A stretch of DNA of 64,000 nucleotides from Meghimatium bilineatum (Eukaryota > Mollusca > Gastropoda > Stylommatophora > Philomycidae). A program made the position numbers and the translations under genes. The stretch is taken from positions 52,768,456 to 52,832,455 of the forward strand of contig CM067322.1 in assembly GCA_034231615.1 (NCBI GenBank), read 5' to 3'. Positions within the stretch are counted from its first letter, which is position 1, and every line of letters begins with the position of its first letter. Shown in pieces: positions 1 through 64,000 of this stretch. Under the pieces are notes generated by a model. It was not told the DNA's origin and did no database searches. It saw only the letters and a list, made by a program, of their open reading frames with translations.

Positions 1-84
1 GTCTGGATGTGGTGTCGAACCTTGCACGCTGTAACCTGGCGATAGTATGCAAGCCCACTATCAACCAGGCTTCTTGTCTTTTTC
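1..84 (-). other. possible tRNA-like SINE head or tRNA relic
   Basis: Read on the minus strand, this stretch contains GGTTCGACACC, an exact fit to a pol III B box (GGTTCGANNCC), with a weak A-box-like segment about 35 bases upstream. No cloverleaf could be built with confidence and the window edge cuts the flank. It may be the head of another tRNA-derived SINE. Confidence 0.25.
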
Positions 85-605
85 CAATCATTACAACAAA
101 GTAAGCTGTCAACCGAATAAATGGAGAACTTAAATTGGCAGCATATCATATTCAGGGCGTAGCTATCAACCCAGCACTTTTTGGCTGTAGTGATTTTCTA
201 AGCAGTATTAATACGTTCAGTAGTTTGCCATTGCTTTCTGAAAGGTCCGAATGCACAGTTGTCTGCGACGGAGAAATTGTCTGAGGTAGTTTTGAAAACT
301 ATATAATAAAAGTACATTTTTTAACTGTGAAAGAACCATATACAAAGATAGTGAAAGTGCAGTTATAATAAGTGCAGGACTTACAAAGTGGTTTTCAGTA
401 ACATCAGGAGTTAGACAGGGATGTGTCTTATCACCATTATAATTTATTATTTATATTGATAATATTACCAAAGCAGTAAAACAACCAGACTGCTACCATC
501 AAAATGACATAACTGAGCTACTCTTTGCGTACGATCAGTGCCTACTTCCATAATTCAAGATCACGTAAACATACTCAATGAAAGCTGCCTCGATCACAAC
601 ATGAA
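85..605 (+). mobile_element. LINE-B reverse transcriptase fragment, split by a SINE
   Basis: This is a decayed non-LTR reverse transcriptase. Bases 105-138 match the stretch at 41605 that encodes AFDRINRELFW, and bases 288-605 match 41630 onward. The conserved motif GVRQGCVLSPL is readable near 410-445, and a degraded catalytic box (ELLFAYDQ, where FADD is expected) lies near 515-540. Several stops remain. The copy is interrupted at 139-287 by a reverse SINE and ends abruptly at 605 against the tail of another LINE in the opposite direction. Family assignment beyond 'non-LTR RT' is uncertain. Confidence 0.75.
139..290 (-). mobile_element. SINE1 copy (5'-truncated), inserted in LINE-B
   Basis: On the minus strand this matches the body of the complete SINE1 at 15997-16199. 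It shares the segment running from the CATTCGGACC box through AGAAAGCAATGGCAAACTA to GCTGGGTTGATAGCTACG. The tRNA-like head is missing. LINE-B sequence continues on both sides, so the SINE arrived later than the LINE. Confidence 0.8.
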
Positions 606-869
606 GATATATCTATCTATACGCTCTGGCCCTTGTTTGCCTTGCGGCGTCAGGAGTGGAAGAGTTGTCCGGAGATGGCCTTCTTGTATGCTGTTTGTAA
701 GCTTGAATGGTTTTCATCAAGAAGTACAGTGTTTGTTGCTTTTGATCTTTCTTAACTCTTTGTCTCCGTATGGTTTTCCTGCTATGCCGAACACAAAAGT
801 TTATGCAAGAGCGGCCTTTCGGCATGGTGGGTCTCCAAAATGTAGATATTAGCGGCTCAGTGGACATAG
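606..869 (-). mobile_element. LINE-B 3' end with GATA-type tail
   Basis: The minus strand ends with a short GATA-type run at 606-620, preceded by the same 3' sequence that closes the LINE at 19786-20983 (the GGCAAACAAGGGCC region). The coding remnant reads AYKKAISGQLFHS, matching AHKKAISRELFYP near 20,900. Reading frames are broken. It abuts the opposite-strand RT fragment at 605. Confidence 0.7.
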
Positions 870-2330
870 AGTTAAAGTTTAGAATCTTGCCAAATGCCCA
901 TTACTTTTCTGCGGGAGGTTTTGTTGATGCTTGAAAAGTATTTGTTGAACCTGTTTGCTTTGTCTGTATCTTCCACTAGTACCTGGTTTGCAGTCCGAAG
1001 TGGTTTTTGGTTTGTGTCTTTTCCCCCTCCTGATAGGGTATTTCATAGCTTCCAGGTCCTTCTTCCGTCAGTGCGAATGTTGATCTTGGTATAAGTGTCT
1101 GAACAATTTAGTTGCTTTGTATCTATTGTTTCTAGTCGGATCAGTGCAGTCAGCTTATTATATTCTGTTTTGTTAGCATGTGTAGGGTTTTGTGGCGAAG
1201 TAGTGCAGAGCGGGTCTGTGACGTCCAAGTTACCGAGTTCGATCCACGCCGCAGGCAATTGTGCATCCGGACCATTCAGAAAGTATCCGACCGTTCTATG
1301 CTTTCTTTCTTGATTCTCTTCTCTCTTTGACAAGTGCTTCAAGTTTCTTTCTCCAGAATGGGCTATATCTCTTTCAGCATGCTCAGGAGATTGTTCTGTA
1401 GGATTCATTAAGAATGGTTGCAGTGCTGTTTTTGTATAAGATATTTATGTCTGTGGGTTTGTCTATCGTAACTAGATTTCGTCTGTGAAAATTTGAATTG
1501 TTTCAAGTCTGATCGTTTGTAGTTCCAGCGAGGTGTTTTTCGTATTGGTTGGGTTCTTATCTGTGAGATTTGAAGAGAATGGGGCGGTCGTCATTTCCTA
1601 TGTCACCAAGGTCTCTCAATGTACAATAATTTTATACGTCTGCCGATATGGTGGTAAAGTTAGGTCTGAATGTTGATCCGCTGGTTCTGTGTAGGAGTGT
1701 GGATGAGGAATCCTGTAATATTATTACTGGTAGGTTGTTGGTATTTTTATAATTATAGGTATAGTTCCTGTATGTTGTTTCACAGAGTGTTTCTGGCCTT
1801 GTATCATGTGGCAGATATGTGTGCATTGAAATCTCTTGTAATAATAGTTCGCTTGGAACCGGTGGTGCTGATGTCTATTTGTTTCTTGGAGTTACGGGGA
1901 CACTATGCATTGAACAGTGTATACCGCAGACCATTGTACCATATATTTATTTCTTGCATATAATTTCCGTTGTTTTCATGTTTATGACTTCTCCTTGCAT
2001 GAAATTTCTTCTGAGAGTTGCAATGCCTCTGCACTTCTGACATTTACATTAGTATATGGTGTAGCCTGGTATTGAGTGTTCTTTCTTTGTTAGTAGTTTT
2101 TCCTGCAATAGTGCGATGTGGGTATCATGTATGCGTAGTGTTATACTCAGTTCCAGGTCTTATTTCTGAGTCCAGATTTGTTAAATAGTAGTATGTTTAA
2201 TGTGCCCCTTCGTCTCTGGTTTTTCGTCCAAGACAGTCGGGGGGAAAGGGGGGAGGACTACCGGGCGACGTTTTATTATGTGATGTGCGTGCTCATATGA
2301 TATTTTGTCTTTAGGAACTGCCATGTTGGG
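870..2330 (-). mobile_element. LINE-A (I group) endonuclease and linker fragment
   Basis: Minus-strand translation gives successive pieces of an apurinic-type (APE) LINE endonuclease. Near 2100 is IHDTHIALLQEKLLTKKE, where QET is expected, followed by CQKCRGIATLRRN. Then come DFNAH (about 1830), ILQDSSSTLLHRTSGSTFRP (1730-1660) and DDRPILFK in place of SDHRPI (about 1590). Downstream is the basic linker between endonuclease and reverse transcriptase (TNTLSGGGKDTN, NRFNKYFSS). Many stops and frame changes make it dead. I recognise the layout as I-group, resembling snail nimbus from memory. A SINE1 piece sits inside it at 1186-1290. Confidence 0.75.
1186..1290 (+). mobile_element. SINE1 fragment (tRNA-like head)
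   Basis: A plus-strand copy of the SINE1 head: GTGGCGAAGTAGTGCAGAGC (A-box region), then a degenerate B box GAGTTCGATCCACG, then the GTGCATCCGGACC box and CAGAAAG. The copy stops where the complete SINE1 continues GCAATGGCAAAC. Confidence 0.85.
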
Positions 2331-2388
2331 GAAATTATTTTTTAGAGCTTGCTTTCAAGCCCAGATGGTGTATGCAACATAGTAAGGC

Positions 2389-2766
2389 CTAGGGTCAGGA
2401 ACACCATTTTCTAACTTCTTACGATGCTGCGTCGACTTGGCTCTTCCCAGACTTTCATCTATTGGTAGTGGATCTGAAGCCTGCTTCATCACTACATTCC
2501 CCGCCACCTACAGTCTACCGGGAACAGAAGACGTGTGCCATGTCTACCAAAATGTGAAAAGACATATAGGAGCGTCACATTTTGAATCGAACAGTTTCAC
2601 CTCAAGTTTCTCCTTCCTCCTGTTGGATTATGAGCGTCAGCTCGACATACAGCATGAAACTAATGAGATCCTAACAGTCCGGGTCACAGGACCTAGGTTC
2701 TATGACAGCGTTCAATGCCACAAGTTGGATAGTCCTCTACCTCAAGAGGGGGGGGGTGGGGGTTAA
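2389..2766 (+). CDS. possible host exon, unrecognised
   Basis: An open frame of about 125 codons without an ATG start lies in a local GC-rich patch of otherwise AT-rich DNA. It begins right after AGGGTCAG, which could be a splice acceptor, and runs into a G homopolymer at 2749-2763. The middle reads like ordinary protein (ERQLDIQHETNEILTVRV, then RFYDSVQCHKL), and nothing in it matches the LINE families here. I do not recognise a domain. No donor site is convincing. It could be an exon, a pseudogene exon or a chance frame. It faces the candidate exon at 3058-3549 tail to tail. Confidence 0.2.
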   Translation, partial: LGSGTPFSNFLRCCVDLALPRLSSIGSGSEACFITTFPATYSLPGTEDVCHVYQNVKRHIGASHFESNSFTSSFSFLLLDYERQLDIQHETNEILTVRVTGPRFYDSVQCHKLDSPLPQEGGGGG

Positions 2767-2769
2767 TCA

Positions 2770-3055
2770 ACAACAGGACAATACGACATAAAAATATATA
2801 ACTGTAAAGATAGAATGCGGGTGGGGTTTTCATACACAACCCCCTCCCCCCCCCACAAAAACTTCACTATTCTGTCATATCTTCTTCTAGAAATATAATA
2901 TTGCATGTTGGTTTGTCTGGTGGCCACTGGTGGATGCCACCTGACCTTCCGTATACTGAATTATTGAGAAACACAAGTATATATTTCTTAAAACATTTAA
3001 ACAAAGACAGTGCTCCCAAGTACAGCTAACAATTGATAGTTCAGAAATTACAGGG
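2770..3055. other. no gene seen; mononucleotide runs
   Basis: Contains G-rich and C-rich homopolymer tracts (2749-2763 and about 2841-2857) and AT-rich spacer between the two candidate exons. No recognisable element. Confidence 0.6.
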
Positions 3056-3057
3056 AC

Positions 3058-3549
3058 TTACTTCTTAACGCATAGTATTAAAGAAACCATCATTACAGCT
3101 ACCACAAAAAATAAAGCACATCCTAAGGTCAGTTGACAGGAGGTGTCACACCACTTCAGATGAGAAGTCTCCGGGTCAATCATGGCTGGCTTTGGGTTAG
3201 GGGAATCTGTAGGACGGAAATCGAAACTTGGACTAAAATCACTGGATTCGAAGTTGTAAACGTCCCCTGTTCCTGCAAGAATGTGTCTTATATCGCACTT
3301 TCCAGCGAGGAATGACCGAACTGTTTTGCTTACTAGCGGATCAAGGCGTGAAACGTTGACTTCAATAAGTAACCGCGGCTTCCATGGTGGCGGACAAGGA
3401 AATGAAGACCAGAATTCCCGAATTTCTGCGTGGATGTTTCTTTCAAACGCTGACACCAGAGAGACTGGATGAGTTGAAGCTACTGTTGCTGGCAATAAAG
3501 TCGAATATGACATTTTGAAGCCAATGTGTTCATAAAGGAACCATACAGT
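3058..3549 (-). CDS. candidate exon of a single-pass membrane protein, unrecognised
   Basis: The frame is open from 3549. The first ATG is at 3513, giving 151 residues, but the frame continues 12 codons further upstream to a TAG, so the true start may be a splice acceptor. The sequence is not low-complexity. It has one possible N-glycosylation site (NVS), a Pro-rich stretch (FPCPPPWKP), paired cysteines just before the membrane (KWCDTSC), and one strong hydrophobic segment at residues 128-149 (GCALFFVVAVMMVSLILCV) followed by two lysines. No signal peptide is visible. The stop codon overlaps a perfect splice-donor core, GTAAGT on the minus strand (ACTTAC at 3056-3061), so the exon may be spliced there and encode the membrane-crossing part of a longer receptor-like protein. 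No family recognised. Confidence 0.35.
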   Translation of the reverse strand, partial: TVWFLYEHIGFKMSYSTLLPATVASTHPVSLVSAFERNIHAEIREFWSSFPCPPPWKPRLLIEVNVSRLDPLVSKTVRSFLAGKCDIRHILAGTGDVYNFESSDFSPSFDFRPTDSPNPKPAMIDPETSHLKWCDTSCQLTLGCALFFVVAVMMVSLILCVKK

Positions 3550-3663
3550 CTATTCATATATATTAAGGCATAACTGTCTGAGGAGATTTGTTGGTATCTT
3601 CGCTGACATCGCCGAACTCATTCGATAATCTGAGAAAAGAAAAGTGATTTAAAGAACCTGTAA

Positions 3664-3916
3664 TATATCTATCAACATCATGGAATAACATACATCAAGA
3701 AACTGTTAATAAGATAGCGATGAACATCAAATAATAACAAACATCAAGAAACTGTGTAAGATATTGATCAAAATCACTGAATAACATACATCAAGAAACT
3801 GTAAAATATCGATGAACATCACTGAATAATATACATCAAGAAACTGTAAAATATCAATGAACACCACTGGCATATATCACCAAACTGTAAGCTTGTTGAA
3901 GATCACTGAATAAAAT
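3664..3916. repeat. minisatellite, about 45-bp unit, left half
   Basis: About five diverged units of roughly 45 bp contain CATCAAGAAACTGTAAAATA and ATCACTGAATAACATA. The array resumes after the LINE at 5661, so the LINE split it. Confidence 0.9.
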
Positions 3917-5660
3917 CATCAATGGTATGGGAGAGAAACTGTCACATCCTATTTCAAAGGCTCTTCATGCAGATGACTTTGCTGCCTGGAGTGCGGCAGA
4001 AAACAGAATGCAGACAGTACTTGACACATTAAGTGAATGGGCATCTGACAGGGGAGTCCAGATCAACCTCTCCAAAACGGTGACAACCATCTTCTCACTT
4101 TCAAACCACCAAGATAAAGCAGATCTTAAAATAAATGGAAGTGAGCTAGCACATGTGGAGAACCCTACATATCTAGGGGTCACACTAGACAAGCGACTCA
4201 CCTGGAAACCACACCTAATAACCACCGAGCAAAACGCAACCAGGAGGCTATCCTTGATGAAGAAACTTGCAGGAACAAGCTGGGGAGCAAATCGAAATAT
4301 TCTCCGAAATGTCTACATGGGTACAGTCAGACCTGTATTAGAATATGGAATGACAGCCTGGGCATCAGCATAAAAAAGCAAACACTAATCGCCTATCTAA
4401 AGTACAAAATGCAGGACTTCGACTTATCTCTGGGTGGATGAAAACCACTCCAATCCATGCAATGGAAAAATATGCCAACATCCGCCCACTGGATGACAGA
4501 AGAGAAGAAAGAGTGCTTGTTCAAAGGGAAAAAATTAAGCGCATGCTAAACCATCCGATGTATGCGCACATTTCTAGATCAACCACAAGCAGGTTAAAGA
4601 GAACCAGCTTCTGTCACATCTCTAAAGATATCCATGAACAACATAAAGAAATCCTCACAAACCTCCCAAATGAAATTGAAACACTAACGGACTTTGAAGA
4701 GCCAGGCAATAGTCTCCAGAATGTCTCCATAATAACACAGGTTCCTGGAATAATTAATAAGGCACACCAAACTCCACCTCAACTAAAAGCATTGACACTG
4801 GAGATATAGAAATAAAATACAATCCCAAGGATTGGACACATGTCTACACAGATGGATCGGCAGAAGGAGCAGTAAGGAATGAAGGAGGTGGAATTTTTAT
4901 AAGACTCAAAGATGGGACGACAATATTAAAAGCTTTTCCAACCGGGAAATACTCCTCTAATTTTAGAGCAGAAGCAGTTGCACTCCATCAAGCACTGAAA
5001 GCCTTCACTGAACCAGGACTGCCAAGACCAAAGAAGATATTCACAGATTGCAGATCCCTACTGGAATCAATCCAGAGCAACAGAAACGAAAGCCTTCTGT
5101 ACAACATCAGACATGGGCTAAGACAGATCCAAAAATCAACAGCTATTGCCCTTCAGTGGATACCATCACACTGTGGAATCATAGGAAATGAGAAAGCGGA
5201 TGCTCTGTCAAAGGCAGGAAGTAAAATGGAGCAACAAGACACCCACTGTCTTACGGAGAAGTAAAAACAATAATCCGCAACACATACTCAGCAAAGTGGA
5301 AGAAAGAAATGGAAGGGGAATACGAACATGATGCAATATATCTCCTCCAAAGATATCAACAGACCACAATATTTCGCCTTAGAACAGGCCACTGCAGACT
5401 GTTGGGTCACCTTTACCGATTAAGGATCTCATACACAGATGAATGTCCATGTGGATCCGGAACCCAGACTCCAGAACACATACTTCAGGACTGCCCAACA
5501 TACAAAGAGCAAAGACAGCAGACCTGGCCAGAGGATACAGACTTGAGGCAAAAGCTATGAGGCAGCCGCTCTGACCTGGAGAAGACAGTGGACTTCGTCT
5601 TGATGACAGGTCTGACGGTATAGCATGACCACGGATGCTGAACGCAGAAGAAGAAGAAGA
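3917..5660 (+). mobile_element. LINE-A (I group) with RNase H, 5'-truncated, TSD-bounded
   Basis: A 1744-bp non-LTR retrotransposon 3' part, flanked by ACTGAATAAAAT at 3905-3916 and 5661-5672. Coding starts at once inside the reverse transcriptase: LHADDFAAW is the catalytic ADD box, followed by YLGVTLDKRLTWKPHL and MKKLAGTSWGANRNILRNVY. After a stop near 4371 come the thumb and linker region. An uninterrupted RNase H domain (about 4831-5260) shows all four catalytic acids: YTDGS, AEAVALHQAL, FTDCRS and GNEKADALS, plus the PSHCG histidine. A Cys/His cluster (CPCGSG, then PEHILQDC) lies at 5440-5500. It ends in an AAG-repeat tail. A few stops and frameshifts make it inactive, but it is the best-preserved LINE protein in the window. 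Confidence 0.95.
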
Positions 5661-5862
5661 ACTGAATAAAATACAATATATGAAGAAACTGTGAGCAAGA
5701 TATCGATCAATATCAATAAATAACATACAAGCAATTGTCTATAAGATATCGATTATCAATAAATAACATACAAGTAATTGTCTATAAGATATCGATCATC
5801 AATAAATAACATACAAGCAATTGTCTATAAGATATCGATCATTATCAAGGAATAACATACAA
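5661..5862. repeat. minisatellite, about 43-bp unit, right half
   Basis: Four units containing AATAAATAACATACAAGCAA and TTGTCTATAAGATATCGAT. They are diverged relatives of the units at 3664-3916 and lie on the far side of the inserted LINE. Confidence 0.9.
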
Positions 5863-6904
5863 CAAATGACATACCCATAATTAATTACATTTTTTTCAGC
5901 AATAGGGTGATTGACAGTGCATCAGTCATGAAGACTGATGTCGACTATTTTCATCATATTTAGGAGACATTCTTACAGTTCCGTTTCTGATTATTCTGTA
6001 CTCTGAATCTCCTGAATTATCCATTCACCTGAATCTGTGCTCTATTTTGTCTTGATGACTTAACCGTTGCTGACATTTTCCGCCTTCAGTGGAAGGGATT
6101 GTTTAGTTACTTTCTCACAAAGGTTGCATGATAGCACGTTGCTATGGTTACCGAAGCTTACTAGCCTGTGGCTGGAGTTTCTATTGTTCTATTAATTTTC
6201 TTGTATTTCAAACATGGAGTATATTATTGATTGGGAGTATGAAAACCATTTGGTGCTACATTTAATAATGTTGGGAAAAATCGCAGTTTCGTCCGCGACT
6301 AATTGTTCCTCCTGTATTCAGTTGAATTGAAGCGCAGTTGATATTCCGCCTCAGAAAGTTTTCCCACTATTTGCCACATGTGGATGTGCCTGACTGGGTC
6401 TGTTCCTTTTTCTACTGGGTAATAACTGCTCGATCTACCGTAGAAAGTTCTAGTTGATTACGTTATCGATTTCTTGATGCAGAATACATAATTTATACGC
6501 CACAATAATTTCTACACGCAATAAGCCCCTACCATACTTGCAAGTTATGTGAAGCAATCATCTACTTTTTATTGTTGTGAGTCGAATGCAAGGTGGTAAT
6601 GTGAACACACAACTAGGACCCTCAATCACGTTACCGAAAAAGGGATGTGCTGAGTAGAAAGCGGAAAAATTGCATCTGCCATCTGTGCGTCAGACTGGCA
6701 ACACAGTGTAATTGCTATAAAATTGCTTAAATCAAATATAACGCGACTGAAGTAGTGAGAAGGCAGAAGAGCAAACAGAAGTAAGAATTGTGAACACATG
6801 TGCCCCTAGACCACAGATGGGATGTCAAATATTACACTTACATCTGCGATGTAATTTACAATTCTGCAAGTACGTAAATGGGATACAATTTATAATCACA
6901 CACT
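5863..6904. other. no gene seen
   Basis: AT-rich spacer. A small inverted repeat (GCATCAGTCATGAAGACTGATGTCG, arms CATCAGTC/GACTGATG) lies near 5921-5943. No reading frame or known element could be supported. Confidence 0.5.
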
Positions 6905-7365
6905 TAGGTAACAGTAAAAAGTAATGCCCTAATGTGTAATATACAATCAAGTAATGCCGTAAATTATGATTTACAATCAAGTAAGGCCGTAACTAATGTG
7001 AGGTTTAAATCAAAGAATAATAACAAAATTAAGGTTTAGAAACAATTGTTAACATAAGTATGGTTAAAATAAAATGTTATCATAAACCGTGAACTAGAAT
7101 CAAATGTTACAATAAGTGGTGAATTATAATCAAATGTTACAATACGCCGTGAATTAGAATCAAATGTTATAATAGGTGGTGAATTATAATCAAATGTTAC
7201 AATACGCCGTGAATTATAATCAAATGTTATTATAAGAGGTGAATTATAATCAAATGTTAACGTAATCGGTCAATTAGATTCTAATGTTACCGATATCCGC
7301 GAATTAGACTCAAATGTTACTGTAAGTCGTGAGTTAGAACCAAATACTGATGTAATCGAGAACCA
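6905..7365. repeat. minisatellite, about 30-bp unit
   Basis: About 15 units of AATCAAATGTTACAATACGC / CGTGAATTAT. The units are most alike at 7080-7260 and decay toward both ends, which suggests old flanks and a younger core. Confidence 0.9.
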
Positions 7366-8716
7366 AGTGAAAGCTGTAGAGTACTTAAACTAATCGATTG
7401 TTCCACTAACTCAGAGTTTCCATGCACCAATTTGAATGCATTAATTTATCACCGGTTAAAATCCTTTATCACTGGAGTTGAGCACATCAAGTTGGTGTTT
7501 AAATAAAGCCAGTAAATTCATAAATAGCACACTTGTGTTTTTGACCAGGATAACTTCTGACTACACTGACTAGTACCTAAGATTCAAGAGTAATGGTAAC
7601 ATAATCGATTTATTTCAGAAGGACATGACAAGTCTTTGTTGTGCTCAACACAATTTCAGTATAGTTGCAGCACTTAGTATTAAACAAAGTTAATCAGCAG
7701 ATGGGTGGAGTTTTCAACTTTCAAAGACTCGCTGAAACTATTTCGGTGATGTTCTAACATTGACATCTTCTCCTTGGAGACCCGTGCATCAGGCGGTCTA
7801 GTTCGACGCAGAAGTATCACTCTCATAGCAGGCGGTATAGTCTGAGACAGAAGTATCACTTTCATCTCTGGTATCGATGAGGCACAAAAAAGGCAAAGAA
7901 GAACTGTCAACACCGATAATTCAACCTACAATCAAGTGTATCGAATATCTTAGACGAGCTTTTTGTGTAGAGATAGGAATATAAAGTGGGATCCGATTAT
8001 AATGAAGATTGAGGGGCCGATTATGATTTGAGAATAATCATCAATAACAGAGAATTTGTTTCGATATCCTGGAATTACGTGCAAGTAAACTCATGTATTC
8101 TTTGTGTGATGGACGAGACGGGTTTCTCAAGAACGTATTTCAAACACAGAAGACGACAACTCACGTAGGTGTGTAGCAATGATGTGAGAAGAAGCCTCCT
8201 ACTCATATAAGCTCATTGCAAAGATGATGTGATGTTAGGGCTTCCAATAGAGAAAAGTCTGATTATACAGTCCAATCTTGTTTGAACAACTTGGTCCGGA
8301 CTGACGAAATATTCATGAAATACGGAAATTCGCTATATATAGAAATAATAATAATGACCCATAACTACACAGGGTTGTAGGGGTGCCACCTAGAGAAATC
8401 AGCACAAAAGTTCTTTAAACACTTCTGTCCTTAGCCATTCAGAACAATAGAAAAAATATAATCAGACCATTTCTTTATGCTGTTAATGCATGGTTTTATT
8501 TTCTTCCTATTTTTCTTCTTCTCATGATTGTTCCTGACAGTATATGTTCTCATCGGATCTTCCTGCAGCAAGATAATGGTCATGCTAGGTTTCCAACAAA
8601 GTGTAATCCAGAAATAGTTTGCGTCGCAGTTTTATTTTTGATTCAGAAAAAACGTCATCGTGCTAGGGAAATTCCCATAAATTATGTGCTTGCCGTTCTG
8701 TCAGTCATCTAAAAGT
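7366..8716. other. no gene seen; one short tandem duplication
   Basis: Mostly AT-rich spacer. Around 7789-7866 there is a two-copy repeat of about 40 bp (CAGGCGGT...GCAGAAGTATCACT). The frames at 7680-7913 and 8524-8712 show no recognisable domain and I do not call them genes. Confidence 0.5.
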
Positions 8717-9165
8717 TTATAAATCCAGTGTCCCAGTGGGTTGTTGGTTTTGGGTTCTTCTGGTCTTTCCAGTGTGGACACACTTTCTCCCCTCTCTCCA
8801 GCTCATTTCGATAATCCCCTGAGCATTTACATTGTCGTTTTTAGCATCGTCATCATCATTTTGTAATAAATTCATAACTGCTCTAATTAATTCAGCTAGG
8901 TCTCTTATCACCACTTTGCCATCCTCTATAGATGTAATCGCCAATGTGTCAGCTCTTTCGTTGCACCTAACTCCCCCATAGCCAGGGTAGTATATAATGC
9001 TCAGGGCGCTGTTGAGAAGAGCACCCAACTTGTTTCTTATCATGCATTTTCCTATCTTGCGCAGCATACTCTGGGAGTCTGATATAATCACTGTAGGTGA
9101 TGGTGGTTGCGTCACCAGTAAAGTCAGTACAGCTGTTACTGCATCGATCTTCATTATCATGCTAG
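8717..9165 (-). mobile_element. LINE-A RNase H and C-terminal fragment
   Basis: A 147-codon minus-strand frame carries the second half of a LINE RNase H domain: TVIISDSQSMLRKI contains the third catalytic Asp, and IIYYPGYGGVRCNERADTLA contains the fourth, with PGY where PGH is usual, so the histidine is lost. The rest (GRKCVHTGKTRRTQNQQPTGTLDL) matches what I recall of the C-terminal tail of nimbus-like elements. An Asp-rich run (QNDDDDAKND) is internal. The reverse transcriptase part is absent. Confidence 0.85.
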
Positions 9166-9479
9166 AAGTTATGGTTGGATAAGTAGCAGAGTTTTACACC
9201 ACGATGTGACCATTTTGTTAGGCGACGAAGCCGAATTCGCATCTGTTTGTTTCTCTTACTACTGAGCCATGTGCGAAATTAATTTTATTTTGTGACTTTG
9301 AGTACTGTTCCATGAGTTCTTGTGCCATTCTCCTGGGAAGGGGTGGGGGTGGCGATTCAACCCCACAACCCCCCACGTTCACAGGTTGTGGATAATGGAA
9401 CTGCCTCCAGATATGGAGGGTAGTTGCAATATAAGTCATATTTCTGGACGAATATGTAGTCGCAGACAAAACCGGTGAT

Positions 9480-9703
9480 GTTGCCCACCAGGTAGAACAT
9501 GGGATAGGATATCAGGTGGCGCTTATATCTCCACTGAAATATTCCATATGTCTCGTGACAGGCAGCATAAAACGAGTATGGGCCGATATAAGCTCAAGCC
9601 CCTAGCTGGGATCAATGACCCCAGACTGGACCCCCAGAATGGAAGGTCTTTAGATAGGGGAATAAAAGGAAAAAACCAAAACAAACAAACAAACAAACAA
9701 ACA
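9480..9703 (+). mobile_element. retroelement 3' end with (AAAC)n tail
   Basis: A GC-richer block ends in about five AAAC units (9680-9703), a tail that also closes the element at 34680-35657. No protein motif is readable. The element class is inferred from the tail only. Confidence 0.45.
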
Positions 9704-9709
9704 CCACAT

Positions 9710-10123
9710 ATTTATGGGTTGTCTGCAAAAAATTCCATAACCCGAGCCACCTTCACCGCTTAAGGGAAAGGGTAGTTAGTAGAAAAACAGAGATGGAAAC
9801 CCTTCAAACCAACTACTCTGGGCAAGTGGTGCTCAAGAGTCCAAAAAGACAAGCTACTTAGGAGAGGGAAAACTACACACATCCTGGGCTGATGGTACTC
9901 ATGAGTCCGGGAGGGCAGAACGTCTAAGGAAAGCAAACCTGAAAAAAAAATTGCTGCGGAGATCGAATGAACTTGACCATATGACGCATAACAGAGTGCA
10001 ACGTTTCTAATCTAAACACTCATGTGGAGTGGGACAACGTATCTCATCTAAACACTTATGTGGATTGGGACAAAAAATTCTAGATATTGTACTCTGTCTG
10101 AGACGTCCCACTAGGCAGGTAGA
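9710..10123. other. probable LINE 5' untranslated region
   Basis: Non-coding and moderately GC-rich, with loosely repeated phrases (ACTCTGGGCAAGTGGTGCTC...; CCTGGGCTGATGGTACTCAT; TAAACACTCATGTGGAGTGGGACAA twice near 10012-10070). Its position just upstream of a LINE ORF2 start suggests a LINE leader. This is inference. Confidence 0.35.
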
Positions 10124-10372
10124 GTGACAGGCCCCATGCCTCGAAGTGGTCCACCGCAAGCTATTGGTAGTCACTCTGGCCCATTTAGGAAAACTAGGAA
10201 ATGGGAACAGATGGAAAACACTACTGTTAAAACTACACGACAGTCAAGAGGACTGAATATGCTACATTGGAATGTAGGAGGCATTTACCACAAAAAGCAG
10301 ACCCTAACAACTAGACGAGGCAGTGACAATATAAATGTGGCATGTATATAAGAGACCCATCTTTATCCATAT
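10124..10372 (+). mobile_element. LINE-A ORF2 start, endonuclease N-terminus
   Basis: The frame from 10124 reaches RGLNMLHWNVGGIYHKKQTL and, after one stop, IKETHL-like sequence (NINVACI, then ETHLYPYH). This is the start of the APE endonuclease domain of I-group LINEs, where an LNxLxWNxxGI strand is followed by the catalytic Glu of the QETHL motif. The copy breaks off near 10370. Confidence 0.75.
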
Positions 10373-11074
10373 CACGGGGATGGATCAAACATGTAGGGTC
10401 TGGGCTGGACGTCCCGCTTACAGCTAAGGACTTCGTGAAGGGCTCCACAACAGCCTCACACAGTCCAGGTGCAGCTGATTGATGTGGAAGCTACTGTTCA
10501 GCTGATACTAAGCTTCTTGCATCAAAGGCATTATGCACAAACGCGCCCATAGCAACACTTTCATGAGGTACCCCTGTTTCAAACAAAGCTTGCTATGGGA
10601 GCGACTGAGTGCTTGGCAGTATACCGAGGTCTTACCTTCTTTCTTTTTTTGTGTCTACAACATTTTCATGTCTAATCTCAACGCCCTCACCAACGACCCT
10701 GAATGGTGAAAAGAAACATTTAGTGGATTCGGGTCCTGCACAATGTCCCAATTGCAGCGAGAGTGCCTTGCAAACTGACATTGCACCCACAGCCAGAGCA
10801 TGTCCTAATGGGAAACCCCATGGGAAATCTGGAAACTCGATGCTGGGAAGAATCGTAAAGGCATAGGATGCAGAACGTGAAACGGTCACAGCAAATACTC
10901 GATCACAGAATGAAGGATCAAGGCCTGCCCCTTGAGTGCTTGTGACTAGCGAGAAATACATTTCTGCGAACCCCACCTGAATCCCCAAGAGCAAAGACTT
11001 TTCATGGAGACTTCATGAGGATAATTGACTACACGATCAATTTCAGATAGATAAAGACATTTGCATGTAATTCT
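10373..11074. other. no gene seen
   Basis: Moderate-GC mosaic between two pieces of LINE-A. It may be rearranged LINE or foreign repeat. The opposing frames at 10609-10866 and 10632-10994 overlap each other and have no recognised domain. Confidence 0.4.
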
Positions 11075-12180
11075 TTGAGATGGAGATGTCTGCTGCAAAC
11101 AACCAAATACACAATTCTAGTAAAACAAAATCTACAATACGAGCTCCGACGTAGTCTCGGTTACCAAGACAGGCGCAAGAGTGATCACTCCCCTGCTTCT
11201 TGCGAAAAGTCGGTGAGAGGGAATGCACAGATGACCTACTTCAGATTCATAAAAAATGTGATGGATGGTTTCCAAGAAGGAAAACGTACATTAGCAGTGT
11301 TCATTGACCATGAGCAAGCCTATGACAACGTTTAGGGAAGGGACTCTTGCTGAAAATGAACAGAATGGGAATAGGTGGGAAGATGTTTAAATGCATACTG
11401 GCCTTCATGACAAACATTGTGTCAAAAGCATTTTTTTACTGACGACCTGGACCACTGATAAATATCCCATCATGGCACAAGCAAAGATCAACGAAGCTCT
11501 CCTCACAATCTCAGTATGCTGTGAATTGTGGAAACTAAACATCAATACACAGAAAACTGCTTACACTATTTTCTTACGAAGTCACAAACAGCCAAACGAT
11601 CTGTCAATATCAAAATGAGTGGGGAAATTAATAAACGAAGAAACCCCCGTATACATTAGAATACAATTAGATAGACAACTGACACTAGAAGGCCACACAG
11701 AAAATCTCAGAGGAAAAACAAGTAAACCACTAAACTTAAGAGATTAACTAGTACAAACTGGTGGGCCTGAAAACTCTACGCAACTGTGTCTTTGCTATAT
11801 GAGACCAGTAATTTATTATAGCCTTCCTCTCCAGACCATTGTGAGCAATACTACTATCTCATCCCTGAATAGGGTGAATATCACCAACCTGACTGAGTGA
11901 TTATCACCAACCTGACTGAGTGATTATCACCAACCTGACTGAGTGATTATCACCAACCTGACTGAGTTATTATCACCAACCTGACTGAGTGATTATGACC
12001 AACCTGACTGAGTGATTATCACCAACCTGACTGAGTGATTACCACCAACCTGACTGAGTGATTACCACCAACCTGACTGAGTGATTACCACCAACCTGAC
12101 TGAGTGATTATCACCAACCTGAGTGATGATCACAAACCAGACTGAGTGATGATTACCAAATAGAAGAAGAATAAGAAGAG
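11075..12180 (+). mobile_element. LINE-A reverse transcriptase fragment with AAG tail
   Basis: Plus-strand pieces of the RT: KNVMDGFQEGKRTLAVFIDH (11245-11310), where FVDLTKAFD is usual but here HEQAYDNV. A deletion follows, and after it come the ADDL-like TTDKYPIMAQAKINEALL, the region KLNINTQKTAYTIFL, and ETPVYIRIQLDRQLTLEGH (11645-11695). A 23-bp minisatellite (11878-12152) occupies the place where the RNase H part should be, and an imperfect AAG tail (AGAAGAAGAATAAGAAGAG) closes the unit. Dead, with several stops. Confidence 0.8.
11878..12152. repeat. minisatellite, 23-bp unit
   Basis: About 12 units of ATTATCACCAACCTGACTGA GTG, nearly identical, with small variants (TACC for TATC). It lies between a LINE RT fragment and a LINE-type AAG tail, so it probably grew inside a LINE copy. 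Confidence 0.97.
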
Positions 12181-12600
12181 GTATCATTTCCTTTGTCTTA
12201 TTTACAGCCCAATGACAACGCTCTCTTCCTATCTGTATTACAACATTCAACGACTTACTTGGATGGAAGTAATTGAATAGAGATGGTAGCAGTATTATTT
12301 ATTCCAATGACACGACACATTCAACATTAGAGGTAAAAATGGTTAAATAGCGAAATTTGTTAAGAGCCTGTATGCTATAGATGGAATCCGCTTAATACGC
12401 TTGTCATCTACTATGGATTTGCTGTTGCATAGTGGTCAGTCAGTCTCGTGGGCCTCTGATGAGGCATTTCCTATTTGCGAAATATTCATATGGGAGAAAT
12501 GATTAGTAGCTGGAGATCTGTCACGTTATCGAAAAGTTACCATTAAACTTGGCAAGGAATGCAGGGAATGAAGAAGATGATATAGAAATTGTTGTTCGTA
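12181..12600. other. no gene seen
   Basis: AT-rich spacer. A CTGATGAGGC...TTGCGAAA string at 12456-12477 looks superficially like a hammerhead core but the helix does not close (see rejected items). Confidence 0.5.
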
Positions 12601-13737
12601 TATCACAAGTGATGATAACCATTTATTACATTCACTTTTGAAATATTCAGTTAGAGTTATGTCCATGCCTAATAGTTCGTAGATGGCTAATAAGCACTAT
12701 TCGAGCTACACATGCCATTGGACAGTTAGGTCATGGAATGTCCACTGTAGAAGAAATATAGTATATCCGTGACTTTCTAGCTGCTCCCCGCTGTCGAGCT
12801 GCCGCATTTTTCCTCTTTTCACAAGATGATGCACCCTTTTTCAATGAGAACGTCATGTAGACCTATTTTGTGTAAATTCTTCCATTGTATCTTGATCTAT
12901 TTCAAAGTCTTTCAGTGTCTCTAACGAGACTTTGTAGCGCTTTTCTGGTCACCTTGAGATCGTGTACCCTTCTCTAGCTCACCATAGAGAAGTATCTTGG
13001 CGATGGTCTGACATGCGTCCCAAATGACCTGCCCAATGAAACTGTGTCTACATCAGAATAGTGTCATAAGGTCAGTTGTATCTGAAATCTTGTCATGCCA
13101 TCTGATGTTTATAACCTTTCTGAGACACGCTGTGGGAAAGTGATTGAGTTTCCTCACATGACATTAATGCAGTCTATGTGTCACTAATGTAAAAAGCACT
13201 GTAAGTACCACTGCTCTGTAAACTTTCAGCTTAATCTAGGTTAATGTCATATCTATGCCACACATTTGCGTACAATCAGTCGAAAGTGCTGCTTGTTTTG
13301 GTAATCCTTGTATACACATCATCATCATCATCATCAACCAACATAGCAGAGAACATGATGCTAAACAAGGTATGTGCTAATACATATCCCTGTATTAATC
13401 CATTTGAGACATGAAATGTTTCAGATAACTCTCCATTATCCTAAATTCTAGCTAACATTCCATCATGCAATTGCTTCACCGTTGCGTTAAATTTCTGTGG
13501 GCATCCATTTTTTGCCATAATCTCTCCACAACCCCTCTCTACTTACTGAGTAAAATGTCAGGTCTATGAATACCGTGTACAGGTAACAGTGTTGTATTTG
13601 ACATTTTTCTTGAAGTGTTCTTTCAGCAAAGACCATATCAGTTGTTCCTAGTTCTTCTCTGAAATCACACTGACTTACGGGTAATAATCCTTCATTTAGA
13701 TAAAAGGTAGGACGGATCAAAAGGATTTAGAAATTAA
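12601..13737 (-). mobile_element. LINE-C (CR1/L2-like), internally deleted
   Basis: On the minus strand, 13700-13490 encodes GLLPVSQCDFREELGTTDMV, then RTLQEKCQIQH and LYTVFIDLTFYSVSREGLW. This is the central RT domain, where DLTKAFDTVSREGLW is usual. 13460-13340 reads NGLIQGYVLAHTLFSIMFSA, a worn GVKQGCVLAPTLF motif. An internal deletion at a CAT-repeat (13318-13337) removes the catalytic box. The C-terminal region follows (LLYGELEKGTR, then the basic Lys/Arg-rich end), and a 3' UTR shared with 28660-29170 and 33575-33990. Confidence 0.9.
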
Positions 13738-13764
13738 GCAACTAATAGCCGACATTGGAGATTG

Positions 13765-13999
13765 CTTCTAGAGTGCGATTATATACACAGATGGTTCTCT
13801 TCAAAGAGGGTAAAGATCAGGTTGCGGCTTCTCCGCATTCTTAGAAGTAGGGCTGAAAGGTGTGGAACGTATAATACGATAACCTCATGTATGAAAATAG
13901 AGAACGTGTGAGTAGCGAAATATCTTAAAATGGGTAGCTAAAACGGGGATAGTCAGTGCCGCTATTGTGGCGGGCATTCATTGCATGATCCGCAAGATT
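13765..13999 (+). mobile_element. LINE-A RNase H fragment
   Basis: Plus-strand IIYTDGSLQRG, then a stop, then RSGCGFSAF is the first strand of a LINE RNase H with the first catalytic Asp (YTDGS). The remainder is frameshifted. It butts against the opposite-strand LINE-C at 13737. Confidence 0.75.
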
Positions 14000-14625
14000 A
14001 AGAATGTCATAACTCAATGAAGTATATCTGGGTTTCACAGCTGCAGGAACTTATTGATATTTTGTCATGCTTATGCTGGAGTTGATGATATGTGAGGTCC
14101 AACCTTGTCTTCAAGAACACCGGTTTCAAAACAGATGACAATGAACAAGGTGAACATTTTGAATTGCATTTGTTTCTTTTTAAACAAGGACAATGTGGTG
14201 GAGGAGACACTCATAAAGGGATTAAATACATTTTGAATTGGTCGGGGAGACAGTAAAGGACGATACAGGGATATGAGAAGGAACAATTAACGGGTTACGG
14301 GAACTATCAGCTTTAGATACATTTCACTATCTTCGGAAAGAGACGGAATTAATATGGGGATGCCAAAACAAAACCAAGAAGACCATATCAAAAGTCTAGC
14401 ATGAATTGATTAACCGCCTAGAGAAAAGCTAAATCATATTTGACATAGGGGCCCAGAGATGACATGCACACCGGAGTGCACCGGCCGGCGCTCCATAGCT
14501 GGTTGAGCATCAGAGTCAGCAAACCACAGCTGGCCAAGACCCTCAGCACACTTCCACACAGTGGGCTTGGAAACAGGAGTGCAGCAACCTTGCTGTAGCC
14601 TGGATAAGTACTAGGGATCAAAGAT
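14000..14625. other. no gene seen; GC-rich patch 14450-14620
   Basis: AT-rich spacer followed by a GC-richer patch with CCGGCCGG. The patch leads into a SINE3 copy and may be part of a related repeat. Confidence 0.4.
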
Positions 14626-14813
14626 ACGGGAATGCCAACCCGGCCCAAAAAATGCTGGCTGAAGACGGATGTGTCAGGTCGAAAGGCGCAGATAACGCAG
14701 CTTTCTGTAAAACATGACACAACGCAGATCACCCACATACGTCCTTCTGAGGACAATCAACGGAATGCTTTCAGAGGGTCCGCCGCAAGGCGTACGAAAA
14801 AGAAGAAGAAGAG
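14626..14813 (+). mobile_element. SINE3 copy with AAG tail
   Basis: Shares with the other SINE3 copies the block GCTGAAGACGGATGTGTC, CGAAAGGCGCAGATAACGCAG, TGTAAAACATGACACAACGC and a terminal AAGAAGAAG tail. The 3' tail type is that of the I-group LINE at 3917-5660. Confidence 0.75.
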
Positions 14814-15983
14814 ATCTGACATAATGATTTCAAACTCCTTGCTCTCAAACTTCATTTAATTCTTCAATAGTAAATGATTGAAATGCAATGAAATTTTGCA
14901 TGGAGTATTAGATTTAATATAACCTAATTATTTTACAATTCTAAATTCTGTAGGTGTTGCCATTTGTATCAGCGGCATGTTCCTTTAATCTTTGTAGGTG
15001 GTCAAATAATGTAAGTCCTGAAAAATGTATTTTACGGTAATTAAACTATGTGATAGAAATTTATGAGCCATACGCGTTTCGTTAATTGTCTTGAGAATAG
15101 GGTTCATTATTTACTATTAAATAACATGTTATGGTTAATTGTACAATGACATTTTCTTAAGTTGCCTTTTCATTCGCATGCTTCACAGACGTGCTTACCT
15201 TATATAAGTTTGCAGAATGTAAAGGAGATATGATTTTATCTAGAAACAGAAATTGTCGATCTAACAAGCAGTAATCTTATGTAATCAGAATTGAGACCCA
15301 TCCTCTTGTTGTTATGTGGTGGATCTGAAAAAGAGCATTATTGAAGATAGATGAGTATTTTATGCAAACGAAATTATGTTACTACAAACCTTTTCGGCAA
15401 ATAAATATAGTATTGTTTGATACATCAAGTAGTTTCATATTCAAATTTAGAGAATTGTGTAATTCATACTACATTTCTTGATTGAACAAACGACAAACCA
15501 TCTTCTTGTACAACGTACTCATTATATTTTGGACAAAAAATATATATCTATATATGACATGGTAGCATATGTAATTTCTGTAACAGTTCTTAACATTTTA
15601 GGTTCTATTTTCATTAGCGACCTGTCCTTTGATATATGCCCAAGTAAATTTAATTTTATTTAAGTGCGAATGATATGGAGGTAGTCTCACACATATGTGA
15701 CCGTGTTATTGTATTAGCTTAATGATGTGAAATGTCTTGTCCCTCTATCTCTGCTTCATACGTGATAGTAACTGGTTTCAGATACACTTTATTAAATGTA
15801 ATGTGTTTCTTTGTGAGCTATGTTTGCATCTTTAGTACTTGCCGATGATAGTACTTTATCATCTTGTGCTGATGTACTATGATAACATGCAATATCCATG
15901 ACGAGACAGGATGGTCTATCTATCAAAGGAAGAGATGTACTCTCACTCAAGTTTAGAAATATATGGCCGTCCATTTCTGTGGG
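14814..15983. other. no gene seen
   Basis: AT-rich. The 61-codon frame at 15478-15663 has a hydrophobic middle but no recognisable family, and I do not call it a gene. Confidence 0.5.
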
Positions 15984-15996
15984 TAGTCCCTATTGT

Positions 15997-16199
15997 CCGG
16001 TTCCGTGGCGGAGTGGTACAGAGCCCGTCTGTGACGGCTAAGGTACCAAATTCGATCCCGGCTACAGGGAATTGTGCATCCGGACCGTTCAGAAAGCAAT
16101 GGCAAACTAGTGAATGTATTTATATTGTCTCGATAATCATTACATCCAACAAATGCTGGGTTGATAGCTACTTCCTGAAAAGGATATGCTACCAATTTT
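15997..16199 (+). mobile_element. SINE1, complete 203-bp tRNA-derived SINE
   Basis: Reference copy of SINE1. The tRNA-like head has an A box (TGGCGGAGTGGTACAG) and a B box (AAATTCGATCC). It is followed by a fixed box GTGCATCCGGACCGTTCAGA, then AAGCAATGGCAAACTA, and ends near GCTGGGTTGATAGCTACTTC. It is flanked by imperfect TSDs, TAGTCCCTATTGT (15984-15996) and TAGTTCCTAATTGT (16200-16213), which fix the boundaries. Transcription by pol III from the internal promoter is expected for this class. Confidence 0.9.
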
Positions 16200-16213
16200 T
16201 AGTTCCTAATTGT

Positions 16214-17224
16214 TAGTGGACATTGAAACAAAAATTAGTTCCGCATTTGTCAAGTCTATTGTGTCTACTACCAGAGTGTTCAATTATCAATCGCTGTCCT
16301 TAGCTGCTACATACTCATCTAATAATTGTTTCATTTGAAAACTGCCAAGATATTTCACTTGTATCGTGTACGTTAATCCAAGTTTTATCAAAATACACAA
16401 TATCTGTAGCCTTATTCTTACTTCATATAAATACTTCACGCGAGTAAAAGTGTGGTACATGATGACAGAAGAATGAGAATATCAATATAAGAGTGGCTTC
16501 TCAAATTTTGTTTCTCCATCCAACGTACTTTCTGAAAGTGAATAATGCCCCTCCTTCATTTCTTCATAATTTCGTTTTCGATACATCACTATGCCTTTAT
16601 TCTGTTTTCAGCCATATATTCAGTTTCTTTAAAATTACATTTTTTTCAGATCAAACATAGAGCAAAATTTCTTTGAAAACGATATTTGTAAAAATTGTCT
16701 AGTGGTTCCTGCCGTTCTTTCCTCACTTTAACATTTGCTTTTACTGTCTACAATCCATCTACTAAATGAATGCCGACTGCATTCCAACATGTGCAATGTT
16801 TTCTATCTAGGATTTGAAATCAATAAAGTTTATTTACCACGTTGAGTCTTTCGGCATGAAGACTCGTAAATCTTCATTGCATTTTTGTAAAATGTTTTGA
16901 ATTTCATTTTCAAACCCTCATTGTAATGTTTCCCCTTTAAAAATAGCAATGATACTCACAAATGAACTATTTTTCCTGGGTGACATTGACGCTATAAATT
17001 GATGCACATATCGCATAAATGAATGTGGTTGCTGTAAATTTACTACAAGTACATACTGGTGGGATATTTGACCCCGAATTACACACCACATTGAACCTAT
17101 GGTAAAATGAAATGTTTTGGGCGGATATATTGTTTTTGTGTGTATATATATCGCATAGGAAAAATGGAAAATGTATGGTTTAATATTGTTAAAAAATGTA
17201 CATTGGGCCAAAGGGATCAAAAAG
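16214..17224. other. no gene seen; isolated 51-bp repeat unit at 16447-16490
   Basis: AT-rich. Bases 16447-16480 (AAAGTGTGGTACATGATGAC AGAAGAATGA) match one unit of the minisatellite at 18460-18985. No coding signal. Confidence 0.7.
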
Positions 17225-17390
17225 GTTTAAAAGTCGTAGAGGATTGACTTCACTGTACTAGGTTTCCCATATATACTCCGTTACTTTCAACGATATGTCA
17301 CGCCGTCTGCCGAGAGTACCACTCATAGCACGTAACTCCGTAGCTTCAAGTGATAATCCACAGGGATCTCTGATGAGCTGTAAGGATTTA
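17225..17390 (-). mobile_element. SINE2 body fragment
   Basis: Shares AGAGGATTGACTTC, GAGAGTACCACTCATAGCAC, GTAACTCCGTAGCTTCAAGTG and CACAGGGAT with the copy at 43612-43855, in the same orientation. It lacks the tRNA-like head. Confidence 0.8.
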
Positions 17391-18459
17391 TTAACTGTTC
17401 TGGACATTTCATACACATAAGTCAAATAGTTGCAGTGTTATTGTTTTTTTAACAGGAAAACATAATTTGAAACGCAATATAGTTATGACATTGGAGTTAC
17501 TAATCTGTTGTCACGAGTGAAGACAGAACAATATAACTAATGGCATATGTGTGACACAATTAATAAAACCAAATAAATTTAAAAGTGTAAAATATATTTT
17601 AAAACTATTTAACTGATGTAAAACAGTACTGTTCACACTTTGTTGACACTGTTCAAAATTTGTCAAAAGCTATCAAAAATGTTTTATACTTACCTTCCCA
17701 CAAACTGTTGACGAAATTTATGGACAACCGTTATATATACGCGAAGTCTGATATTTAGGAATTAAGTATTAAATGTAACACTAGTAGAGCTGGGCACTCG
17801 CAGGGTAGAATCAGGGCTTCAAGCTTAACCAGCGAGTCACATGAACCATTAGCATTTAATTCGATATCTTCTAAAGAAGACTAAGCACATATGTACATGA
17901 CCCAAGTGCAATTATTATCGTTAATAATAAATAACCAATGATTTCACAGCTAGCCATTAACTTCATTCTCAGAACCTAGACATATTTCTGTAACGCTTAC
18001 ACGTCAATAATTTCCAGACACACTACAGAAGTAGTTGACCAGACAATTCAACATTGAGACATAACTTAAAATATAGATTTCTGAATGGAAGAGACGAACA
18101 ATTGTATTTTGAATCTGAAGTGCCTAGATTATTGTTCGCGGTGTTTCAAGCTTCGTTATAAATTGGAGAAGCGACAAGGGTCAAGCAAATGGATGGATTC
18201 TCACAACCAAATCTACTATCAGCAACATAGTCCTTTTATCGGGGATGAAAAATACTATTATTATAGATGAAAGTGTCTTTTTTGTGAAATCTACAAATCT
18301 AATTTTTAGTCCCTTTGACCTTATTTTAACAATATGTTTGATAGACTATGTTTCTATCACACTTGAGTTCAATAGTTTTTACATTTGTTTGTCTAACTAT
18401 GCAATGTCTTATTCAAAATTCACCGCAGGGAAGAAGAATAGGAAGAATATACTTCAGGA
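17391..18459. other. no gene seen
   Basis: AT-rich spacer. Short frames at 18085-18270 and 18245-18481 carry no recognised domain. Confidence 0.5.
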
Positions 18460-18985
18460 AGGGCAGTGTGGTGCAAGGTGACAAAATAATGAAAAGATCG
18501 TCCTAAACGAATAAAAGTGTGGTACATGATGACAGAAGAATGAAAAGATCTTACTAAAAGAGGGAAAGTGTGGTACATGATGACAGAAGAATGAAAAGAT
18601 CTTACTAAAAGAAGGACAGTGTGGTACATGATGACAGAAGAATGAAAAGATCTTACTAAAAGAAGGAAAGTGTGGTACATGATGACAGAAGAATGAAAAG
18701 ATCTTACTAAAAGAAGGAAAGTGTGGTACATGATGACAGAAGAATGAAAAGATCTTACTAAAAGAAGGAAAGTGTGGTACACGATGACAGAAGAATGAAA
18801 AGATGTTACTAAAAGAAGGAAAGTGTGGTACATGATGACAGAAGAATGAAAAGATCTTACTAAAAGAAGGAAAGTGTGGTACACGATGACAGAAGAATGA
18901 AAAGATCTTACTAAAAGAGTTAAAGTCTAGTACATGATGACAGAATAGTAAGAAGATCGTATTATATGAAGAAAGTGTGGTCAAC
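18460..18985. repeat. minisatellite, 51-bp unit
   Basis: About ten units of 51 bp: GTGTGGTACATGATGACAGA, AGAATGAAAAGATCTTACTA, AAAGAAGGAAA. Most units differ by one or two bases. Because 51 is a multiple of three, two long frames cross the array on the minus strand. These are by-products and not genes. Confidence 0.98.
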
Positions 18986-19774
18986 ATGATGGAAGAGTGA
19001 AAAGAAACGTCAAGGAAATAATGGAGACATTTTCAATGTACTCCATATTAAAATACTAAATGATCACAGACTGTACTGTGCAATATCTGCTTTTCCACTA
19101 TCGACGTAAACCAAGTGAAAGATCTGCTTCGCAATTCAGCACAATAATTCATCTCCTTTTACTAGAAGTATTACAGAAAATCATGACAACTTTCGTCATT
19201 GAACAGAATAGATCATGTATGGTACAGGCGAGTCATCCGTCAATTATACATACTAGTGGAATCATCACTATCATCCTTCAACAACGGATGTCTTTTCTCG
19301 TGCTTTTTTATTAGCTGTCGATACACAGTATAATCATAGTGAACAATGAAAATCACGGAAAAGGTCACATGAGCCATTTTAGAAGGCGGTTTTTTTTTCT
19401 TCTGAATATAAGGCTCTTAAATATTTGACGATCTTTATCAGAACTGTTCTGGGCACTGATCTCAAATAGTCTTAACTGATTATCTTAACTGATCCAAATT
19501 TTCCCGTACTTTTCATTTGCTGGTGAAACATAATATACACAGTGACTAATGGTTAGTCGTATAAGGCAAGATAAGTCAAGCTGTTTTGAATCAGTGCCTC
19601 GTACTAAACTGGAAAAAGAATTGGTTTTCAGTATATTAGCTAGAAAATACTAGTAGTATAAGGGGGCTCCCGGCATCCAACTGTTACCATGAGCTATCAT
19701 ATCATGTAGGTGAACCTTGTACTCACAGTTCCGTGACTGTGGGAACATAGTAGACCACATTAATATTACCAATC
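18986..19774. other. no gene seen
   Basis: AT-rich spacer with short frames only. Confidence 0.5.
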
Positions 19775-19785
19775 AATCGTTTACC

Positions 19786-20983
19786 CAATCAATCAAAACA
19801 CCCAAATGGGCTTCCGTAACATCAAAAGCTGTACGGATACTATCTTTACACTTTGACAGCTAACAGAAAGAGCGACAGAAAGCAACAAAAAATTATACAT
19901 CGCATTAGTCGACCAAGAAAAAGTTTTCGACAGAGTAGACAGACAACAACTATGGAAACACTATCAATATACGGAGTACCAGAACATTTAATCAATATAT
20001 GCAAAGGCATTTATGCTAATAGCCAATGTGAAGTAAGAACAAATACAGGGGTGTCCAATAAGTTCTAAATTCAATCAGGAGTTCGCCAAGGATGTGTCCT
20101 ATCCCCTCTACATTTTATAACATATATCGACCTCATCTGTAAAATAACAAGTACCAACGAAGAAGATAACATAAAAGACAAGTTGAACGAACTACTCTTT
20201 GCAGATGACCAAGTACTAATAGCGACATCAGAAGAACAATTGCAAGACCATATGAACATACTCCTCACAACATGCAAAAATTCAACATGATGATTAATAT
20301 TGAAAAGACCGAAATAATGGCAATAGCAAAGAAAGAAAGATATATACCTATCTCCATCGATGATAAACATCTTAAACGGGTAAATGAATTCACGTAACTT
20401 AGGAAGCATTATATCGAGTTAACGGAAAACAGTAAAGATATACAAAATAGATGCAACAAAACATACCAGATACTAGGACAGATGACATGTACTATCAAGA
20501 ACAAAAATGTAAACGTAGACACTAAAGTTGCATTATACAAGACTATTATTATTCCATCACTTTGTTACCACTGCCAAACCTGGTCAATGACAGCTCAAGA
20601 CAAAAGAAAAATAGTGACAACAGAAATGACATGTCTACGAAAACTACTCGGAGTGCCATTAAGAAATAGAATTAGAAACGATAACATCAGAAAGATAACC
20701 AAAACAATACCAGTATTGGAACACATCAAAAGACAACAGATAAAGTTGTTTTCACACGCTTCTAGGCTACCAACAGATGGCATGCCACAAATGGCCATGA
20801 CACATAGACATAACGGCTATAAAGTCAGATGCAGACCATGTAAAAGATGGATCATAGAAATCAAAGAAACCACAGGAACAAGCTTACAAAAAGCACACAA
20901 GAAGGCTATCTCCAGAGAACTGTTTTACCCCTGACGCCGCAAGGCAAACAAGGGCCACAGAGTATAGATAGATAGATAAATAG
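19786..20983 (+). mobile_element. LINE-B with GATA tail, TSD-bounded
   Basis: A 1198-bp insertion flanked by AATCGTTTACC at 19775-19785 and 20984-20994. The RT is readable through frame changes: IALVDQEKVFDRVDRQQLW, IYGVPEHLINICKGIYANSQ, SGVRQGCVLSPLHFITYIDL and the catalytic box NELLFADDQVLIATSEEQ, then ADDL-downstream KTEIMAIAKK. The thumb and C-terminal region follow at 20482-20934 (PSLCYHCQTWSMTAQDKRK, PLRNRIRNDNIRKITK). The end is a GATAGATAGATA tail. Stops and frameshifts make it inactive. It is 5'-truncated within the RT, with no endonuclease. Confidence 0.95.
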
Positions 20984-20994
20984 AATCGTTTACC

Positions 20995-21229
20995 ATGATT
21001 AACATTCAAGAACGAAAAATATTACAATAATTTAGAAATCGTAGAAGAAATCACTTAAAACCCACATAAACGAAAGAATACAATATTTTTTCCCTTGACA
21101 ACAATAAAATAAAAAGATTTCAAAATGTTTAAAAAAGAGAAGTTATGATTGAATTAATGATAGCTATCACTACATAGAAGTGTTATTGCACTGTTTGCAA
21201 TCACGGACCTTGCTATTGATTTTAATCAT
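20995..21229. other. no gene seen
   Basis: AT-rich spacer between a LINE and a minisatellite. Confidence 0.6.
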
Positions 21230-22030
21230 CTTAACATTCTTCAATTATTATTGTACCTCACCGTGATAATCTTGATATTATACAATTATTATTGTACCTC
21301 ACCGTGATAATCTTGATATTATGCAATTATTATTGTACCTCACCGTGATAATCTTGATATTATACAATTATTATTGTACATCACCGCGATAATCTTGATA
21401 TTATGCAATTATTATTGTACCTCACCGTGATAATCTTGATATTATACAATTATTATTGTATCTCACCGTGATAATCTTGATATTATACAATTATTATTGT
21501 ACAGCATCACTATAATCTTGACATTCTCCAATTATTATTGTACAGCATCACTATAATCTTGACATTCTACAATTCGTATTGTGCCTCATCATTACAATGT
21601 TGATATTCTACAATTCTTATAATACATGATCGTTAATTCTTGACATTATACAATTATTATTGTATATTCTTCTTCTTCAGCGTTCATTCTCAACCTCCCA
21701 CTGAATCCACCCCCCTTGTAGGAGGATTATTGTATCTCATCACTATAATCTTGACAGTATACAATTCTTATTGTACCGCATGGTTACAATCTTGACAGTA
21801 TACAATTCTTATTGCACCGCATGGTTACAATCTTGACAGTATACAATTCTTATTGCACCGCATGGTTACAATCTTGACAGTATACAATTCTTATTGCACC
21901 GCATGGTTACAATCTTGACATTATACGATTATTATTTGTTCAGCATGGTTACAATCTTGACATTATACAATGATTATACATCATCACTATAATCTTGACA
22001 TTGTACAATTCGTATTGTACCTCATTGTAT
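21230..22030. repeat. minisatellite, 41-bp unit, interrupted by a LINE scrap
   Basis: About 19 units of 41 bp: ATACAATTATTATTGTACCT, CACCGTGATAATCTTGATAT. Each unit holds the inverted repeat TACAAT-TATT-ATTGTA. Left units are of one subtype (CACCGTGATAATC) and right units of another (GCATGGTTACAATC). A 60-bp insertion at 21666-21725 splits the array. Confidence 0.97.
21666..21725 (-). mobile_element. 60-bp truncated LINE/SINE3-type 3' end
   Basis: On the minus strand it ends in GAACGCTGAAGAAGAAGAAT, the same 3' end and AAG tail as elements at 5660 and 43424. It is flanked by exact 10-bp direct repeats ATTATTGTAT (21656-21665 and 21726-21735). Confidence 0.85.
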
Positions 22031-23059
22031 TCAACTTCTTCTTTTTCATTACCATCTGTTTGTTGTCACTCGTATTACATTCTATAATTCTCTTCCATTC
22101 CTTGATGGCATATTCATGCTGATTTCATTAGTATGTTTTCTGTAATGATCATGTTTCTAAATGTGTTGTTGCTTTATTCGTCTTTTTTCTTACATTCATG
22201 TCTTATTGTTGCTTTTCTTCACATTTGCTTCATCATTTCTGTGTGTGTTTTCTTTATCAATGTGTTTTCTTTACTCCTTCAATTTCCTCATTCCTTATTT
22301 AAAAAAAATGATATTCCCTTTCCTATTTCCTTCTGTTTTTTCTAAAAAAAATATGTCTTTCTGAATTTCGTTCTTTGCCTTTTTAAATCAATTCGATCAC
22401 TTATAAAATTGCATGTCTTTGAGTGCTGCAAACGTTGGAATTTTTTTCAAATGTGTGTATTTTTGCGCGCCTTTGCTTATTTCTTTTTAAACAAGATGTA
22501 ACATGTATTAGTTTTTGTGTGTTGGCTGGAATATAATACAGCTGGAAGCACAGAAGCCATTAAACATGATGTCTTGAAGCGAAGGAAAAAAACCTGTAAA
22601 GTTACAATTCGAGATGTTTTCGTTCATTTCCACAAAATGTGTATAAAACTTCCGATCAATTCTTTTCATTGATTTCAAAAAGTGGCAATTAAGCTCGTTT
22701 GTCGTTCAGCAACTGACAAATAAGGGTATGTTTAAATTTCTGAATTTTGGAATAATTTATCATTCCCGTCTTCTTTGTTTTCTTCATCTTCTCCAGTGTG
22801 CATACATTAGACGGGGAACGTCAACATTTTTTAAGCAAAAAACGTATGTTTTTTTGGATCGATCATCAGGAATTACGAGATATAAAATTCTTATTTATTT
22901 GAAATAAATGGTTTTTTTGGGGAGGGGGTCCATGAGAAAGTTATCGTCAACAATGCTATAATTTATACAACAATTATGTCTATGTGACATACATTGCCTG
23001 GACTTCTAGTTCGGGGTGTAAATAATAGGGCTACACTATTCATAGCAAGCACGTCGTAG
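22031..23059. other. no gene seen; T-rich tract
   Basis: 22020-22500 is strongly T-rich on the plus strand. The hydrophobic Phe-rich frames there are composition artefacts. Confidence 0.6.
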
Positions 23060-23180
23060 GTAGCAACTAAGAATTCTTGAGACTAACGGGAATTGAATCT
23101 AACGGCTCAATTTCTGTTAGTCTCAAGAATTTTTAAATTGTCCTCTGGCTTCCTACTTAAATTTATTTGTAGCAACTAAG
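23060..23180. other. hairpin insert between 12-bp direct repeats
   Basis: GTAGCAACTAAG occurs at 23060-23071 and 23169-23180. Between them is a perfect 15-bp inverted repeat, ATTCTTGAGACTAAC (23073-23087) and GTTAGTCTCAAGAAT (23116-23130), with a further short inner pairing in the loop. Confidence 0.7.
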
Positions 23181-23929
23181 TACGTTGGAGTGTTGGGCTG
23201 ACAAACTTATCATCTGGGAAAAAAATCACTGACACTGCATGTCTTGCATCGATTTTTTTTCCTTTTTCTTTTGTGAAATCGACATCATGGATGGCGGAGG
23301 TTAGCGAACATTGCATCTTTGTTATTTTGTAGCAGACTCCAAGTGGCTGGAACTATGTGTGCCATCATTGCAAATGGACTAACAGATCTGAAGGAAGAAT
23401 GATGAACTAGTTGACAAAGACGCATATGCTGCACTCGTGGCAGGACGTAATGATTCTGGAAACACTGCTGCATTCGTATTCCTCTCTTAGGGGGGACTAA
23501 ACAGATTTCTATAAAACCCACCTAACACAACCTGGCCGTTGAGACAGTAAACCTTCTCAGTTTGAGTTTCACCTTGGTTATATAACTGATTAGTACCTTA
23601 TGCATTTGTAAGAAGGGATATGGGCTGTTAAGAACTACCTTCTCACGGCTATATGTACTAGGTCATAGTAATCAACAACAGAATCATCATACATCAATAA
23701 ATTAATATTTAAAAAAAATGTATTATTTGAACGTAAACGTAAAATTAAGGTACATTTTCATTCTACATTGATCTGTCTTGATATCTCGCAGTAGATGATC
23801 AATTAAAATGTTGCAACTAACATATTTTATTTGCGTTTTATCGGCGAAAAATTAAAGATTTTTCTCAAAATAGGACGTGCCATTCAATTCTAAAACTACT
23901 CATTGCAAGTAAGAGAAAGAAACGAAGTA
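23181..23929. other. no gene seen
   Basis: AT-rich spacer. The 78-codon minus frame at 23285-23521 has no recognised domain. Confidence 0.5.
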
Positions 23930-24010
23930 AATATTTATACAGAAATTGTTTCAAGATTGCTCTGAAATCGCACTATCTCAGTATGCTGATGATACAATAC
24001 TGTAAATACA
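23930..24010 (+). mobile_element. short non-LTR RT scrap (YADD box)
   Basis: The plus frame reads ALSQYADDTIL, the catalytic box form typical of many non-LTR reverse transcriptases (SQYADDT). Only about 25 codons around it are recognisable. Confidence 0.5.
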
Positions 24011-24839
24011 TTAAATTCGTATAATAACACAAGAAATATGGTATCAAATTTGTTCAAGCCCTGTTCATACTTGACTATCAGTATTAACTTCTTCTTGATT
24101 CTTGATTAGAAACTGGCCTCACAGCACGTGGGGCATTCCCATAAGTGCACCGCCCTCTGTTCCAGCAGCCATTTGACTTGATGGTGTTTCGATTCCAATG
24201 TTGCCGAAACAGACGTCGAAATCAGGGCACAACTCTGGCCACTGCGACAGGTTTCTTTGTTGTTCTGCCCACCCACGCCGTGCCCTTAACTAGTCCAAGC
24301 ACAACGTCGGCCTGTCAGAACAACATGGTAACTGTTATCGAAGGTTACGACTACGGGATTGTATATATGACGTGCCGTGAAGCTTCTATAAGAATTATTG
24401 AACTTATATTAACTTATATTACTTATATCGATTGTCGTGTTAATATTTGACTATCTGTATTAACTTATATTACTTATATTGATTGTCGTGTTAATACTTG
24501 ACTAATGTTAAAAGGAAGTTGAACATTTGTGTAAGCAGCAAGTGTCTATAGTCATTGCCGTCGACAGTATAACCTATTGGAAAAAGGGAAATCAAGCTTT
24601 TTTTTAATGACTAAAAATAAAAGTATTTCTTAGAGGAACTTTTTGAAAGAAATGACACTATTTAATAATACAATTATTGAAAACAAGTAGGTGTGGGGGA
24701 TTTTGCCATACTTTTAGCTATCTTTTGATGTTTTATAGCATTATATATAGTCATGTTATTTTGTGTCAGCAAGGAAGACATAGTCCCGAAAAATGAATAC
24801 GTTGTCTCATGGATGACATAATTGTTGGGGCATCTAAGC
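24011..24839. other. no gene seen; GC-rich patch and a two-copy repeat
   Basis: 24110-24380 is GC-richer with no identified function. At 24397-24505 a unit of about 56 bp (TTAACTTATATTACTTATAT, CGATTGTCGTGTTAATA) is present twice. Confidence 0.6.
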
Positions 24840-24990
24840 CATTCAATCTGACACTTCCGACTTGAACATAGCTTATGAGTCAATGTGGAGTTAGTTGTCC
24901 CAAAGAGGTGGGGCATCTACCCCTTAGTCACCTTTTACAACATGAACAGCAATTAGTTTATTATTGATTGCTCCCCTTTCGAGCCTCGGG
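24840..24990 (-). mobile_element. SINE3 fragment
   Basis: A diverged copy shares the CTTAGTCACCTTTTACAACATG and GCTCCCCTTTCGAGC segments with the better copy at 30838-31112, same orientation. Confidence 0.6.
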
Positions 24991-25559
24991 GATACAATCC
25001 ATGTTTTGCCATCCCATGGCCTTCCCGACTTATATATCGTCTCAATTATTTATCATATTGGGAACGTAGAGTCACGACTAAAATAAGTAATGATATTTGA
25101 AGACTTTTATTGACCACCTCAAATCTCGACACTATATATTCACTATTAAGTCCATTCACTGTGAATGTGACCGTCCATATTGATCTGGTATTCTTGGAGC
25201 TGTCAAGTCCTGCGCACTTCAAATAACATCTTGTTGACATGAATTTACTACATGGATACTCCATTTTGCTCTCATGGAAACAAATAATGAGAACTCAATC
25301 ACTTTATTCTGCGCTTGAATAAATTGGAAGGCATACATGCCAAGAGGATATTGTTCAACGGAGGCCATAGTTTGCTTGAATTGTGCCAGTTCGACCCAAA
25401 AAGTGAAATATATTGCTACATTTTCTTTTGCACGCAGTTAATAAAGTAGAAATCTTAATGAGTTAAGATTTTCAGTCACATAACATAAATTAATGTTGTG
25501 TGTCTAGTTTATAATTCCAGTATATATACATCCAACTTGTCCGTTGGAGTGATCAGAAG
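24991..25559. other. no gene seen
   Basis: AT-rich spacer. No supported element. Confidence 0.5.
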
Positions 25560-25735
25560 AGGTACATATAATAATTAAGATAATGATATTGCTGATGTGT
25601 ACGACTGTACGTAATGATACAGATGTGTGCGACTGTACCTAATGATGCTCATGTGTTTAACTGTATATAATGATGATAATGTGTGCAAATGTTCCTAATG
25701 ACGATGATGTGTGCGACAGTACCAAATGAGTACTA
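25560..25735. repeat. degenerate tandem repeat, about 31 bp
   Basis: About five diverged copies of GATGTGTGCGACTGTACCTA ATGAT. Confidence 0.75.
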
Positions 25736-25824
25736 TGAATGCCTGGAGTTTCCTTTCACACTTTGAACATATTTGGCATTATTCTGTGATCTAGACTCTT
25801 GTTTGTCTTCTTGTTCGTGTTATT

Positions 25825-27797
25825 CATTCATTCATTTTCCTTTTGCGATGAAGTTAGCGCATAGGGCAGAGGTCAGATCTCTCCAATTCTGTCTGTTCAA
25901 AGCTATTCTGTGCAGTTTTTGAATAGTATGAATATTGGTTGTTTTACTTTCTTTAAGTATTGTTCTTCTGAGTGTTTCTTTTGGTCTACCCCTTGCTCTT
26001 TTGCCTGCAGGTATCCATTAAAGAGATTGGTCGTGTATTCTGTTGGTGTCTGCGCGTGTGACATGCCCGATGTAGGACCAACGGCGATTTCTGATAACAT
26101 CTGTGATGAAATTTTGACGTGTCTCTTCTCTGATTTTATCATTCGATTTGAATTCACTGGAATAGGTGTTAGTTATCCTACGAAGACATTTGTTCTCGAA
26201 ACTCAGTAATTTCTTTTCTGAAGATAAAAGCTTTTCCAGCTCTCACATCCATATGATAGCACCAGAAAAACGCAGGAATAAAATAAGCGTATTTTCGTGC
26301 GTGTGCTGATTGACTTTGACTTCCAGATATTAGACAGTCTGTTAAATGCACTTGATGCTAGGGCAATGCGAGTTATAATTTCTGGCATGACATCACCATC
26401 GAGTGTTAATTTGCTTCCTAGATAGGAGAATTTCTGTACTTTTTCAAGTTGTTGCCCATTTAAAGTAATTTCGTTAGGTGAATTGGTGAAGTCCATAATT
26501 TTTGTTTTTGCTGAATTGATTTGGAGACCTATTTGTCCTGAAATGAGTTTTAATCTATCAGTAATTGTTTGTGCATCTTGATGGTTTTCACTCAATAGTG
26601 CAAGATCATCGGCAAAATCCAGGTCTTCTAATGTTGTTTTATTTATCCATTTGATTCCTAAATTTGTGTTGGATGTGCTTTTTCTCATAGCCCAGTCAAT
26701 TGCGATATTGAATAGTAATGGTGACATAGGGCAGCCTTGTTTAACACCAGTAATCACAGGGAACCATTCTGAATTGCCTTTTTCTGTTCTAACACAGCAT
26801 TTTGAGTTGGTATAGAATGATTTTATCACATTTATATATTTATTTTGGAATCCATATATTTTTAAAATTTCCCAAAGCGATGGTCGATGGATGCTGTCGA
26901 AGGCTTTTTGAAAATCAACGTAGTTTATTATGAGATTAGATCTAAATTCTAGACATTCTTCTATTATTGTTCCTAGGGTGAATATATGGTCAAGGCAGGA
27001 ACGACCTGGTCTAAAGCCTGACTGCTCTTCTCTAACTCTTTTGTCTAAGGATGATTTTAATCTTGCAAGCATCATATTACAAAGAATTTTGCCAGGTACG
27101 GATAGCAGTGTGATTCCCCTCCAGTTATCACAATTTGTTAGGTCTCCTTTTTTTGGTAATTTGATAATGATGCCATTTTTCCATTGTTGGGGGTGGGAAT
27201 TCGTTTTTCCAAATCATATTGAAAATATTCAGTAAAAATGACAAGGTATTATCATTTGCTGCTTTTAACATTTCACTTGTGATGTCATCTTGGCCTGCTG
27301 CTTTATTGTTTTTTAATTTCTTAATGGTTTGTTTTACCTCTTCAAGGGTGAAATTTTCTATCGAAGCTTCTAGTGGTGGCATTGTCTCCTCTTTCTCTAG
27401 ATTTGGAGTAGATTGGGGTGGTGGTCTGTTAAGAAGATCTTGGAAATGTTTAGCACATCTTTGCTTTTGTTGTTCAGTTGTTGTTAGAACTTTGCCATTT
27501 TTGTCTTTAATAGATGCGTTGGGGATAAGTGGCTGATTTCACAGTTGTTTGGTTATGTGGTGTAGTATCTTGCTGTTGTTGTGAGACTGATTCAGCTTCC
27601 AATGATAAGTTGTTTATATAATTCTGCCTGTTCTTTCTAGCGCTTGCTTTAACTTCTTTGTCTAAAAGTGCGTATGTGAGTCTGTTTTGTTCCTCGTCTT
27701 GAGTGGTTTTTGCAGCAAGTATTTTTTGCTTCATCTTTTTACGGTTTTGGATTTTTGACCAAGTCTTCTCGCTTATCCATTTCTTCTTATTGTTTTT
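25825..27797 (-). mobile_element. RTE-type LINE with TSD
   Basis: A 1973-bp insertion flanked by TTCGTGTTATT at 25814-25824 and 27798-27808. Minus-strand order: an N-terminal Lys-rich stretch (QKILAAKTTQDEEQNRLTYA), then ASIENFTLEEVKQTIKKLKN and AAGQDDITSEMLK (27370-27230), the start of the RT. Next come EEQSGFRPGRSCLDHIF, VDFQKAFDSIHRPSLW, TGVKQGCPMSPLLFNIAIDW and the catalytic DLDFADDLALLSENHQDA. These sit in one 290-codon frame at 26203-27075. The C-terminal WRR-type segment and basic motif continue in another frame to about 25900. The tail is short ATGA repeats. The endonuclease is absent (5' truncation). The FRPGRSCLDHI and CPMSPLLFNIAIDW motifs fit the RTE clade. Confidence 0.95.
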
Positions 27798-27808
27798 TTC
27801 GTGTTATT

Positions 27809-28261
27809 GCTTGTATGAAATTCTCTGCTGTAATTATATCAATTCTGAGTCCGTGGCTTTTGTCGATACTGCCGTGAAATTCTGTCTACCTGAAGCGTAT
27901 CAGTGATGTCTTAAAAGGTTTTGATACTGCCGTGAAATTCTGTCTACATGAAGTGAGTCAGTGATGTCTTTAAATGTTTCTTCTGTGCCGTTCTTACGGT
28001 ACCCAGTTTGGAGTTAATATGAAATCTTTTTTTTTTGACAGATGGAAATCTTTTCTTTTCTGTAGAACAGATCAACGTGTACTATAAAAATATTACCAGA
28101 CTTGCATGTAATTAAGATCAAATAAAATAGCTGACTCGTGTACTTATTCATTCTATAATGTCAGTGCTCAGTGATAATTCAGCGCTCTCTAGAGCAATAT
28201 AACTGTATAAATATTGAGTGTGGTCATGTGCAATTGTTCTCTTCAGTGTACCAGATAATTT
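27809..28261. other. no gene seen; two-copy repeat
   Basis: A unit of about 59 bp (GATACTGCCGTGAAATTCTG TCTAC) occurs at 27864-27922 and 27920-27980. The rest is AT-rich spacer. Confidence 0.65.
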
Positions 28262-28465
28262 GCTATTTGGCGGATATATACATAGCGCGTCTCGCACGGT
28301 CTAGGTATCGGGTTTAATTACAGCCGCAGGCAACTGTGTATTCGAACTCTCAGAAAGTAATGGAAACCTACAAAACGTATTTGTATTACCTAGAAAATTA
28401 CTACTGCCAAAATATGCTGGATTGGTTATTACGCCCTCAGCAAGATTTTCTACCGACATTTTGTC
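28262..28465 (+). mobile_element. SINE1, diverged near-complete copy
   Basis: Follows the SINE1 order: a degraded A box, GGTATCGGGTTTAATTACAG in the B-box position, GCAACTGTGTATTCGAAC, CAGAAAGTAATGGAAAC, and a 3' block GCTGGATTGGTTATTACGCC. More mutated than the copy at 15997. Confidence 0.8.
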
Positions 28466-28659
28466 TGATTTCTTTGTTCAAAATATAAGCGAAACGTACC
28501 TCTTATGGTGATGCCCGGTACTTTACACCGTGGAAGTTATCCCACTTTGGTTATATCAGATCATTTTAATCATATAAATGGTAGATGGTGTGGGGTTCTG
28601 GTAATCCAGTTACCAAGTCCTTGGGATTTTTTTGTCTGAATTGTGTGTTCGTCCATCAC

Positions 28660-29173
28660 AAGTGATGATGACTATATTTTTATATCCATTTTTGAAAATT
28701 CAATTAGAATTATGACCATGCCTATTAGTTCGTAGGTGCATATTTGAGCATATTTGTTCTGTAAATGTCCTTGGACAGTTGACATGGAATGACCACTGTA
28801 AACGGATTTGGGTATATTCGTGACTTTCTAGTTACTGTCCGTTGTTGAGCTGCAGCATTTCTGATCTTTTCACAAGATATGCGCTCTTTTTAACTGTAGA
28901 GCACCATGTAGATCTATTTTGTGCAAGATCTTCCCATGTATCTTGATCTATTTCAAACAATTTCAATGAGGTCTTTAACGAGTCCTTGTAGTGCTACTTT
29001 GACCACCTTGAGATCGTTGGTGGCAGTATCTGTGGCAGGTGATGGTCTGCCATACGTACCAAATAACCTGCCCAACGATTCTATGTCTGCATCAGGATAG
29101 TGTCAATTCTGGGGATACCAGATCGCTCAAGGACAGTGGCATCTGGAATCTTGTGTTGCCATTTGATGTTTAT
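28660..29173 (-). mobile_element. LINE-C (CR1/L2-like) 3' end
   Basis: Matches 12601-13110 closely in the same orientation: the 3' UTR (CTATTAGTTCGTAGG), the C-terminal Lys/Arg-rich region, and CTTGTGTTGCCATTTGATGT TTATAAC. A second LINE is inserted in it at 29188 and LINE-C-like sequence may continue after 29668. Confidence 0.85.
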
Positions 29174-29187
29174 AACTTGACTGAATA

Positions 29188-29654
29188 AAAACAACAAAAC
29201 AGAAATGAAAGTGCTAATGTTACGAACTTTTATTTTTCCGGTTGCAACATACGGCTGTGAAACATGGACCCTAAGTAAAACAGCGGCAAAAAAGATCAAC
29301 GCCTTCGAGCTGAAATGCTACAGAAAGATACTTAGAATATCGTGGAAGGAAAAACAATCAGAAACTCAGTTAATATTATAAACACATTGAAGATTCCAGA
29401 GTGTTGGTTACTGAACACAATAACAAAAAGAAAACAACGCCTGTTTGGTCATATAAAGAGACACAACTGTTTAGAAAGACAAATAATGGAGGGAAGAGTA
29501 CATGGGAAGAGGAGAAAGCGCAGACCAAGAAGACGATGGACTGACGACATTAAAGATAACATGAATACATCGCTAGAAAATGCAAGCCACATCGCCCAAG
29601 ACAGAGAGAGGTTCAGAGAGTTCATTGGGAAGACAAAGGAATACGTCACATAAC
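29188..29654 (+). mobile_element. LINE-E 3' end, inserted in LINE-C
   Basis: A 467-bp insertion flanked by AACTTGACTGAATA at 29174-29187 and 29655-29668. It encodes the RT C-terminal part: FPVATYGCETWTLSKTAAKK, FELKCYRKILRISWKEKQ, the WGH-type motif LFGHIKRHNCLERQIMEGRV, RRPRRRWTDDIKDNMNTSLE and the terminal SHIAQDRERFREFI. A one-base shift lies near 29370. The ending matches the minus-strand copy at 53640-54032. Confidence 0.95.
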
Positions 29655-29668
29655 AACTTGACTGAATA

Positions 29669-30837
29669 GTACTATGGGAAATGGAAGCGGGGTTAAAGAT
29701 TCTGAAAAGACTGGCGTTGGGTAGATCGACATAATAAGATTATTTAATATTATAATAAGGTAGGAATTTTCTTATTTAATACATTATGAGATACAATAAA
29801 ATGGGATATAAGAATATACGAGAGCTGGAAAGGATGTAAACTGTGGGTGGGGAGGTGGGAGGGGTGGAGGAGTGGAGTATAGAACGATGTAAAAATGATA
29901 GCAAAAAACAGATAATTGCTACATGTAATTGTTGAGAACCTGTGCTCCAGAGTTGGCTGAGAGAATATGTATTAGTTGTTGTTAACTAAATAAGAATATA
30001 GGTGGATGAAAAGAATGTAAAATACTGACCCACGTTCTCCCACTTATACAAACAATGATGATGATGGACAAATTGTCTTTCGTCAGTTGATGATGATGAT
30101 GTTCGTCCGTCGTAATCGACGATGACCAACAACTCAACCATAATAATAATAACAATAAGTAATAAAAAATAATAAAGTTAATAGTGAGTTTTTAAATGAC
30201 TAACAAATCCAATGCGCGCACAAAATGTTCTTTTACAGAATTGACAAAAATAGTGGGTGTCTTTGTGAGGTTGAGATGTTTTATCTTTTCTGTGTCCGCT
30301 TCTGTCTTGCAGTATCTTGTCTGGACTCTTCCGCCGCTAGTGCTCCCGTTCTAATACTGTAACGGCATGCTGTTCTATCCTGAGGGAGGCTCTCCCAAGT
30401 GCCTTTCGTCAGTTATAGTCCCGCTGGCTCATCTGATATCATCCTTCTAAAGTGAAGCATTTAACTTTCCCCTGAATTTCACTGTACAATTTGTGCATAC
30501 TGTGTTATCGTCAGCAAATGATAATCGCTGGAAAAGTCAGAAGCTTTATGTCAGAAGGATTATTCCCAATTCAGCCCACATGTCTTGTATTATTTTTGAT
30601 CATGAACATATAGAGGAGATATGTGAATGGAAATTTACAAGATTTTGATATTCTTGTATGAGACGTAAGGAAGATAATATCAAACATGAGGGCATGAACT
30701 ATTCCATGCAATGCGCGACCACTGAATGTGAGCGTGAGATTTAGCAACATTCTTAAGACAAGGGGAGCGAAATGATTGAAACTTAAACATCAATAATTGT
30801 AGCTTTCCGTTATTTTCTGTGTTACTATATGTTTTCT
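29669..30837. other. no gene seen
   Basis: AT-rich spacer with a G-rich patch (29846-29880), an ATG-repeat near 30085-30110, and a moderately GC-rich block at 30300-30440 of unknown origin. Confidence 0.5.
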
Positions 30838-31112
30838 GTCTTCTTCTTCTGCATTCGTTCTCAAACTCCAGCAGATTAGCAGGATGTAGTCCGGAGAACG
30901 GAATGCGTTGTGTCATGGTTTACAGCATTGCTGCGATATCTGCGCCTTTCGGCTCGACACATCCGACTTCAGCATGGCTTTGGGTCACTGACCCTATAAT
31001 GGGATGGGACAGCCAACTCTATCCATAACCTCCTTAATCGCCTTTTACGACATGCGTGGAAGGTAAACAGTGTTGCTATTCTTTGCTCCCCTTTCGGGCA
31101 CGGCAACACACG
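30838..31112 (-). mobile_element. SINE3, longest copy
   Basis: Read on the minus strand: GTGCCCGAAAGGGGAGCAAA, GCATGTCGTAAAAGGCGATT AAGGAGGT, GGCTGTCCCATCCCATTATA, GCTGAAGTCGGATGTGTCGA, CGAAAGGCGCAGATATCGCA, TGTAAACCATGACACAACGC, TTCTCCGGACTACATCCTGC and a final GAACGAATGCAGAAGAAGAA. No clear tRNA boxes are visible, so its head origin is unknown. Its 3' end resembles that of the I-group LINE, as expected for a SINE mobilised by that LINE. Confidence 0.85.
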
Positions 31113-31249
31113 GGCGATTTTTTCTGTTATTAATATGTTCTCTTCTATTCTTCATTCTCTTATAGTTTTAGCGCATTTACTCCCTCTGGTTCATTTCAAG
31201 GAATTGTACATCGATGAGAGATGAAGTCTTCTGGTTATGAACTAACGCT

Positions 31250-31523
31250 CTAGAGAAACCTACACACTGCATACAAGGTTACAAGAGCTCTATTGCTCAT
31301 AATTCCCGGGTATAGAAAAACATATGACGAGTGAACGGGAAATAACTGAAAATATCTCGGGTCCCAAATATCTGATGATGGCAACTCGGGATATGAGATA
31401 AGACCCAAGATGGCGATGGCTGAGTGGCAAGGTTGAATATGATTTGGAAAATTAAGATAACTGGGAAAACTGGACTTGTGTAGACATGTCAAACTGCGAA
31501 CGGGAAGAAGAAGAAGAAGTATT
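31250..31523 (+). mobile_element. probable retroelement 3' end with AAG tail
   Basis: A plus-strand block ends GAACGGGAAGAAGAAGAAGAA, the AAG tail type. No protein motif could be read, so this is a weak call. Confidence 0.35.
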
Positions 31524-32030
31524 AGAGTAAATATTAATTTATTCAGGTCGTTAGTGCTAATTATTCTTCTATATAGATGTGAAAACTGGACACTCAATGC
31601 AGACACGGAAAGAAGGATCCAGGCTTTTGAAAACAAGTGCTACAGACGTTTCCTAAAAATTAGTTATATAGAAAACTAGAGAAATATATTTGTTCGGCAG
31701 CAAATAAACACACTTGCAGGTTATCAAGAACCACATTTGATAGTGGTGAAACGATGTAAACGTGTTTGGTTTGGACATGTAACTAGACACGACTTACTTT
31801 CTAAAACTATTTTACAAGGAACAGTCAATGGTGAAAGGGAAAGAGGTGGCAAAAAAAAGAACAACAACTATGGATTGATAAAATCAAGGAATAGTAAAGG
31901 CATGATTTTTCTACACCTCCGAAGTGCTGATGATAATATTTGGAGTTCGTTCTATGCGGATGTCTCCAGTGTAACACCTACACGACACTGACGGCTTATG
32001 CGTCTTATCATAATGCCTAGAGACGAAGCC
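31524..32030 (+). mobile_element. LINE RT C-terminal fragment (LINE-F)
   Basis: Encodes LFRSLVLIILLYRCENWTLN, then RRIQAFENKCYRRFLKISY, FVRQQINTLAGYQEPH, KRVWFGHVTRHDLLSKTILQ and GTVNGERERGGKK. This is the standard order of the RT C-terminal end of many animal LINEs, related to but distinct from LINE-E. It has two stops and a degraded end. Confidence 0.9.
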
Positions 32031-32534
32031 TCCTACTCAGAAGTGGACATAGGGATTTATTAATAGTAAACATATTAAAAAATTGTTAGTCCTGTTTAAA
32101 CAGAAATGAAAAACATATTGACTTAATCGAGAGAGCACGAATAACAACAAAAGGGATAATCAGAAAAATACATTCATCATTGGGTGTCTGCTTATAATAG
32201 AAGCTTTGAAATGGTATTAAATCATTAATGAAGTAGTGATTGGAAACACTAAAATCAATAAAGATAGAACTCACGAATCCGTGCTGGAGATACACTAAAA
32301 AGTTCAAAATAAAGAATAGTGAGAGGAATTGTTCTTAAACCCATAGAAAGAGGAAAATAGGAAGACAACGACATACGTGGAGGAAGAGCTTTTCACGTGA
32401 ACACAAACGATGGGTAAGATGTGGAAAGAAATAGAAGCAATATATAGAAAAAGATGGAAAATATTTGTTGAAAAACTATGTTCTGCAGGGAGTGAAAGAT
32501 GAATAGATCTATGGAACACGTTCAGCGGCATTTG
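32031..32534. other. no gene seen; LINE-like 3' remnant possible
   Basis: 32340-32530 has phrases such as GGAAAATAGGAAGACAACGA that resemble LINE C-terminal basic regions, but I could not establish a frame. Confidence 0.4.
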
Positions 32535-33330
32535 ACTGTAAATAAATTGGATTAGTTAATGTAACCGAGTTCGCTTGTCTCTATTAGAACACTTGAGTTA
32601 GTTAACATAACCGAGTTTGCTTGTCTCTATGAGAACACTTGAGTTAGTTAACATAACCGAGTTTGCTTGTCTCTATGAGAACACTTGAGTTAGTTAACAT
32701 AACCGAGTTTACTTGTCTCTATGAGAACACTTGAGCTAGTTCAAATAACCGAGTTTACTTGTCTCTATGAGAACACTTGAGCTAGTTCAAATAGCCGAGT
32801 TTGCTTGTCTCTATGAGAACACTTGAGTTAGTTAACATAACCGAGTTTGCTTGTCTCTATGAGAACACTTGAGCTAGTTCAAATAACCGAGTTTACTTGT
32901 CTCTATGAGAACACTTGAGCTAGTTCAAATAGCCGAGTTTGCTTGTCTCTATGAGAACACTTGAGCTAGTTAACACAATCGAGTTCCCTGGTCTCTGAGA
33001 ACACTTGAGCTAGTTAACACAATCGAGTTCCCTGGTCTCTGAGAACACTTGAGCTAGTTAACACAATCGAGTTCCCTGGTCTCTGAGAACACTTGAGTTA
33101 GTTAATATAACCGATCTCACTGTTTTCTACGAGGACGATAAGTTAGTTAATATAACCGATGAAATTGATCTCTATGAAGACGCTCAGTTAGTTAATATAA
33201 CAGATCTAATTGTGGTCTCTTCGTGGACACTGAGTTAGTTAATATAACAGATCTAATATGTCTCTACAAGGACGCTGAGATAGTTAATATAACCGACGTC
33301 ACCCTTGTCTGAGTTAGTTTGCATAAGCGA
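32535..33330. repeat. minisatellite, 46-bp unit
   Basis: About 17 units: TGAGTTAGTTAACATAACCG, AGTTTGCTTGTCTCTATGAG, AACACT. At least three subtypes occur in blocks (AACATAACC, TCAAATAGCC, AACACAATCGAGTTCCCTGG), and the units decay after 33100. Confidence 0.97.
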
Positions 33331-33536
33331 CCCCACGAGACGCCAGGTGGACATGAGTTTACTAGGTAAGATAATCGCCCTCAACGGATTCTGGGAGGAC
33401 AGTGGGTAAATATTTTCTAACAATAAGTTACCTCCCTGAGCCCTGGAGGAAATATGAGTTGATAAAGAAGTAGAGTATTGATTTCCTTTGATTCGAGTTT
33501 TCTCATGTGCACTTAATCCATCTCAACTAAGCTGTA

Positions 33537-33574
33537 CGCCCTCTGCCGAGAGTACCGCAGAGTACACAGAGTAC
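33537..33574 (-). mobile_element. SINE2 scrap
   Basis: CCCTCTGCCGAGAGTACCGC matches the SINE2 body. Too short for more. Confidence 0.4.
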
Positions 33575-33995
33575 CCTATACCCTCTTTCGCCTGCCAAAA
33601 ATACTTCTCTATGGTGAGCTGCGGAAGGTACAATATCTCAAGGTGATCAAAAGATGCCTCACTAAAAGTCTTTTAAATTGACCAAGATACATGGGAAGAA
33701 CTTGCACAAAATAGATCTACATGGCGTTCTACAGTAAAAAAGGGCACATTATCATGTGGAAAAAGGAGAAATGCAGCAGCCCAAAAAACGGAGCGGAGCT
33801 AGAAAGTCACGGGTAAACCAAAAACTGTATACAGTGGTCATTCTATGCTCGGATTGACCAAGGATATTTGCTGCTCGAATAGGGTTTATTAGCCCTCTGT
33901 GAACTCATATGCATGTACATATCTCTAACTGAATTTTAAAAGTGGATGTAACAAATGGTCATCATCATCATCATCATCATGTGATGGACGAATAG
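33575..33995 (+). mobile_element. LINE-C (CR1/L2-like) 3' end
   Basis: Encodes LPKILLYGELRKV, then the CREWREL-like region of the RT C-terminus in broken frames, then a Lys-rich end, then the same 3' UTR as 12601 and 28660. It closes in a TCA-repeat (33959-33980), which is probably the genuine 3' tail of this family. Confidence 0.85.
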
Positions 33996-34009
33996 AAGTA
34001 GATGACTCC

Positions 34010-34115
34010 GTAAATTGAAAACGATCCCGAAGGCAAGACATCATCAGCTGAAATCGAACCTGCAGCTATGAGAACAAAGGGAACCGATGAACCACTACTG
34101 CACTAGGTGGTCCCA
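34010..34115 (-). mobile_element. tRNA-like SINE head
   Basis: Minus strand: TAGTGCAGTAGTGGTTCATC in the A-box position and GCAGGTTCGATTTC as the B box, spaced about 35 bases apart as in a tRNA. It may be a SINE2-like head. Confidence 0.5.
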
Positions 34116-34284
34116 AAACTTTAGATAAACTTTAGTTCCTAAACTAAATAACACAATAAATCTGACTGGACACTTGGAGGTCATTGAGTTAGTTAGCAAA
34201 CACAACCCTACTGCATTCTAGGAGTAATTTCAGCTAACATAATATTCTCCTAACCAGAAACATTCGATAAATGAACATATAGGT

Positions 34285-34370
34285 CAGACGTCAAGGTTCA
34301 ATTTCGAACCCACTATGTTGCAGATACATAGCAAATGGTTTGACCACTTCACAATGTAGATCCATACTTT
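34285..34370 (-). mobile_element. tRNA-like SINE head, second
   Basis: Minus strand GTGGGTTCGAAATTGAACC holds a B-box-like element, preceded by GTGAAGTGGTCAAACCA as a possible A box. The body is not identified. Confidence 0.4.
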
Positions 34371-34429
34371 ATCTACAACACTAATATTTATTTATCTCAA
34401 CGCTAGTTACTGCATTAGCAGGGGTGCAA

Positions 34430-35657
34430 AGGGAACGCATTGCTCTAGGCGGACCCAGGGTTAACAGATAACCAAGATCCCAAATGTACCTCCACGCGGT
34501 GCACCCTGGAAACAGAAATCAGCAGCTCGAGCTGATTCTGGCCAAATCATTTGGGGATCGTGTCCGAGAATGTGGAGGTAACAGATGGAATGAGATTTGA
34601 CTGCACAAGAGACAGACAATATCTCCGACTCCACCAGCATCACCACATATAACGACACTGTCGACATAGAGTGAAGCTAGTCAGTCCAGTCCGATCATTG
34701 GAGGGGCGGCAAATGTAAAATGCACGTAAAGGTAGATGCATGACGAGAGACAAATAGATTTCATACCGAGTACAATGAAACAATGGAAGGGCAGAACAGC
34801 GCTAGAGTGCAGCGCGAACTGCAAATAGAAAGTGAAAAGTCCCTAGGAAAGGGGAACTACAAGCTCCGTCAGCTCGAGACGAGCTTCTAGTTACCTGTGT
34901 CCCTTACAGGCAGAGACCCAGACCCATTCATTGGCGATTGGTAAAGCAAGAAGACATAATCCAACTCTAATGTCGAGCCTTCCTAAACCGGAAATATGCT
35001 CGCGAAGAGAAAGGGTTCTGTACCCGATGGGCTTAGGCAAGAAAGGGACAACGATGGTAGTCCTGGCCCAACCCTACTGTCAAGGTTTCCTATACCGGAA
35101 GCACACTTGCAGAGAGAAAGGGTCCCGTACCCGATGGACTCAGGCACAAAAGGGACAACGATTTAGCCCTGGCCCAACTCTACTGTCAGGTTTTCCTACA
35201 CCGGAAATACACTTGAAGAAAGGGTTCAGTACCTGATGTCGGTGAATGACACCTCGGCTAAGAGGACGAAAGAGCCAGGGTCCAACTCCTCTGTTGAGTT
35301 CTTCCCCTTAAGGAACCAGGGGATGAGAAATGGTTCAGTACCCAATGGGCACAGACACAGCACGTCCAATTACACGAGGCAAGTTCATAGACAGTGGAAC
35401 ACCTCGTGCGAGTCAGACGAGAGCACAAATAGTCTGGGCGAAGAGTCGCCACTACGCGTGCCTGGGGACAGATATAGAGGCTGTCACAGGCTAAGGGTAG
35501 CCCACCCGAATTGTCAAGGCATACCGAAATCGGATGTGCTTGGCCTACAAGGCGCATAACGGTGACACAACGTAATCACGCTCCCGGCGAAAATCGCACG
35601 GATATCCGTGATGGTTACAATGGAGCGAACGCAAAACAAACAAACAAACAAACAAAC
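34430..35657 (+). mobile_element. GC-rich non-coding retroelement with (AAAC)n tail
   Basis: An abrupt rise in GC over about 1.2 kb ends in about six AAAC units (35634-35657). Inside, 34977-35240 holds about 2.5 tandem copies of a unit of about 115 bp (GGGTTCTGTACCCGATGGGC, AAGAAAGGGACAACGA, CCTGGCCCAACCCTACTGTC). The open frames here (34931-35236, 35236-35559) have no recognised domain and probably reflect composition. A SINE or LINE 3' UTR origin is inferred from the tail. Confidence 0.5.
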
Positions 35658-37295
35658 TGCATTAGCACATTTCATATAATTATATTTATGACCTAACTTA
35701 GACATGAAGTCAACAGTACTTTCTTCTGTCGCCCAGTCACTCATACTGAAGAATCATCTGTTTCAGGTTCGATATTTTTAGTCTTAGGTTATTTAGAGTT
35801 GAAACTCCATTTCAACAGGAGACCAAATAAATTGTTCTGCGTTACATTACCCACTTTCTTGAGGATGCTGTCTTTCTCTCACTCACATTCTCGCTTTCTC
35901 TATCTGTCTTTAGCGATCTGTCTAAAACACTGTAAATTACCAAATTTTGGCGAGTTCCATTCGCTAAAATTTGAATATGCGCGAGTTATCTTTTACAAGC
36001 CCGACATTTGTATACAGGAACCAAATTCCGTGACTTCCGAGTTAAAGAGTCACGATCTGTAATCATTTACCAGTATTACCAGCAGTTATTTCTTTGTTTT
36101 TACTCTGAACGGTCCCTGTTATAATGGTCAGTAGTTGTAGAGATGTATTGACATCTAATTCTTTCGGTCAGACACATCTGTCTTTTAAAAAAAAAGCATC
36201 TATGAAACCCTATGTCTTTCCTCTTCTATCTAGATTTGTAAACATATTGTAAGATGTAGTCTGCAACCAGGGATATTTTGTAGCAAGTGGCGGGCTGGAT
36301 CTAAAATTTTGTCATGAGATAAAGTAACTATAGTTTGTTCAATAATTCATGCTACTCAGTTGGAATTATTTTTCTCCAATACTACTTGTTAGATAGAAAA
36401 GATATTTTGGATCCAACTTGAATATCTCCATGACCCCATGAAGCTATTTGTTTGCCCTTTAACCATGTACAAATGTAACTAGATTACAACTTTTTCTCTT
36501 TAAAGTATACATTTATAAAGGCTTTGTTAATGTACGTAATGTGTCATGTTCTACAGTAAAGCCGAGTCTGTCAGACATTTCTGGTTGATGAGGGAAAAGA
36601 TGCCTTTATTTATGTATTGCTTTTTCGTTCTCCAACTTTCCATTGGCTGTAACGCAAAGCATAAATATAATGGCCAATTAAAATCACGATAAAATAAGAA
36701 GAAATCATTAGTGGTTGAATTATATTGCTGTTAAATGTAAATGCAACTATGTTTTGGTTTTTGCTTGCACTTCAATTCGACCATTTTTAAAACCATTTTT
36801 AGCTATTGAAAACAAATCACATTTTCCAGGAGTGCGAAACAGACAGTGCGAATATGTCATCCGTTTGTTGTTTATTTAGAGATTTCATTGTTATTGCTAG
36901 ATGTAACAATTTATTGTTATATGTTGGAGACATTGTCAGGAAATTTAGTGTCAGTTTCGCTGCATTTTTGGTAAGATGAGCCAATTATCCAATTTTAAAA
37001 TAATAGCTAAACGCCAGTTTACTCAAAGGCGTATCGAATATTCGACGAGATTTAATTGTTGTATCTTGTTCAGTTTTATATAATTTATATATGTAGTTAC
37101 GAATTTTATTACAATATGAGTTTGAAATGTAAATTCCGTACTATGAAAAATATGACTACATAATTGTACATTTACGTTTGAAGAGAAGCTAGAATAGCTG
37201 TTTATATTACGATATACAAAAGCATAAAAAGAGAACACAACATACTCTTGGCTTAAATAAATTGCCATTTAACCATTGGATAAAACAGGATAGTA
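35658..37295. other. no gene seen
   Basis: AT-rich. Short frames without recognised domains. Confidence 0.5.
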
Positions 37296-38460
37296 AACAT
37301 ACATATCATGAACTACAGCAAGGTCAGGAATAGGAAAACTGACGATTTCGACAAAGATGTTTTTGTACGTGAGATACTTAAAATGTTTCGTGCAAATGAT
37401 GTGGTAACACTACGTAAATTGAAAATTCGTCTGCGCAGTCATTGTGAAATTAATATTTCTAACCGCATTATGAAGTGTTGTTCGGGGCAGCGGTTTCACT
37501 TTTCGAAAATCTATTACAAGCAAGAATATAGTATGTGAGAAAACACACCTTATAGCTGCAAGATGAAAATATCCGAGAAAGATTCGTGAGCGTAGTATGG
37601 AAGGTTATGACATAGTATATCTGGATGAATCGTGGGTAAATGCTCACCTTACATTTGATAAAGAGTAGCACTCACTTGACGGAACTAAGAAAAAGGAAAT
37701 TCTAAGTAGCAAAGGTAAACGCATAATAGGTCACGCAGGCCGTAAGTTTTTCCGACCTTGCTGTCGTTCATGATTTCTATATTTACTATCCTGTTAAATC
37801 CAACGATTAAATGACAAATCAAATGATCGTGTCAGAGAGGTAGAATTTTTTTTTCAAGCACTATCTACAGATGGTAGAGATTCATTACCACACAGAAATT
37901 AATGGAACGATATTCAGGAGTTAGCTAGTGCAAACAATTCTACCCGCGATGTAATGGCAATCATGGATTCTTATGGGCAATACCTCTGTCATAACTTAGT
38001 AGCACATAAAGACAAAAGTCTCACTTCATAAACCATAAACTAAGAAATCATGGTATGGCTTGCAAAAGAAAATATGTTTTGTTTGTAGTAGTAAATTAAA
38101 ACCAGAGTTATTAGAATTTGTGAGACGGACAAAGAAAACAAAGACTTTTGTGATTAACAAAATCCTCGCTGAGCATCGTCACATTTCTCTTCGGCTACAA
38201 CCTTGTCATTCACATCTAAATCTAACTGAACTTGTGTGAACTTGAACCAAGTTGCCGCACTAAACAAGACTTTCAATCTTTGTGATATAACAAACATATC
38301 AAGCGATGTCCTCGCACAAATAGATATTGCGTACCGTTGACAAGTGTGAAGAGCATGTACTTCAAGAGGAAGAGATATATTTGCAACGAGATGGTTTGCA
38401 TTTAATCCAGCCATTAGAAGTAGTCGATCTTTTCGAGTCTTCAGAATGGAAATAAAATAG
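37296..38460 (+). pseudogene. ruined DDE transposase gene (IS630/Tc1-mariner-like)
   Basis: Plus-strand pieces in order. An N-terminal helix-turn-helix-like region: KTDDFDKDVFVREILKMFRA, then VVTLRKLKIRLRSH. Then IVYLDESWVNAHLTFDKE at 37610-37665, holding the first catalytic Asp of a DDE_3-type core (usual form VYLDETWVNA), and KGKRIIGHAGRKFF. A worn middle follows. Then ELLEFVRRTKKTKTFVINKI and LAEHRHISLRLQPCHSHLNL (38115-38230), where LRLPPYHCDLNPIE is usual, so the proline-rich catalytic motif is damaged. The end reads KCEEHVLQEEEIYLQRDGLH. Numerous stops and shifts. No terminal inverted repeats found. I recognise the family from these motifs, but the clade is uncertain. Confidence 0.75.
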
Positions 38461-39274
38461 CTGATATGCCAATCTCTGTTGTTCTCACATCGACCAATTA
38501 TCTTATAATATCACGGACTTATAAAAAAAATCAACTGGTACTTCATTGTGTTGCTTCTCACAGAGATATGTCTGGAGTCACCGTTATTTATGGAATGATC
38601 AAATACACATATTCCTCTACAACACTAATGTCACACACACAAAAAACACAAAAAAACAACACAAGACTATTCGATCGTCAACGATTAAAACTGTTTTACA
38701 TACACTCTTGAAGTAAGGATAACTATCGAACATTTCCTATTATTATTTGAAGTTGGGATACGCCATTGCATCCACAATTTTGTGTATTTCGGTAAAATAT
38801 AAAAGGTTTTTTTTTCACTTTCCAATCTACCTATCAATTTGTAAAATATGAATACCTTCAGGTCGCGCTTTGTATAAGATTAAGTGTGATATATGGCTGT
38901 TATGCATTAAGTAGTTTTCGTGAAAACTGAGTTCAAGTGATAAACATGAATTATGGAACGCACTTTAGAAGATAACTGACTGTTTTAACATTAGATAATG
39001 TATTTATGTTTATTTCGACCCCCCCCCCCAATCCTACATGAATTTAGAGTAATGTAGCCGTGGTATCCTTTTATATAATTGGATACTTCTCCGTTTCTCC
39101 AGAGAGTTGTTTTGGGACTTCCACATGTAAAGACCTCACTATATAGACATATAATCTATAAGGGGTTTGTTCTTTCACAATGTTAGAACATTAGTGAAAC
39201 CGTCAGACTTTCCGCGTGTGCGTCAGGTGACTTGAGTCATTTTTTATCTGGGGAACATAGTATTCTTTGTGTAT
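38461..39274. other. no gene seen
   Basis: AT-rich spacer. Contains a C homopolymer near 39020. Confidence 0.5.
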
Positions 39275-40585
39275 TGTCAGGGCAACGAAAAGGAAGTAAA
39301 CAACGAAGTAGATGGACACAGCATATCAAATACTGAAACTAAAAAGATCACAAATTGAAGACATCATAAGGTAATTAAGTAAAAGAAAACTGGCTAAACA
39401 ACAAGGTTTTCTCTAGAGTCTAGTACATCTAGTAAAATCTAGTAGAATCTAGTAAAATCTAGTAGAATCTGGTACATCTAGTAAAATCTAGTAAATCTAG
39501 TAGAATCTAGTAGAATCTAGTACATCTAGTAAAATCTAGTAGAATCTAGTAAAATCTAGTAGAATCTAGTACATCTAGTAAAATCTAGTAGAATCTAGTA
39601 GAATCTAGTAGAATCTAGTACATCTAGTAAAATCTAGTAAATCTAGTAGAATCTAGTAGAATCTAGTACATCTAGTAAAATCTAGTAAATCTAGTAGAAT
39701 CTGGTACATCTAGTAAAATCTAGTAAATCTAGTAGAATCTGGTACATCTAGCGATTATGCTAGATGTACCAGATTCTACTAGATGTAGGACACTACTAGA
39801 TTTTTTTAGATGTACTAGATTTTACTAGATGTACTATATTCAAGATTCTATTACTATATACTAGATTCTATTAGGTGTACTAGATTCTAGATGTACTAGA
39901 TTCTACTATATGTACTTGATTATGCTAGATGTACTAGATTCTACTTGGTGTACTAGATTCTATATGTACTAGATTCTATTAGATGTACTAGATTATGGTA
40001 AATGTACCAGATTCTACTAGATGTACTAGATTCTACTAGGTGTGATATATTATAGATGTACCAGATTCTACTAGATGTACTAGATTCTACTTGGTGTACT
40101 AGATTCTAGATGTACTAGATTCTAGATGTACTAGATTCTACTAGATGTGCTAGATTCTAGATGTACCAGATTCTATTAGATGTACTAGATTCTACTAGGT
40201 GTGATAGATTCTACTTGGTGTACTAGATTCTAGATGTACTATATTCTACTAGATGTGCTAGATTCTAGATGTACCAGATTCTATTAGATGTACTAGATTC
40301 TATTAGATGTACCAGATTCTATTAGATGTACTAGATTATGGTAGATGTACCAGATTCTACTAGATGTACTAGATTCTACTAGATGTGATAGATTCTAGAT
40401 GTACTAGATTCTACTAGATATACTTAGATTCTAGATGTACTAGACTCTAGAAACCTTCTTGTTTAGCCAGTTTTCTTTTACTTAGTTATCTTATGATGTC
40501 TTCAATTTGCGATCGTTTTAGTTTCAGTATTTGATATGTTGTGTCCATCTACTTCGTTGTTTACTTCCTTTTCGTACCCTGACAT
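39275..40585. repeat. 1.3-kb foldback palindrome with tandem-repeat arms
   Basis: The outer arms 39275-39420 and 40440-40585 are near-perfect inverted copies (for example AGTAGATGGACACAGCATAT against its complement). Inside, 39415-39751 is a tandem array of about 10-21 bp (AATCTAGTACATCTAGTAGA) in one orientation. 39760-40450 is the same array inverted and longer. The centre is CGATTATG at 39752-39759, with perfect 21-bp inverted arms on either side. The outer arms encode a worn LINE C-terminal piece (SRWTQHIKY). Confidence 0.95.
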
Positions 40586-40795
40586 CATACTCTCCATTAT
40601 AGTCTTTTCTAGGCTGTGGTGTTTATTGATATGGTCAAAATATTGGAATTTTCTAGTCTAGGCAAAAAGAGTCTTGGCAAATAGAGTCTAATAAAATAGG
40701 GTCTAGAAAATTACAATATATTTGACCATATCAAATAGCATCACAGCCTAGATAATACGACAGCCTAAAAAAAGACCCTAATGGAGGATATGATG
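40583..40795. repeat. second inverted repeat, adjoining the foldback
   Basis: Arms 40583-40656 and 40703-40795 are inverted copies with small differences (GATATGGTCAAAATATTG against its complement, both ending in TTTTCTAG). The spacer holds TCTAG-rich phrases. Confidence 0.85.
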
Positions 40796-40975
40796 CAAGA
40801 GCAACGGAAAACGAGGTAAACAATCTATAAGATGGTCATGAGATATCCAAGAATGCTTGAACATGATACTCGAAAAATAGGAAGATGGCAGGAGTTTCAA
40901 ACGACTGTGATAACTGCTACACACGCCCAGGATATGCTACCTGATGATGATGATGCTGATTATTCTGCAAACACA
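40796..40975 (+). mobile_element. LINE 3' end (LINE-G)
   Basis: Starts with GCAACGGAAAACGAGGTAAA, related to the foldback outer arm, and encodes LEHDTRKIGRWQEFQTTVIT and ATHAQDMLPDDDDAD, a typical LINE C-terminal end followed by a GAT-repeat. Confidence 0.75.
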
Positions 40976-41047
40976 ATAGCTATGCTGGTATATTGAATAC
41001 AAATCCGTCATGTAGATACGAATATGTTTTCACACTCATGCATATTG

Positions 41048-41240
41048 ATAGGACGTAGTCAGGAGAACAGAATACCATGTATTATAGCTTACAGATTGGA
41101 TGTGGCATCTGCTCATTTCTTTACGACACATACGACTTGGGCATGATTTAGAATAACTTTGACATATGAGATGAACATCACTCTCCACCACTAAAACAAC
41201 TCTCTAGTCACCTCTTGCAATATGCATAACAGGTTCATGA
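41048..41240 (-). mobile_element. SINE3, diverged copy
   Basis: Shares GACGTAGTCAGGAGAACAGA, the GCATCTGC and ACACATACGACTTGGGCATG blocks, and CTAGTCACCTCTTGCAATATG with other SINE3 copies. Confidence 0.65.
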
Positions 41241-41277
41241 CCGTCTCAAATAAAAACCTTTCAACTGAATTAATTAG

Positions 41278-41414
41278 GAACCCATTCGTTACGTTTATGA
41301 TTATTGTTTGACTTTCTCTTGATCACTATTTACATACTTGGAATCGCATGCCAAAAATATTCAAGGCGACTTCAAGTATATAATTAGTGACCAATCGAAT
41401 TCCCAACAAGGACC
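41278..41414. mobile_element. palindromic MITE, diverged
   Basis: The left arm CCCATTCGTTACGTTTATGA, ATTGTTTGACTTTC and TACATACTTGGAATCGCATG matches the MITEs at 52625 and 53003. The right arm is partly deleted and ends in a C run. Confidence 0.7.
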
Positions 41415-41559
41415 CCCCCCCCCACAAATCGAATTCCCAACAAGGACCCACCGTCCGGTGACGTGCCATTTCTAGATAACATGTCTTATTGGAGACGGTC
41501 GTGGCAGGTCACAGTGCCGTCATTCACGCCGCTCCTTGTTAAATCCATGTAATACACCG

Positions 41560-42660
41560 GTAAAAACCCAATGAATATTGATTTTATAGATCAGGAGAAA
41601 GCTTTCGACCGAATAAATAGAGAACTATTCTGGAGTATTCTAGAAAAGTATGGAATAAAAGAACCATTATTAGACTGTGTAAGAGCCATATACAAAGATA
41701 GTGAAAGTGCAGTTAGAACAAATGTAGGACTTACAAAGTGGTTTTAAATAACACCAGGAGTTAATGGTGTGTCTTATCAACATTATTGTTTATCATTTAT
41801 ATGTATAATATTATAAAAGCAGTAGGAACACTACCATAAGCTTACAATCCAAATGGCATAACTGAACTACTCTTTGCTTGACGATCAGTGCCTACTCCAC
41901 AGTTCAAGTGAAGAGCTTCATCACATAACCCGACTCAACGAAAGCTGCCACAATCTGAACATGAAGATAAACACAGAAACGACAGAAGTAATGTCTATAG
42001 ACAGAAAACCCAATACAATCAACATTAAAATAAATGATCAATTACTGAAACAAGTGCTGGAATTTAAATATCTAGGGAGTATTTTTACAGCCGATGGAAG
42101 AATAAACAGAGAGCTCGAGACAAGAATTTAAAAAATGCCAACTACATAAATTATGAACTTACACAAATTTGAAACGCAAATCTATCCCAATGGAAACGAA
42201 AAGGCAAATCATAAATTCAATATTCATTCCAACATTATGTTTTCAATGTCAGACGTGTGGACACTAACCAAAGAACAAGATAGAAAGCTTACTACGTGTG
42301 AAATGAGATGTCCAAGAAAAGCAGCAGAGCAAAAAGAGATCACGTGAGAAATGAGGAGATTACAAGAACTGTTGGAACAACAGTGGTCAAATAATTTGAA
42401 AAATAGAAATAAAAAAGGTTGGCCACTTAACGAGCATGAACCCTTATACTGGCCAGCTTCAAGAGCATACAATATGAAAATGTAAACAGCAAGATATAGA
42501 GGAAAACCAAGATGAACGTGGATTGAAGGAGTTACCAACATTCTGATACGGCACAGTAGTACTGCATATCAAGCGACGAGACGTGCAATAGCCCACAAAC
42601 CGATCGTCATTCAACCTTGCAGCGCCTCACAGCATAAGCAGAGAAAAGACAACAGCTAGA
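41560..42660 (+). mobile_element. LINE-B reverse transcriptase, decayed
   Basis: Encodes FIDQEKAFDRINRELFWSIL, IKEPLLDCVRAIYKDSESAV, a broken GVRQGC region, LDDQCLLHSSSEELHHITRL (the ADD box lost to LLD by mutation), then KINTETTEVMSI and EFKYLGSIFTADGRINRELE. The C-terminal region follows in broken frames (RAYNMKM, YQATRRAIAHKPIVIQPCSA). The end matches the reverse copy at 56640. No tail is preserved. Confidence 0.9.
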
Positions 42661-43332
42661 TATTACACAAGGGTGTAGAAGGCAATCTGCAGCGTATGAA
42701 ATGAACTTTATTATAAAGAAAGCGGGACTGTATATAACGGCGCAAATGATACAATTTAATTGAAGAAATCATTTGAAAAAAACGACATATGTTGCATATA
42801 TTAAGCAACACATACATTCAAACTAATGGTCAACACAGAACAAAGAAATCCGAAACATCAATGCATTGCGGAAAAGAGAAGACTCTAGAAACACTAACAC
42901 AAAAAAAATCAATAGACATTCGTGTAACTTGCTCTTGATGGAATTCACAATAATTAACCGGCAATTTTCTTGTCCAGAAAGGAAACATTTCCTTCTATAA
43001 TCATCATGAGATCGGGAAAGCAATTTTCTCAATGAGTTTGAATAATTCATTTTTGAACCTTATAATCTCAATCATCACTGTTGTGACAGCATCAATAGTA
43101 GAATTTTGATTTTTTATTGTTTCCGCAAAAGCACATTGTACTTTTAAGTGCTTTTTTAGTTTCATAATTTCTAGCAGTCAGGCGCCGTGACTGAGAGATT
43201 GTGAGATTGTTCATAACAATCCCTCTCATAATCCCAATATATCGGGTTCCAAATAAATTATATACAATTCTCATGCCGAATATGGATGTGTTGGGCCATT
43301 GTCGCAAATAAACCGGCGACAAAGCATTTCCA
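42661..43332. other. no gene seen
   Basis: AT-rich spacer. Confidence 0.5.
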
Positions 43333-43424
43333 TTCTCTGGACTACACCCTGTTGGAAATCTAGTAGGATCATGGTCCTGCTACAAGGGAGATCCAGCGGG
43401 AGTTTGAGAATGAACGCTGAAGAA
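43333..43424 (+). mobile_element. SINE3 3' end with AAG tail
   Basis: TTCTCTGGACTACACCCTGT and GAGTTTGAGAATGAACGCTG followed by AAGAAGAAG match the 3' end of SINE3. Confidence 0.75.
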
Positions 43425-43611
43425 GAAGGATATACGGTTTGTCATGCGAACCATTTAAATAGCAATTACAGCTTATTTACACGAATATTGTCTTGATAAT
43501 CACTACTCACTATCAATCTTAATCACTATAATCAAAATTACTGCGTTCGTGGCTGCATAAAATAATGTATCCAGTAAATAGTGTTTCTAAGAATGACAGA
43601 TTAAAAAGATG
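43425..43611. other. no gene seen
   Basis: AT-rich spacer. Confidence 0.5.
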
Positions 43612-43855
43612 AAAACGTCTAGAGGATTGACTTCGTTGTACTCAGTTTATTCTAACTGTACTCCACCCCTCTCAACAAAGTGGCACGCTTCTTACCAAGA
43701 ATACTACACGTATCAAGTAATTCCGTAGCTTCAAGTGATAATTCACAGGGATTTCTAGAAAAATTCACCGTGTAAACAAAACGGGATTCGAACTCACTAC
43801 CCCGTGAACACAAAACGAACGACAACCACTATGCTACGTAATTCTATTCTAGGAA
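43612..43855 (-). mobile_element. SINE2, best copy with tRNA-like head
   Basis: On the minus strand the A-box region is TAGCATAGTGGTTGTCG and the B box is GAGTTCGAATCCCG, spaced as in a tRNA gene. The SINE2 body follows (CACTTGAAGCTACGGAATTA, GAAGTCAATCCTCTAGACG). Three other fragments in the window share the body. Confidence 0.85.
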
Positions 43856-44149
43856 TGACTAACTAATAATGTCTTTATTATTACAGTTCTATGAGACAAG
43901 CTTATTAGGCGTAAATTTTCTTGTATGTATCCAGTTTTCTTTAGTACCACATTTCTGTGAGACAACCTTATTGTCGGCAAGGATTCCTTATCGACGCCCT
44001 TGACAAGTGAAAATTAAACACTAAATGAAATCATTTCGGTTGTGATGCCCCTGGGGTTTACTGTGAGGCGGCTACCCTGGTCCCCTTATTTAGTTTCATC
44101 CCTGCTCCAAATTACCGTATACTCAATGTTCAGCGTTTCGGACGTATTC
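43856..44149. other. no gene seen
   Basis: Spacer with a two-copy GAGACAAGCTTATT-like phrase near 43893 and 43958. Confidence 0.5.
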
Positions 44150-44410
44150 AGACTGAAGGTGTGCGCATAACCCTTGGGTGTACGCGTGATATTCATATTG
44201 TTTCAGGCTGAAGGTGTGTGCATAACCCTTGAATGTACGAGTGATATTCATATTGTTTCAGACTGAAGGTGTGCGCATAACCCTTGAATGTACGAGTGAT
44301 ATTCATATTGTTTAAGACTGAAGGTGTGCGCATAACTCTTGGATGTACGCGTGATATTCAGACTGAAGGTGTGCTCATAACTCTTGGATGTGCGAGTGAT
44401 ATTCATATTG
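44150..44410. repeat. minisatellite, 54-bp unit
   Basis: About five units: AGACTGAAGGTGTGCGCATA, ACCCTTGAATGTACGAGTGA, TATTCATATTGTTT. One unit lacks about 15 bp. Confidence 0.95.
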
Positions 44411-44640
44411 TTATGGTTAAATATATGCTGGTATTAATATCTATGACATCAGATATGCACTGTCATGAATCAATTACTATATGAGATCTACTACTGACAT
44501 TAGTCAATTACTATATGAGATCTACTACTGACACTCTTACTTTGGAAGCGTAACTGATATTAAAGTATCAACGATGTCTGCTCTGTATGGAAAGTGCAAA
44601 GAAAATGATAGCTAAGATCACAGATGTTGAAGTCGTATTT

Positions 44641-44880
44641 CTTCTTCTTCTTTTTGTGCTTTCGTTGTCAAGCATATATACATCAATGTGTATCCCGGAG
44701 AACAAAATGTGTTGTGGCATTGTTCACAGCTGAAATTTCTGCGCCTTTCTGCACGACATCTTACTTCAACATGGCCACTTAGTCACTTTGACTCTCTATG
44801 GGTTGGGACAGCCAACCCCACTCCCGAAACCTTCTCTGTTAACTTTTACAGCATGCGTGGTATGTCACAGTTCTTCAATT
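44641..44880 (-). mobile_element. SINE3 copy
   Basis: Starts with the CTTCTTCTT tail complement and shares AGAACAAAATGTGTTGTGGC, TGCGCCTTTCTGCACGACAT, ATGGGTTGGGACAGCCAACC and AGCATGCGTGG blocks. Confidence 0.8.
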
Positions 44881-45344
44881 ATTTCGGCATACGTTGTATA
44901 CCACATGTCTGCAATTATTAATCATTCATGGTTCTAGCACACACATGAATATAATTATATGTATGTAACCTGTTAAAATTGATGAAAATAGGACGAGTCT
45001 GGTAGAAACATTGTTATTTGTCGATTGTATTTCGCGTGAAACTTTCGTTTAAAAAGCAACAACAACAAAACAAACTAAATGTGGTTCTTTCTTTCAAGAA
45101 AATTGGAAATATTTCTAAAACATCAGTGGCAACCTTGCTGTTTAATATTGTCACAAGCTGAACAGAATGGATGTAATGTTTTTTCTGCATTAAAGATCAT
45201 CAGAAGGAGTGATGATCATAGACTCGCTTAATCACTACGCATAGAACGATATACAAATAAAACAACTAACAAACAGCTAGTTATTTTTCTCTTTCTCATC
45301 CGCAAGCAAAAATACCGGAGACTGGTAGAAATTGATATTCTCCT
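44881..45344. other. no gene seen
   Basis: AT-rich spacer with an imperfect AAC/AAAC run near 45055-45075. Confidence 0.5.
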
Positions 45345-45600
45345 TTTAAATTCCTTTTCTAACTCCTGCAAATTAGGGCCATGTACGTTGGAAATGGAAT
45401 GTATTGTGTCATGGCTTATAGTTTGGCTGCGATAACTTCGCCTTTCGGTCTGATAGTTCCGTAATCAGCATGACTTTTTAGTCACATTACAGAAGAGCCA
45501 ATTCCACCAGAAGTACCTCTTTAGTCGCTTAATAATACATGCGCAAAATATGACAGTTTTACTAGTATTTACCTCCCCCCTTTCGAATATCTGCAACATC
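45345..45600 (-). mobile_element. SINE3 copy, diverged
   Basis: Shares ATGGAATGTATTGTGTCATG, TTCGCCTTTCGGTCTGA and CTCCCCCCTTTCG blocks with SINE3. Confidence 0.7.
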
Positions 45601-46329
45601 GAAACGAGAATGTGTTTAACTGTGTGCCTCTTTTAAATTGCTAAACCGAGACTTAGACCCGTCTGCCGTGCTGGTAGTCCGACAAAACTTATATTTCAAG
45701 ACGGAATAAAAACAGGACTGAACACCCTTCAAAGATAAAAAGTTAAAAATGGTGGATACACGATGACGGCGAAAGAAGTTATGTGTGAGACAGTGGACAG
45801 TTCACTGTCCTATGGTAGCCACTGTTTTTCTTCAATTTTAAATAAGGAACCATGAGTTAAAGGACATAAAATAATAAGGTCATCAAAAGGTAGTTTCAGA
45901 ACGGACTTAAAGGATGACAGATGTTTTCAGGATAGTTCTTAGCGATGAAATTACATAAAATTAGTCAGGAAACAGCGAACTAAAGTGTTGATGTAGCGGA
46001 CGCTCACCTCCGGACAGATACTACCCTGACATAGGGAAATGAGAAAGAAAGAAATGATAATTATCACTTGCGACAGATGGCAAGTCCTGATTTTCTAAAT
46101 TACACCCTTGACTGCCTCTTCCTGTTTGTCCAACTCAACCGTTTTGCTTTTCAGAAATCACATTAGGCATTTGTATTTTGCCATGGTTCTATCAGTCGCA
46201 CCACTAAAACTATTTCTTCCATTATTTTCTCATGTCAGAGCCATATTAAAAGAAAAGTTTATGTCCGTTGTAACAATTGTAGCAGTAGTACAACATGTTT
46301 TAGTAACATTTATAACATTTTTTACATTT
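45601..46329. other. no gene seen
   Basis: CTATGGTAGCCACTGT at 45813-45828 recurs at 51579-51594, with related flanks, so a diverged dispersed repeat is likely. Confidence 0.45.
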
Positions 46330-46525
46330 ATAGTAATAATTGTTTATTGTAATATTTATAGCATTATTTCATTTATAGCAATAGTTGCTTTTTGTAACAT
46401 TTATAGTATTCTTATAGTTATATAAATAGTTGCATGTGGTAACATTTATGTAATTATTTAATTATAACAATTGATGTTTATTGTAATGTTTATATCATTC
46501 TTATATTTATAAAAATAGTTTAACA
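46330..46525. repeat. degenerate AT-rich tandem repeat, about 45 bp
   Basis: Four diverged units of TTTATTGTAATATTTATAGC ATTATTTCATTTATA. The hydrophobic frame at 46108-46425 is a by-product of this composition. Confidence 0.75.
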
Positions 46526-47264
46526 GCAATTTAATAGCATCGATTATACAGAATATATAGAGAAAGAAAGACTTCGTATTGGAAACATCAATTACGCCAT
46601 GAATAGAGTTCTAAACCAGTTTTTGTAAACAATTGTTTGCTTACCCCTGTGGAGAAAAAAAGAAGAAAAAAACTTCTCTTATTACAACGATGATTTATTT
46701 TTTATATTTTATAATATACAAGGAATCATTAAAACCGCACTAAAAGAATGACATATTTTCATCCTTGAATTATTTATTTCATTGAGCGATTTTCAAACCA
46801 CGTGAATGTGTACTGGGTAACTTTATGTTTTCACGTTTTATTGTCGTTATGTTTTATTCCAATTCATGTTTCACGTACAAAACATAAAATTGCTGAATTA
46901 TGGTCATATTATTATTCGAATCAAGTTAAATTTGGCATACACAATAGTAAAGTTTCAGGGAATTTTTTTCCATCGCAATGTTTTTGTTTTTATCAAAAGG
47001 AAGTGTGTTTTTGTGTTTGTTATTTTCGTCACAAAAGCAGTGGCACGTTGTTGGTATGGTGACCAGAAAAGTTGCCAGACATTTTAATTGTGATGATTCC
47101 ACTATAGTGAGGATGAATGAGAGATTTCTGGCTACACGTACAACCAATGACAGTCCAATGCCTGTAGCTCAATTGTTATTAAGTGTGTTATATTAACGCC
47201 TGTTATTAAATGTGTCTCCGATTATTAGCAAAATTTTATTACCCTATTCCTGGATCTACCTGTA
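46526..47264. other. no gene seen
   Basis: AT-rich. Overlapping frames on both strands at 46802-47196 are not supported as genes. Confidence 0.5.
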
Positions 47265-47565
47265 TAATACCTTGCACATATTACATAGAGAGGCAGCAGA
47301 TAAAGTGGTTTGGCCACATTATAAGAATGCATCAGGACAAGTTACCCGTACAGGCATATAACCAAATTAGATCAGGGTACAAAGCCAGAGGAAGACTATG
47401 GAAAAGATGGATAGAAAACGTCAGGAACATCATTAACAAACACAGTCATATCACAGCCAAGGCCACACACCTGCCTTGGAACACAAGATCGAGCTCCGAT
47501 CACCCCTACTCTTAACGGAAAGAGTGGATAACAAACCACCTGGGGAAAGACAATAGACAAAAAAA
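47265..47565 (+). mobile_element. LINE-B-like 3' end
   Basis: The frame at 47210-47515 contains RQQIKWFGHIIRMHQDKLPV, YKARGRLWKRWIENVRNIIN and AKATHLPWNTRSS. The first motif is the usual WxGHxxRM of LINE C-termini. The ending resembles the LPSTP closing motif of the LINE-B group. Confidence 0.85.
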
Positions 47566-48034
47566 TGTTTGCAGTGCTTTCATGTTTCTTCTACGAAGTC
47601 ACATCTTGGTAGTCCCCCCCCCCCCAATAAACTGTGTTTACTTTCCAGGCCATTCATTCGTGAACTGGCTTGCTAGTCAGGTGAGTCAAGGTAAAATTTC
47701 CAGTTCAGACGGAAATATTTAGAATCACTAAGGCTCATATATTAACCCAGCCAAGGATAATAGGAACCAAATCTTTTGGGACAGTAAAGGCAGCATAGAT
47801 GATATTGATTGATTAGAGCACCCATAATTACGATGTTGATCAATGAATAATACGAGTCTAACACCGTATTCCCAAATTTCATTATTATTAATTTAAAAAA
47901 AATGGGTAACTCATTTTATGTTGGTCGTTTTTGTCACAATTGTGTCTTCAAAACTTATAAAAGTGGCAACTCTCAATTTACGTCGGGCCCTTTTTTATCG
48001 CAATAGTGTCTTAATAAATTATAGAACTGACGAC

Positions 48035-48069
<35 letters not shown>

Positions 48070-48344
48070 ACATTTATCCCGTAGCATTTATGTTTCTATG
48101 CATACAAGTTATCAGAGGGAACTGGATAGCTAGCGTAAACCTACCTTAATCATTGGCAGATACAGTCTACGCGCCAAATTAACAAAATATATTACATAAT
48201 CCTTGTAGAGATTAAATGGGGAAAAATATTCAGAATGTCTTGGATGTAATGATTCAGAACAGTGCAGCCATCATATTAGAATGAAACTAAATCTAATATA
48301 ACATTCTTCTCTAACCGTGTGTTGCCGGGGCCCACAACTTTAGA
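47566..48344. other. no gene seen; (TC)n microsatellite 48031-48064
   Basis: Contains a C homopolymer near 47617 and a CT dinucleotide repeat of about 16 units. No coding signal. Confidence 0.7.
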
Positions 48345-48545
48345 ACAGAATGTGACTATGTGAACCGATTGACGGGGTTGTCTATGACATCCCATTGTGT
48401 GTCCAAGTGACAAGAAGCCATGATGAAGTCTGCTGTGTTGAATCCAAAGTTACAGACAACGCAGCTAAGCTGTAAACCATGACGCCGAACATTCTGTTTT
48501 CTGGAATACATCACGATAATCTGCATGAGTTTGAAAATTAACTCA
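48345..48545 (+). mobile_element. SINE3 copy
   Basis: Shares CATCCCATTGTGTG, ATGATGAAGTCTGCTGTG, ACAACGCAGCTAAGCTGTAA ACCATGAC and TTTTCTGGAATACATC with SINE3, in sense orientation. Confidence 0.7.
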
Positions 48546-48764
48546 GAAGATTAAGAAACATGGTTTTTGTTGCATCATTAGAAAATCTTGCCAGTGAATA
48601 CCAGCATTGAAAAGATACAATGAACAGGAATAGAAAACATTACTACAGCAGAAACTCACATGACACTATACAATGCTTGTTCATCATCAACAGTTGGAAA
48701 ACAACCTGTTGATGGTATATAGCATCACTGTGAAAATCATTATAACAGAAAATACTACTTAGAT

Positions 48765-48970
48765 CAGGGCTAGTCAACTATATTTACTCGGGGGCCAAAA
48801 TATAGAAAATGGGGATCATCATGGGCCAGATGTATAATAAACACATTGAATGTTTTTATACATTTATTTTTTTATAACTTTATTTCACTGTTTTAGAAAT
48901 GATCCGCGGGTCACTTACTAGGCCTCCGCGGGCCGGATTTGGCCCACGGGCCACCAATTGAATAGCCCTG
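48765..48970. mobile_element. hAT-type MITE, 206 bp, perfect 8-bp TSD
   Basis: Terminal inverted repeats CAGGGCTAGTCAACTA and CAGGGCTATTCAATTG (from the right end, complemented) with internal GGGCCA/TGGCCC blocks, and exact 8-bp TSDs ACTTAGAT at 48757-48764 and 48971-48978. The CAGGG termini and 8-bp TSD are hallmarks of the hAT superfamily. No coding capacity. The centre is AT-rich. Confidence 0.95.
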
Positions 48971-49006
48971 ACTTAGATGATCACCATAGTAGAGATTATA
49001 TAGTTA

Positions 49007-49088
49007 ACATCATGATTTAATCATTGCCATTACCATATTTTATTCGCAGTGTTCTGCATTTTGTTCTTGGTAAAGGCATTTAGCTAGA
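49007..49088. repeat. 82-bp direct repeat, left copy
   Basis: Matches 49819-49900 over 82 bp with three differences. The LINE lies exactly between the two copies. Confidence 0.97.
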
Positions 49089-49818
49089 CCACCTAAGCAT
49101 AATAGACACAGCAGGCAAGCAATTTGGAATGAAAATCAACATAGACAAAACAGAAGTAATGAATATTGCAAGAGAAAAGGAGAACATCAACATACAGATA
49201 AATAATAAACAACTAAAACAAGTAGATGAATTCAAATATCTGGGCAGCACATTGAGATATGACAACAAACAAGAAGCAGAAATAAACGCAAGATGTAATA
49301 AGGCCTGTCAGATCATTGGTCAATTAACACCTTTACTAAGAAACAAAGATATTACACTAGAAACAAAGAAAGCTCTTTTCAAAACCATTTTCTTACCAAC
49401 ATTGTGTTATCAGTGTCAAACTTGGACATTAGATTCTAGAACAATACATAAGATTAACACCACTGAAATGAAATGTGTGAGACGTATGATTGGAGTTAGC
49501 TTGAGAGACAAAATCAGGAATGAAGCACTAAGGAAACAATTAGGGATCAAACCAACAATAGAATACATACAGAAACAAGAAGTTAAATGGTACGGCCACA
49601 TAACCAGAAAGAGCAAAGTATTATCCAAAAAACACTTAACAAACGATACGAAAACAGGAGACCTATTGGACGCCCTTGTAAAAGGTGGATAGATAGTGTA
49701 TTAGAGACACTCGGAAATATAACAGCAGAGGAGGCAAATAGAAGGGCAAAAGACCGTACACTCACTCTCCCCTCAACACCGAAAGGTACATGAGGACAGA
49801 AAGAAGAAGAAGAAGAAG
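49089..49818 (+). mobile_element. LINE-B, 5'-truncated, bounded by 82-bp direct repeats
   Basis: A 730-bp insertion. Coding begins at once (HLSIIDTAGKQFGMKINIDK). One 187-codon frame holds the RT C-terminal part: DEFKYLGSTLRYDNKQEAE, LPTLCYQCQTWTLDSRTIHK, MKCVRRMIGVSLRDKIRN, then QEVKWYGHITRKSK. A frameshift near 49620 moves to RYENRRPIGRPCKRWIDSVL and the closing AKDRTLTLPSTPKGT. The tail is AGAAAGAAGAAGAAGAAG. It is well preserved, so relatively young. Confidence 0.97.
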
Positions 49819-49900
49819 ACATCATGATTTAATCATTGCCATTACCGTCTTTTATTCGCAGTGTTCTGCATTTTGTTCTTGGTAAAGACATTTAGCTAGA
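49819..49900. repeat. 82-bp direct repeat, right copy
   Basis: Second copy of 49007-49088, starting directly after the LINE tail. Interpreted as a very long TSD. Confidence 0.97.
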
Positions 49901-50039
49901 AACGTGGAATTGTGTATGTTTTCCTATGTATTTTCATTGAATAAGTAATACTTTGTGACATTATTTTCAATTCTCACTGTTGGATTAGTTTTGTAGAATT
50001 CGTAATATATTATCGATAATCTCTATATTGTGATCTTCT

Positions 50040-50455
50040 CTGTACCGATATGAATCTTTGATGTGCTGATCTTCTCTGCACTGATCTGTGTGATATGAAT
50101 CTTTGTTGTGCTGATCTTCTCTGTACTTATCTGTGTGATATGAATCTTTGTTGTAGTGATCTTCTCTGTACTTATCTGTGTGATATGAATCTTTGTTGTA
50201 CTGATCTCTGTTCTTATCTGTGTGATATGAATCTTTGTTGTGCTGATCTTCTCTGTACTTATCTGTGTGATATGAATCTTTGTTGTGCTGATCTTCTCTG
50301 TACTTATCTGTGTGATATGAATCTTTGTTGTAGTGATCTTCTCTGTACTTATCTGTGTGATATGAATCTTTGTTGTACTGATCTCTGTTCTTATCTGTGT
50401 GATATGAATCTTTGTTGTACTGATCTTCGCAATTATCTTCTTGATATGATTCAGT
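50040..50455. repeat. minisatellite, 45-bp unit
   Basis: Nine units: GATATGAATCTTTGTTGTGC, TGATCTTCTCTGTACTTATC, TGTGT. Some units are 3 bp shorter, so the 124-codon frame through it stays open. Read as protein it is a 15-residue repeat (MNLCCADLLCTYLCD). No evidence of expression. Confidence 0.97.
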
Positions 50456-50704
50456 ATACTATATTTTGATTAATTAAAATGTACCTCTCATGGTTAGGTA
50501 TACTTCTTTCAACCGAGTACGGTACTCCAATTTGGTTATATAAGAGCTATACAAACATAAAAATTATGTGTGTGTGTGTGGAGGGGAGGGGTCGCGGTTA
50601 TGGTAATCCAGCCACCACGACCTTCGAAATATGTTGCGGTAATCTGTGTAATCGTGATTTTCTACTTTTTAAAATGTATAATGGATAGACGTCTAAGTAT
50701 AATT

Positions 50705-50996
50705 ATTCTACATAATGATATAGTTAACTGCTCGCTAACAATGATACATAATGATACAGTTAACTGCTCGCTAACAATGATACATAATGATACAGTTAAC
50801 TGCTCGCTAACAATGATACATATTGATATAATTAATTGCTCGCTAACAATGATACATAATGATACAGTTAACTGCTCGCTAACATTGATACATAATGATA
50901 TAATTAATTGCTCGCTAACAATGATACATAATGATACAGTTAACTGCTCGCTAACAATGATACATAATGATACAGTTAACTGCTCGCTAACAATGT
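50705..50996. repeat. minisatellite, 36-bp unit
   Basis: Eight units: TAATGATACAGTTAACTGCT, CGCTAACAATGATACA. Two subtypes alternate (ACAGTTAACTG and ATAATTAATTG). Frames are open on both strands because the unit is a multiple of three. Confidence 0.97.
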
Positions 50997-51769
50997 TAAA
51001 ACTTTGGTTGAACATTCAAGATAAACTCCACTTGTTACTCTTGCCGCTAATGTGCATAGGAACTCTAACAGTTTACGGAAGTTAAACGCTAGACACCTTT
51101 GTCCGCTAGACGTGTTTGAGTTTTTCTATGCGACTGCAAGGGAGATGACACGTTGAAGCCCCATTGTCTTCTATTAAGGGGAGAAAAATAGTTCACACAA
51201 TTTAGATCAAACATAAACACCTTTGTGACATGTAACGCTTTAGTTTAAACATGTCCTGCTTTACAATACTTAAAGTGTAATAAAGGATATGGTCTGTGAC
51301 GAACCAATACAAGACTTCGATTTTACCATCAGCATACAGGAAGTAGTCTTCTGAGCAGACGAGAAAATACTTTAAAACTCAGCGGGTATTTTCGCTGCAA
51401 GGATCTAAGAAAAAAGAGGAAGTATACTGTGGAACATGGCATTAACAACTTAATGGATCAAGGAAGATGATGAAGTGGTCTGAGAGAAGAATTAAGATGT
51501 GCGATACTTCACTCTCAAAGCTGAAAGCGTAATGGACTTTCTGAGACAGTGTTACTTCTGTTCTCTAACAACTATGGTAGCCACTGTGATTTGATTGGTG
51601 AACTTGACTGTCAATCATTCAATCCAAAGTTTCAATCAATGTCTGAATGGGTAAAAATTAATGATTTATGAGATATCTACTTTTCTTCAATTTTTGTAAT
51701 AAAGATCAGAATAAAAAGAATAACTCTCAAGCGTTGTTTCAAAATTGCGGTTCCTGCTTCATATGTGTT
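50997..51769. other. no gene seen
   Basis: Spacer. Shares CTATGGTAGCCACTGT with 45813. Confidence 0.5.
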
Positions 51770-51945
51770 GATGGGGCCTGAAGAGAGAGTAACATTACTG
51801 TGAGCTGCCATTCATGTTGGAAGCGACGACTAAGGATATTTTAGGAGTGAAGTTATCTTTCCTATCCCATAGTTCAAAGTGACTCAAACGCAATGCTGAT
51901 GTCGGATGTACGGTCATTTCATGAACCAAGGGCAGGGTATGTCTT
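51770..51945 (+). mobile_element. SINE3, strongly diverged
   Basis: Contains GGAAGCGACGACTAAGGATA, TATCCCATAG, GACTCAAACGCAATGCTGAT GTCGGATGT in the SINE3 order. No tail. Confidence 0.5.
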
Positions 51946-52444
51946 CAGTAACAAAAAAAAGAGAGAGGCGGTGGAGGTTACCTAAAAGAAGGTCATTCGT
52001 CCATTTTCATTGCAAATCCATCGTTTTCATTCGATTTTTGACGCCTTTTTTGTGTGAAGAAAATTGTTAAACGGGGTATCCTCCCCCATTTATCTAATGG
52101 ATTGACTGGACAATGTTTCTTCCGTGACCTTACTGAAACGTAAACAAAATCTTATTTTCTTCAAGTCATGTTGTTATATATTAAAGATATTTTTGAAATA
52201 ATGACATTACCGTGCTACCAGACATGTTATATATTTAAGATATCCTTGAAATAGTAAGCTACCCGTGATATTATATATTAAAATATTGTTCAAATAGCGA
52301 CCTTCCCATGTTAACAAACATGTTATGTATTAAGATATATTTGGAACAACGATATTTCTTTTACAGCCCCCCCCCAGGCAGATCTGGGATACCCTAATTT
52401 TCACATTGTTTTCCCCAGACCACTTTGTGAATCTCAGTGTGTTT
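51946..52444. other. no gene seen; degenerate tandem repeat 52160-52345
   Basis: About four diverged units of roughly 60 bp with TGTTATATATTAAGATAT. A C run lies near 52367. Confidence 0.6.
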
Positions 52445-52605
52445 TAGCTGTTGATTTATACTTAAGAGGTCGCATGTTCAAATCTTGCTCGCAACGACTT
52501 GTGTAGAAATTGGTATATTTTGGAGATCCCTGGGTCAATGGGATCATAGAGTTACGTGCTATGAGTGGCATTCCGTGACCATCGACAGAATGGTACTATA
52601 AGACC
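52445..52605 (+). mobile_element. SINE2, diverged copy
   Basis: B-box-like GGTCGCATGTTCAAATCTTG and body blocks GAGATCCCTGG, AGAGTTACGTGCTATGAGTG match SINE2 in sense orientation. Confidence 0.65.
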
Positions 52606-52624
52606 TAACTGCAAAAAGTAAACG

Positions 52625-52785
52625 GGCATTCATTCGGTACGTTTTTGATTAATATCAACGCTTTCCATTGGTTACTATTTGTTGACTTGGAGTAGCCTTG
52701 ATTATTTTTGGCATGCGATTCCAAGTATATAAATAGTAACCAATAGAATACACGGGAATAATCAAGAAAAGTAACGAATGAAGGC
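52625..52785. mobile_element. palindromic MITE copy 1
   Basis: Left arm GGCATTCATTCGGTACGTTT and right arm (complemented) GGCCTTCATTCGTTACTTTT. The inner parts also pair (CCATTGGTTACTATTTG with ATTGGTTACTATTTATATAC). Almost the whole 161 bp is an imperfect palindrome around GGCATGCG. Superfamily unknown. Confidence 0.85.
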
Positions 52786-53002
52786 CTAATTAATTCAGAG
52801 AACAGGTATTTTACAGCCGATCTGTCGTGGGTATTCAAGGCAGACGGCTTTCTTCGAAAGGTACTAATTACATATGGGGTACCAGAGTACAATGAAGTCA
52901 GTACTTCATACATTTTGAATCCTTCAAAGAAATCTCATTGGTCTCCAGGGAGGTATAAGGCGCGACCGATCATCGGTATAGAAGACCTGTTCGCTAAATT
53001 AA

Positions 53003-53171
53003 GTTGGACCCCATTGGTTAAATGTTTTGATTATTGTTTCGCTTTCAATTGGTTACTATTTATATACTTGGAATCACATGCCAAAAATAGCCCAAGGCGA
53101 TTCGAAGTATATAAATATTAACCGACTGAAAGTCAAATATTAATCAAAACACGTAACGAATAGGGTCCAAC
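53003..53171. mobile_element. palindromic MITE copy 2
   Basis: Starts GTTGGACCCCATTGGTTA and ends (complemented) GTTGGACCCTATTCGTTAC. Arms of about 72 bp pair through TTTGATTATTGTTTCGC and TATTTATATACTTGGAATC. Same family as 41278 and 52625. Confidence 0.9.
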
Positions 53172-53354
53172 GCTAGTATTCAAACTACTTGACCACATAT
53201 TTTGCATTTCTCCTATAATAGTGTCTATATTAATAAATAACACAAGGGACTATACAAAAATTACCGTCCAATGAGTGAAAAGTGAAATGATGGCGTAATA
53301 AAGTTTTATAATTCACTAGTTAAAACAAATTAAACGTTTTGACTAATAAGCGTT
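53172..53354. other. no gene seen
   Basis: AT-rich spacer. Confidence 0.6.
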
Positions 53355-53470
53355 TATAAAAAGCAAACCATAAGTCATAACTAGTAAAAAATATCACTGC
53401 CTATGAAGACACCACTGACAGTTTGTTTTGTGATGTGTTCATAGAAATCTGAGGGTTGCACACAAAACTT
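53355..53470. repeat. long direct repeat, left copy
   Basis: AACTAGTAAAAAATATCACT, TTTTGTGATGTGTTCATAGA and TTGCACACAAAACTTCAA recur with about 85% similarity at 54045-54165. Confidence 0.85.
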
Positions 53471-53639
53471 CAACTCCGTACGTCTATGATCCATGACTGT
53501 CAATAGTATGAACTTCTCGGATTCTAGACTTATATGTAACCTTCTATTATCGTATCCTAGTAACTTTCTATCTATTTTCAGACCAAGTGTTAACAAACAG
53601 TGATGCTTTATAGTTGGGTTTGGAGAACGTCAAATGTGT

Positions 53640-54032
53640 TTCATGTGACGTATGCTCTCCAGAACGTTGTCTTCCTAATAAACTCTCTGAACCCTTCTCT
53701 GTCTTGGGCGATGCGGCTTGCATTTTCCAACGACGTATTCATGTTATCTTTAATGTCGTCAGTCTATCGTCTTCTTGGTCTGCCTTTCCGCAGCCGCCCA
53801 GTTGTTCTGCACTTCATTATTTGTCTTTCTTAACAGTTGTGTCTCTTTATATGACCAAATAGGTGTAGTTTTCTTTTTGTTATTGTGTTTAATAACCAAC
53901 ACTCTGGAATCTTCAATGTGTTTATAATATATCAGTTTCTCTTTTTTTCCTTCCATGATATTCTAAGTATCCTTCTGTAACATTTCATCTCTAAGGCATT
54001 GATCTTCTTTGCCGCTGTTTTACTTAGGGTCC
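53640..54032 (-). mobile_element. LINE-E 3' end
   Basis: Minus-strand match to 29250-29640: AAKKINALEMKCYRRI, LKIPECWLLNTITKRK, LFGHIKRHNC, RPRRRWTDDIKDNMNTSLEN and IAQDREGFREFI. It has a few stops. It lies between the two long direct repeats at 53355 and 54045. Confidence 0.92.
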
Positions 54033-54044
54033 ATGTTTTGGACA

Positions 54045-54165
54045 TGTTTTATCAAAAGCAAAACATAAGTCACAACTAGTAAAACATAGCGCTGCTTATA
54101 AACATAACACTTACGGTTTTGTGATGTATTCTTAGAAATCTAAGGATTGCACACAAAACTTCAAA
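54045..54165. repeat. long direct repeat, right copy
   Basis: Partner of 53355-53470. Extra divergence and small insertions. Confidence 0.85.
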
Positions 54166-54379
54166 TGGTAGAATAAAATACAGGGAAGAGAGAAACATTG
54201 ACTTTATAAAATGGACAATTATAAAGAAAGGAACAAATAATGGATATCAGCGACAGAAATTGGTCATTATTATTGGTAATTGCGTCGCACTACCAATACC
54301 TTCAAAACAGACGCTGGTGCTGGACGTACGATGCATGCAGAACAATTCAATCACGAAAACCGCTACGAAATCTACATTT

Positions 54380-54745
54380 TAGTGCAATATGAAACCAAAT
54401 AGTATTAAAATTAAATACTGGAGAAGATTAGACCAGGCACAATAAAAGTTACATACAGGAGAAGATTAGACCAGGTAGAATGAAAATTACATGCAGGAGA
54501 ATATTAGACCAAGAGAATAAAAGTTACATGCAGGAAAAGATTAGACCAGGAGGGGGAAAGTTGCACGCAGGAGAGGATTAGACCATGTAGGATGAAAGTT
54601 ACATGCAAGAGACGAATAGACCAGGAGGATGAAAGTTACATGCAAGAGAAAATTATACCTAGTAGGATGGAATTTACATGCAGGAAAAGATTAGATCAGG
54701 TATGATGAAAGTTACATGCAGGAGAAGATTAGAGCTGTAAACTTA
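54380..54745. repeat. minisatellite, about 37-bp unit
   Basis: About nine uneven units: AAAGTTACATGCAGGAGAAG, ATTAGACCAGGTAGAATG. Confidence 0.93.
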
Positions 54746-55436
54746 AAGAATTTGAACAAGGTGGGGCTTAATTTAGAAGATAGTTAAAGACATATTAATG
54801 CATGTTTTTGTTGCTGCGCCAAGTTCGCAACTACCTAATCATGATGATGATGATGGTCGTTTACATCAGCAGCTAAGGTACCTGGCATGTTATTTAATAA
54901 TGAAAGAGACTTAAACTAGAATTTGCCACAAAACATGTTTGTCTTCGAGAAAATGCCAATGTCTTTCTTAAATTATATTTGTAATTGAAATGAATTGTCC
55001 ACAAGAGACGCACAAATCTCTTCCGCAGTCGTATGTTCCTGGTAACTCTGAATCTTAGTCCCACCAAATCTTTATCCAAACTTCCGCTTGATTCGTCACG
55101 AAGCCTGGACGTAGTACGTGCAGGCTGCTATTAGGAGAGATATTCTCCGGGTCATAGTCCAAGAATAGGTCATATTCCTTCATCCTGAGGGGTCAGCCGC
55201 ACACAAATAATCTGATTACTTCCCTTACGACAGTGAGTATAGAACATGGGTTACGTTACCTAGCAATAGATGGACTGAAGCACATTTGTCAGTGTTAGAT
55301 CTAGAGTGTGTCAGAATTTGTCTAGCTTGTATGTCATATTTTTATGTGAGGATAAGAATCTTGCTCGTGATGTAAGCTAAAACACTAAACAAACTGTAAC
55401 AGGTGATTCATTTTAAAACACCAATTGGAAATCAAT
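54746..55436. other. no gene seen
   Basis: AT-rich spacer. 55070-55190 has CCGGGTCATAGTCC-like phrases but no identified element. Confidence 0.5.
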
Positions 55437-55935
55437 TTACAAGTGCTCTGACATAATTTACAACTGTTCTAACACAAGGTACAAGTATTCTGTATTGTGA
55501 CACAATTTACAAGTGTTCTGACACAATTTACAAGTGTTCTAACACAAGGTATAAGTATTCTGACACAATTTACAAGTGCTCTGACACAATGTACAAGTGT
55601 TCTGACACAAGGTACAAGTATTCTGACACAATTTACAAGTGTTCTGACACAATTTACAAGTGTTCTAACACAAGGTACAAGTATTCTGACACAATTTACA
55701 AGTGCTCTGACACAATGTACAAGTGTTCTAACACAAGGTACAAGTATTCTGACACAATTTACAAGTGCTCTGACACAATGTACAAGTGTTCTGAAACAAG
55801 GTACAAGTATTCTGACACAATTTACAAGTGTTCTGACACAATTTACAAGTTTTCTGACACAATTTACATGTGTTCTAACACACGTTACACGTGTTTTGAC
55901 ACAATGTACACGAGTACTAACACAATGTACACTGT
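55437..55935. repeat. minisatellite, 21-bp unit with higher-order pattern
   Basis: About 24 units of ACACAATTTACAAGTGTTCT G. Variants (AATTTACAAG, AATGTACAAG, AAGGTACAAGTAT) recur in a fixed order, giving a three-unit, 63-bp higher-order repeat. Two long plus-strand frames (about 148 and 145 codons) cross it as by-products. Confidence 0.97.
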
Positions 55936-56530
55936 TATGGTAATTTCAACATACAATAATAATGAGAATCCAAAAACAAATAAAGAAAAGATAACAAATC
56001 TGAGACATAAACCCATTCATATGTAGACATTTTCTCTGTGCTATTTGTAGCTGGTTTAGGTCGCAGGTTCTTTCTATGTGGAGGGTGGTCGTGTCGTGAT
56101 AGTAGCAGTATTGATATCTGGCAGGTAGTAAGCTCACAAACGGTTTAACGGTTCACAGTGATGATAAGAACGACAATAGCTTGTTAAAGTCAGTCAACCA
56201 TATTCAATTTCTTTATTATTGCAATACCTCAAAAGAACGCAGGTTTATTAGTAACATGAAATATCCATTAATCTATCAGTTTCATTTTTGAATAGTTTCT
56301 TTTCTTTCTCTTATCGTAATGAATGTTTCTTATACTTCTCTCTCTATTCTTTTTATCAATATCATAATAGTAATGCTACGATGTCTCAACTTTTCAGGTT
56401 AACTGTTTTAATTCCTGAACTCCTGCTTCTGGAGTGCGATGAAATGAACAAGCTGATGCGCTGGCTGCAAGAGCACATGAGGCGGGAACTTTGAATGTGG
56501 ACAAAGGTGACATCTTGAAAGAAATACTGG
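55936..56530. other. no gene seen
   Basis: AT-rich spacer with short frames only. Confidence 0.5.
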
Positions 56531-57235
56531 ATATTCTATTCTATTCTATTCTATTCTATTCTATTCTATTCTATTCTATTCTATTCTATTCTATTCTATT
56601 CTATTCTATTCTATTCTATTCTATTCTATTCTATTCTATGTCTTTTTTCTGCTTTTGCTATAAGGCGTCGCAGGACTGAATGACGATAAATTTTCTGGCT
56701 ATGGCACGTTTGGTGGCTTGATATTCAATAATATTATTACGTCTCAGAACGTAGGTACCTCCTTCAGTCCACCTTCGTCTTGGTCTTTCTCTGTATTTTA
56801 CTGTTTCCATTTTCATGTTGTATGCTTTGTCGCCGGTCACTAAGCATTAATTCTCAATAAGTGGCAAAACTATTTCAGTTTTTAGTTTATGCTTTTCAAT
56901 ATATTGACTACATATGTTGTTCTAACAGTTCTTGTAATCTCTGACTTCCTCACATGGTTTCTTCTTGTTTTGTTTGCTGCTTTTCTTAGACATCTTATTT
57001 CACACGTAGTTTATTTTCTCTCTTATTATTTTGATAGTCTTCATGTCTGACATTGATAACATATTGTTGGTAAGAAGATTGAGTTTATGATTTTTTGGTT
57101 TCCATCAGGATAGATTTTAAAAAGTGGCTAAGTTTCATAATTTACGTAGTTAGAATTTTTAATTCTTGTTAGCATTTTGAGCATTTTGTCTGGAGCTCTC
57201 TGTCCTCCAGTCGTCTGTAAAAATACGCCCATAAT
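56531..57235 (-). mobile_element. LINE-B-like 3' part with a long (AATAG)n tail
   Basis: Minus strand encodes KAYNMKMETVKYRERPRRRW and EYQATKRAIARKFIVIQSCD, matching the end of the LINE at 41560-42660 (AYNMKM, YQATRRAIAHKPIVIQPC). Upstream pieces (56830-57100) match in broken frames. The CTATT run at 56533-56638 is, on the element strand, (AATAG) repeated about 21 times directly after the 3' end, so I read the microsatellite as the LINE tail. Confidence 0.85.
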
Positions 57236-57242
57236 ATTACAT

Positions 57243-58615
57243 TTTTTGCATTAGATAACTTAATTTCAGCACTATTTGAGATTGAATAACTTAATTTCAG
57301 CACTATTTGAGATTGAATAACTTAATTTCAGCAGTATTTGAGATTGAATAACTTAATTTCAGCACTATTTGAGATTGAATAACTTAATTTCAGCACTATT
57401 TGAGATTGAATAACTTAATTTCAGCACTATTTGAGATTGAATAACTTAATTTCAGCACTATTTGAGATTGAATAACTTAATTTCAGCACTATTTGAGATT
57501 GGATAGCTTAATTTCAGCACTATTTGAGATTGGATAACTTAATTTCAGCACTATTTGAGATTGGATAACTTAATTTCAGCACTATTTGAGATTGTATAAC
57601 TTAATTTCAGCACTATTTGAGATTGGATAACTTAATTTCAGCACTATTTGAGATTGGATTACTTAATTTCAGCACTATTTGAGATTGAATAACTTAATTT
57701 CAGCACTATTTGAGATTGGATAACTTAATTTCAGCACTATTTGAGATTGGATAAGTTAATTTCAGCAGTATTTGAGATTGGATAACTTAATTTCAGCACT
57801 ATTTGAGATTGGATAACTTAATTTCAGCAGTATTTGAGATTGGATAACTTAATTTCAGCACTATTTGAGATTGGATAACTTAATTTCAGCAGTATTTGAG
57901 ATTGGATAACTTAATTTCAGCACTATTTGAGATTGGATAACTTAATTTCAGCACTAATTGAGATTGGATAACTTAATTTCAGCACTATTTGAGATTGGAT
58001 AACTTAATTTCAGCACTATTTGAGATTGAATAACTTAATTTCAGCACTATTTGAGATTGAATAACTTAATTTCAGCACTATTTGAGATTGGATAACTTAA
58101 TTTTAGCACTATTTGAGATTGGATAACTTAATTTCAGCACTATTTGAGATTGAATAACTTAATTTCAGCACTATTTGAGATTGAATAACTTAATTTCAGC
58201 ACTATTTGAGATTTAATAACTTAATTTCAGCACTATTTGAGATTGGATAACTTAATTTCAGCACTATTTGAGATTTGATAACTTAATGTCAGCACTATTT
58301 GAGATTGAATAACTTAATTTCAGCACTATTTGAGATTGAATAACTTAATTTCAGCACTATTTGAGATTGAATAACTTAATTTCAGCACTATTTGAGATTG
58401 GATAACTTAATTTCAGCACTATTTGAGATTTGATAACTTAATGTCAGCACTATTTGAGATTGAATAACTTAATTTCAGCACTATTTGAGATTGGATAACT
58501 TAATTTCAGCACTATTTGAGATTGGATAACTTAATTTCAGCAGTATTTGAGATTGGATAACTTAATTTCAGCACTATTTGAGATTGGATAACTTAATTTC
58601 AGCACTATTTGAGAT
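57243..58615. repeat. minisatellite/satellite-like array, 31-bp unit, about 44 copies
   Basis: Unit TAACTTAATTTCAGCACTAT TTGAGATTGGA. It is very homogeneous, with recurrent single-base variants (GAATAAC/GGATAAC, CAGTATT) and a repeated block pattern. It begins directly at the 5' end of the LINE at 56531-57235. The largest array here. Confidence 0.99.
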
Positions 58616-58799
58616 TGAAATTCACTGAACGAATGGGTATTACAGAGACTGAATGAATTGAAGATCAAGAGTGCATGGAAAATTAGCGCACAACGGGAAC
58701 GATAAGCATACATACTCTTCACCATCTGCGAAAAGTAACTGAGCACCTATGTGTATTCCCGGAGTTTAGTTACATTAGTTTTTACATAATTAAATACTT

Positions 58800-58851
58800 G
58801 AAACTCCTATACATGAACAAGATATAGTCCGGAGTACAGAATGGGCTACAT
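58800..58851 (-). mobile_element. SINE3 scrap
   Basis: GATATAGTCCGGAGTACAGA ATG matches the SINE3 block near its 3' end and is cut by the 26-bp array. Confidence 0.55.
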
Positions 58852-59395
58852 CAAGTTCACAGGTTGTGATATCTTCACATGTTCACAGGTTGTGAAATCT
58901 TCACATGTTCACAGGTTGTGATATCTTCACATGTTCACAGGTTGTGATATCTTCACATGTTCACAGGTTGTGAAATCTTCACATGTTCACAGGTTGTGAT
59001 ATCTTCACATGTTCACAGGTTGTGAAATCTTCACATGTTCACAGGTTGTGAAATCTTCACATGTTCACAGGTTGTGATATCTTCACATGTTCACAGGTTG
59101 TGAAATATTCACATGTTCACAGGTTGTGATATCTTCACATGTTCACAGGTTGTGAAATCATCACATGTTCACAGGTTATGATATCTTTACATGTTCACAG
59201 GTTGTGAAATCTTCACATGTTCACAGGTTGTGATATCTTCACATGTTCACAGGTTGTGAAATCTTCACATGTTCACAGGTTGTGATATCTTCACATACAG
59301 CGTGTGAAATCTTCACATGTTCACAGGTTGTGATATCTTCACATACTCATAGCGTGTGATATCTTCACATGTTCACAGCTTGTGTTAGACCCCAT
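58852..59395. repeat. minisatellite, 26-bp unit, about 21 copies
   Basis: Unit GTTCACAGGTTGTGATATCT TCACAT. GATATC and GAAATC variants alternate irregularly. Each unit carries the inverted pairs TCACA-GGT-TGTGA and TGTGA-TATCT-TCACA. Confidence 0.98.
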
Positions 59396-59881
59396 AAATT
59401 CGAGGCTGCATGCAATTTTAGTTGATTAAACTTTTTTTTAATCATGCGGGCTATCCAATCCGAGACCAAGAAATACTTTGATGAATCGTATGACACGCAT
59501 AACTAAATTCTATGTTCATCTTTCCAACCCCCAACAACAAACTGACTCAACTTATCTATACATATCATATATATACTTCACAAAATCTATAAAAATAAAA
59601 ACCTGGAAAATGACTAAAATGTCACAATAAAAGAAGCCAAAGAAAAAGTAGCTGGTCAAATAGTCACTAGAAAATAAGTCACCGAATAACGTCATAATAA
59701 AAAAGATGAAATGGGCAAATTTCACTATAAAAAAGAAAGGAAACTGGATATAGCATTGTTTTTGCCTCTTTCTCTAATAGAAACATTTCATTGTGAAATA
59801 TGTGTGTCTAAAATGTAGTTTCAGAGTGATCGTATGAAAGGAAGAAATAAATCTTAGTGTGACGTCATCTTCATTTGTGAA
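59396..59881. other. no gene seen
   Basis: AT-rich. Loosely repeated phrases (GTCACAATAAAAGAAG, GTCATAATAAAAAAGATG) around 59580-59750 may be a worn tandem repeat. Confidence 0.5.
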
Positions 59882-60152
59882 TCTTCTTCTGCATTCGTTC
59901 TGAAACTCCAGGATATTAGCGGCGTCTATTCCAGAGAACAGAATGCGCCGTATCATGGTTACATATTATCTGCGATAACTGCTTCTTTCGGCCTGACACA
60001 TCCGACTTCAGCATGACGTCTGGATCATTTTGACCCATATAGGGTGGGACAACTAATTCCGACCCCAAAACCTCCCTAGTCGCATCTTACGACATGTATG
60101 GATGTTTAAAAAATGTTACTATTTATTTGCTCCCCTTTCGTGCCCTTTAAGG
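59882..60152 (-). mobile_element. SINE3, near-complete copy
   Basis: Same block order as 30838-31112: CTTCTTCTGCATTCGTTCTG, CCAGAGAACAGAATGCGC, TTTCGGCCTGACACATCCGA CTTCAGCATG, TCTTACGACATG, GCTCCCCTTTCG. Confidence 0.85.
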
Positions 60153-60189
60153 ATGTATTGCTACTTCCTAATAAATTGTGCATGCTACA

Positions 60190-60420
60190 TTCTCCTGATT
60201 AAAAAAACCCAGAAGTTTAGACAACATTTTATTGGTTAAAAAGTCGAGAAGTTGAAACATAACATTTTTTGATTACAAAAGCCTATAAGTTGAGATACAA
60301 CATTTTGCTAATTATAAAACTCCTAAGCTGAGATAAAAAATTTCGATGATTTAAAAAACCCAGAAGTTGAGACACAACATTATGGTATTAAAAAAAACCC
60401 CAGAATGTTAGTTGTAACAT
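60190..60420. repeat. degenerate tandem repeat, about 44 bp
   Basis: About five diverged units containing AACCCAGAAGTTGAGACACA ACATT. Confidence 0.8.
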
Positions 60421-60663
60421 GTGTCGTCATTGAATGTTTTTCCTATGAAACATTTTCGATCACCATAACTTAATTGTGGCGTTTTTCCTCTTACATTTAT
60501 CCTAGCCAATAACTGTGACTTTTTTCACGTGCTCCTAATCGGTGTGGTCTTTGTCTTTATTCATTTTTCCCCCCATCAATTACGTTATTATCTTTGTTCG
60601 TTCCGTTTCCACCTATATTTACGTTTTTAGCACTTCCTGTTCCTATTCTTCAGGCATCTCACT

Positions 60664-61952
60664 CAGTGCCGTCTTTACACCATTTAGGGCCCCTGGGCAA
60701 AGAAATATTGTTGGGCCCCTGGGCAAAGAAAGAGTGCCCCCCTCCCGCAGGAATAACAAATAAATGGTTGATAATATTAAAAATAATGTATTATTTATTT
60801 TATTGTCACTATACTCATTTCAACCAAATTGTTGTTAAAACATGCTGTACAGCTGCAACTATAATCAACATTAAACATGAAAAACAGAGAGAAGAGATTT
60901 TATTTACATGTTTTATAGTATTACATATGATATTTGCAAAAACAAAAAAATTTACACACAAAAACAGATATTTACATATGTTTTTTAAATAATAAGCGCC
61001 ATAAGATATTACATCTATTACACAAGGTCAAATAAAGGTATTAAAATTCGTAATAAAAAAAATTTCTGAAATTAGACAAATTTCAGTACGGTACTTTATT
61101 ATAACAAGCGTTTGCGACATTTCTTTTTAGAAAATTGTTTTATTATCGGCTTGAAGTCAATGGTCTTTAGGGTGTCATTTTCTATGCCCATGAGTGATAG
61201 CCAGTTCAAACGATGCTGTCCCATTGTACTACGAAGCTGATTTTTTATAAGTTTACGTTTTGAAAAAGAACGTTCTCCTGTACAATTGCTCACCATCATG
61301 CACATGAACACTCTGAGTGCAATTTCAATGTTCGGAAAAACAGATTTTAAATTGTCCGAAATTATTTTTCTGTACAATGCAGGTAGAGTCTCGCAATTTT
61401 CATCAAGAGCCATGTAATGCTTGAGATGCTCACATTCATTTAAAAGGTGGTCATAACTCAAGTCCTTGTGGTACGTATTGGCAAGATGTTCGCTTTTTTT
61501 TCTTTAGTGCATCAGAAGTAATGGTTTTTAATTCACCCAAGAAAGAAAACAGATTTCCAATTTGTGAATACGCCTCTGCACGTCTTATTAGTTCAATGAT
61601 TAAAGTGTCCAGAATAGGGAGGAAAGTTTCTACCTTGCACTTTTCGGACTTAATTAGAAGTAACTCTTCTCCTGGCCTATCATATCTACTAAAACGCACA
61701 CTTCGGGTTCGTTCCCGTTTTTTTTCCATCACTGTAATCGGCATCTGGACACATACTTCTGGCTTTGAATTCATATTCAATGAAAAACTTAAAGGGCCCG
61801 TTCGCATATAAACACAAAATTATGAGAATTTTATAAAATAATACTAAATTTTATACGGGTTTTCCAAAACCCTACAAAATATTCGCACGGGGCCCCTATG
61901 CTCGTGGGCCCCGGGCAAATGCCCAACGGGCCTATGGGTTAAGACGGCATTG
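60664..61952 (-). mobile_element. hAT transposon, 1289 bp, perfect 8-bp TSD
   Basis: The left end CAGTGCCGTCTTTACACC and the complemented right end CAATGCCGTCTTAACCCA are terminal inverted repeats, followed on both sides by GGGCCCC/GGGCAAA blocks. Exact TSDs ATCTCACT lie at 60656-60663 and 61953-61960. The element carries the C-terminal part of a hAT transposase on the minus strand. It has interrupted a segment that reads continuously across the join and contains a hammerhead-like motif at 62035-62059. Confidence 0.97.
61099..61807 (-). pseudogene. hAT transposase C-terminal part, frameshifted
   Basis: Two overlapping minus frames encode one protein end. The first (61807-61451) has CKVETFLPILDTLIIELIRR and AYSQIGNLFSFLGELKTITS, which in ZMYM1-like hAT transposases lies before the dimerisation domain. 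The second (61461-61099) has CTGERSFSKRKLIKNQLRST and GQHRLNWLSLMGIENDTLKT, the conserved hAT dimerisation motif. The frames part near an 8-A run at 61494-61501 (minus strand), so one homopolymer indel probably broke the gene. The zinc finger and the catalytic core upstream are missing, so the element was internally deleted as well and could move only with help from another copy. Confidence 0.93.
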
Positions 61953-61960
61953 ATCTCACT

Positions 61961-62180
61961 TCCATATTTCGGTCGAACACGTCTGTGTGGTGTGGTCATT
62001 TCTATTCGTTGCCTTTTGATGTTTTGTGCGTATCTTGATAAAGGACTTCTGGTCGAAACGTTGATTATGTAATGTGTATTGTTATTTGTATGATTGTATC
62101 TTGTTTTTCGTTGTGTGTAATATTTCACATGAGCTTCCGACAGTGATAGTGTGTTAGTTGTCTTGCAGTAAAACTTCATC
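61961..62180 (+). other. interrupted repeat with hammerhead-like core
   Basis: TTGATAAAGGACTTCTGGTC GAAACG at 62035-62060 resembles the hammerhead ribozyme string CTGATGA-stem II-GAAAC found in Penelope-like retroelements. The C3-G8 positions read T and A here. Stem II pairs poorly. Confidence 0.35.
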
Positions 62181-63204
62181 CCTTGTTTTCTAGGTAAGTA
62201 CTATTTTCATACAGTTTTACTAGCAGTATTACCTTTTATTGATTGACTTTTTCCAGTGACTTTATTACTAATAACAATACATTTATTTCGAGCTTTTGTC
62301 CCATTACTGTGTTTTCTAACCACAATTTTGTCTTTGTCTGTGACTGTATTTAGTGACTATATTGCCGGCATCACACTTAACATCTTCAGTTACCACAATG
62401 GGATCACTGATTTCTTTAAACATCTTAAAGTTTTCTGTTGAGAATGTTCATTTTTGGAAAACAAATAAACAAAGCTTGAAAACAATCAGTCAATTTAACA
62501 AACATTTCAAGCGCACTTCCGCACAATAGGGTTACATTACCCATTACAAGTGGAGGGTGAGTTATAGTGAATGAGGAGTTAGTCGGGAGGATTTTCAGTA
62601 CTTCACTGGGCGAATCACATGATGTTTGCTTTGTTATATGACAGATTTGAAAGTAATACTTCCAATCATCACCATCATTTGTCAGGCTTAGATGGATTTT
62701 TACTATGAAATCCTTTACGCATCTCTATCAACTCAGAAAGTCTGATACTCGCAGTTTCCTAACCGTCTTGTCATGTCGTCCCATATTGTTTTTTTCTCAT
62801 TCATTTTTCCAAAGATTATTTTCTCACAAATTATTTCCATTATCACGGGGTTTAATGTTTTCTCGTTTTTTTCCCAATAGGTATCGAATAAATATCTCTG
62901 CCCATTTTTCTTTTCATTCTCGTTAGCTGTAATATCTGTTTGCTTGTAAGATTTAAAATTTTACACGAATTTCGAATTTCTTTGTAGGATTATGTTTTTA
63001 GCTGATCATGATATGAATAACATTCTTTTCATTAGTTAAAGGCTTCTGCGCGAGAAGTTGTCTGATGTGTTGATTTAACTTCTTAATGGACTTAACTTAT
63101 CTGCTTGATGAACTATTTAACTGAGTTGACGTGACTGTTTCTTTTACTTCTTAATTGTGTCAACTGATGTGTTTGTTTAGCTCGTAGCTCTATCTGTCAT
63201 TTGC
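62181..63204. other. no gene seen
   Basis: AT-rich. Repeated phrases such as TTAACTTCTTAATGGACTTA near 63070-63170 suggest an old tandem repeat. Confidence 0.5.
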
Positions 63205-63712
63205 CTCATTACCTGCAGGGATCTAATGCAGTGCCACTTTATTGTTAGTAGAGTATTTATTCAAAAGTTCAACGGTTGTTTTTGTTAGCAGATCTTTATG
63301 TTCATTTTGGAAGGCCTGGAGAACTGATATGCATTTATACAGGAAGACTATATTTGCTGCTTTGAGTCTCTGTTCCTTCAGAGCCCTTGATGCTTCTAAG
63401 ATTGCTTGTAACTCTGTTCTGTAGTTTGCGGATGCCAGTAACATTAGAGTTACACTTTTGAGGTGTTCAGTATTAGTATTTGCATCCCAGCTCGTCATAT
63501 CTGTATTGCATCTTGTGATAAACCATCTGTGAGCTGGGGTATTTGGTGTCTAGGTGATCAAGTGTTTTTGGTTTGAGAAGAGCAGTTTTCATAGTCCTGC
63601 TCTTAATGCCTGAGATTGTAAGTTTTGCAGTATGTATGTGTGACGTGTTTGCGATGTTGTAATATGCTTCTAATTGTTCCATTCGTCTGGGTTGTTGATG
63701 GTTACCTCCTCA
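63205..63712 (-). mobile_element. LINE-A RNase H fragment
   Basis: Minus strand: the pre-RNase H linker (GIKSRTMKTALLKPKTLD), then NYRTELQAILEASRALKEQR, which holds the second catalytic acid (Glu), then IVFLYKCISVLQAFQNEHKD, where the third catalytic Asp is expected before the Ser-rich turn but is replaced (LYK), then KVALH, a stop, IPAGNEANDR, where WIPAHCGIxGNExAD is usual, so about 8 residues were deleted. A frameshift lies near 63490. Inactive. Confidence 0.85.
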
Positions 63713-64000
63713 TTATTTTCCATCATTAAAAAAAAGATAATAGAAGTTCTTTAGTCGATCTTTTGTTAATTCATTTGTTTTCTCATGCAAAGGATGATGT
63801 TTTAGGTATCAATATTTTTCAGCTATTATTGTGATTTTCTCATCCCTATTGTCTATTGTATTTTGTAATTCTACTATTGCTTCAATTGCCGTTATATATG
63901 TTTTCTTTAGTATTGCCGTAATAATTAGAAAACCTGCATTCTGAATTTTGATGGCAGAAATCAGAGTCACCGAGCTACGACAGACCATGACTATACTTCA
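63713..64000. other. no gene seen
   Basis: T-rich spacer to the window edge. Confidence 0.6.

Follow-up and report, generated by a model that had tools for sequence, protein, structure and literature searches.

The lengths of the TSDs that accompany LINE insertions peak at 13-15 bp in the L1 clade and at 10-12 bp in the RTE clade, and LINE TSDs of more than 20 bp form a recognised class, designated L-TSD (PMC4245944). L1 TSDs are reported to reach several hundred nucleotides (PMC1291365), and among 25 inserts of ZfL2-2 in wild-type DT40 cells there was a single long TSD, of 1228 bp (PMC2666801). In HeLa cells, no more than 10% of the events had TSDs of more than 100 bp, compared with 4/7 in XPA-, 21/23 in XPC- and 22/28 in XPD-deficient cells, and the authors suggest that an unrelated nick at a more distal position was used (PMC5223499). 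TSDs of extreme length at truncated L1 elements in HeLa cells have also been considered a peculiarity of this cell line, and the 5'-truncated L1 elements of human genomes were found to be enriched for short TSDs in the studied range of 5-30 bp (PMC2912911). Truncated RTE elements with simple-repeat tails are described as common in Lepidoptera, with TSDs of 6-12 bp and one example of 20 bp (PMC2887409). A stagger of 126 bp is given for R9, and the second half of LINE integration is characterized as very poorly understood (PMC6895275).

With a probability that we put at roughly 0.9, the locus described here represents the insertion of a 5'-truncated LINE, with an 82-bp TSD on either side. Since rare long TSDs are documented for L1 and L2, the kind of event is already known, and the locus is a further case of a known, uncommon outcome of LINE insertion, which makes it less striking than it first seemed. 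With the L1 and L2 inserts that carry L-TSDs the locus shares a truncated, tailed 3' fragment of a LINE, a flush repeat far above the usual length and the status of a minority event, but it belongs to another family, arose naturally and not in cell culture, and is known here from the filled site alone. Like the rotifer element R9, it represents a non-LTR element with a very long stagger; unlike R9, which is rDNA-specific, it stands out singly from a family whose TSDs are short. The original study of R9 reportedly presents, in its title, an exceptionally long TSD as generated on insertion. From the RTE elements of Lepidoptera, with their TSDs of 6-12 bp and the one of 20 bp, the locus, whose family is a candidate member of the RTE clade, differs by its 82 bp.

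An 82-bp direct repeat flush with both ends of a truncated LINE

A repeat search and pairwise comparison in the window, i.e. the whole stretch of 64,000 nucleotides that was analysed, yielded two 82-bp direct repeats on the plus strand, the left (5') copy at 49007..49088 and the right (3') copy at 49819..49900. The original prediction of flanking copies with three differences was confirmed, as the copies are identical at 79 of 82 positions in an ungapped alignment (BLAST E = 5e-35), with mismatches at positions 29 (A/G), 31 (A/C) and 70 (G/A). The left copy lies between ...TATAGTTA upstream and the LINE (CCACCTAAGC) downstream, and the right copy between (AAG)n upstream and AACGTGGAAT downstream. 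Because the neighbours differ on both sides, the repeat identity ends at both junctions, and the direct repeats are accordingly flush with both ends of the LINE. A third copy of the 82-mer was absent from the window at a BLAST threshold of E 1e-3, and a search of the 1.61-Gb source genome, in which the best candidates alone were scored and very common words were skipped, returned two matches, both flanking this LINE. Within the reach of that search, the 82-bp unit is thus confined to the locus. Moreover, no trace of the 82-mer was detected in 300 bp on either side and on both strands, where the local-alignment score was matched by 113-286 of 300 shuffles in four comparisons, nor in the flanks plus the insert, where the observed score was reached by 28-286 of 300 shuffles in six comparisons.

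The LINE fragment between the repeats comprises 730 bp on the plus strand (49089..49818). It consists of a C-terminal part of the reverse transcriptase (RT) with 200 open codons (49090..49689) and a weak Pfam RVT_1 match of its own, the remaining C-terminus in the next frame (49659..49793), which is separated from the preceding part by a frameshift and encodes the last 44 residues (49659-49790) before the stop codon at 49791-49793, and a 3' UTR of 25 bp (49794..49818) ending in an (AAG)6 tail (49801-49818). The insert begins inside the RT frame and is therefore 5'-truncated; the boundaries proposed originally hold on the left, where the repeat adjoins the LINE, and on the right at the AAG tail, but the left one does not coincide with the first coding base, as had been stated. 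With regard to the original description of the LINE as among the best-preserved copies, its best single frame has three stops in 701 bp, compared with 12 in 1175 bp, four in 467 bp and nine in 1064 bp in the window fragments A, E and B, while fragment C retains an open frame of 336 residues.

The Pfam matches of the fragment alone, to RVT_1 (E 1.9e-3) and RNA_pol_RpbG (4.2e-3), were both below the cut-off, searches of PDB and NCBIfam with it gave no match, and a comparison of the fragment with viral contigs produced three pattern stretches of which none was confirmed. Rfam likewise gave no match in the region 46000-52000 of the window. The assignment to the LINEs comes from a longer family copy, L025, with an open frame of 529 residues that specifies an RVT_1 domain (2e-43) and matches the solved L1 ORF2p (1e-22) and R2 proteins (3e-21), and accordingly a LINE-type reverse transcriptase.

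A first look at the genome (1.61 Gb, 32 contigs) provided 2023 candidate relatives of the insert, and the 40 of these that were scored, including the query copy itself, have an identity of 98-100% along almost the entire insert. The closest of them show 98-99% identity and mostly span 731-735 bp, so that the 730-bp copy is a few bases shorter, and the first 12 relatives retrieved are 98.2-98.5% identical to the insert with gaps counted. Tails of the (AAG)n type are common to the relatives. At the truncation point, all ten relatives compared there share the sequence AAGACC; the 82-bp locus has TAGA|CC at its junction, which leaves a microhomology of 3 nt (AGA) at the 5' junction. The 82-bp copies differ by 3.7% (3/82; 95% interval 0.8-10.3%), a value that is compatible with, without proving, the same age as that of a LINE about 98% identical to its relatives; the divergence of the repeats and the identity of the insert would both fit one fairly recent event.

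With respect to its classification, the family shows what we take to be a resemblance to RTE elements. The distance from stop to end is 25 bp with (AAG)6 right after the RT ORF, and the median TSD of the family, 11 bp, falls on the RTE peak of 10-12 bp, a trait that is typical and not strictly defining. Median and short tailed 3' UTR would accord with a candidate assignment to the RTE clade.

The neighbourhood contains further elements. A small non-autonomous hAT-like element is located at 48765-48970, within 48757-48978, with near-matching ends (CAGGGCTA...TAGCCCTG) and an 8-bp TSD (ACTTAGAT) on each side, and the window also codes for a hAT dimerisation domain (61099-61503). The two members of a dispersed repeat pair (48388-48556 / 30839-31006) lie in opposite orientation and share 75% identity along 170 bp. 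Minisatellites are numerous in the window (for instance at 57250-58617, 39753-40449 and 50047-50428), one example comprising 44 copies of a 31-bp unit. Additionally, a perfect (TATTC)21.6 microsatellite (56532-56639) extends directly from the tail of a minus-strand LINE fragment and may have been seeded by that tail.

TSD lengths in the family and in the window

Thirty-five of the 39 other scored copies were examined. The 5' end lies inside the retrieved stretch, at differing points of truncation, in 24 of them, and the remaining 11, which extend past it, were dropped from the TSD count; since the copies were picked by score over the whole 730 bp, shorter truncations are unrepresented. One method applied to all copies yielded flush or near-flush repeats of 8-17 bp, with a median of 11 bp, in 19 of the 24 truncated relatives, several of which have the 5' repeat copy 2-22 nt ahead of the aligned start. 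A junction repeat score of at least 8 was obtained for 21 of the 24, compared with 4 of 600 pairings with swapped flanks. In this null, which was built from 25 copies including a site with an A/T run, the best near-flush score was 2-9 in 599 pairings and 17 in one. Not counted among the 19 were L029, with a 43-bp repeat of 81% identity that leaves a gap of 9 nt to the 5' junction, as well as L034, with an A/T run at the junctions; three relatives (L033, L046 and L048) scored below 8 with nothing convincing. A clean repeat of more than 20 bp was found in none of the 24, whereas the query locus reached a near-flush score of 73 with its 82 bp by the same method. With TSDs of 8-17 bp in these 19 relatives, the 82 bp of the query exceed what is usual in the family by about sevenfold and make the locus an outlier. 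A further truncated family copy, taken from a 200-kb sample and located about 220 kb away, is 94.7% identical over its main part and has a TSD of 12 bp. The family-wide TSD lengths to which the original prediction had pointed as a check are thus short in 19 of 24 relatives and in this nearby copy. Since the locus was chosen for its length, it gives no unbiased rate; the sole rate information is the count of zero clear long TSDs in 24 other copies.

Some copies lie at other repeats. L024 is positioned by a 43-bp array and L042 inside a 39-bp array; at L029, a 98%-identical family copy, the two units of the 43-bp repeat are close to the ends of the element, the one at the 5' end not being flush, and a tandem array was not called there. 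The nearby LINE copy is broken by a nested insert of about 460 bp (L006, about bases 6759-7220; C25, about 52595214-52595675) that appears, by eye, to have similar direct repeats of about 80 bp at both ends (AATTCTTGAGACTAAC...).

Likely TSDs of 11, 11, 12 and 14 bp were recognised at four of nine other LINE fragments examined in the window, in agreement with the 10-14 bp given originally, and no convincing TSD was found at fragments B, D, F, G and H. Fragment E (29188..29654, plus strand) belongs to another family, has no visible simple-repeat tail and is flanked by AACTTGACTGAATA (14 bp; 29174-29187 / 29655-29668). Fragment A (19786..20983, plus strand; 44% amino acid identity) ends in an (ATAG)n tail, its likely TSD being AATCGTTTACC (11 bp; 19775-19785 / 20984-20994). 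The likely TSD of fragment C (25825..27797, minus strand), which has a (GAAT)n tail, is AATAACACGAA (11 bp; 27798-27808 / 25814-25824), and that of fragment I (3917..5660, plus strand), of the RNase H type with a AGAAGAAG tail, is ACTGAATAAAAT (12 bp; 3905-3916 / 5661-5672). In 60 trials with fake ends, a narrower search than the TSD scan, scores ranged from 6 to 12 and were at least 11 in two. Because this null reaches 11-12, none of the fragments A, C and I is more than marginal on its own, and E with 14 is the only one above all 60 trials. The RNase H-type LINE lies between arrays of 45 and 43 bp (3652-3869 and 5697-5862), fragment C had no counterpart in the viral contigs, and a further LINE-like stretch is present at 296-460.

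Explanations of the 82-bp repeats

The TSD reading gained support from the genome matches of the 82-mer, the microhomology at the truncation point and the TSD count of the relatives. According to the original prediction, the combination of uniformly short TSDs in the family with a repetition of the 82-bp unit elsewhere would speak against it; the former was observed and the latter was not, so that this combination does not apply. The accompanying conditional claim, that an 82-bp TSD points to nicks far apart or to unusual repair, is supported, as the unit was not found elsewhere in the genome within the reach of the search and 19 of the 24 relatives have short TSDs. Counted against a TSD are the 24 relatives, in which a long stagger is not habitual, and the enrichment of human truncated L1 elements for short, not long, TSDs in the data cited above (PMC2912911).

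It is very unlikely that the 82-bp unit had already been duplicated in tandem and that the LINE later entered exactly at the junction of the units. The window is rich in minisatellites, a 45-bp array starts at 50047, only 147 bp to the right, and at least two relatives (L042 and L024) lie in or beside tandem arrays; the 43-bp repeat at L029 is, with 81% identity, too diverged for the TSD of a 98% copy, so that older repeats beside insertions do occur. Yet a LINE that entered a two-unit array with the usual TSD of 8-17 bp would split one unit and be flanked by a flush repeat of that length, as in L042 with its 11 bp; for the observed arrangement, entry would have to be blunt and fall precisely where two 82-bp units meet, and no third or partial copy of the unit was detected in the 300-bp flanks or, within the reach of the search, in the genome. 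The flush repeats of L042, inside its 39-bp array, and of L024, adjoining its 43-bp array, measure just 11 bp, as expected if pre-existing repeats alone do not yield long flush copies.

An endonuclease-independent insertion, in which LINE cDNA patched a double-strand break with complementary overhangs of about 82 nt, would likewise produce a long flush duplication, and the junction TAGTTA|ACATCA was seen by eye to differ from an L1-like TT|AAAA site. Endonuclease-independent inserts are usually devoid of a tail, however, and the 3' end, which is complete and abuts the junction with its (AAG)6, resembles that of ordinary relatives, which renders this course highly improbable. The region is also repeat-rich, as would suit an assembly artefact, but a missed overlap would place 82-mers in tandem instead of astride a LINE and the two copies differ at three sites, so that an artefact is hardly credible.

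Inferred course of the insertion and its significance

For an otherwise ordinary, target-primed LINE insertion with an 82-bp TSD we infer the following positions and order of events. The endonuclease would nick the bottom strand at 49006/49007 (TTA|ACA), a site compared by eye with the nick signature of Bov-B-type elements (PMC13295347), and reverse transcription of the RNA would start at this nick from its (AAG)n 3' end and halt after about 730 nt. The top strand would then be cut about 82 nt downstream, compared with the usual 8-17 nt of the family, the cDNA end would be joined there through the microhomology of about 3 nt (AGA), and filling-in of the single-stranded stretches would generate the 82-bp duplication. 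The likeliest source of the distant second cut is a nick or break that was stray or made by the host, and not a cut measured by the element itself.

It is less probable by far, and in our view very improbable, that the stagger was measured on folded DNA, an extruded hairpin or cruciform between the nicks having lengthened a normal stagger to a duplication of 82 bp. The target strand of 82 nt, folded as DNA, reached -11.2 kcal/mol (z -3.6), a value attained by none of 200 shuffles, and its two hairpins leave 5 + 10 = 15 nt unpaired, within the usual 8-17, so that an extruded fold could explain the 82 bp. Among 3,933 other 82-mers of the window, chosen so as not to overlap the locus, 2.6% have a fold of at least equal quality, which in 1.4% is combined with at most 15 outer unpaired bases; the fold of the right copy is poorer (-8.1, 33 unpaired), and that of the stretch at 48651 is better, with 6 unpaired. 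This weak hint is post hoc, as the idea was conceived after the fold had been seen. In the papers that one search on TSDs, hairpins or cruciforms and second-strand cleavage by non-LTR elements brought up, the idea is absent from the titles and the openings of the abstracts.

Although one locus alone alters no current view, it provides a clean natural example of a distant second-strand cut beyond mammalian L1 and cell culture, in the setting of a young LINE family in which the spacing is regularly short in the other copies. Counting such outliers across the genome could reveal how frequently this spacing fails and whether folding of the target strand plays any role.
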